This document shows, in pieces, positions 1-35,246 of a stretch of 35,246 bases of DNA. The stretch's first letter is position 1, and each line of letters opens with the position of its first letter. The notes under the pieces are model-generated. The model saw nothing but the letters and a program-made list of their open reading frames with translations. It was not told where the DNA came from and ran no database searches. The position numbers were made by a program, and so were the translations under genes. Source of the stretch: an uncultured Gammaproteobacteria bacterium (GTDB taxonomy: Bacteria; Pseudomonadota; Gammaproteobacteria; Arenicellales; CALHMG01); NCBI GenBank assembly GCA_938034705.1, contig CALHMG010000269.1, positions 1 to 35,246 of the forward strand, given 5' to 3'.

Positions 1-575
1 TTGACGCGGATGTCGGGCCCGAGCTCTTTGGCGAGTCCACGCGTCATGGTCATCACCGCGCCTTTGGACGCCGCGTAGGCTACGGCGCCAGGTCCACCGC
101 CGTCGCGTCCAGCCTGACTTGCGAGACCGACGATAGATCCACCGTTAGACATATGTGGCAAAACGGCTTTGATTGTTCGCACCATTGAAGTGGTGTTCAG
201 GTCCATCACCTGATTCCAGTGCTCGATATCCATCTCCGCGATGGTTTTGCGGGCGATTAAACCACCCGTCACGTGCACCAGAATATCGATGCGATCACCA
301 AAAGCTTTTGTCGTTTCCGCCACCAGCGACGACACGTCTGCATCCGATGTCATGTCTCCCTGTACGGCGATGGCTCGTCCGCCATGGCTTTTTATTTCTT
401 CGACGGCGCTGTTCGCGCCGGAGGAGGAGTTCAGGTAGTTGATTGACACGGCCGCGCCCGAGGCGGCCAGACGCATCGCGCACGCGCGGCCAATATCCCG
501 TCCGCCGCCCGTGACGATCGCAATTTGCCCCGAGAGCGAGTTCGAGCTGTGGTCCTGTGTGTTGGTGTTTGCCAA
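1..575 (-). CDS. SDR-family NAD(P)-dependent oxidoreductase (C-terminus beyond window)
   Basis: This is a short-chain dehydrogenase/reductase, a soluble NAD(P)H-dependent alcohol/ketone oxidoreductase. 191 codons are visible and the gene runs off the left edge. The cofactor motif TGGGRDIG is at residues 22-29, the structural Asn lies in DLN (about 127), and the catalytic Ser153, Tyr167 and Lys171 (YAASK) are all present. The usual NNAG segment after the fourth strand reads HVTGG, a departure from the classical family. No ATG lies upstream in frame. I place the start at the TTG at 575-573 because GGAG sits about 9 nt before it and the frame is open to there. It diverges from a GntR regulator, which probably controls it. 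The substrate cannot be read from the sequence; 3-oxoacyl-ACP reductase-like and sugar or alcohol dehydrogenases share these motifs. Confidence 0.9.
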   Translation of the reverse strand, partial: MANTNTQDHSSNSLSGQIAIVTGGGRDIGRACAMRLAASGAAVSINYLNSSSGANSAVEEIKSHGGRAIAVQGDMTSDADVSSLVAETTKAFGDRIDILVHVTGGLIARKTIAEMDIEHWNQVMDLNTTSMVRTIKAVLPHMSNGGSIVGLASQAGRDGGGPGAVAYAASKGAVMTMTRGLAKELGPDIRV

Positions 576-636
576 GTCAGTAATCTCCAAATGCCACTTG
601 CGCTGAGCCATCAGCTCGTCGGGATACCGGTGTACT

Positions 637-655
637 GGCCATATTATAAGTGGCC
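637..655. promoter_or_regulatory. Inverted repeat around a -10-like hexamer
   Basis: GGCCA (637-641) and TGGCC (651-655) flank an AT-rich core. Read on the minus strand the core holds TATAAT (648-643), a perfect -10 hexamer about 68 nt before the SDR start. I see no convincing -35 at 16-18 bp from it, so the promoter call is tentative. Confidence 0.3.
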
Positions 656-711
656 GTGCTCACACGCTGCTGGACTCGTCGGCCGAGGCCGTGAACGTTG
701 ACAGTGCCGTG

Positions 712-760
712 AACTGGTATCCTAGTATCGCTGGAGTCTGCAACTAGTATTCTAGTATTG
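712..760. promoter_or_regulatory. Duplicated operator-like repeat between SDR gene and gntR
   Basis: Two copies of a 19-nt sequence, AACTRGTATYCTAGTATYG, lie at 712-730 and 742-760, exactly 30 bp apart (about three helical turns). They differ at three positions, all transitions. Each copy is itself a tandem pair of an 8-mer of the form T(A/G)GTAT plus two bases (starts 715, 723, 745, 753). The arrangement in the shared spacer of a divergent regulator/enzyme pair suggests the binding site of the GntR protein encoded at 920-1600. The rest of this 344-bp spacer shows nothing else I can support. Confidence 0.55.
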
Positions 761-919
761 TCAACGCTCGGCGCGGTAGCTTTCCGTTTTTGACGTGGGT
801 GGTTCGCAGGCGACAACCACACGCGATTGCGCTATCAACACACGCTGTTTGAACCGGCGTGTCGAATCTGCCCGGGGCGGTGCCGCGGGGTTGGGATTCC
901 AATTAGAGATCGAGGCTGT

Positions 920-1600
920 ATGCGACAACTCGCTGAAGATATTGAAAGAAAAACCACGACCGATGTGGTGTTTGAACAGTTGCATAAGGAAATCGTGTCG
1001 CTGGAGCTGCTGCCTGGGACCAAATTGTCCGAGGCCGAGGTCGCGCGCCGCTTCGGTGTTTCGCGACAGCCGGTGCGGGACGCCTTCAGTCGACTGGATA
1101 ATCTCGACCTGTTACTTATTCGCCCGCAACGCGCGACCGAGGTGCGTGGTTTCTCAATGCAGCGAATCGCTCATGCCCGGTTCGTTCGTCTTGCGGTGGA
1201 GCTTGAAGTGATTCGCTGCGCCTGCCTCGCGTGGAACGAATCAAGCACGGCCACGCTGGATGAGAATCTCGAGCAGCAACGAAGCGCCATCGAGGCGGAC
1301 GATCCAGGATTGTTCCACCGTCTTGATACTGAATTTCATCAGCATATCTTCGATCTCGCGGGTTGCGATCACGCGATCGAGACGATTCAGGAGTGTCGAC
1401 AGAAGGTCGATCGACTTTGCGTACTGAGTTTAGGTCGACAAAGTGAAGCGGCAACGCTTGTCGAAGATCATCAGGCCGTGGCCGACGCGCTGCGTGAGGG
1501 CTCGGCCGAGAAGGCGATGGCGGCCACACGTCTGCATCTGAGCCGTCTGGACAGCACCATCGCCGATATCCATAAAAACCACGACGAGTACTTCGACTAG
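920..1600 (+). CDS. GntR-family transcriptional regulator, FCD (FadR-C) subfamily
   Basis: A 226-residue regulator. The N-terminal winged helix-turn-helix (about residues 10-75) carries the GntR signature LSEAEVARRFGVSRQPVRDA, in which helix 3 contacts DNA. The C-terminal all-helical FCD domain (about 85-215) has the metal/ligand-binding acid and histidines in LDTEFHQH, EDHQAV and RLHL. FCD regulators usually repress catabolic genes and release DNA on binding an organic acid. The frame is open upstream to a TTG at 827, but the ATG at 920 starts right at the conserved domain, gives the normal family length, and has GAGG 4 nt before it. It is divergent from the SDR gene. The repeats at 712-760 are its likely operator, making it probably autoregulatory. 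Confidence 0.9.
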   Translation: MRQLAEDIERKTTTDVVFEQLHKEIVSLELLPGTKLSEAEVARRFGVSRQPVRDAFSRLDNLDLLLIRPQRATEVRGFSMQRIAHARFVRLAVELEVIRCACLAWNESSTATLDENLEQQRSAIEADDPGLFHRLDTEFHQHIFDLAGCDHAIETIQECRQKVDRLCVLSLGRQSEAATLVEDHQAVADALREGSAEKAMAATRLHLSRLDSTIADIHKNHDEYFD

Positions 1601-1714
1601 TCGGGGGTTCCCGGTATCAAACTGCCTGACCAGACGGGTTAAGCCAATACTCGGGCGGGTCGAGTCCGGCGAGCAGACGCGCGAACTCGACCTTTGCTGC
1701 AGCTGTCCGAAGCC

Positions 1715-2191
1715 TTACTTCAGAACCGCTGGCCACATGGCATCAGCAGTCTGAATATCTTTAGCGCTGTTCTTCAGCCACTTCTCCTGCACCGCCATGG
1801 TGTGATTCAGGTACAGCTTGTCGTCAATGATCTTCCATGCCGCTGGATCAATGGACTTGGTTTTACCTTTGGTAATGGCGTAGGCGCAGTAGCCGCCGTA
1901 CTGGGGTGCGAAGCTGGCTGGGTCCGCCTTGAATTTCTCAAGATTCTCCATGCTCGCAAACTGCCACATCGCGCCATCGTGCTCGAGCGTGAATTCACTT
2001 TTGCCTTCAACGGGTTTTGACTCGGTGAAATACGCAACCGGGTCGAATCCACCGATGGCGAGACCTTCTCCCTGGCCACCGGTCGAGGCGCCCATGTTGA
2101 CCATTGGGGCTCCGGCGATTGCTGGCGCTGCGAAGACGGCTGCGGACAGCGTCGCGATGGATAGCATTTGAATGAGTTTTCGACGAATCAT
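1715..2191 (-). CDS. Exported YHS-domain protein
   Basis: 158 residues. An N-terminal Sec signal peptide has a charged start (MIRRK), a hydrophobic stretch and an AIAGA cleavage region near residues 24-28. The mature part is one YHS-type domain (about 45-110), with GFDPVAYF, a FAS strand and QYGGYCAYA containing the single conserved Cys102. YHS domains are small, often metal-associated folds. This secreted group is common in proteobacteria and has no settled function. The start is well supported by AGGAG 8 nt upstream of the ATG. It is a single gene, transcribed towards the end of the GntR gene, with about 114 bp of featureless sequence between them. Confidence 0.85.
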   Translation of the reverse strand: MIRRKLIQMLSIATLSAAVFAAPAIAGAPMVNMGASTGGQGEGLAIGGFDPVAYFTESKPVEGKSEFTLEHDGAMWQFASMENLEKFKADPASFAPQYGGYCAYAITKGKTKSIDPAAWKIIDDKLYLNHTMAVQEKWLKNSAKDIQTADAMWPAVLK

Positions 2192-2282
2192 AGGTGTTCT
2201 CCTGGTGTGTTGTAGTTCCTGAAAACAGGGGTGACGTGCGAGTGAAACGGCGCCCGGTGGCTGCTGGAACGAAGACCCATGG

Positions 2283-2408
2283 TTAGATGAGTGCCTGCAA
2301 CCAAGCCCGTGCTGAATGTCTGCGTCGCCATTGAGAAGCTAACGCCGAGTCGTCACGCGCATATCTCGCGAGCATCACCAAATTCTCACGACCCAGGGTT
2401 TCCGCCAT
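2283..2408 (-). CDS. Possible small ORF, 41 codons
   Basis: An ATG-to-TAA frame of 41 codons with codon choice like the neighbouring genes. It is rich in Ala, Arg and Leu and ends in the tract ARAWLQALI. No Shine-Dalgarno sequence precedes the ATG and I recognise no family. It could be a small protein, the remnant of a decayed gene, or chance. It is listed only because it is the best-looking frame in this long gap. Confidence 0.2.
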   Translation of the reverse strand: MAETLGRENLVMLARYARDDSALASQWRRRHSARAWLQALI

Positions 2409-2704
2409 TGCAGAACATGACGACCGCGTTCGATGCGTTTAGGGCTCCGGGTTAAGCATTAGGCCTGAGGAATACCGCCTGGATTGCTTGAAAGAGGGGC
2501 CAAGGTTGCTACTGCGTCAGGCATCACCTGAGTTGATCGGGAACCTTGCGCGCCTGTTGCAGCGAGGGCGCGTCCGCATGGCGTGCGCCAGAGTCACCCG
2601 TTTGCCAGCACCGGACCCGCTTGCGCAGACAGGTGATGCAGAAGGTTTTCGAATGCGAAAAAACCCCTCGCGCTGGCCGGGAAATTCAGTTACGCTAATC
2701 TGCA

Positions 2705-2719
2705 TGAGAATGATTCGCA
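2705..2719. promoter_or_regulatory. Fur-box-like 7-1-7 inverted repeat
   Basis: TGAGAATGATTCGCA forms a 7-1-7 inverted repeat with 6 of 7 base pairs and matches 11 of 14 defined positions of the classical Fur core (TGATAAT-N-ATTATCA). It lies 137 bp before the start of an iron-type periplasmic binding protein, so iron repression is a natural reading. Confidence 0.6.
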
Positions 2720-2855
2720 TTAAGAAGTAGGCCCAGAGTTTTTCTGGATTTGCCGGTCGACGCGCTTCTGAACTCACAATTTTTTGACCAGGAACAGGTC
2801 CGTGCACCAGCCGTCGCGGATCTAAACTTTCAGCTCAAACGCAGGCATCAAGACC

Positions 2856-3890
2856 GTGATAACACCAGGCTTCCCGACCGTTTTCGCCGCTGTTTTAACC
2901 ACACTCTTCGGCTCGTGCTTCAGCGCGATGGCGTCCGCAGCCGAAGAGGTCAACGTGTACTCCTATCGTAAGCCGGAGCTGATCCAGCCGCTGTTCGACA
3001 AGTTCACGGAACAAAGTGGCGTCAGGGTTAACGTTGTTTCCGCCAAAAAAGGGCTGGTGGAGCGCCTTAAGCAGGAGGGGACGCTTTCCCCGGCCGACAT
3101 CATTTTCACTGTCGACATTGGGCGTCTTTCTGACGTCAAAACAGCCGGGCTTACGCAGCCCATGAGTTCAGATGTGCTGCGCGCCAATATTCCGTCGCAG
3201 TACCGTGACCCCGAAGGCCACTGGTTTGGTCTGACAACTCGCGCACGAATTGTCATCGCGTCCAGAGATCGAGTGGCCGACGGTGAGATAACAAGTTACG
3301 AGGATCTCGCTGATCCAAAATTCAAGGGTCGAATCTGTACCCGATCAGGCAAGCATGTGTATATGGTTGGCCTGATCGCATCTCTCATTGCGCACAACGG
3401 CGACGCCGCCACTAAAGGCTGGTTGGCTGGAGTGAAAGACAATCTTGCAAGAAAGCCCCAGGGCAACGACCGTGCTCAGGCGAAAGCAATCGCCGCAGGA
3501 GAGTGTGACATTGCCATCATCAACACCTACTACCTTGGCAACATGGCAACCAATCCTGATCAACTGGCATGGTTCGAGGCCGTCAAACCGATTTTTCCAA
3601 ATCAGGAAGGGCGAGGCGCACATTTGAACATCGCCGGCATGGCGTTAACCCGACATGCTCCGAACAGAGATAACGCCATGCGGTTAATGGAATTTTTGTC
3701 GACCGCAGAGGCTCAGCAGATTTACGCCCAGGACAATCACGAATATCCCGTCAAAGACGGGGTCGTCCGATCTGCCATCGTCAACAGCTGGGGAAGTTTC
3801 AAGCCCGATACGCTGGATTTGGCCGATGTTGCCAAACATCGGGCCGCCGCAAGCAAGCTGGTTGATGTCGTCGACTACGACCGTCCCTAG
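2856..3890 (+). CDS. Periplasmic Fe(3+)-type ABC substrate-binding protein (FbpA/FutA/IdiA-like)
   Basis: 344 residues, the usual size for iron-binding class periplasmic receptors. A hydrophobic leader (about 1-29, ending ASAAE) precedes the mature start EVNVYSYRKPEL, typical of FutA/IdiA proteins. The tyrosine pair Y225-Y226 (INTYYLGNM) corresponds to the ferric-iron ligands of this family, and Y35 and Y37 are further candidates. The start is uncertain: I use GTG 2856 (AGG about 10 nt upstream), but this leader lacks the usual early positive charge. The frame opens at 2826, and no ATG is available. The Fur-like box upstream fits iron uptake. No permease or ATPase for it is encoded nearby, so it must work with components elsewhere. 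A thiamine or putrescine receptor is less likely given the Tyr pair. Confidence 0.85.
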   Translation: MITPGFPTVFAAVLTTLFGSCFSAMASAAEEVNVYSYRKPELIQPLFDKFTEQSGVRVNVVSAKKGLVERLKQEGTLSPADIIFTVDIGRLSDVKTAGLTQPMSSDVLRANIPSQYRDPEGHWFGLTTRARIVIASRDRVADGEITSYEDLADPKFKGRICTRSGKHVYMVGLIASLIAHNGDAATKGWLAGVKDNLARKPQGNDRAQAKAIAAGECDIAIINTYYLGNMATNPDQLAWFEAVKPIFPNQEGRGAHLNIAGMALTRHAPNRDNAMRLMEFLSTAEAQQIYAQDNHEYPVKDGVVRSAIVNSWGSFKPDTLDLADVAKHRAAASKLVDVVDYDRP

Positions 3891-4143
3891 ATCAGGCCTA
3901 TTTTGATTTGCCGTGTTTATGGCATGAGTTGATCGACACCGCCTGATCGAAGGGGGTGGACGCAAAGTGCCCGGTCATGTCGAGCCTCGAACCGTCGCCG
4001 CAATCTTCGGGTTGTGGTCAGTCTAATCCGGGGCACCACGACGCGCTTGCATCAGGGTTGGTGCGCAAAACGACTCCGGCTTCTGGATATGCCGTGGAAT
4101 CGTTTTGCGTGTCGCAAGTCAGCGCCGTGTGCGCCGAGAGCGG

Positions 4144-4626
4144 TTACTGCTTGAGCGCGGCGTTGGTCAGATTGTCGAGCGCCCCCGTGATCTTGGTGAT
4201 CACCTCGTCCTTGCCGCTGATTTTATGTCGCTCAACGAGCATCGCCGGGTTGTTGTACACAAGCCAGACTTTGCCGTCCTTGTCCTGGTAACTCAGTGCC
4301 TTTTGCGGCAGATCGATTCCCACCGTCGGGCTTGTCGCCATCAGTGGGGTGCCCAGTTTGGGATTGCCGAATATCAGCACCTGCTCAGGCTGCAGTTCCA
4401 GACCGGCTTTGCCGGCACCAGCCGCGTGGTCGATGCGAGCGAATATTGTCAGTCCTTTTGACTCCAGCACTTTTTGCAGTCGATCGATGGTTTCGGCAAC
4501 GCTGTACGGGCTCGCTTTGGTCACGAGGCCGGAATCGGCCCGGGCGCTGTTGATGGTCATCGCGCCGAGGATGGCGATAGCGCAGATTACGGTTCTTGCT
4601 GTGGTGATGTTGACTGTCTTCATCAT
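4144..4626 (-). CDS. Exported DUF302-family protein
   Basis: About 160 residues. A signal peptide (positively charged start, hydrophobic core, cleavage near SARAD) is followed by a single DUF302 domain, recognisable from YSVAETIDRLQKVLESKGL at its start, the FARIDHAAGA strand, the FGNPKLGTPLM segment and the DLPQKALSYQD stretch near the end. DUF302 domains are small ferredoxin-like folds, often periplasmic, of unsettled function, frequently met next to heme, thiol or stress proteins. Two adjacent ATG codons (4626 and 4623) share the AGGA ribosome site; either may be used. The frame runs further up to 4752 but that extension lacks a leader and is unlikely to be translated. It is a single gene; 253 bp without recognisable content separates it from the iron receptor gene. 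Confidence 0.85.
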   Translation of the reverse strand: MMKTVNITTARTVICAIAILGAMTINSARADSGLVTKASPYSVAETIDRLQKVLESKGLTIFARIDHAAGAGKAGLELQPEQVLIFGNPKLGTPLMATSPTVGIDLPQKALSYQDKDGKVWLVYNNPAMLVERHKISGKDEVITKITGALDNLTNAALKQ

Positions 4627-4837
4627 GGCTTTCCTGTTGGCTTGTTTCGGGCGTGATGGCCGGATTTTGAGGCGGCCGCCGTTGAGGTGGGCTCGCGCTG
4701 TGTGTCTCGGGTTGGATTGCCTCGGGTCACGATAGTTCCAAAACTCCAGCATCCAGCGCCGATGCTCCAGCGCGCGTGCAAATTGTCCTGTTAAGTGAGA
4801 CGCAGATGCAGTTTGCGTGATGGAGGTGTGAAGGCCG

Positions 4838-5126
4838 TCAGTATTTCAGCGGTGACGGCTTCGAATTGTTGTCGAAGCCAGACAGCGCGTCGGGTGCCTC
4901 GCGGGCACGTTCGATCGCCAGAATTGATTGCCTGAAACATCGCACCCGCTACCGCAATGTGGGCGAATTCCCGTAAAGTTCGCGGTGCACGGTGCGCCCA
5001 TCGGGACAGCCAGGCCCGTCATCAGCAACGCTATGATGGCCTCAGGGTGTCAGCATGCGCGAGGCCAACCTTTGCTGCGATAGATCCGCTTCTCCAGAGC
5101 AGCACGAACGTTGACGGCGCGGTGGC
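4838..5126 (-). pseudogene. Decayed EamA/DMT-family transporter remnant
   Basis: On the minus strand, pieces of a drug/metabolite transporter appear in successive frames. From 5126 to about 5031 one frame gives FVLLWRSGSIAAKVGLAHAD, which matches the first membrane helix of EamA proteins, and ends at TAG 5033-5031. An overlapping frame continues with AIIALLMTGLAVPMGAP (second helix). A third (about 4990-4932) gives RTLREFAHIAVAGAMF, the usual loop and start of helix 3. From about 4937 to the TGA at 4838, another frame with good codon use gives a 32-residue tail ending SKPSPLKY. Removing one T from the TTT at 4937-4935 would join that tail to the third piece. At least three shifts plus a deletion and no start codon make this a dead gene. 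The family call rests on pattern recognition of the helices. Confidence 0.6.
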
Positions 5127-5211
5127 TTATGTCAGTCTGTCGTCGGGAACGGCCGATCGATTACGCACAACAGGCGCGTTTCACGCAAGACGTGACAGGA
5201 GCATTGCAATT

Positions 5212-5820
5212 ATGTCGATAGAATTCTTTTTGACCTCGCTGGTGGTTGTGCTTCTGCCGGGCACGGGTGTGATCTACACCATCGCGGTGGGTCTCGGTCG
5301 TGGATTTCGTCAAAGCGTCGCCGCAGCGTTGGGCTGCACTTTTGGAATTGTGCCCGCGGCGGGTGCGAGCATTCTTGGACTGGCTGCGATTTTTCATACG
5401 AGCGCACTTGCGTTCATGGTGATCAAGTACGCGGGTGTTGCCTATCTGTTCTACATGGCCTGGAGCGTGTTGCGCGATGACGGTGTGATGCGGGTTGAGT
5501 CTAATGAAACGGTGCAGTCGTACTGGCGTACGGCGATTTCCGGCACGTTGCTCAACGTGCTGAACCCCAAGCTGTCGGTGTTCTTTCTGGCATTTCTGCC
5601 GCAGTTTGTGCCGGAGCAGGGAGGCACGATCGGCTATATGGTTCTGCTCGCCGCAGTGTTCATGTTGATGACGTTTGTGATTTTTGTGCTCTACGGCGCC
5701 TTTGCGTCGGCGGCGCGCCAGTACGTCATTGAATCGCCGCGAATCATGGTCTGGCTGAAAAGAGGCTTTGCCGGGGCGTTCGGCTTTCTGGGCGCGAGAC
5801 TCGCGTTATCCGATAACTGA
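5212..5820 (+). CDS. LysE/RhtB-family amino-acid exporter
   Basis: 202 residues, the normal length of the LysE/RhtB/YggA family of inner-membrane exporters for amino acids and analogues. About six hydrophobic segments are visible. The family signature at the N-terminus is present (LLPGTGVIYTIAVGLGRGFR, which replaces the commoner PGP with PGT). GISGTLLNVLNPK-like sequence (ISGTLLNVLNPKLSVFF) marks the second repeat. ATG 5212 has AGGAG 10 nt upstream; the frame continues upstream without family resemblance. It faces soxG convergently with only 5 bp between stop codons, so any terminator must overlap coding sequence. The export substrate is unknown. Confidence 0.85.
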   Translation: MSIEFFLTSLVVVLLPGTGVIYTIAVGLGRGFRQSVAAALGCTFGIVPAAGASILGLAAIFHTSALAFMVIKYAGVAYLFYMAWSVLRDDGVMRVESNETVQSYWRTAISGTLLNVLNPKLSVFFLAFLPQFVPEQGGTIGYMVLLAAVFMLMTFVIFVLYGAFASAARQYVIESPRIMVWLKRGFAGAFGFLGARLALSDN

Positions 5821-5825
5821 TTCGC

Positions 5826-6344
5826 TTAATCTCGGCTTCCGGTGGCGCCGGCAATGGAAGCCAGATAGGCCTCGATGTAATCAGCGTAGCTTGACTCAAC
5901 AAAGACCTGCACTCGTTTGCTTTGTTCGATGACAAAAATCGTGCCGCCGGATCGCGCGAATTTGCCGCGTGTGACCGAACCGTCGTTAAGTGTATTCAGG
6001 TTGACGGAAGTTGCCTGCGCCAGAACCGGATCGATGTTGTCGCCAGCAATTTCAAAGCCCTGAAAGTGATCGCTGATGATGGTAACCGCGGCAAACTCAT
6101 TCACCGTGCTGTCTTTGAGACTGCTGAACACCGCCTGTTCCCGATCCAGGGTCGTGCGAATCCACCACTGATCCGGGGCGAGTCTCGCGACAAGTCCCTC
6201 GGTCGATTCGCTGGCGCGCATTGGCGCGGTTGGCAGTTCGAACGGCAGCTTTCGGGTCAGCTGGGCCGCGGTATCTTGAGAGCAGCGCAGATTGACGAGC
6301 GCAACGTCGTCGAGCCTGCGAATGTTGACACGGTATCCGTTCAC
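5826..6344 (-). CDS. soxG: Sarcosine oxidase gamma subunit
   Basis: 172 residues, last gene of the soxBDAG operon. SoxG is the small structural subunit of heterotetrameric sarcosine oxidase and resembles a shortened GcvT-like fold. The sequence shows the family landmarks LAPDQWWI (about residues 55-62), SDHFQGFEIAG (about 90-100) and GKFARSGGTIFVI towards the end. It begins inside the end of soxA (ATGA, 4-nt overlap), so translation is coupled. It has no catalytic residues of its own; the complex needs it for assembly around the alpha-beta interface. Confidence 0.93.
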   Translation of the reverse strand: MNGYRVNIRRLDDVALVNLRCSQDTAAQLTRKLPFELPTAPMRASESTEGLVARLAPDQWWIRTTLDREQAVFSSLKDSTVNEFAAVTIISDHFQGFEIAGDNIDPVLAQATSVNLNTLNDGSVTRGKFARSGGTIFVIEQSKRVQVFVESSYADYIEAYLASIAGATGSRD

Positions 6345-9190
6345 GACCGCATCCTCGTGCCTTTGGGGTCGTAGAACACGGGCTTGGTGACCTCGGCTTT
6401 AATCGACCGATCGAGGCCGGAGACCACGATCTCTTCACCGTGTCGTTGTTTGCCGTTTTTAAGCAGCGCCAGCGCTATCGGTCGATCGAGTGTCGGGCTG
6501 TAGCAGCTCGCGGTGACGTGACCCTGAAAGTCTCTCGAGCCTTCACGAGGAAGAAGCGCGCTGCCTTCTGCCACGACGAACTCGGGATCCTCGGGCAGTA
6601 ATCCGACGACGTGCTGACGGGGTATGTCGTGCTCCAGATCGCGCATCAGTGTTCGCTTGCCGATGAAGTCCGGTTTATCCATGTCGACGATCCAGCCGAG
6701 GCCAGCGTCGAACGGGTTGGTGATGTTGTCACCCTCGGTCCCGGCCGAAATAAACCCCTTTTCGATTCGAAGAACGGCGCTGGTCTCCGATCCAACTGGC
6801 GTGATGTCAAACGGTTTACCCGCCGCAATCAGAGCTTCCCACAGGGCGAGGGCATCGCGTCTTCGGGCGTTGATCTCAAAGCTGAGCTCCCCGGTGTAGC
6901 TGACGCGCGCGACGCGCGCCGCAACGCCGGCAACGTTGGCGGATTTCATCTGCATGAATTTGAAGTCACCTGACAGATCGATGTCGACGCCCGCGGACTG
7001 CAGAACCGCTCGGGACTGCGGCCCGCAAACACAAATGTTGGCCCATTGGCTGGTGACGTTGACGACATAAACTTTAAGGTGGGTAAGTTCGGTCTGCAGC
7101 AGACGTTCGATGTGCATCAGGACGCCGCTTGCCGCGCCCGTGCCGCAGGTCATCAACCAGTGGTCCTCCATCCGGAAAGTCACGCCATCATCGAGCAGGC
7201 GGCCGTCCTCGCGCAGCATCAAACCAAAGCGGCCGTGGCCCACTTTCAGATCATCGAACCGGTTGGTGTAAAGCAGATTAAGTAGTTGGGGCACGTCCGG
7301 TCCGTGCAGTTCGAACTTGCCGAGCGGGGTCGCGTCGTAAATGCCGGCGCCATTGCGGACAGCTATCGCGGCCCGGGCGATGGCACTGGCGTCAGATTCG
7401 CCCGGGTTCGGGAACCAGAACGGACGTCTGAAGTTAGCGCCGGCTTCGTTCATCGATGCGCCGTGTTCCAGGTTCCACGGCGTTATGGGCGTGTTGCGCG
7501 TGGGCAGAATGAGAGCGCCACGATCGGCGCCGCCCAGCGCACCGAAGCTTACGGGGGTAAACGGCGGGCGATAGGTCGTGGTGCCGATGTCGTCAGGGCG
7601 TTGCGCGAGCCGCTGGGCTACGACGCCAATCACGTTGGCGTTGCCCATCTTGCCCTGGTCCGTTGCCATACCTGCGGTGGTATAGCGCTTGACGTGCTCG
7701 ATGGACTGGAAGTTCTCACGAAGCGCGAGGTCGATGTCCGCCGTGGTGACATCGTTCTGATAGTCAACGAATGCCTTGCCCGTCGTGCCGTTGTGGCCCA
7801 CTTCCCACAACGCGTCGATGTCAAAGGTCTCGGTGTCGAAATCAAAGTCACCGTTACATGCACCGACGCTGCGTTCGTTTTGTACCGATTCGCCGGGTAC
7901 GAAAGCTGCGATGCGTTCGTCGTAGACAGGTTTGGCGCCCGAGTGTGAGTGCAGATGAACCAGCGGATTCCAGCCGCCCGACATGCACAGCAGATCACAG
8001 GCTTCGTCGCGTGTTCGCGTGAGATCTGAGCGAGACGCAATGGTGGCGTGGGCGACCTGCTTTTTGCCGGTAGCTTTGATCACCACTGAATTGGGATAGA
8101 CGGAGATGCCTCGAGTACGGCATGCAGCGATCAGGTCCTGCTCCGGCTCCGGACGAGCGTCGATGACTGCCCCGATCGTGATGCCTGCATCAGCCAGATC
8201 GAAAACTGCGCCGTACGCGGACGAGTTGTTTGTAAAGAACACCGCCCGCTGACCCGGCGCGACAGCGTATCGGTTGACGTAGGTGCGCGCGGCCGACGCG
8301 AGCATGACGCCCGGTCTGTCGTTGTTGACGAACACGAGAGGGCGCTCGACGGCGCCAGTTGCCAGGATCACTTCACGGGCTCTGACATGCCACAGTCTTT
8401 CGTAAATCCAGGGGGCGTCATCGGGTTGTCTTTGCACCGCGACCACGAGGTTGTGGTCGTAGTATCCGGTTGCCGTTGTGCGCGGAACGTAGTTGATGAG
8501 GTCAGCGGTCTGCGGGTCTGCAGCAAGTGCCTGTATGGCAGCGTGATTGCCATCACCTGACTTGACATCCAGCAGGTGACCGCCCGGGGTCTCCTGATCA
8601 TCAACCAGCATCACGCTTGCACCTGATTTTGCGGCCTCGAGCGCTGCCCGTAATCCGGCGGGTCCCGCGCCAATCACCAGCACATCGGTGTGGGCATAGC
8701 GTCGTTCATAACGTTTTTTTGCCGGGACTTTGGGCACCCGGCCAAGACCCGCGGCACGTCGGATCGCACCGGCATAGCGATCCCAGGGACCGGCCATGAA
8801 TGTCTTGTAGTAGAACCCGGCAGGCAGCAGTGGTGACAGCAGAGAATTGATCGCCCCCACGTCCAGGTTCGGATTCGGCCAGCAGTTGACGCTTGATACG
8901 TCGAGGCCGTGCGTGAGCTTGAGCGTTGTGGCCCGAACGTTGGGTTCAGAGAAGCCGGGATCGTCGGCGGTGCCATTGATCTGCACCAGTGCGTTGGTCT
9001 CTTCGCCGCCGGCCGTGACTATCCCCCGGGGGCGATGGTACTTGAAGCTGCGGCCAATCAGTCGAACGCCGTTGGCAAGCAACGCCGAGGCCAGCGTGTC
9101 ACCCGCGTATCCCTGATAACGTTTTCCGTTAAAGGTGAACTCGAGCGGCTGGTCTCTGTCGATCGATCCGCCGTGTTGCAGCCGCGTCAT
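6341..9190 (-). CDS. soxA: Sarcosine oxidase alpha subunit
   Basis: 949 residues. Domains in order: an N-terminal ferredoxin-like region (about 15-100, with GDTLASALLANG and RSFKYHRPRG, lacking the iron-sulfur cysteines as usual for SoxA); a two-dinucleotide-binding flavoprotein core, with GAGPAG at 174-179 binding NAD+; and a C-terminal aminomethyltransferase/GcvT-like half (about 590-949) that binds tetrahydrofolate. The complex oxidises sarcosine to glycine. The methyl carbon ends as 5,10-methylene-THF, or as formaldehyde without THF, and hydrogen peroxide is released. The length is close to that of known SoxA proteins. The soxD stop and soxA start overlap by one base (TAATG) and soxA overlaps soxG by four, so the operon is tightly coupled. 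Confidence 0.95.
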   Translation of the reverse strand: MTRLQHGGSIDRDQPLEFTFNGKRYQGYAGDTLASALLANGVRLIGRSFKYHRPRGIVTAGGEETNALVQINGTADDPGFSEPNVRATTLKLTHGLDVSSVNCWPNPNLDVGAINSLLSPLLPAGFYYKTFMAGPWDRYAGAIRRAAGLGRVPKVPAKKRYERRYAHTDVLVIGAGPAGLRAALEAAKSGASVMLVDDQETPGGHLLDVKSGDGNHAAIQALAADPQTADLINYVPRTTATGYYDHNLVVAVQRQPDDAPWIYERLWHVRAREVILATGAVERPLVFVNNDRPGVMLASAARTYVNRYAVAPGQRAVFFTNNSSAYGAVFDLADAGITIGAVIDARPEPEQDLIAACRTRGISVYPNSVVIKATGKKQVAHATIASRSDLTRTRDEACDLLCMSGGWNPLVHLHSHSGAKPVYDERIAAFVPGESVQNERSVGACNGDFDFDTETFDIDALWEVGHNGTTGKAFVDYQNDVTTADIDLALRENFQSIEHVKRYTTAGMATDQGKMGNANVIGVVAQRLAQRPDDIGTTTYRPPFTPVSFGALGGADRGALILPTRNTPITPWNLEHGASMNEAGANFRRPFWFPNPGESDASAIARAAIAVRNGAGIYDATPLGKFELHGPDVPQLLNLLYTNRFDDLKVGHGRFGLMLREDGRLLDDGVTFRMEDHWLMTCGTGAASGVLMHIERLLQTELTHLKVYVVNVTSQWANICVCGPQSRAVLQSAGVDIDLSGDFKFMQMKSANVAGVAARVARVSYTGELSFEINARRRDALALWEALIAAGKPFDITPVGSETSAVLRIEKGFISAGTEGDNITNPFDAGLGWIVDMDKPDFIGKRTLMRDLEHDIPRQHVVGLLPEDPEFVVAEGSALLPREGSRDFQGHVTASCYSPTLDRPIALALLKNGKQRHGEEIVVSGLDRSIKAEVTKPVFYDPKGTRMRS

Positions 9191-9444
9191 TAGCGATCGC
9201 TCTCAGGTGTGATGGCGTGGGTCACGGTGTTGCGCGTGATCCGGAACCACTTGGTGCAGCCCTGGGCATGCCACCACCACTCCAGTGATTCGCCTTTGGT
9301 GTTGTTGGAGTTGTAGACGTAGTCCACCCATTGTTCGGTAGAAGTGGACGTCGGGTCTGTCGGACGCTCGCGTTTCGCGTCGCCACCAAAAACAAACTCG
9401 TCTTCTTCTCGTTCGCCGCAAAAGGGGCAAGGGATGAGCAGCAT
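9190..9444 (-). CDS. soxD: Sarcosine oxidase delta subunit (zinc-binding)
   Basis: 84 residues. SoxD is a small zinc protein that stabilises the heterotetramer. The N-terminus holds the CPFCG zinc knuckle (C6, C9) and the C-terminal part has the further ligands in HAQGCTKWF, followed by the conserved tail RITRNTVTHAI. It lies 11 nt after soxB and shares one base with soxA. Confidence 0.95.
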   Translation of the reverse strand: MLLIPCPFCGEREEDEFVFGGDAKRERPTDPTSTSTEQWVDYVYNSNNTKGESLEWWWHAQGCTKWFRITRNTVTHAITPESDR

Positions 9445-9455
9445 GAATGGTCGTC

Positions 9456-10703
9456 TCAGTGGTTGGCGGAAACGCCGCCTTCAGGTACGAGCCTGCCGGA
9501 GTGGAAGCGGTCGAGACCGAGTTCGCCGGTCAGTACATGAGGTTCATCATTTGCGATCAGGTGCGCGAATGTTTTCGCGGCTGCCGGGGTAGTTTTGAAC
9601 CCTCCGCTGCCGGCAACGTCCACATAAAACCCTTTGACATCAGTTTTGGAAATGATCGGGCTGCCGTCGAAAGTCATGTCAAGCATGCCGGCCCAGTGAC
9701 GCAGCAGTTTAAGGCGTTCAAAACTGGGGAACACTTCAAGTACGGCTGCGGTTGCGTCCTCGATGATTGGAATGGTTCCGCGCTGAGCATAGGAGGGGTA
9801 AGGGTCTGCACCCTGTCCGATAACAATTTCACCTTTGTCAGACTGCATCAGGTAGGTGCCGTGGTAGCTGCGTATGACGATGATTTCGTTCAATACGGGT
9901 TTTATCGGCTCGCTCACCCAGGCCTGCAGCGGTTGCGTGACGATGGGCAGTCTGATTCCAGCCATGTCGGCGACCACGCTGCCGTGTCCGGCGACGGCCA
10001 TGGCCACTTTTTTCGCCTTGATAAAGCCTCTGTTGGTCTGAACGCCGGTGACGCCGCCATTTTCTCGCGCAATTCCGGTGACTTCGGTTTGCTGAAGGAT
10101 ATCGACACCCCGCGCGTCCGCCGCGCGCGCAAAGCCCCAGGCCACCGCATCGTGCCTGACCATGGACGCTCGGGGTTGATGGATAGCGCCGTGAATCGGC
10201 AAGCGCATGTCGTCCGGTGGATCAAAGATCGGTACTCGGCGCCTGACCTCGTCCAGCCCCATCATTCGGTACTTGGCGCCGTAGATGTGCATGGTGTTGG
10301 CCATCTGCATCTGCACGCGGTTTACGGCCGAACTCTGGATGAACGTGATCATGCCGCGTTCACTCACCATGAGATTGTAGTTAAGGTCTTTCGCGAGTTC
10401 GTGGTACAGATCGAGTGATTTCTCGTGAAACGGTACGCTCGCCTCGCGCAGAAAATTTGACCGAACGGTCATAGTGTTGCGTCCGGTGTTGCCGCCACCC
10501 AGCCAGCCTTTTTCAACGACCGCAACATTGGTGATGCCGTGGTCGCGCGCGAGATACCACGCGGCGCCAAGGCCGTGGCCACCGCCACCGATGATAACGA
10601 CGTCGTACTCTTTCTTCGGCGACGGGCTGCGCCAAACCTGCTGCCAGTTTTTGTGTCCCGTTAGGGCGTTGCGCGCCAGAGAGAATATTGAGTAGCGTTG
10701 CAT
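9456..10703 (-). CDS. soxB: Sarcosine oxidase beta subunit (FAD/FMN)
   Basis: 415 residues from the ATG at 10703, whose product begins MQRYSIFSLARNAL, the standard SoxB N-terminus. A GTG 45 nt earlier (10748) is in frame but adds no family sequence. The DAO-type dinucleotide fold starts at about residue 34, with GGGGHG at 39-44 for FAD. EKGWLGGGNTGRNT follows, and the C-terminal substrate domain ends with GSGGFKTTPAA. SoxB is the catalytic subunit: it holds non-covalent FAD, where sarcosine is oxidised, and shares covalent FMN with SoxA. It is the first gene of soxBDAG. The start lies 53 bp from the divergent Rieske gene, so the two probably share one regulatory region. Confidence 0.95.
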   Translation of the reverse strand: MQRYSIFSLARNALTGHKNWQQVWRSPSPKKEYDVVIIGGGGHGLGAAWYLARDHGITNVAVVEKGWLGGGNTGRNTMTVRSNFLREASVPFHEKSLDLYHELAKDLNYNLMVSERGMITFIQSSAVNRVQMQMANTMHIYGAKYRMMGLDEVRRRVPIFDPPDDMRLPIHGAIHQPRASMVRHDAVAWGFARAADARGVDILQQTEVTGIARENGGVTGVQTNRGFIKAKKVAMAVAGHGSVVADMAGIRLPIVTQPLQAWVSEPIKPVLNEIIVIRSYHGTYLMQSDKGEIVIGQGADPYPSYAQRGTIPIIEDATAAVLEVFPSFERLKLLRHWAGMLDMTFDGSPIISKTDVKGFYVDVAGSGGFKTTPAAAKTFAHLIANDEPHVLTGELGLDRFHSGRLVPEGGVSANH

Positions 10704-10756
10704 CGTTGACGTGTTAATAATGGGAAACCGATCAGGACCCACTATCACACAATCCC

Positions 10757-12106
10757 ATGACCACCGACCAGCTTAAGTATCAGGGACACGCTCGGGTTTC
10801 ATTTAGGGCCGAAGATCCTGAGCTCACACACACCGGGCCGCGCACACCGGCAGGCGAATATTTCAGGCGTCACTGGCTGCCTGTTGCGATGACTGAACAG
10901 GTCAGCGAAACGCCGCTGGCGCTGGAGATTCTCGGTGAGGCGCTGGTCATCTTCAAAGATCTCTCGGGCAGAATCGGTCTGCTGCACCGCCAGTGTGCGC
11001 ATCGCCGCGCGTCACTTGAATACGGCATCGTTGCCGAGAACGGTATTCGCTGCTGTTATCACGGTTGGCTTTTTGACATTGACGGCACAATCCTTGAGGT
11101 GCCCGGTGAGCCCGAAGGCAGTTCGATCCCGGATACGATCTGTCAGGGCGCTTATCCCGTTCGCGAATATCAGGGTCTTGTGTTCGCGTATATGGGGCCG
11201 TCAGATACGGTTCCTGATTTTCCGGTTTACGACACGATGGACCAAAAAGGTGTCGCCAACGAAATGGTGCCTTACTACATCGACTATCCGTGTAACTGGT
11301 TGCAGGTTGCCGAGAACCCGATGGACCCTTTTCACAGCGTGTTTCTGCATACGCGAGTGACCCGCGCGCACTTCAATCCGGCGTGGGGCGAGATGCCGGT
11401 GGTGGACTGGCATCGTATGAAGGGCGATACCGGAATTTATCTGACCAACGCCCGGATGTGGCAGAACTATCTGTGGGTTCGCACGGCGGAGGTGTTTTTG
11501 CCCATGGTCGCCCAGCCGCCGGACATTTATCAGAATCCGGACAAGGAAAAGTTTTTTCCGCGTGTGGGAATAACCAAGTGGACGGTTCCGGTTAACGACC
11601 ATGCGTGCAAGATCATTGCCTGGCGACATTTCAACGACACCCTGGACGCCGATGGCAAAGGCGATCGCGCCAGTGTCGGTGCGAACAAAATTGACTTTGT
11701 GGGTCAGACCGGCGTTGAGCGAAGTTACGAAGAAGGGCAGAAGATGCCGGGTGACTACGAAGCGCAGGTTTCCCAGGGCAGCATTACCGTGCACGCAGAC
11801 GAGCACCTGGGGCACACAGACTACGGCGTCGCGCGTTATCGGGCGATGCTGAAAAAGGCCATTCGCAAAGTTGAAAGTGGTGGCGGGGTAGCTGCGCCTT
11901 CTCTGAATGACGATGGCACCATCCCGACGATGGCCGGCGATGTCATTGTCGAAGCCAGCAAGCTCGATCCCGACGATCGCGAAACCCGTCGAAAACTCGC
12001 AACTCAGATCGGCGAAATCGTTCAGAGCACCCTCGGGCTGTCTGAAGGCTCAAGGGCTGATGAGATCGAAAGGCAGGTGCGGGATCTGATGGCGCCGTAT
12101 CGTTAG
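10757..12106 (+). CDS. Rieske non-heme iron oxygenase, phthalate dioxygenase-like alpha subunit
   Basis: 449 residues. The N-terminal Rieske domain binds a [2Fe-2S] cluster through C80-x-H82 and C99-x2-H102 (CAHRR and CCYHGW). The catalytic domain carries the mononuclear iron site in AENPMDPFHSVFLH: H193 and H198 are the histidine ligands and D190 the bridging Asp. RRHWLPVAM near the start is typical of the phthalate 4,5-dioxygenase and O/N-demethylase branch. Such enzymes hydroxylate or demethylate using electrons from a separate reductase, and none is encoded in this window. The gene is divergent from soxB, which hints at a role ahead of sarcosine oxidase, perhaps N-demethylation, but a cyclic or aromatic substrate is just as typical of the family. 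I see no clear ribosome site before the ATG. Confidence 0.9.
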   Translation: MTTDQLKYQGHARVSFRAEDPELTHTGPRTPAGEYFRRHWLPVAMTEQVSETPLALEILGEALVIFKDLSGRIGLLHRQCAHRRASLEYGIVAENGIRCCYHGWLFDIDGTILEVPGEPEGSSIPDTICQGAYPVREYQGLVFAYMGPSDTVPDFPVYDTMDQKGVANEMVPYYIDYPCNWLQVAENPMDPFHSVFLHTRVTRAHFNPAWGEMPVVDWHRMKGDTGIYLTNARMWQNYLWVRTAEVFLPMVAQPPDIYQNPDKEKFFPRVGITKWTVPVNDHACKIIAWRHFNDTLDADGKGDRASVGANKIDFVGQTGVERSYEEGQKMPGDYEAQVSQGSITVHADEHLGHTDYGVARYRAMLKKAIRKVESGGGVAAPSLNDDGTIPTMAGDVIVEASKLDPDDRETRRKLATQIGEIVQSTLGLSEGSRADEIERQVRDLMAPYR

Positions 12107-12123
12107 CGTTCGTCGCGTTAACG
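12101..12123. terminator. Hairpin between convergent Rieske and desaturase genes
   Basis: CGTTAGCG and CGC-GT-TAACG can pair (8 bp with a 2-nt bulge) around TTCGT, with the Rieske stop codon in the left arm. No T-run follows on either strand, so it would be a weak or factor-dependent bidirectional terminator at best. Confidence 0.3.
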
Positions 12124-12175
12124 GTCTTGCGTCCACTACTTAGCCGGGGTCTGCGTACCTGGTTAGATGTCGGGG

Positions 12176-13150
12176 TTATGGATCCGTCGCGGCCGGCATC
12201 GCATCTCTGATTTGTCGATGTGCCGCAAAATATCCCGCGGTCTGTGGGAGCGCGGCACCGATCCTTGCGTGCAGGGCCGGTAGCGCGTGAAAGGGCACCG
12301 ACGGCGCAAAGTGGTGCTCGGCATGATAGTTCATGTTCCAGCACACCATCTGAAATGGCCACGGCACGTGATTCGTTCGGGTGTTTTTGGTCAGGTCACC
12401 GGTTGCCGGCATGCCGACGTGTTCGGTCATGCGGATGAAACGCATGCAGGGTTCTGCCAGCAGCAGCGGTCCAATCCAGAGGTAAAGCGGCCACAGCCAG
12501 CCAAAGGCAAGTGACGCGACCAGAACCAGCGCGTAGATCCCGCAAATAATGCGCGCTTCGCGAACGACATCGCCTCTGATTGATGGCGGCAAAAACGCCT
12601 CTTCGGATTCTGGGATAGTTCCGGCGGCATGGATAAACAACGCTTTGAACTGCGAGTACCAGTAGGGCAGTGCGCTGAGATACAGCAGGTAGCCCGGTAG
12701 CGACTGAGGTAGCGGAACCCGCTGTGGATCCTTTGAGCCATGCTGGGTGTAGGTGTGGTGCTGCGTGTGCTCATGCTGGAAGTATCGTGGACCCAGATTG
12801 ATGACGACACCGCAGTACCATGCCGCCCAGTCGTTGAACCGCCGGGTCTTGAACGCAGTCATATGTGCGCATTCGTGCTGCAGTGAAAACAGATGCACGA
12901 GCAGGAAGCCATGCACGAACATCGCCGGCAACAGCCATCCGGTGTTCAGTGCCATCACAACGCCAAATCCGGTGCACAGATGCACCATCAGCAGGACCGT
13001 GGTCCGAATCAGTGCGGGGAGATCCTTTCGCACCATGAAGCTTCGGAGTTCTGACGCACCGATCACGGTTTTGTCAGCGAACGCGCGGTCTTCCTCCGCG
13101 GTTTTGTCCGCGGTATCGCAGGGTGAGTTCAGACGCGGTGAGTCAGCCAT
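12176..13150 (-). CDS. Membrane fatty acid desaturase/hydroxylase-family di-iron protein
   Basis: 324 residues with about five hydrophobic stretches. All three histidine boxes of the membrane desaturase family are present: H92-ECAH-96, H126-EHTQHH-132 and H276-AEHH-280 (preceded by WNMNY). They bind two irons and activate O2 to desaturate or hydroxylate a lipid-like substrate in the inner membrane. A further conserved HV lies in MTEHVGMP (about 241-248). It is convergent with the Rieske gene (69 bp apart) and divergent from the ABC importer operon (53 bp). The substrate is not evident. Relatives include fatty acid desaturases, alkane hydroxylases and sterol or carotenoid modifiers. Rieske and desaturase enzymes may draw on the same ferredoxin pool, but that is speculation. 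Confidence 0.87.
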   Translation of the reverse strand: MADSPRLNSPCDTADKTAEEDRAFADKTVIGASELRSFMVRKDLPALIRTTVLLMVHLCTGFGVVMALNTGWLLPAMFVHGFLLVHLFSLQHECAHMTAFKTRRFNDWAAWYCGVVINLGPRYFQHEHTQHHTYTQHGSKDPQRVPLPQSLPGYLLYLSALPYWYSQFKALFIHAAGTIPESEEAFLPPSIRGDVVREARIICGIYALVLVASLAFGWLWPLYLWIGPLLLAEPCMRFIRMTEHVGMPATGDLTKNTRTNHVPWPFQMVCWNMNYHAEHHFAPSVPFHALPALHARIGAALPQTAGYFAAHRQIRDAMPAATDP

Positions 13151-13203
13151 AACATCGTGCAGTCTCGCATAACCCGTTACCGGTTGCGATATAGTGAAGC
13201 TCT

Positions 13204-14025
13204 ATGATCGATCGCGGCGCCCAGTTTGAATTAACCCGCAACCGGCCCTGGTGGCGCGGCACGACCTTCGACATCGTCTCCTTCATACTGGGCTGTGTCT
13301 TTCTCGCCTGGATTGTCTATCGCGGCGCCGCGAGCATGGGTTACAACTGGCAGTGGTATCGCGTCCCCCAGTACATCTACAAAGTCGTTGATGGTGAGTT
13401 TATCTGGGGAGCCTTGATGCGCGGGCTCATGGTGACGCTGGAGATCGCGCTGTATAGCGCGGTCCTGATGATAGTCATCGGTCTGGTCACAACCCTGCTG
13501 CGCCTGTCCAGGTCGTTCTCGGGCAACCTGCTCGCGACGATCTATCTGGAAATCATCCGTAACACACCGCTGCTCGTGCAGATGTTTGTGTTCTATTTTG
13601 TTATCGGTCCAATTTTTGGCATCGATCGCTTCTGGGTCGCTGTGCTTGGGCTGGCATTTTTTGAAGGGGCGTTTGCGGCCGAGATCATTCGAGCGGGAAT
13701 CCTGTCGGTGCCCAAGGGGCAGTGGGAGGCCGCGAATGCGACGGGTCTTGGACCCGTTGCGATTTACAGACGGGTCGTGCTGCCGCAGGCCATTCCGTTG
13801 ATGCTGCCACCGATGACCGGGTTGCTGGTCAACCTAATAAAAAACTCTGCCATCGTCAGCGTAATTGCCGTCTTCGACTTAACGACCGAAGGGCGGAATA
13901 TCATTGCCGATACGTACATGAGCTTCGAAATCTGGTTCACGGTAGCGCTGATTTATCTCAGTATTACGATACCGTTATCGCTGTTCGTTGGCATGCTGGA
14001 ACGGCGGGTACAACAACGCTCATGA
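13204..14025 (+). CDS. Amino-acid-type ABC importer permease (HisM/GltK-like), first subunit
   Basis: 273 residues, inner-membrane permease of the polar amino acid uptake (PAAT) family. After an N-terminal helix and a periplasmic loop come the core helices. The ATPase-contacting EAA loop is clear: EIIRAGILSVPKGQWEAA followed by LPQAIPLMLPP and NLIKNSAIVS. It is the first gene of a five-gene operon (permease, binding protein, permease, ATPase, deacylase). It starts only 53 bp from the divergent desaturase gene, so the operon promoter must lie in that gap or within the desaturase's 5' end. Confidence 0.93.
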   Translation: MIDRGAQFELTRNRPWWRGTTFDIVSFILGCVFLAWIVYRGAASMGYNWQWYRVPQYIYKVVDGEFIWGALMRGLMVTLEIALYSAVLMIVIGLVTTLLRLSRSFSGNLLATIYLEIIRNTPLLVQMFVFYFVIGPIFGIDRFWVAVLGLAFFEGAFAAEIIRAGILSVPKGQWEAANATGLGPVAIYRRVVLPQAIPLMLPPMTGLLVNLIKNSAIVSVIAVFDLTTEGRNIIADTYMSFEIWFTVALIYLSITIPLSLFVGMLERRVQQRS

Positions 14026-14108
14026 GATTTACCAGTTTTATCGCAAGGCATTTGTCTTTTCAATCCAACAAAACATTCATGACTAAAACACAGCAAAGGG
14101 GACTTTCA

Positions 14109-14948
14109 ATGAATCGTTTCAAACATTTACTGCTGGCGGTTGCCGCGACGGCGATGTTGTCGCCGGTCGTGTCGTCAGCGCAGGGCACGCAGCAGGCGCT
14201 GTCCAAGGAAAGCGCGCTTGAGGCCATCAAAAAGCGCGGCACGCTGAAAGTGGGCATGGCCACATTCGTGCCATGGGCGATGCGTAACAAGGCCGGCGAT
14301 CTCATCGGGTTTGAGATCGATGTCGCGACCAAAGTTGCCGAAGACATGGGCATGAAGGTTGAGTTTGTTCCAACCGCGTGGGACGGAATTATTCCGGCCC
14401 TGATCGCAGGAAAATTCGACGTCATCATTGGTGGCATGAGTATCACGGCCAAACGAAACCTGACCGTGAACTTCACCGTCCCCTACGCGCACTCTGGACA
14501 GGGTGTTGCCGCCAACATCAAACTGGCCAAAGACCTCAAGTGGCCGGATGACTACAACAGCAGCAAAGTGACTTTTGCGTGCCGCCGCGGAGCGACGCCG
14601 TGCACAGCGGTTGCAAAGTTCTTTCCAAAAGCGACGGTGCGACAGTTTGATGACGATGCCCAGGCCTTTCAGGAAGTCATTAACGGTAACGCCCATGCGG
14701 TCGTGTCCAGCCAGCCCAAGCCAAACTTCTATCGCATCGACAATCCGGACAAGATTTTTGATCCGGCCGACGGTGCGAACCTGACCAAGGGCGACGAAGC
14801 GTTTGCGCTGCGTAAGGGTGACCCGGATTCACTGAACTTCTTCTCCAACTGGATCACGGTTAACACCAGTAACGGCTGGCTTGCCGAGCGTCACAAGTAC
14901 TGGTTTGGCTCACGTGACTGGGCTGATCAGGTCGAGATGAAGCAATAG
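14109..14948 (+). CDS. Amino-acid-type periplasmic binding protein (SBP family 3)
   Basis: 279 residues. The start is the ATG at 14109, which has AAGGGGA about 7 nt upstream and opens directly into a signal peptide (MNRFKHLLLAVAATAML, cleavage near SSAQG). The mature domain opens with the family signature KRGTLKVGMATFVPWA, then GFEIDVATKVAEDMG. SITAKRNLTVNF includes the arginine that usually binds the substrate alpha-carboxylate. Two cysteines in FACRRGATPC may form a disulfide. It is the receptor for the two permeases around it. Its place between the permease genes is unusual, since in most PAAT operons it is at one end. The ligand may be an N-acylated or otherwise modified amino acid, given the deacylase at the operon's end. 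Confidence 0.93.
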   Translation: MNRFKHLLLAVAATAMLSPVVSSAQGTQQALSKESALEAIKKRGTLKVGMATFVPWAMRNKAGDLIGFEIDVATKVAEDMGMKVEFVPTAWDGIIPALIAGKFDVIIGGMSITAKRNLTVNFTVPYAHSGQGVAANIKLAKDLKWPDDYNSSKVTFACRRGATPCTAVAKFFPKATVRQFDDDAQAFQEVINGNAHAVVSSQPKPNFYRIDNPDKIFDPADGANLTKGDEAFALRKGDPDSLNFFSNWITVNTSNGWLAERHKYWFGSRDWADQVEMKQ

Positions 14949-15033
14949 TCTTCGGCGCATCCGCGCAGCTTGCGACCGTCAAACGGGCGGTCGCAACGCC
15001 TGCTCGGTGTCTGTTGATGCTGGCACGCCTTAA

Positions 15034-15930
15034 GTGATTTCGCCGCATACCAAAATCAAGCGCACTGTCGGTGCGCTTGATGTCGTTATACTGGTGCTGG
15101 CGCTCGCGCTCGGAGCCTATGTCTACTACCGCGTCGACACGGTGCTGGCCTACAACTGGAGCTGGGATTTTCTGCCGGGATATTTCATCCGTCAGGATGA
15201 GCAAAGCGGTAGCTGGATCGCCAATATCCTGCTGATCGGGCTCGTTACAACGATCAGGCTCGCGTTCTGGAGCATGATTCTCGCCGCCATTCTTGGCGCG
15301 ATTCTTGGCGTCATGCGCACGTCCACAAGACTGCTGCCAAGACTCTTCAGTCGCGTATACGTAGAGCTGATTCGTAACGTACCGCCACTGGTTTTCTTTT
15401 TCATATTCTATTTCTTTATCAGCAGTCAGCTGATGCCGGCGCTCGGTATCTCCGACTTCGCACGAAACATGTCACCCGAGAACGAAAAGTGGGTGTCGAT
15501 ACTGTTTGGTCAACCAAAGCTGCTCGAGAACGTGATTTCGGGAATCATCTGTCTCGCGTTCTTCGAGGCTGCCTACATCGCCGAAATCGTCAGAGCGGGT
15601 ATCGAAGCGGTGCCCAAGCAGCAATACGAGGCCGGACTGAGCGTTGGCCTTTCGAGATTTTCCCTGCTCAAGTCAGTGGTCATGCCCCAGGCGTTGCAAA
15701 AGGTCCTGCCGCCTCTGGCCAACCAGTTCATCACGTTGATCAAGGATTCCAGCATCGTTTCGCTCATTTCGATTCAGGAGTTGACCTTCCTCGGTCAGGA
15801 GGTGGCGGTATCTACGTCAAAGTTCTTCGAAACCTGGATATTTGTAGCGGTGCTCTACTTTGTTATCTGCTACGCGCTTGCGCTGCTGTTCGGTTTTCTG
15901 GAGCGTCGTGGCAGCAGCAGTCAACGTTGA
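15034..15930 (+). CDS. Amino-acid-type ABC importer permease, second subunit
   Basis: 298 residues, partner of the permease at 13204. The EAA loop is [18 protein letters not shown] followed by [11 protein letters not shown] and [10 protein letters not shown]. It carries a longer periplasmic segment between the first two helices and an insertion around [13 protein letters not shown]. The start is GTG 15034, directly preceded by an in-frame TAA, so it is the first possible start; no good ribosome site is seen. The two permeases are clearly paralogous and should form the heterodimeric channel. Confidence 0.92.
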
Positions 15931-15943
15931 CGGGTGCAACAAG

Positions 15944-16672
15944 ATGATTGAGTTTCGTTCTGTCAACAAGTGGTATGGCGACTTCCATGTGCTCAAGGAT
16001 ATCGACCTCGATATCGAAGCAGGTCAGCGTGTTGTTATCTGCGGTCCCTCCGGCTCTGGGAAATCGACGCTGATCAGATGCATCAACCGTCTGGAAGAAC
16101 ACCAGCAAGGAGAAATTCTGGTCGAAGGCGAGGTGCTGGGTGACAACCCGGTAGCCAACGCGCTGATTCGCCGCAAGGTGGGCATGGTGTTCCAGCAGTT
16201 CAATCTCTTCCCGCATCTCACCGCGCTCGATAACTGCACGCTTGGACCGATCAAGGCGCTGGGCATGTCGCGCGCCGAGGCGCAGGAGCGCGCCCGGGCG
16301 CAACTCGAACGCGTAAAGATTCCAGAGCAGGCCGACAAGTTCCCACAGGCGCTGTCCGGCGGTCAGCAGCAGCGCGTGGCGATCGCGCGCTCACTTTGCA
16401 TGGAGCCAGACGTGATGTTGTTTGACGAGCCTACGTCTGCCCTGGATCCCGAGATGATCGCAGAAGTGCTCGATACGATGATTGAACTTGCCGATTCGGG
16501 CATGACCATGATCTGCGTAACGCATGAAATGGGTTTTGCGAAAACCGTTGCTGATACGATTATGTTTATGGATGAAGGCCGAATTGTTGAAGCCGCAGCG
16601 CCAGAAAAGTTCTTCAACAGCCCTGACAGTGCGCGAACGCGAAAATTTCTCGATCAGATACTGATTCATTAG
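15944..16672 (+). CDS. Amino-acid-type ABC importer ATPase (GlnQ/HisP-like)
   Basis: 242 residues, the cytoplasmic ATPase of the importer. It shows Walker [11 protein letters not shown]-loop [12 protein letters not shown], signature [15 protein letters not shown], Walker [14 protein letters not shown] and H-loop VTHEMGFA, all intact. The start is ATG 15944, 13 nt after the permease stop, where the conserved [12 protein letters not shown] begins. The frame is open further upstream inside the permease gene but that extension has no family resemblance. Confidence 0.95.
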
Positions 16673-16690
16673 GTCAGCGAGTCCCCGGAC

Positions 16691-17698
16691 ATGACAATAA
16701 ATCTCGATGCCTCGCGGCTGAAAACCGACGTCGACTTTGCCCGTCAGGGTCGCCAGACAGGCGATTTTCGGTTGCGACCGTCGGATAACAGCAAGGCTCT
16801 GGGCTATCACCCGGTGCCGGTATTTTGTCTGCAAAACGGCGAAGGCCCGACGCTTGTGGTCACAGGCGGTACCCACGGTGACGAGTTTGAAGGGCCCGCT
16901 GCAATACTGAGGCTGATGCATCGCCTCGATCTCGAAAAACTGAACGGCCGGCTGATCATGTTTCCGGCACTCAATGCACCGGCCGTTAAGGCGTCGCTGC
17001 GTTGTTCACCGCTGGATGACGGTAACCTGAACCGGGCGTTTCCGGGAGATGCCGACGGCTCGCCAACCGAGCAAATCGCGTATCTGATCGAACACTGCAT
17101 ACTGCCCGGGGCGGACGCAGCCATTGATATTCATTCCGGCGGTCGCGCGAGCGAATTTGTGCCGCTTTCGATGTACGTGCCGTCGACTGGTGAACTTGGC
17201 GAGCGCAACCGTGCGCTCGCGGATGCTTTTAGAGCGCCGTACTGCTGGGTCATGGGCGTCGGCAATGACAACAGAACCGTCAACTCGGCTGCGGAGCGAC
17301 AGGGTGTACCGATGTTTGCCACAGAACTCGGAGGAGGCGGCAACGTCAATACGGAGTATGTGCGTCTTGCCTGTGACGGGATACTCAGAGTGCTGCAGTC
17401 TCTCGGGATGTGGCAGGCGCCTCTGGTCGCGGCAACGCAGGCGACGACCTATTTCAGAATTCCAGCCACCGACTTTACGCTCTTTGCGCCGCGCGACGGC
17501 TTGTTCGTGCCTGCGAAAACGCCCGGCTCCAGATTCTCGAAGGGCGAAGCGGTCGGCGATATCTACAGTATCTTTGAGCCCGAGCGCGAGCCCTGCACCC
17601 TGGTTGCGCCGCATTCGTCGTTAATGATCAGTCAGACCCGGTACGGTCAGGTTGAGCGCGGTGATTTTCTGATGCAGCTGTCGGACGAAATCTCCTGA
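16691..17698 (+). CDS. Zinc-dependent N-deacylase, succinylglutamate desuccinylase/aspartoacylase family (DoeB-like)
   Basis: 335 residues, a cytoplasmic metallo-hydrolase of the AstE/ASPA branch of the M14 carboxypeptidase clan. Zinc ligands are H62 and E65 in GGTHGDEFEG and H148 in DIHSGG. The substrate-binding DDGNLNRAFPGD (110-120) and the catalytic glutamate E212 in ATELGGGG are present. A C-terminal beta domain (about 250-330) resembles a lipoyl-like cap. Overall it looks most like DoeB, which removes the acetyl group from N-acetyl-2,4-diaminobutyrate in ectoine breakdown, but the ectoine hydrolase gene (doeA) is not in the window. Being 18 nt after the ATPase gene, it probably acts on what the importer brings in: uptake of an N-acylated amino acid and release of the free one. 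Confidence 0.88.
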   Translation: MTINLDASRLKTDVDFARQGRQTGDFRLRPSDNSKALGYHPVPVFCLQNGEGPTLVVTGGTHGDEFEGPAAILRLMHRLDLEKLNGRLIMFPALNAPAVKASLRCSPLDDGNLNRAFPGDADGSPTEQIAYLIEHCILPGADAAIDIHSGGRASEFVPLSMYVPSTGELGERNRALADAFRAPYCWVMGVGNDNRTVNSAAERQGVPMFATELGGGGNVNTEYVRLACDGILRVLQSLGMWQAPLVAATQATTYFRIPATDFTLFAPRDGLFVPAKTPGSRFSKGEAVGDIYSIFEPEREPCTLVAPHSSLMISQTRYGQVERGDFLMQLSDEIS

Positions 17699-17714
17699 CA
17701 CCAAAAAATGTGGC

Positions 17715-19589
17715 TCAGGGCAGTGAACCACTCTGGGTTTTGTACATGAACGGAACCGAAGCGTTGCGGTGCCGCCACATCACCTGATAGCGAAACCGCT
17801 TTGAGGTAAACGCATAAGCTGGAATGCGAAACGTCAGAGATTTGTCGCTCTTCGAGTACTGTCCGTTGAAATGGTCATCCGGCTCATTGCTGACGGCGGA
17901 GTCGTTTACGATTCGAACGCTGAATCTGCCGTCGTCATAGTTTTGCGAATCGCCATCGAATTCCACGCGCAACAGGTGCGAGCCATTGTCGCGAGGTTCA
18001 ACGGTTGCGGCGCCATGGGCAGGAAACGAGTACATGGACCTGGCGGCAGCGGCCGCCATCAGGGCCTGCCACCGATTATTGACGTCAACGAGTGAACAAT
18101 CGATCGAAGCCAGTACCCGGGTCCAGAGATTCTCCCCTGATATTCCGAATGGAAGTTCCAGTTCGCGAAAAGACCGAATGGTGTCGCCGATTGCGTCGGC
18201 GCCACAGGAGTCGACCAGAGCTTCGGTCCAGAGGTTCCCGAGTCCGTACAGCAACGTGACGTCGTATTTGCTGGCGACCCTGGCACCGTTGGCGAGCTCG
18301 GCGAACGTGAAGTTTTCTCCCGCTACACTGATTGATGCGAGGACGGCATCCAGTTCACGGCGTGAGTCGCCGCCAATTACCTGATGCGCGATGTACTCCG
18401 CTGACCCTTCGGTAAAAAACTGAACCGCGTGCGCGTGCCGACGCATGCCTCGGTCAGACTCGGTACCCTGAAAAACATGCACGGTCTCATGGGCGAGCAC
18501 AAAGGCATGACCGATGCGCGTATCTGGCCGTGAAATGTCCATCCTGAAGGACTTCCATCGAGCGAGTCCTGCGAAATGCTCGCTGGTCTGGGTAAGATCA
18601 ACACGAATCACCGGTTCAGTCTCCGCGTTGATCGACGCGCTGACGTCTTCGTAGAGTGTGTCGGCCTGTCTGATCAACATGCGTGCCGGCGCCTGTGCCC
18701 GCTCGGGGAAGACGAATCTGAAGTAGTGGGTCTGAAGTGACGCAACGGGCCCGGTATATCGGGTCTCGGCTGGGTTTTTCTGGGCAAATTGAGTACCGGC
18801 AAGAAGCGCCAGCCCAAACGCAGCGGCGAGCCAGCCGAGCGTTTTCAATTTACCGGTCTTCTGGCTGCTTTGCCGGCTGAGCCCCCATGAATCCGCGTGA
18901 CTCCAGTGCCTGTATGCAAGCCACAGCGCGATCAGAGCGAGGACACACTGGAACCCGATTGCGGCCCAGGGCAGCACCAGGGTTTCACCCGCATACTCAA
19001 CCCGGAAGAGTTCCAGAGGATCCATAAAAGAGTGCAGACGCGCTCGATCGAGTAGGATCAGGACGACAACCGACGCGAAGATCAACACGAAGCCAAAGGT
19101 CCGCATCGTAGACAGCCACATGCCGTAAGCGAGGTAAATCGTCAGGGCGATGACGTCACGGAAGAAAAATGTAGCCGTTAGTGCCGGATACAATCCGCCC
19201 GTTAACGAAGAAGAGTTTGCGCCGACAACCAGCATCCAACGGGCGTATCCGATCACGGCCACACCCGTTACGACAATGATGCCTGCTACCAGTTTGGCCT
19301 TGAATATCGTAAGTCTTGAGACGGGCATTGCCCGAAGAAAGTTGATGGTTCCTGAGTCGTGTTCGTTGGGGTAAAGACTGTAGGCGGTTATAAACGAAAC
19401 GAACATGACCGAAATGACAGAATAGGAACGGTTTCCCGGTTCGCACCCGATCGAGCAGTCGGACGCCCAGGTTGCAAAGCCAAACGATGAGCTTAGAGTA
19501 TTCGCCAGAAATTCAATGACCGTCAAAGCCGCGAACAGCGCGAAGATAGGCAGCAGCTGTCGAAGTTCTTTGCGAATAAGCGCGGTCAC
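17715..19589 (-). CDS. ABC-2 permease fused to an extracytoplasmic gluzincin (HExxH) peptidase-like domain
   Basis: 624 residues. Residues 1-230 form an ABC-2-type permease of about six helices, with NEHDSGTINFLRAMPVSR (75-92), the usual motif after helix 2. A further helix at about 248-269 carries the rest across the membrane. Residues 280-510 look like a zinc metallopeptidase of the MA clan: HETVH at 367-371 in LAHETVHVFQG, then E394 in FTEGSAEY, 23 residues on, in place for the third zinc ligand. After a helical part comes a beta-rich C-terminal domain (about 520-624). It overlaps the upstream permease gene by 4 nt and is the last gene of the operon ATPase, permease, permease. ABC-2 permeases joined to M1-type aminopeptidases are known; this domain looks shorter and unlike M1 (no GxMEN motif seen). 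Transported or cleaved substrate unknown. Confidence 0.85.
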   Translation of the reverse strand: MTALIRKELRQLLPIFALFAALTVIEFLANTLSSSFGFATWASDCSIGCEPGNRSYSVISVMFVSFITAYSLYPNEHDSGTINFLRAMPVSRLTIFKAKLVAGIIVVTGVAVIGYARWMLVVGANSSSLTGGLYPALTATFFFRDVIALTIYLAYGMWLSTMRTFGFVLIFASVVVLILLDRARLHSFMDPLELFRVEYAGETLVLPWAAIGFQCVLALIALWLAYRHWSHADSWGLSRQSSQKTGKLKTLGWLAAAFGLALLAGTQFAQKNPAETRYTGPVASLQTHYFRFVFPERAQAPARMLIRQADTLYEDVSASINAETEPVIRVDLTQTSEHFAGLARWKSFRMDISRPDTRIGHAFVLAHETVHVFQGTESDRGMRRHAHAVQFFTEGSAEYIAHQVIGGDSRRELDAVLASISVAGENFTFAELANGARVASKYDVTLLYGLGNLWTEALVDSCGADAIGDTIRSFRELELPFGISGENLWTRVLASIDCSLVDVNNRWQALMAAAAARSMYSFPAHGAATVEPRDNGSHLLRVEFDGDSQNYDDGRFSVRIVNDSAVSNEPDDHFNGQYSKSDKSLTFRIPAYAFTSKRFRYQVMWRHRNASVPFMYKTQSGSLP

Positions 19590-21505
19590 TTGATGGTCAC
19601 CCGCTGCGCACCCAGCTGTACCGGCCGCGAAAAGAGATCGTTTTCGTAGTACAGCGCAACGTAGGCTCGATCACCGGTTGCGTAGGGGACTCGGGTGCGG
19701 TCTGGTGATCCGTCGGTGGCGCAACTGATCGTGACCTCTTCGATGCCGTCCAGCGTTACGAAGTTCCGCGTCGGACCGGTCTTGGCGTGACGGAGCCTGC
19801 AGTGCCCATCTTTGCTCTGGGTCGGAGTGATTTCGCCAACAAGCTGAGTCACGAGTCGCTTGTAGCCGTTGTGCTCAACGTCGGACTGCACAGAGATCTT
19901 GGCAGCAGGGACCGAGTCGACCAGGGTTTTGATCCGAGGTTCCGCGGAAACCGTTTCCAGCCATTGTTGCCAACGAGCGGAAAACTGATCGAAGTCCAGG
20001 CCGGTGGCATCGTTAAAGCGTTGTCGTGACGAGTTGCGCGCGTCGATAAAACTGGACAGGTAGTTGTTCTTCACCGGTTGCGTGAGAAACTGTCTGCCGA
20101 GACGATAAATGCCTTCTTCGCCGATTTCGCTTTCAAGAAATACCAGCGCCGAATAAGCCAGCGCATCAGCGGCAGCCGCCCCTCGGATATCGACTATCTG
20201 ATCATATTGATCAATCAAGCTGGTTACTTCACCGTGAATCGCCACCGAAATGCTAGCCAGTGCCAACAGTTCGTCAGTCACCGCCTGCTTTTGTTCGCCA
20301 GAAAGGTGGCGGGTCGCCCACCACCACGACTGGGCGTCTGTGACCCAGTGATGGGGTTCATACATCGCCCGATTGTTCGTCAGCTGCTGGAAAATGCCGT
20401 GAACGGCGACAGATTCGACGAGCGCCATACCCATAGGTGAGAGCCCGGCGATGTGCGCATCTAAAGATACTTCAGAGGAAACGTTCAGTCGCTGTACGTC
20501 GCGGAACAGGTTTGCTGAATAGCGAATTCTTAGCAGAGGCAGTTCGTCCACGCCGAGGTTGTGCGAGATTGATTCCAGTGTCGTTGAAAGCCTGGCGAGC
20601 AATGACGTCGCTTCTTTGCGGTTTTCCTCGTGTTCGTAATAGACGTAGATGTCGGGTGTTTCGTTCTGGACCATCTGTGTTGCTGACGGAAGCATTGGCA
20701 ACTCGTCAACGTCGTTTACGGCTATCGCAACGACCAGCGAATAGGTCATCAGGACGAAGCACACGATCGTGATATCGATTCTCGTCATCGGTACAGCCAG
20801 CGTGTCGATCAATGTGCCTTCACGTGCCCACGCGAGGGCGAAGCCCGAGGCTGAAATGGCGATGCCCAGCACAACGGTGACAAGAATATCGCTCCAGGGC
20901 ATCACGTCACGCTCATAGACCAGAAGCTCGCTATCGAGCAGTCGCAGGGGTGCGAAACTGCCTGTCACCTGGTCGAACTTGTTCAAAATCAAATAGCCCA
21001 CAAACAGCAGGACATACAACAGCAATCGCAGTCGGCCACACAGACTTACAAAAAACGCGATGCTCCAGACAAGCAGCGAAATCGCAATAACGCGAACCCC
21101 GATACCTGCAACGTAGGGTGCGTCCAGGTCATCACCGACCCCGGCGTGCAAAAGGCCCACCGCGATCGTGACCAGGCCGATTACCACGACCAGCGCAAGG
21201 CCAAGCGCATACTTTTCAACCAGCATCACCCAGGGATGAATGGGGAGGGCCGTCAGAAAATGACGGGTCTTGAGAATCAGTTCTCGTGCGACAAGAATGT
21301 TGCCGACAATCGCCGCGCACAACGGCAGGATCGACTTGATCCCCGCAGCGACAATCGCCATCGACCCCTGGCCATAGGCGGACGTATCGTAAGTCCGTGC
21401 CATCAGCATCAGGATGACCGCGGTCGCTCCAACCAGAATCATCAGATTCGGGCCATTTTCTCGCAGGTCCTTTGACAGCATCGCTGCCACAGACGAACGA
21501 ATCAT
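19586..21505 (-). CDS. ABC-2 permease fused to a degenerate peptidase-like domain
   Basis: 639 residues, built like the following gene's product: about six helices (1-230), a seventh at about 245-263, then a large extracytoplasmic domain and a beta-rich end (about 545-639). Residues 66-92 hold the ABC-2 motif (GNILVARELILKTRHFLTAL). In the place of the zinc site stands ESVAVHGIFQQL (364-375): the second histidine survives (H369) but the first His and the Glu are gone, and the third-ligand segment reads VTDAQSWWWA where the partner has FTEGSAEYIA. I therefore read it as an inactive partner domain. It starts within the end of the ATPase gene (4-nt overlap) and ends within the start of the active permease gene (4-nt overlap), implying fixed stoichiometry. 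Confidence 0.83.
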   Translation of the reverse strand: MIRSSVAAMLSKDLRENGPNLMILVGATAVILMLMARTYDTSAYGQGSMAIVAAGIKSILPLCAAIVGNILVARELILKTRHFLTALPIHPWVMLVEKYALGLALVVVIGLVTIAVGLLHAGVGDDLDAPYVAGIGVRVIAISLLVWSIAFFVSLCGRLRLLLYVLLFVGYLILNKFDQVTGSFAPLRLLDSELLVYERDVMPWSDILVTVVLGIAISASGFALAWAREGTLIDTLAVPMTRIDITIVCFVLMTYSLVVAIAVNDVDELPMLPSATQMVQNETPDIYVYYEHEENRKEATSLLARLSTTLESISHNLGVDELPLLRIRYSANLFRDVQRLNVSSEVSLDAHIAGLSPMGMALVESVAVHGIFQQLTNNRAMYEPHHWVTDAQSWWWATRHLSGEQKQAVTDELLALASISVAIHGEVTSLIDQYDQIVDIRGAAAADALAYSALVFLESEIGEEGIYRLGRQFLTQPVKNNYLSSFIDARNSSRQRFNDATGLDFDQFSARWQQWLETVSAEPRIKTLVDSVPAAKISVQSDVEHNGYKRLVTQLVGEITPTQSKDGHCRLRHAKTGPTRNFVTLDGIEEVTISCATDGSPDRTRVPYATGDRAYVALYYENDLFSRPVQLGAQRVTIK

Positions 21506-22449
21506 CTGGCGCTTCCGACAGTGGCGATAAAAACATCCTCAAGCGACATCTCTTCGCGGCGCCAGCCGCCATGGGGAATAGCTTCGGTCACGGGCGTTTC
21601 GTTAAAACTGATTGTCACGAGATCACGGCCGTCCTTTTGAGTGTGGCGCAATACTGTGAACCCCCTGTGATCAATAAACTGTGGCACCATCGGTGCGTCT
21701 GTCTGAACGTCGGTTGCCACTGGGTTGGAGAACGTGGCGACGGTTCTGACAAGATTTTGCAGCGGCCCGTCAAAGATCATAGAGCCTTCCTCGAGCACCC
21801 CGACGCGCGTGGCGACGGCCTCGATATCGTCCATAACGTGAGTGGAGAAGAAGACCGAGGCGTCTCCGGAGAGCGCTTGTTCGTTCACAAGGTCAAGGAA
21901 CTCCCGGCGCGCTACAGGATCCATGCCTGCCGTGGGCTCGTCCAGCACGAGAATCTCGGGTTGAATCGCCAGGGCCATGGAAAGCGCCAGTCGGGCTTTC
22001 ATGCCGCCGGAAAAGTCGCCGATCCTGCCGTGGGAAGGCAGCTCAAATCGCTTCATCAAGTCGCTGTACCGTTCGCGACTCCATCGTGGGTACATTCCGC
22101 TCACAAAGTTCTGGAGGTCCGCGCACGTCATCCACGGATAGAAGTGCTGCTCCTGGGCCACATAGCCGACGCGTTGTCTTCCGCGAACCAGGGCGCGGCG
22201 ACCGGTCTCACCAAACAATTCGACGGTGCCCGCGTCCTGACGATGAATGCCCATCAGGATTCTGATGGTCGTCGATTTTCCTGCGCCGTTACGCCCGAGG
22301 AATCCATAAACTTCGCCGGGCTTGACCGACAGCGTCATGCCGCGCAGTACATTGTTTGGGCCAAACGATTTATGCAGAGAATCGAGGGAAAAAACCGGTT
22401 GTGTGTCCTGCGTCATGCGCTCGCACGGTGTCGTCGATCGAGCTTTCAT
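21502..22449 (-). CDS. ABC-2 exporter ATPase subunit
   Basis: 315 residues from the ATG at 22449; an in-frame ATG at 22416 (MTQDTQPVF) is equally possible and neither has a good ribosome site. Walker A is GRNGAGKST (52-60), the signature is FSGGMKARLALS (LSGG with F for L), and Walker B is ILVLDEPTAGMDP with H-loop STHVMDD. About 70 C-terminal residues form an accessory domain ending SLEDVFIATVG, usual in CcmA/YadG-type exporters. It is the first gene of the three-gene exporter operon. The 220 bp upstream, to the end of tctA, hold its promoter. Confidence 0.93.
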   Translation of the reverse strand: MKARSTTPCERMTQDTQPVFSLDSLHKSFGPNNVLRGMTLSVKPGEVYGFLGRNGAGKSTTIRILMGIHRQDAGTVELFGETGRRALVRGRQRVGYVAQEQHFYPWMTCADLQNFVSGMYPRWSRERYSDLMKRFELPSHGRIGDFSGGMKARLALSMALAIQPEILVLDEPTAGMDPVARREFLDLVNEQALSGDASVFFSTHVMDDIEAVATRVGVLEEGSMIFDGPLQNLVRTVATFSNPVATDVQTDAPMVPQFIDHRGFTVLRHTQKDGRDLVTISFNETPVTEAIPHGGWRREEMSLEDVFIATVGSAR

Positions 22450-22584
22450 ACTAGTTCATTGTCGAAGGGATCGCGCTGTGGGCCGATGGCATGGATGGAG
22501 TATCGGCTGAAACGACCTGCAATGACTCACGAGGATGTGGACGATTGTATGAAACTCGTGGAGATATCAGGCGCGCAATGCGCA

Positions 22585-22614
22585 CGCGAAATTCCTGCGC
22601 TATCTGATTTCGCG
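22585..22614. repeat. Perfect 8-bp inverted repeat, tctA-exporter spacer
   Basis: CGCGAAAT (22585-22592) and ATTTCGCG (22607-22614) are perfect inverted repeats with a 14-nt spacer, in the 220 bp between the end of tctA and the start of the exporter operon. The site could be an operator for the exporter or a hairpin after tctA; no T-run follows it. Confidence 0.35.
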
Positions 22615-22669
22615 AAGAATTCCGGTGTCGTGCGAGCCGGTTGCCAGGGTGCCGTGACGGGACAGTTCG

Positions 22670-24319
22670 TTATGTACTGGTGGCAGATCGACGCAGTCGG
22701 TAGACGAGATAGCCAGCCAGTACCACACACAAAACTGCGAGGACGGGTCGAACGCCGCCGCCCATCATGGTCAGCGGCAGCGAAACAGCGGCCAGAAGCG
22801 CGGGCGCGTAGTAACTCGTCCATTTTGCGCCGGCGCTGCGCTGACTCTGGAAGTACGGGAAGGCCGCTGAAAACAAAGCGACTATCAGGAAGAACAACGC
22901 CCAGGGTCTTGTCACGAAGTGATGCAGTGACTCGTCGATCGCCATCGCGCGGCTCAGGTTGAGCTCCGCAATGTCTCCCAGCACCACACCCAGGATCATC
23001 GGTGCCAGCGGGAAACCAAACTGACGCATCGCAAAACCGATAATGCCGAACCACAACAGCGTCCAGATATCGAAAGTGATGTTGTTCAGCGCAAATACGC
23101 CAATGGAGGCAAAGCCGAGTATGACGGACGCCAGCATGTACATGCGAATACGCGTCACCAGGACAAACACTCGCAGAACCACCGACTGCAGGGCGATCAT
23201 GATGAAGTTGGCGCAGAAAAAAGCGATAAAGATCGAGTACGCGAGCACCGGTTCTTCAGCGATAAAGCTCGGGCTTGGAACAACGTCATGCATGAGCAGG
23301 GCGCCAAGCAGGATCGCGGCCGTTACGTCGCCCGGAATGCCAAGTGCCATCAGAGGCGTCAACGCGCCGCCTTCCACGGCGTTGTTGGAGCTTTCAGGAG
23401 CGATAACGCCTTCCGGTACACCGGTACCGAACTCTTCGGGCTTGCTTGATGCTTTCTTGGCCTGGTCGTACGCAAGAATGTTTGCGATGGAGCCGCCAGC
23501 GCCAGGCAGTATGCCTACGAACATGCCGATGAAAGAAGATCGGATAAGCGTGGGCCAGCGTTTGATAATGGCTTTGATCGCACGAAGATGTTCGATGCGA
23601 ACGCGGACGTTGCCGCTCATTGACAGCGATCTGCGTGCCTTGTCCGGATCACGGACATCCGACAGCAGCTGGCTGAACGCGAACAATCCGATCAGGACGG
23701 CAATAAAGTCAAAGCCGCCGAGGAGTTCGTCGTTGCCGAAGTTAAACCGGGCCATTCCGGCGGCGTCGTCTTCACCAATCGTTTTTACGAAGAGGCCAAG
23801 CGCGCCGGCCAGTAGTCCCTTCACAAGGTTTTTGCCCGCAAGGCTCGCCGTCACCGTGAGGGCGAACATGACCAGCATGAAAAAATCCCACGGCTGAAAC
23901 TCAAGGCCCACGCGCGCAAGCTGTGGCGCAAACAGAACCAGCATTACGGCCGAAAACATGCCACCAAAAAACGACGACCAGACGCCCAGTCCCAGCGCAA
24001 AGCCAGGTTCGCCCTTGCGAGCCATGGGAAATCCGTCGAACGTGGTCGCAACGGACGAGGGTGTGCCAGGTATTCCTGTGAGAATGCCGGCCATCAATCC
24101 GCCGGAGAGTCCGCCGACGAGCACGCTGATCATGGTTGCGGCGCCCTGGGACGCTTCCATGCTGAACGTAAACGGCAGTGTCAGTACAACCGCCATCGCA
24201 ATGGTGAACCCGGGAATCGAGCCAGCAAGAAGACCCGCGGCAACGCCGATGGTCATGTAGACCAGAGTTTTGACGTTGCCGATTTCGGCAAACGCACCTA
24301 GCAGGTTTTCGGCAAACAT
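22670..24319 (-). CDS. tctA: Tripartite tricarboxylate transporter, large membrane subunit
   Basis: 549 residues with about 12 hydrophobic segments. It carries the two TctA signature repeats: GLLAGSIPGFTIAMAVVLTLPFTF near residue 30 and GILPGAGGSIANILAYD around 270. GIPGTPSSVATTFDG and ALGIPGDVTAAILLGAL are also typical. TctA is the transport channel of TTT systems, which use a periplasmic receptor (TctC) and an ion gradient to import carboxylates. It is the last gene of tctC-tctB-tctA, 3 nt after tctB. The C-terminus (about 40 residues with two helices) makes it somewhat longer than the common 500. The substrate is not fixed by the sequence. Confidence 0.95.
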   Translation of the reverse strand: MFAENLLGAFAEIGNVKTLVYMTIGVAAGLLAGSIPGFTIAMAVVLTLPFTFSMEASQGAATMISVLVGGLSGGLMAGILTGIPGTPSSVATTFDGFPMARKGEPGFALGLGVWSSFFGGMFSAVMLVLFAPQLARVGLEFQPWDFFMLVMFALTVTASLAGKNLVKGLLAGALGLFVKTIGEDDAAGMARFNFGNDELLGGFDFIAVLIGLFAFSQLLSDVRDPDKARRSLSMSGNVRVRIEHLRAIKAIIKRWPTLIRSSFIGMFVGILPGAGGSIANILAYDQAKKASSKPEEFGTGVPEGVIAPESSNNAVEGGALTPLMALGIPGDVTAAILLGALLMHDVVPSPSFIAEEPVLAYSIFIAFFCANFIMIALQSVVLRVFVLVTRIRMYMLASVILGFASIGVFALNNITFDIWTLLWFGIIGFAMRQFGFPLAPMILGVVLGDIAELNLSRAMAIDESLHHFVTRPWALFFLIVALFSAAFPYFQSQRSAGAKWTSYYAPALLAAVSLPLTMMGGGVRPVLAVLCVVLAGYLVYRLRRSATST

Positions 24320-24322
24320 ATT

Positions 24323-24829
24323 CTAAAAGCGCCCGATGATCTCGCCGGGAGGCAGCGTCACTTCAAGCCCGAACGTAAAGAGAGCCCACATGCCACCCAC
24401 AGTGCAGATGGAAATCAGTGCGTGAAGCGCGACCTGCTTTGGCGACCAGCCGCCGAGCACGTTCAGTAGCAGAAACACGAACGCCAGACCGCCGAGCAAC
24501 ATGCCGAGCCAGGGCATCGAAAGAAGGTAGAAGAAAAACAGCACAAAGCAGGCAATGACGTTGCGCCAGTAGCCGAAAAATCCAGCGCGTTTGCGTTCTT
24601 CCATCAACACAAGCTCGGCCTCGGTCGGCTCCGGGGCGCCAGCCCGTATGGACTGGAAAAGATAGAGCAGTGACAGAAACGTCATTGCGCCAAGAATCAC
24701 ACGGGGCCAGGTCGCCGGGCTCAAAACGCCATAGTTTGGCTCGCGAATCTGAAAGCTCGCTGCGATAAAGATTCCACAGGCAAGCAGCATGCAGAGCGCA
24801 ACAATCACATCTTTATTTATTCGCGACAT
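24323..24829 (-). CDS. tctB: Tripartite tricarboxylate transporter, small membrane subunit
   Basis: 168 residues with four hydrophobic segments (about 8-26, 40-60, 90-122, 130-155). That topology and the sequence PATWPRVILGAMTFLSLLYL are typical of TctB, whose role beside TctA is structural. It lies between tctC (104-bp spacer with two hairpins) and tctA (3 nt). Confidence 0.9.
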   Translation of the reverse strand: MSRINKDVIVALCMLLACGIFIAASFQIREPNYGVLSPATWPRVILGAMTFLSLLYLFQSIRAGAPEPTEAELVLMEERKRAGFFGYWRNVIACFVLFFFYLLSMPWLGMLLGGLAFVFLLLNVLGGWSPKQVALHALISICTVGGMWALFTFGLEVTLPPGEIIGRF

Positions 24830-24847
24830 AGCCGACCACTGCTGGTT

Positions 24848-24870
24848 GCTTCAAGCGATCGACTTGAAGC
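24848..24870 (-). repeat. 8-bp inverted repeat just before tctB
   Basis: GCTTCAAG (24848-24855) and CTTGAAGC (24863-24870) pair perfectly around 7 nt, 19 nt before the tctB start. It may shape tctB translation or protect a processed 5' end. Confidence 0.4.
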
Positions 24871-24897
24871 GTGAGTTGGGCATTGGGGAGAAATCAA

Positions 24898-24927
24898 GCG
24901 GGCAGGGGACAGGCGTCACCTGCCCGC
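24898..24927 (-). terminator. Terminator/attenuator hairpin between tctC and tctB
   Basis: GCGGGCAGG (24898-24906) and CCTGCCCGC (24919-24927) form a perfect 9-bp stem, extendable by GAC/GTC inside. It starts 7 nt after the tctC stop, and on the transcribed strand it is followed by TTGATTTCT, a broken T-run. This would allow partial termination, giving more binding protein than membrane subunits. Confidence 0.65.
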
Positions 24928-24933
24928 ATTGGA

Positions 24934-25896
24934 TTACTTCTTGTACATACCGATGGCGATAGCCACTTTTTCATAGTCGGCGTACGTCGCGTCGGCTTTG
25001 GCGCGATAGTCTGCCGGACCCTGCCAGGACACATCGGTACCTTTGGCGTCGAGCTGTTTCAGGAGTTCGGCATCTTCGGCAGCTTTTTTGAACTGCTGAG
25101 ACCACATCTCAACGACGTCGGCTGGCGTTCCCTTGGGAGCAACGATACCGCGCTCAAGCGCGAAACTCAGGTCTACGCCTTTCTCTTTCAGAGTCGGCAT
25201 GTCAGGAAGGTGCTTGGATCGCTCATCCGCGGCAATAGCGAAGCCTTTCAGCTCACCGGACTCGAAATATTTCTTGCCCGACGCAACGTTCAGCGAACCG
25301 AGATCGATCGCGCCGGAAAGCAGGGCCGTCATGCGCTCGCGAGTACCGTCGTAGGGTACGAATTTGAAATCGACACCCATCTTCTGACCCAGCAGCAGCC
25401 AGATAAACTGGCTGGTTGAGCCAAACGTGGCGCCGGTCTTGACGGCACCCGGGTTGGCCTTGAGGTGCTCGGCAAACTCTTCGAACGTGTTGTAAGGAAC
25501 GTTGGCATTCGCGCCAACGATGTCCGGCGTCGAAGTCAGATTCGCTACGGTTTCGAAGTTGTCGTAGTGAAAGTCGATACGGCCGTTCAGAAAACTGGTA
25601 AATGCAGACTGATGGATGGCGAACAGCGTGCAGCCGTCGGGCTTGGCTTTGGCAGCTTCTTTCGCGCCTTTGTTGCCGCCCTGACCAGGAACGGTCACGA
25701 CTTTGATATTGGGCTTCATGCCCAGTTCTTTCATCCGCTTTTCAAAGATGGAGAAAATGATGTGAGTGCCACCACCGGCCTTCCAGGGGACAATCAGGTT
25801 TGCGGTTTTGCAGGGAACTTCTGCGGCTTGCGCGGACACGGTGCAAATGGCGAGAAGCGGTAGCGCCAGCAGGGCGCGGGTCAGAAATCTGGTCAT
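24934..25896 (-). CDS. tctC: Tripartite tricarboxylate transporter periplasmic receptor (Bug family)
   Basis: 320 residues from ATG 25896, chosen because GGAGGA lies 9 nt upstream and a signal peptide (MTRFLTRALLALPLLA, cleavage near AQAAE) begins there. The frame is open further upstream to 26046 without a leader. The mature protein has the Bug/TctC fold, with NLIVPWKAGGGTH, VTVPGQGGNKGA and VPYDGTRERMTALLSGAIDLG. In most Bug proteins the first motif is PxxPGGxxD with a conserved Asp; here His45 stands there and Lys-Ala replaces the Pro, so the ligand may be unusual. It is the first gene of the operon. Confidence 0.93.
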   Translation of the reverse strand: MTRFLTRALLALPLLAICTVSAQAAEVPCKTANLIVPWKAGGGTHIIFSIFEKRMKELGMKPNIKVVTVPGQGGNKGAKEAAKAKPDGCTLFAIHQSAFTSFLNGRIDFHYDNFETVANLTSTPDIVGANANVPYNTFEEFAEHLKANPGAVKTGATFGSTSQFIWLLLGQKMGVDFKFVPYDGTRERMTALLSGAIDLGSLNVASGKKYFESGELKGFAIAADERSKHLPDMPTLKEKGVDLSFALERGIVAPKGTPADVVEMWSQQFKKAAEDAELLKQLDAKGTDVSWQGPADYRAKADATYADYEKVAIAIGMYKK

Positions 25897-26119
25897 GTGA
25901 AGCTTTCCTCCGTCGTTTTCAGCGGTGGTTGCGTAGTGCACGCACCGAACGTGTCTGACGTTACACGAATCACGAAGGCGACTTGGCGTCGATCCACGCG
26001 CGTGCCACGGTAGAGGAAGTGTGGTACGCGTCCCACTATGGTGCACGCGCGGGATCAGCTTTTTGTTTGAATGACCTCACACGTCCCTGTGGGTCTGGGA
26101 GGTTCAATTCACAATCCCG

Positions 26120-26653
26120 CTAGTCTTTCAGCGGCCAGTGCTCGATTCGCTGCTGTTTTTTCCCGAGCAACCCGAACAGGGGCGACAGCAGGGACACCAT
26201 TTTGCCGGTAAACGCCGGCTTGCCTGTTTCTGCCACTGACTTGAGGTTGCTGCTGATAAAGCCACGTGCACCCATCATTTCCTTGTGCAGCTTGCTTCCG
26301 GCAACCGCGTTTTCGATGATCAAATCGAATTCAGTGCCGCCGTCTTTTTCACGCAGCTCGTACGTCACGGTGCAGGACTCGTCAGAGATCTGGGTCATCT
26401 TGAAGGTGTGGGAATAACGATGCGGAGGCTCAAAAGCAAGCACTTCGCCGACGACCATTGCGAGCTTCTTGTTGGGATGAACCATCCGCATACTCGCGCC
26501 AGGCTTCAGGCCATCGGTGGTCTGACAGATTGAACCGAAGAAAAAGGGCAGGGATTTGTCGGTCGCCACGAGGATTGACCAGACGGTATCGATCGGGGCT
26601 TCGATAAACGTACGGTGGACTGATCGGGTTTCGGTGTTCTCTGGTGTGCTCAC
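26120..26653 (-). CDS. SRPBCC (AHSA1-like) protein
   Basis: 177 residues. One START/SRPBCC-type lipid- or ligand-binding fold: VHRTFIEAPIDTVWSIL at the start, PHRYSHTFKM and SCTVTYELREKDGGTEFDLI in the middle, and a long C-terminal helix. The GTG start overlaps the arsR stop by one base (TAGTG), so the two are co-translated. ArsR plus AHSA1-like protein is a common pair in proteobacteria and actinobacteria with no settled role. The C-terminal 35 residues (from about 140) are extra and basic. Confidence 0.85.
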   Translation of the reverse strand: MSTPENTETRSVHRTFIEAPIDTVWSILVATDKSLPFFFGSICQTTDGLKPGASMRMVHPNKKLAMVVGEVLAFEPPHRYSHTFKMTQISDESCTVTYELREKDGGTEFDLIIENAVAGSKLHKEMMGARGFISSNLKSVAETGKPAFTGKMVSLLSPLFGLLGKKQQRIEHWPLKD

Positions 26654-27012
26654 TATTTTTTCTCCTGCGTCTTCTTCTTATTTTTGGCAGCAAGTTCTGC
26701 CGCTCTCTTAACCAATGTCATACGGTCGGCCCAGTACTCGCTGAACGTATCCGTCCAGCGTTCGTGAATTTCCTGAATGGGCACGGCATTGAGAAACAGC
26801 CGCCGTTTGCGACCGTCCTTTTTACTGATCACCAGCTGTGCTTCTGACAGCACCGACAGGTGATTCATGATTGCGATACGACTGATATCAAAGTGAGTCG
26901 CAAGTTCTCCGACGCTTAAACCCGGGGTGTCTCGAACGATGTCGAGGATTTCCCGGCGTACCGCGTGGGCAAGCGCGTGAAAGAGTTGGTCCATGTCATC
27001 ATTTGTAATCAT
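26653..27012 (-). CDS. ArsR-family winged-helix repressor
   Basis: 119 residues. The ArsR fold is clear: FHALAHAVRREILDIVRD, then the HTH SVGELATHFDISRIAIMNHL and the wing VISKKDGRKRRLFLNA. No metal-binding cysteine motif (no CxC in the recognition helix; no Cys at all), so it is not a classical arsenic or metal sensor. It belongs with the regulators paired to SRPBCC proteins. The basic tail ends KNKKKTQEKK. The start is ATG 27012 or the in-frame ATG at 26994; neither has a ribosome site. A strong nested palindrome (27004-27029) covers the first start, so use of 26994 would leave the operator untranslated. Confidence 0.9.
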   Translation of the reverse strand: MITNDDMDQLFHALAHAVRREILDIVRDTPGLSVGELATHFDISRIAIMNHLSVLSEAQLVISKKDGRKRRLFLNAVPIQEIHERWTDTFSEYWADRMTLVKRAAELAAKNKKKTQEKK

Positions 27013-27029
27013 GTAATTACAATATTACA
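27004..27029. promoter_or_regulatory. Nested palindromic operator over the arsR start
   Basis: Four half-sites are arranged symmetrically: TGTAAT at 27004 and 27012, and ATTACA at 27016 and 27024. Outer and inner pairs share one centre (27016.5), and steps within each arm are 8 bp. ArsR dimers bind such AT-rich palindromes, so the site is the likely autorepression operator. It may also act on the FabA-like gene 300 bp away on the other strand. Confidence 0.7.
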
Positions 27030-27327
27030 TAACAATTTCGATCTGTCCACCGTCCAAGTCGTTTTCGTCAGCAGGTTTGTTTTGCAGGGTCTGAAGACAC
27101 GTTACCTGCTCGGTTCCGGTACGTGCTGGGCGGCCCAGGTGGTGACCGAATCGCTGTTGCCGCACGCTTTGGCCGCATGTCTGTCAGGGCTATTTCCGAA
27201 ACCAGTTTCTGCTCATTTGTGCGGCGGCACTGGCCGCTGCCGATTTCCCGGGCGGGATGCTTGCGGTGCGCACTGAAACTGGGTATGTGTGACCCCTCAT
27301 TTCCACCCCAGAGCCGTTATAAACCGC
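27030..27327. other. Non-coding spacer, arsR to FabA-like gene
   Basis: About 300 bp without a supported gene. In-frame GTG codons precede the FabA-like gene (27289), but the sequence between lacks family resemblance. Apart from the operator at its left end I see nothing defined. Confidence 0.5.
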
Positions 27328-28377
27328 ATGCCAACCGATCCCACAATTGCCGAACTCGACAAACTCGATGACGCGGCGCTGCAGGCGCTGGACTGGAAAA
27401 ATCTGGGCGCTCTTAACGGACGCCTGCTCAATCTTCACGCTGAGGGAATGCTGGGCAATGAAGGGGCAGCAAAGCTGCCGCGAAGCCCGATTCTCTGCAT
27501 CGACAATATCGATGTCATTGACGACGATGTCATTGAAGCATCATTCGAATTTCCGGCGCAGCTCAATGACTGGGGATTCGATCCGAAGCTTCCGCTCGAG
27601 ATGCTGTTCCAGGATCAGCTCGACCAGCTGGTTGGATTCTGGGGTGCGCGCAAGGTTGATGGCATTGGCCGAGCGCTGTCTTCGAGCAAATGCGTATTGC
27701 ACAGACCAATTTTCTACGAGGCCGGGTCTCGCGTTAATTACACGCTGAAGAAAAAGAAGTGGATGCTGAATCAGCAAACCGGAACCGGCACGGCTGTCTT
27801 TGACGGGCAGATCACCGACGGTAACGGTGAGCTTATTCTCGAGTGCAAGAGTCTGATCGTGGGCATTCTGAATCCGGCAGACGTCATGGCGTTGCGCACC
27901 CATCAGGGTGGAATGCTGGGAGTAGATGATTCGAAAGTGCACGAGCCGCAGCACGGGCTAGTGATCCCTCTTTACGATGAGTCCACGGTCTCGATAGAAA
28001 AGGATGACGCCGCCCTTGCCAGCGTAGTCGCAACACAGGTGATCGACGTCGATCTCTGGCCGCTGAAGTTCCACTTCCGGGGCGATCCCGTGGTTCCAGG
28101 CAACTTCGGCACCCACGGCATGATCGATCTGGTCAAACATGTTGCCGCTCGCGAGTTTGGTGTCTCAGCGGCAGAGTTCAAGTCTCTGGCGACCAAGAAA
28201 TTCTCGGGTATGATTTTTGAAGACCCCAAGCAGATCAGATTTGAGCTGCTCGGCGTGACCCAGGACGAGAGTGGCGCTGTCGTAGCCGGTGTCGCCAATC
28301 TGTATCTTGAAACCAGCGCAGGCGAACGGATCGTGGAAGATCCGATTTACACCTTTAAGAAAATCACCGTGGCTTGA
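27328..28377 (+). CDS. Double-hotdog FabA-like dehydratase
   Basis: 349 residues from ATG 27328 (a GTG at 27289 would add 13). It contains two hotdog domains of the FabA type. Positions below count from that GTG (subtract 13 for the ATG start). The first (about 65-195) has LFQDQLDQLVGFWGA, matching FabA's GLDAMWQLVGF with the catalytic Asp kept (D109) but without the HFxGDPxMPG histidine segment. The second (about 225-362) has FHFRGDPVVPG with the catalytic histidine (H262) but H276 where FabA has its Asp. In FabA dimers the His and Asp of one site come from different subunits, so this fusion would keep one complete site and lose the other. Likely role: 3-hydroxyacyl-ACP or -CoA dehydration or a related reaction. 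The stop is 36 bp from the convergent aminotransferase. Confidence 0.8.
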   Translation: MPTDPTIAELDKLDDAALQALDWKNLGALNGRLLNLHAEGMLGNEGAAKLPRSPILCIDNIDVIDDDVIEASFEFPAQLNDWGFDPKLPLEMLFQDQLDQLVGFWGARKVDGIGRALSSSKCVLHRPIFYEAGSRVNYTLKKKKWMLNQQTGTGTAVFDGQITDGNGELILECKSLIVGILNPADVMALRTHQGGMLGVDDSKVHEPQHGLVIPLYDESTVSIEKDDAALASVVATQVIDVDLWPLKFHFRGDPVVPGNFGTHGMIDLVKHVAAREFGVSAAEFKSLATKKFSGMIFEDPKQIRFELLGVTQDESGAVVAGVANLYLETSAGERIVEDPIYTFKKITVA

Positions 28378-28413
28378 AGGTTTTGTCTCATCGAGCTTGC
28401 AGATCAGTCGGCG

Positions 28414-29538
28414 TCAGCCAGAGAGCTGCGCCAGAAAGTCCGAGACGCGCGCCAGACCCTCATTGAGAATAGCGGGGTCGTTGGCGTAGCCGACCCGTAC
28501 ATGGCCTTCCATGTCGAGCACCGAGCCAGGTGTAAACATGACGCCCGTGGCCTTCAGCAGAGCAAGGCAAAAGTCTCTCGACGTCATCTCAAGGTCATAT
28601 TTAAGCAGGGCGGTGGTGCCTGACCGGGGTTTGACCCAGTCGATGCGAGGTTCCTGGTCAACCCAGCTAGACAGGGACGACAGGTTAGTGCGGGTGATGG
28701 CGTGGCTCCGTTCAAGAACACTATCGCTGTTTTCAATCGCGAGCGTCGCAAAATGATCATCGATCATGCCAACAGAGATCGTGTCGTAGTCGCGATGCAG
28801 AGCGACTTTCTCCAACAGGTCAGCGGGGCCAGCGATCCACCCAAGACGCAGGCCGGCCAGAGCAAACGCCTTGGACGTGCTGGCCGTGCTGATGCCCTTT
28901 TCGTACAGATCCGCAATGGACTCCGTAAAGCCGTTGCCGTGCTGATCGGTTCCGCGATAGACCTCGTCGCACAGTATCCACGCATCGGCATCGCGCGCGA
29001 TGTTGACTATCTCTTCGAGCATTGCCCGCTCAATCAACGCGCCGGTGGGGTTGTTGGGGTTGGTCAGCGCGATCAGCCGGGTTCCGGCGGTTGTGAGTTC
29101 TTTCAGCTCATCGAGGTCTGGCAGAAAGCCATGCTCCTCTCGCAGTTTCAGTCGCTTTACGTCCGCGCCAATGCTCGACGGGATGGAGTAGTGCTGCTGA
29201 TAGGTCGGTACCACCGCGACAACCCGGTCGTTGGCCTCGACCAGCGTTTTATGAATCAGCATGTTGGCGCCGATGGTGCCGTGGGTAATGACGATGTTGT
29301 CCGTACTCTGGCGTTCGTACAGTTTCGTGATCGCGGTTCGCAGGCGTTGTGAGCCTTCGATGTCGCCGTAGGTCAGCTTCATGGACAGCAGATCCGACAG
29401 ATCGGCGTCGCTGTGGCCGGTAACCGCGAGCAGTTCGGCGACCGTCATGCTCTGGACGCAGGTTTCCGCAAGATTAAACTCGCAGCGCGTCTCCCACTCG
29501 TTCATCCACAGCTCAACGCCAAATGGTTCTATGTACAT
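28414..29538 (-). CDS. PLP-dependent aminotransferase, class I/II fold
   Basis: 374 residues, fold-type I. Seen: TNPNNPTG (159-166, substrate-side Asn), D191 and Y194 in CDEVYRG (Asp to the pyridine nitrogen, Tyr to O3'), the Schiff-base lysine K223 in STSKAFALAGLRLGW, and an Arg in GHVRVGYA for the substrate carboxylate. The N-terminus (FGVELWMNEWE) resembles the branch that includes capreomycidine synthase-like enzymes rather than aspartate aminotransferase. It is the last gene of a minus-strand series, 48 nt after the CoA ligase. Amino donor and acceptor are unknown. Confidence 0.9.
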   Translation of the reverse strand: MYIEPFGVELWMNEWETRCEFNLAETCVQSMTVAELLAVTGHSDADLSDLLSMKLTYGDIEGSQRLRTAITKLYERQSTDNIVITHGTIGANMLIHKTLVEANDRVVAVVPTYQQHYSIPSSIGADVKRLKLREEHGFLPDLDELKELTTAGTRLIALTNPNNPTGALIERAMLEEIVNIARDADAWILCDEVYRGTDQHGNGFTESIADLYEKGISTASTSKAFALAGLRLGWIAGPADLLEKVALHRDYDTISVGMIDDHFATLAIENSDSVLERSHAITRTNLSSLSSWVDQEPRIDWVKPRSGTTALLKYDLEMTSRDFCLALLKATGVMFTPGSVLDMEGHVRVGYANDPAILNEGLARVSDFLAQLSG

Positions 29539-29586
29539 GATCTATTTCCAGTTGCCGTCGCAGGGTAGAAGCCAGCACGCGCCGCG

Positions 29587-31233
29587 TTATCCCAGGCCTT
29601 CTTCGCGGAGTTCAACGCGGCGAATTTTACCCGAGATGGTCTTGGGCAGAGCGTCTCGGTATTCGATCTCGCGCGGGTACTTGTAGGGGGCGGTAGTCTT
29701 TTTGACAAAGTTCTGAATTTCTTCGGTCAGCTCGTCACTGGCAGCCCGATCGCCATTGAGCACGACGAAAGCTTTGACAATATGTCCACGCAGCTCGTCT
29801 GGCTTGCCGACCACCGCAGATTCGGCAACGTCCGGGTGTTCGAGAAGCACGCTCTCAACCTCGAACGGGCTGATGCGATAGCCTGCGGAACTGATGACAT
29901 CGTCGGCTCTGCCGACAAACCAGATATAGCCATCTTCATCCCGGGTTGCGGTGTCGCCGCTGTAATACCAGCCATCATGAAACGCATCCCGGTTCAGCTG
30001 GTCCGGGCCCTCGTAATAGCCGTCGAACAGTCCCATGGGTAGCGGATCGGTGAGCCGGATGGCGATGTGCCCGATTTCGTCGACGTCGCAGATACGGCCG
30101 TTGTCATCCACGACATCAACGTCAAAGCCCGGCACGGACTTGCCCATGGAGCCATGACGCACCTCGATGCCCGGTCTGTTGGCCACCACGTTGACCGTCT
30201 CGGTCTGGCCGTAGCCATCATGAATCGTCGTGCCGGTTGCCTTTTCCCAGACGCGAATCACCTCCGGGTTAAGTGGTTCGCCGGCGCTGACCGTGTGGCG
30301 AATGGTTGAGAGGTCGTACGCAGACAAATCCATCTGCGCAAACATTCTGAAGACTGTCGGCGGGGCGCAAAACGTGGTCACGCCGAGCTTCTTGATCAAA
30401 TTCAGGTGAAGCTCGGCATCAAAGCCGGTGCCGTTGTAAAGCACCATTGCCGTGCCCATCAGCCACGGCGCGTAGATCATGCCCCAGGCCGCTTTTGCCC
30501 AGCCGGTGTCAGATAATGTCCAGTGTATGTCTTCGGCTTTGAGATCAAGCCAGTAGGCGCCCGTTGCAACATGGGCCAGCGCGTAGGAGTGGCTGCGGGG
30601 AACCAGTTTGGGATCCGAGGTCGTACCGGATGTGAAATACGCCATCATCAGCTCGTCACTGGCGTTCTCGCCAAGTGTCGCTCGACTGGCCTGGGTGTCC
30701 GCATCGCCAAGCAGCGTTTCATAGCTCAACCAGTCGCCTTCGGCGTCGCCAACGACGATCAGGTATTTCAGCGTCGGGCACTCGTTTTTGATTTCATCGA
30801 TCTTGCTGACGTGCTCCGGTGTGACAATGGCGGCTTTGGCGCCAGGTTTGTTGATCCGGTATTTCAGATCTTTGGCCGTCAGCAGGTTAGTGCCCGGCAT
30901 TGAAATCACGCCAGCTTTGGCGCAGCCCACAACGACCTCGTACCACGCGGGGATGCGAGGCAGCACAACGACCGCGAAATCTCCACGTTCAAGTCCTGTG
31001 GCACGAAGTGCGTTTGCGGCCTGATTCGAACGTTCGCTGAGATCAGAAAACCTGTGCTCGGTCACATCCGCGCCATCGCCACTGACTTCGATATACGCAA
31101 CCTTGTCTCCCGTCTTCGCGATAACGTCGATGACGTCGAATCCAAAATTGAAGTCCTCCGGCATCGTGATAGTCACGTTGCCGGGCTGCTCAAGCTGTTG
31201 CATTACCTGGGTTACGCTGGGAGGGAGTTGCAT
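29587..31233 (-). CDS. Acyl-CoA synthetase (AMP-forming), medium-chain/benzoate-CoA ligase-like
   Basis: 548 residues, ANL superfamily. Motifs in order: TSGTTSDPK (201-209, phosphate loop), YGQTETVN (adenine/AMP binding), YYSGDTATRDEDGY (the hinge region with the ribose-binding Asp) and the C-terminal catalytic lysine K536 in KTISGKIRR. The N-terminal part (RFSDLSERSNQAANALRATGLERGD) and WTLSDTGWAKAAWG fit the ACSM/benzoate-CoA ligase branch. It activates a carboxylic acid to its CoA thioester at the cost of ATP to AMP. AGGA lies 7 nt before the ATG. The 90-nt gap from the isochorismatase-like gene suggests co-transcription. Confidence 0.92.
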   Translation of the reverse strand: MQLPPSVTQVMQQLEQPGNVTITMPEDFNFGFDVIDVIAKTGDKVAYIEVSGDGADVTEHRFSDLSERSNQAANALRATGLERGDFAVVVLPRIPAWYEVVVGCAKAGVISMPGTNLLTAKDLKYRINKPGAKAAIVTPEHVSKIDEIKNECPTLKYLIVVGDAEGDWLSYETLLGDADTQASRATLGENASDELMMAYFTSGTTSDPKLVPRSHSYALAHVATGAYWLDLKAEDIHWTLSDTGWAKAAWGMIYAPWLMGTAMVLYNGTGFDAELHLNLIKKLGVTTFCAPPTVFRMFAQMDLSAYDLSTIRHTVSAGEPLNPEVIRVWEKATGTTIHDGYGQTETVNVVANRPGIEVRHGSMGKSVPGFDVDVVDDNGRICDVDEIGHIAIRLTDPLPMGLFDGYYEGPDQLNRDAFHDGWYYSGDTATRDEDGYIWFVGRADDVISSAGYRISPFEVESVLLEHPDVAESAVVGKPDELRGHIVKAFVVLNGDRAASDELTEEIQNFVKKTTAPYKYPREIEYRDALPKTISGKIRRVELREEGLG

Positions 31234-31323
31234 CTGTTGTTCCTGTGACGGGTTGCGACCGGTTGGTTGGGGTTATCCTTTAACGAGTTCGAGATTCTCG
31301 CATCACTCGTGAGGCTTGTGGGG

Positions 31324-31974
31324 TCAGGCCCTGTCTTTTAACGGGCGAGCAGCATACGCGTCCATGGCGGACAGAACTTCGTCGATGCCGCGACGCGCGC
31401 CTTTCTGAAGGTACTCCATCGCTCTGAGCGCCGACTCGTGAGCGTCCTCGCTGGAACCGCCAGAGCACTCTTCGATCACCCGACAAAAGTAATCAGACTG
31501 GTGGCCGTCGACGAACGTGTAGTGGATGCAAACATCGGTCAGGCCTCCACACAGCAGGAGTGTCTCGGCCTCGAGGCCTTTGAGAAGGATTTCAAAGTCG
31601 GTACCAAAGAAGGCCGAATATCTGCGTTTTTTGACGACATAGTCGGTCGGCAGAAAACCCATTTGCTCTTTGGCGATTTCAGTATGCGGATGTGTTTCTA
31701 TGCAGTGAACGCCTTCGCTGCCATCGAGTTCGCGACCAAAGTCAATCAGATCAGGACGGTGAACTTCCTGAATAAAAATTACGGGAATGTCGCAGGCGTG
31801 TGCCTTGTCGATCACCTCGCGTCCACGAAGCATGCGCTGCGCATAGTCGGCCACGGTATAGATTGCCTGGGGTTCACCTTCGACGTGATGAAAACTGTCT
31901 TCCTGAATATCGACGACGATCAGAGCGGGCTTGCCTTCTATGAGCTGTCGAGGTGCGGTGTTCAAAGCGGCCAT
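31324..31974 (-). CDS. Isochorismatase-like cysteine hydrolase
   Basis: 216 residues. The catalytic triad of the family is present: D22 in VVDIQEDSF, K116 in the VKKRRYSAFFGT segment and the nucleophile C149 in GGLTDVCIHYT. Members cleave amides, ureides or vinyl ethers (N-carbamoylsarcosine amidase, nicotinamidase, ureidoacrylate amidase, biuret hydrolase). N-carbamoylsarcosine amidase would make sarcosine, which is interesting beside soxBDAG, but nothing in the sequence picks that substrate. It is preceded at 185 bp by the nitronate monooxygenase-like gene on the same strand. Confidence 0.88.
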   Translation of the reverse strand: MAALNTAPRQLIEGKPALIVVDIQEDSFHHVEGEPQAIYTVADYAQRMLRGREVIDKAHACDIPVIFIQEVHRPDLIDFGRELDGSEGVHCIETHPHTEIAKEQMGFLPTDYVVKKRRYSAFFGTDFEILLKGLEAETLLLCGGLTDVCIHYTFVDGHQSDYFCRVIEECSGGSSEDAHESALRAMEYLQKGARRGIDEVLSAMDAYAARPLKDRA

Positions 31975-32159
31975 GTTTGGTGCCCGGTTCAGAGATCAGA
32001 AGCGCTCAACTATACCTGTTCCCTCGCGGCTGGCAGCTCTTGCCGTACGCAGCAGGACAAGTCGAGAGCGTCCGGGTTTGCCTGAATCTGGTGAGGTCCA
32101 TTCCGGAGACTGACGCCGTGTGCAAAGTTCGGCCGCGTTCGATCCTCGGCGTCGCAATC

Positions 32160-33239
32160 TCAAGCGGTGTCTAACAGACCGCGGGCGCCTTGCCAGACCT
32201 CCCGGGTGATCTGCTCCGCGCTGGCGTTGCGAGCGAGTCCAGCGGATTGGCCAGACCATGCCTGGATTCGATCGATGTCGTTGGCTTTGGTCGCTTCGTC
32301 GCGCATCGCCTGAGTCAGGCTTCGTTGTATCGGGTAGGGGGCGGGCTCCGGCGTGTCGCTTGAGTTGGCCGCCGTCACATAGCGTGATCGGATGCTGCGC
32401 CCCAGTCGGCCTGAAAATGCACGCGTCGGCACGGTGTCTTCGGGGCGCGCGTTGGCAATTGCGTCAGCCCAGGCAGGCGTGATGTTGGCGTCCGGTGTTC
32501 GCAGCAGTCCGGTGCCGATCTGAACGCCGCTGGCGCCGAGCATCAACGCTGCCGCGACGCCGCGGGCATCCGCGATACCACCCGTTGCGATGACGGGAAC
32601 GTTTACTGCATCGACAATCGCGGGAACCAGAGAAAAGAGCCCGACCAGCGATGTTTCGGCATCCTCGGGGTTAAACGCACCGCGGTGCCCGCCAGCTTCC
32701 ATGCCCTGGGCGACGATCACGTCGGCCCCGGCTGCTTCGGCAGCGAGCGCCTCGCCGACGGTGGTTGCGGTCGCAAACCACGTAATGCCAGACGTTTTTA
32801 TCCGCGTCACATAGTCTGGCGGATACAGTCCCATGATCGACGAAATTACATCTGGCGCAGCCGCAAGCATGGCGTCGCACTGCGGTTCGAAGTCGGGACC
32901 GGTACGGTCTGCGGCTTCGGCCGGAATCTCGGGGCCGAAGGTTTCAAGAAAGTGGCCCACGCGCCGTTCATTGTCTCGGTCACGCACTGGCGCGGCGTCG
33001 GGTATCCAGTTGTTCAATTGCAGCGGGCCCGATGTGCCGGCGCGATACTCGGCGACCCATTGGTGGATTGCATCCGGCGACATCAGCAGTGTGCCGCAGG
33101 CGCCCATTCCGCCAGATCTGGCAACACCAATGGCCAGGGCCGGTGGGCAGGCTCCGGCCATTGGCGCCATAAAAACCGGAATCGACATGTTCAGGCTCTG
33201 CGCGAAACGCTCGGCCTTGATGATGGCTTGGTGGGACAT
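32160..33239 (-). CDS. Nitronate monooxygenase-like FMN enzyme
   Basis: 359 residues, a TIM-barrel flavoprotein of the NMO/2-nitropropane dioxygenase family. VFMAPMAGA at the N-terminus, the catalytic histidine H185 in QGMEAGGHRG and the phosphate-binding VIATGGIADARGVAAALMLGASGVQIGT are all present. The C-terminal helical region (about 290-359) includes RDEATKANDIDRIQAWSGQS, normal for the family. These enzymes oxidise propionate 3-nitronate and other alkyl nitronates; some relatives are enoyl reductases (FabK). It is the first gene of the minus-strand series and diverges from the DLH-like gene with 128 bp between. Confidence 0.9.
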   Translation of the reverse strand: MSHQAIIKAERFAQSLNMSIPVFMAPMAGACPPALAIGVARSGGMGACGTLLMSPDAIHQWVAEYRAGTSGPLQLNNWIPDAAPVRDRDNERRVGHFLETFGPEIPAEAADRTGPDFEPQCDAMLAAAPDVISSIMGLYPPDYVTRIKTSGITWFATATTVGEALAAEAAGADVIVAQGMEAGGHRGAFNPEDAETSLVGLFSLVPAIVDAVNVPVIATGGIADARGVAAALMLGASGVQIGTGLLRTPDANITPAWADAIANARPEDTVPTRAFSGRLGRSIRSRYVTAANSSDTPEPAPYPIQRSLTQAMRDEATKANDIDRIQAWSGQSAGLARNASAEQITREVWQGARGLLDTA

Positions 33240-33367
33240 GGCTTTTGTGCCTGAATCGGGTGGTGCATGTGTTGGATTGCGGAATGCAGTCTAACCCGAT
33301 CACGAGAATGATCGAATTTGAATCACAGCCGTGGATAATGGGTTCGCACTTAAAAAAGGGGATCAGC

Positions 33368-34102
33368 GTGGACTACGAGACTCATTCTATCGATGTCAGT
33401 GTTGGCGGGCGTACCAGCGCAATGCCTGTTCTGGTGTTTCGCCCGGAAGGCAAAGGGCCGCATCCGACCATGATTGTCATGCAGCACCTGCCGGTTGCGC
33501 ACGCAGGCCTTGAAAAAGATCCGTTTCAGATTGAAACGGGGAAGCGGTACGCCAACAGCGGATTCACCGTGGTCATGCCATTCATGTTCCACTGGTGGCC
33601 GAGCGAAGAGCCTATGGACAAAAAGCGCGAGGAATTTCGCGATGACTGGACGGTTGCGGATCTGAAGGCGACCTGGGCCTGGATGCAGAAGCAGAGCACT
33701 ATCGATGACAAGCGTGTCGGCATCGTCGGACACTGCTGGGGCGGTCGCATGGCGTGGCTGGCTGCCTGCCACTTGCCGCATTTGAAGGCCTGTGGTGTGT
33801 TTTACGGCGGGCGTGTAAAGGCGCAATTTGTGTGTCAGTCACCGGCGCCAGTGACGCTGGCTGAAAACATCAAGTGCCCTGTGATCGGGATTTTTGGTAA
33901 CGACGATCAGAATCCAAGTCCCGCTGATGTCAACGACTATCAGGCGGCGTTGAGAAAGGCCGGTGTCGACAACTCGTTTCACCGGTATGACGGCGCGGGT
34001 CACGGATTTCAGGACTTCACGAACGACGAGAAATTCAGACAAACCCAGTCTGAGGACGCCTGGGGCAAGGCGACCGCATTCTTCAGGCACTACGTGGTCT
34101 GA
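33368..34102 (+). CDS. Dienelactone hydrolase-family alpha/beta hydrolase
   Basis: 244 residues, the usual DLH length, from GTG 33368, which has AAGGGGA 5 nt upstream. The frame is open to 33245, but earlier starts (ATG 33308, ATG 33338) lack a ribosome site and conserved sequence. The triad is C123 in GHCWGG (Cys nucleophile as in DLH), an Asp of GNDDQNPSP (179 or 180) and H212 in GAGHGFQDF. Family members hydrolyse cyclic esters such as dienelactones in chloro-aromatic breakdown, though most homologues act on other esters. It is soluble, with no signal peptide. The stop codon lies inside the strong hairpin at 34092-34128. Confidence 0.9.
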   Translation: MDYETHSIDVSVGGRTSAMPVLVFRPEGKGPHPTMIVMQHLPVAHAGLEKDPFQIETGKRYANSGFTVVMPFMFHWWPSEEPMDKKREEFRDDWTVADLKATWAWMQKQSTIDDKRVGIVGHCWGGRMAWLAACHLPHLKACGVFYGGRVKAQFVCQSPAPVTLAENIKCPVIGIFGNDDQNPSPADVNDYQAALRKAGVDNSFHRYDGAGHGFQDFTNDEKFRQTQSEDAWGKATAFFRHYVV

Positions 34103-34128
34103 TCAGATTCGTCTGATGCAGACCACGT
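34092..34128. terminator. Long stem-loop with TTCG loop overlapping the DLH stop
   Basis: ACGTGGTCTG (34092-34101) and CAGACCACGT (34119-34128) pair perfectly. Inside, ATCAGA and TCTGAT pair around TTCG (34108-34111), a stabilising tetraloop in RNA. This gives 16 bp with one bulged G (34118). The TGA stop of the hydrolase gene (34100-34102) is in the left arm. No T-run follows on the plus strand. It lies between convergent genes and could block read-through from both. Confidence 0.65.
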
Positions 34129-34165
34129 CGAACAAAATGCGTTAAGCGCCAGTGCGATCGTCGAT

Positions 34166-35246
34166 CTAGTCGTCGTCGACGATCGTAATGGTGGTGTTGC
34201 GGACGTCTATTGACGCGCCGGTCGCTGACGTGATGCGAACCGCGATCGTTTCATCCGCCTCGGCGGCGGAATCATTCAGCAGCGTCACGTCGAAAAACCC
34301 TTCGGTAGCGCCGGGCGCAATGGTCACGTTGCTGAACCTTCCGTAGTAGTCCTGTCCTGGCGTTGCTGAGCCACCGGTAGTGGTAACAACCCCTGCGATA
34401 ACCGGTACAGCCGCTGCGGCGGACAACGAAACACGAACGCTCGCTGTACCTGCATCTTCGTCGACACTCAAAGGCTCTACGCTTACGGTCACGGCGCCGG
34501 TGTCGTTATCGACAATCGTGACGTCGGCACTGTTGTCGGCAATGGACGCTCCGGACGCGGCCGTCAGTCGAACCTCAAAGGTTTCAGCGGATTCAGGTGC
34601 GCTGTCGTCGACGATTTGTACCTGAACGGTTTTGCCGGTTTCGCCCACGGCGAAAGTCAGAGGCTGGGTTGTGCCGAAGAAGTCCGAGCCGCCGCTGGCG
34701 GTCCCGGCTCGGGTGAACGCGGTAACGGTAACCGCCTGAGATGCAGCGGCACTTAATGTGACAGGGATCGATGCCGTACCGTCTCCCTCGTTGACGGTGA
34801 TGTCGGCGACCGAGAGTTCTGCAACCGGTCCACCCCCGCACAACGCGAGCGTGTTCGGATTGACGCCGCCGTAGTCAACCCGGCCTCGACCGCTACCGAG
34901 AATTATCGGTGCGGCGTTGGGACCAGATGTGAGCTGCAGGCATGCGTCACCGGACAGCGTGAACGAAAATCCGTCGATCCCGGCTCCGGCGACCGCGAGA
35001 CTGAAGTTCACGGCGCTGGCGCTGGAGGTCACTGAATCGTTGGATTCCAGACTGACGCCCGTGACATTCGTGATCGTGCCGCTTGCTACGGTGAGGTTGC
35101 CGACATAGACATGGTTTTCTCCGCCGGCCGTGACTCGGACATTCCAGGTGTTTGATCCGCAGTTGGTCTGGTACAGAAACAGCGCCTGATCGATGTTGCT
35201 CACATAGGTGGGCTCACCGCAGTCATCGCCAGCTGCTGGAATCGGA
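34166..35246 (-). CDS. Calx-beta domain surface/secreted protein, C-terminal part
   Basis: Open from the right edge to TAG 34168-34166: 359 codons, with the N-terminus outside the window. A GTG at 35203 is in frame but the coding pattern continues past it (PTYVSNIDQ), so it is not the start. An unclassified beta-rich region with cysteines (CGSNTW, DACLQL, ALCGGG) precedes two Calx-beta repeats. The first starts VAELSVADITVNEGDGTA and ends DVTIVDNDTG; the second starts VTVSVEPLSVDEDAGTA and ends TITIVDDD, the last residues of the protein. Calx-beta repeats are calcium-binding Ig-like modules of large extracellular or adhesion proteins. No membrane anchor follows the last repeat. Confidence 0.87.
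   Translation of the reverse strand, partial: PIPAAGDDCGEPTYVSNIDQALFLYQTNCGSNTWNVRVTAGGENHVYVGNLTVASGTITNVTGVSLESNDSVTSSASAVNFSLAVAGAGIDGFSFTLSGDACLQLTSGPNAAPIILGSGRGRVDYGGVNPNTLALCGGGPVAELSVADITVNEGDGTASIPVTLSAAASQAVTVTAFTRAGTASGGSDFFGTTQPLTFAVGETGKTVQVQIVDDSAPESAETFEVRLTAASGASIADNSADVTIVDNDTGAVTVSVEPLSVDEDAGTASVRVSLSAAAAVPVIAGVVTTTGGSATPGQDYYGRFSNVTIAPGATEGFFDVTLLNDSAAEADETIAVRITSATGASIDVRNTTITIVDDD

What the first reader, a model, noticed from the sequence alone, without database searches (positions are those of the whole stretch)
17715..22449. ABC-2 exporter whose two permeases carry one intact and one disabled gluzincin domain
A three-gene, fully overlapping operon encodes an ATPase and two permeases of the same architecture: about six helices, a seventh crossing, then a 350-residue extracytoplasmic domain. 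One keeps HETVH (367-371) and the downstream E394; the other has ESVAVH and VTDAQSWWWA at the matching places. Duplication followed by loss of one active site suggests an obligate heterodimer in which a peptidase (or a binding pseudo-enzyme) acts on what is exported, or senses something outside. ABC-2 permeases fused to M1 aminopeptidases are known to me, but a paired active/inactive set with an MA-type domain is not one I can name. No precursor peptide gene is visible nearby.
Basis: partly seen in the sequence, partly recalled or inferred. Interest (0 to 1): 0.85.

Follow-up and report, generated by a model that had tools for sequence, protein, structure and literature searches.

The report
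ABC transporter with live-and-dead peptidase pair
This is a three-gene membrane machine in which an ATP-burning motor is paired with two sister membrane proteins, each carrying an outside peptidase-like domain, one with a working active site and one dead, and the same live/dead pairing is kept in at least four groups of gammaproteobacteria, which suggests that the pair works as one unit.

Summary
Window 22449-17715 (-) encodes an ABC ATPase (T), an ABC-2 permease whose outer domain lacks the zinc motif (A) and an ABC-2 permease whose outer domain keeps it (B). Homologous T-A-B operons occur in Granulosicoccaceae (32 of 48 genomes), a Massilia-type genus (12 of 62), Steroidobacterales (3 of 137), and once among 109 genomes of the window's own order. 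In 45 aligned B proteins HExxH, the downstream Glu and a Tyr are invariant; none of 42 A proteins keeps HExxH at that site. A and B form two separate clades, so one duplication and one loss precede the split of these lineages. A's outer domain is still under purifying selection. AlphaFold2 models of both outer domains match M1/M61-type gluzincin peptidases; B's membrane half matches NosY. The closest named family, TCDB 3.A.1.145 (ABC-2 permease fused to one M1 domain), differs in gene layout and in domain sequence and coexists with T-A-B in the same Massilia and Steroidobacter genomes. Most likely T2AB is an obligate heterodimer: an ATP-coupled extracytoplasmic metallopeptidase with a pseudoenzyme half. 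Heterodimer, substrate, export and peptidase activity are not shown.

The parts
21502..22449 (-). T: ABC-type ATPase, 315 aa
   Evidence: Pfam ABC_tran 1.5e-28; best NCBIfam models PmtA, DrrA, NodI, all below their cut-offs. Walker A, signature, Walker B and H-loop intact in 41/42 homologues; the other is cut by a contig end.
19586..21505 (-). A: ABC-2 permease with catalytically dead gluzincin-like outer domain, 639 aa (permease about 1-270, outer domain about 275-639)
   Evidence: AF2 mean pLDDT 81.3; top PDB match aminopeptidase N 4qpe, prob 1.00. HExxH absent at the site in all homologues; E383 42/42, W387 41/42, D390 35/42.
17715..19589 (-). B: ABC-2 permease with intact gluzincin outer domain, 624 aa (permease about 1-275, outer domain about 280-624), GTG start
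   Evidence: Pfam ABC2_membrane_5 2.7e-6, above its cut-off; AF2 mean pLDDT 80.6; PDB matches M1 aminopeptidases, LTA4 hydrolase, M61 and NosY.
18477..18491 (-). codons of HETVH (B residues 367-371)
   Evidence: H367, E368, H371 each 45/45.
18408..18410 (-). codon of E394, predicted third zinc ligand (HExxH-x22-E)
   Evidence: 45/45.
18246..18248 (-). codon of Y448, placed like the M1 transition-state tyrosine (Y-x-x-G)
   Evidence: 45/45; the matching A position is Glu or Asp in 27 of 42. The comparison with M1 is from own knowledge of that family.

Best explanation
T, A and B form one complex (two T, one A, one B) in the inner membrane. It is an ABC-2/NosFY-type motor with two gluzincin-type domains on the outer face: B is a zinc metallopeptidase, A an inactive partner that binds, positions or gates the substrate. 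ATP binding and hydrolysis by T changes the arrangement of the two outer domains and so couples the motor to peptide handling, by cutting or holding a peptide as it emerges through the permease or as it is taken from the periplasm. Shown by computation: operon, homology of A and B, conservation of the live/dead pair, predicted fold of both domains, intact ATPase motifs. Inferred: heterodimer, zinc binding, peptide cleavage, coupling to ATP. Unknown: substrate and direction.
For: Fixed T-A-B order with overlapping or closely spaced genes in every locus complete enough to tell, in window, Granulosicoccaceae, Massilia and Steroidobacterales. Catalytic set H367/E368/H371/E394/Y448 invariant in B, lost in A. 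A and B are each one side of one branch (support 100), with similar internal branching, and pairwise identities of the two outer domains correlate at 0.97. A outer domain dN/dS 0.095-0.145 in eight close pairs, against 0.048-0.100 for B in seven, so A is kept, not decaying. Fold matches for both domains; NosY for the permease half of B. Two cysteine pairs, C462/C498 in B and C569/C595 in A, are present in Granulosicoccaceae and the window and missing as pairs in the Massilia/Steroidobacter rows, as expected for disulfides outside the cytoplasm.
Against: No complex could be modelled (the tool folds one chain). No substrate, precursor or processing partner was found nearby. The GxMEN exopeptidase motif of M1 enzymes is not seen at the matching strand (GLAxWK instead), so the type of cleavage is unknown. 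HExxH conservation fits zinc-dependent hydrolysis of other substrates too. dS is near or above 1 in many of the pairs used.
Confidence: 0.6

Rival explanations
1. Mechanotransmission without transport: as proposed for NosDFY, MacB or FtsEX (own knowledge), nothing crosses the membrane and ATP cycles move or switch the outer peptidase pair, which acts on a periplasmic or envelope protein.
For: NosY is the solved ABC permease that appears among the B matches (TM 0.54-0.64 by target length). No exported-substrate gene found nearby.
Against: A NosY-like fold is shared with real ABC-2 exporters, so fold alone does not decide. No partner protein known.
Confidence: 0.35
2. Peptide resistance: the complex pulls antimicrobial or signalling peptides off the membrane and B degrades them.
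For: Patchy distribution and a self-contained operon with changing neighbours fit an accessory fitness module. T scores best with peptide-exporter and drug-exporter ATPase models, but below their cut-offs.
Against: No consistent regulator or resistance gene beside it; 32 of 48 Granulosicoccaceae keep it, more like a lineage trait.
Confidence: 0.2
3. Split form of the known peptidase-fused exporters (TCDB 3.A.1.145): same system with the fused 12-13-helix permease divided in two.
For: Both are ABC ATPase plus two ABC-2 permease halves plus gluzincin-fold domain; such fusions occur next to an ATPase gene in the same genomes.
Against: Two outer domains, not one; outer domains not clearly alike by profile (best E 7.4e-4 for B, 0.06 for A, against 1.7e-13 for the fusion's domain versus M1 as positive control); different zinc spacing; both systems in one genome.
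Confidence: 0.12
4. A's outer domain is a decaying relic of no consequence.
For: Active-site residues vary in A (positions 365, 366); A's outer domain evolves somewhat faster than B's.
Against: dN/dS about 0.1, invariant E383 and near-invariant W387, domain kept in every complete operon.
Confidence: 0.02

Closest known systems
TCDB 3.A.1.145, ABC-2 permease fused to C-terminal peptidase M1 (Myxococcus xanthus Q1D520, PMC3924187)
   Same: ABC-2 membrane part with a gluzincin-type zinc peptidase domain, ATPase gene next door (seen)
   Different: One 1200-aa chain with 13 helices and a single M1 domain, against two chains of about 630 aa each with its own domain, one dead; outer domains not clearly alike by profile
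NosFY of NosDFY (PDB 7qba, 7znq)
   Same: Permease fold of the membrane half
   Different: NosY has no outer peptidase domain; it is paired with NosD (own knowledge)
M1 and M61 gluzincin aminopeptidases (ERAP1, IRAP, LTA4H, PepN; 7xyo)
   Same: Fold of both outer domains; HExxH plus downstream Glu and Y-x-x-G tyrosine in B
   Different: x22 in place of the M1 x18 spacing, no GxMEN, no Pfam Peptidase_M1 match at cut-off, fused to a permease
Mitochondrial processing peptidase alpha/beta (own knowledge)
   Same: Paired active and inactive metallopeptidase halves
   Different: M16 fold, soluble, no ABC motor; only an analogy

Membership tests
ABC-2 type ABC transporter | ABC ATPase with intact Walker A/B, signature, H-loop | tested here: met
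   41/42 intact, one truncated by contig end; Pfam ABC_tran
ABC-2 type ABC transporter | six-helix ABC-2 permease domain | tested here: met
   ABC2_membrane_4 in all 31 B members at E up to 0.1, B over cut-off for ABC2_membrane_5; A only weak by itself (0.81) but homologous to B's membrane half at E 1.9e-21
ABC-2 type ABC transporter | transport of a substrate | not testable with these tools
   needs an assay
TCDB 3.A.1.145 | single chain with two fused permease halves and one C-terminal M1 domain | tested here: not met
   two separate genes, each with its own outer domain
TCDB 3.A.1.145 | outer domain of peptidase family M1 | tested here: not met
   no Pfam M1 hit at cut-off; profile comparison with the fused M1 domain weak, positive control strong
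Gluzincin (clan MA(E)) peptidase, B | HExxH plus downstream Glu ligand | tested here: met
   45/45, spacing x22
Gluzincin (clan MA(E)) peptidase, B | gluzincin fold | tested here: met
   Foldseek prob 1.00, E 1.9e-4 to about 1e-3, to M1 and M61 structures; TM-scores low because whole chains were compared, and the active-site geometry was not measured
Gluzincin (clan MA(E)) peptidase, B | zinc binding and proteolysis | not testable with these tools
   needs purified domain
Gluzincin pseudoenzyme, A | same fold, catalytic residues lost, domain retained under selection | tested here: met

The most novel reading that the evidence does not exclude
T-A-B is an undescribed class of ATP-driven, membrane-embedded metallopeptidase machine built as an obligate enzyme/pseudoenzyme heterodimer, in which the motor regulates or feeds proteolysis outside the cytoplasmic membrane.
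Probability: 0.4. Interest if true: 0.75.

Novelty: new variant of a known kind. Interest (0 to 1): 0.55.

Why it matters
Heterodimeric ABC systems with one degenerate half are known at the ATPase level (own knowledge); here the asymmetry sits in outer peptidase domains. If the pair works as one unit, it is a bacterial case of a pseudoenzyme kept through deep divergence as the partner of its live sister, coupled to an ATP motor, and it gives a clean system in which to test how ABC motors act on extracytoplasmic proteins. The outer domains also look like a gluzincin family with no Pfam model, and the substrate could be a new exported or periplasmic peptide. Named strains exist (Massilia brevitalea CGMCC 1.10731 and Steroidobacter agaridevorans SA29-B).

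Tried and rejected
Searching plasmids with the Massilia B protein: no match. Search of solved structures by sequence with B: nothing credible. P0001 alone across 60 relatives and the class sample found only weak permease-only hits beyond two Granulosicoccaceae, so an alignment was needed. An alignment of three across 399 genomes of the phylum found only the window itself. A possible substitute metal site in A from invariant H369/E383/H386/D390 within Granulosicoccaceae was dropped: H369, H386 and D390 vary in Massilia, only E383 stays. A shared partner gene: none across lineages, only clade-level synteny. The A fold matches to Brr2 helicases were set aside as chance (TM about 0.07 by target length). 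Papers on paired ABC-2/peptidase systems: none found in the library; only PMC3924187 for 3.A.1.145. The library is open-access only, so absence there is weak evidence of novelty.

Full report
What is there. On the minus strand, window 22449-17715 holds three genes with 4-base overlaps: an ABC ATPase (T, 315 aa), an ABC-2 permease of 639 aa (A) and an ABC-2 permease of 624 aa (B).

Relatives. B alone found two full-length relatives among 369 genomes of the class. One of them, G315, lies on a contig whose length matches a named Granulosicoccaceae record. In that family 32 of 48 genomes have B. The named-genome scan added Massilia (L103, L104) and Steroidobacter agaridevorans (L105). A seven-row alignment then gave 12 of 62 genomes in the Massilia-type genus (one of them, G854, only a C-terminal fragment, and one, G887, a frame-broken copy), 3 of 137 in the order of Steroidobacter, 3 of 196 in the wider family of Massilia, two already known, 3 of 369 in the class, and in the window's own order only the window plus a weak permease-only match. 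The distribution is therefore patchy. Every locus complete enough to tell has the order T-A-B.

The live/dead pattern. In 45 aligned B proteins H367, E368, H371, E394 and Y448 are invariant, and the spacing is HExxH-x22-E (44 of 45 by pattern; in the 45th, L140_B, the pattern stopped at an earlier Glu-Gly, while the alignment shows the same spacing). In 42 aligned A proteins none has HExxH at the site. At the matching positions the first His is Thr, Ser, Ala or Glu, the catalytic Glu is most often Val, the second His survives in 31, the third ligand is Asp in 35, and the tyrosine is Glu or Asp in 27. The only HExxH string in any A protein lies elsewhere in the chain. Three later triads, L157-L159, agree.

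One duplication. A and B are homologous over nearly their whole length: profile comparison E 5.8e-22 over 583 columns and E 5.3e-13 over 530 columns with a larger but narrower set. Outer domains alone give E 4.2e-6 over 299 columns, or 8.2e-8 over 343 columns with a different alignment setting; reversed and shuffled controls give 0.3-0.56. A maximum-likelihood tree of 85 rows puts all A rows on one side and all B rows on the other of one branch with support 100, and the branching inside the two halves is similar. The tree is a quick build with long branches, so the exact place of window, L065 and L105 is unsure. The duplication and the loss in A thus most simply came before the split of these lineages, and the pair has since travelled together.

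A is kept. In close pairs the A outer domain has dN/dS 0.095-0.145 in eight comparisons and the B outer domain 0.048-0.100 in seven; many dS values are near or above 1, so these are rough. A is freer than B but clearly constrained. E383 is 42/42 and W387 41/42.

Fold. AlphaFold2 gives mean pLDDT 80.6 for B and 81.3 for A with the same order of secondary structure in the outer domain: two strands, helix, three strands, the helix of the HExxH site, the helix of the downstream acidic residue, further helices, and a beta-rich end. B matches M1 aminopeptidases, LTA4 hydrolase and an M61 enzyme with probability 1.00, and NosY for the membrane half. A matches aminopeptidase N first, with LTA4 hydrolase and IRAP also at probability 1.00, among chance hits to helicases. 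TM-scores are low since whole chains were compared. Pfam and NCBIfam give no peptidase family at cut-off.

Sidedness. The outer domain follows a further hydrophobic helix after the ABC-2 helices. Two cysteine pairs appear and vanish as pairs between lineages (B 462/498, A 569/595), which fits disulfides outside the cytoplasm. This is inference, not a topology measurement.

Surroundings. No neighbour gene family is shared between the window and the other lineages' loci next to the operon; flanks are ordinary and lineage-specific. No precursor peptide was recognised; ORFs under 60 aa were not surveyed.

Known systems. The closest named family is TCDB 3.A.1.145, described for Myxococcus Q1D520: a 1200-aa fusion of a 13-helix ABC-2 part with one peptidase M1 domain (PMC3924187). 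Three proteins of that kind occur in the Massilia and Steroidobacter genomes themselves, next to an ATPase gene. Their M1 domain matches true M1 proteins at E 1.7e-13, while T-A-B outer domains match it only at 7.4e-4 (B) and 0.06 (A), and true M1 at 2.3e-4 (B) and 1.5e-3 (A). T-A-B is thus not a member of that family by gene layout and by domain family, though it may work in a similar way.

How it likely works. Best supported is a T2AB heterodimer in which B cuts and A holds or gates, with ATP driving the change. The alternative that nothing is transported and the motor only moves the outer domains (as proposed for NosDFY) cannot be excluded. Peptidase activity, zinc, heterodimer and substrate remain to be shown.

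Noticed in passing
L122 3770-7348 (-), L123 4010-7660 (-), L124 2133-5714 (+): Fused ABC-2/M1 proteins of 1193-1217 aa (TCDB 3.A.1.145 type) with HEMAH/HEVAH beside an ABC ATPase, in Massilia and Steroidobacter genomes that also hold T-A-B.
   Followed up: partly
L149 2286-6893 (-): T-A-B in one Massilia-type genome (G887) is broken into pieces by frame changes in both A and B; either a decayed copy or sequencing error.
   Followed up: no
L011 4935-7616 (+) and 11 other Granulosicoccus loci: A GGDEF/EAL-type signalling protein (by reading) lies just downstream of B on the opposite strand in 12 loci, only within that clade.
   Followed up: no
L010 6419-7408 (+), L011 13254-14222 (-): An NYN-like protein (by reading) lies just upstream of T in 7 Granulosicoccaceae loci.
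   Followed up: no
window 22670-26046 (-) and 13204-17698 (+): By reading only: a tripartite tricarboxylate transporter-like set upstream on the same strand, and a polar amino acid ABC transporter followed by a succinylglutamate desuccinylase-like gene that ends 17 bases from B.
   Followed up: no
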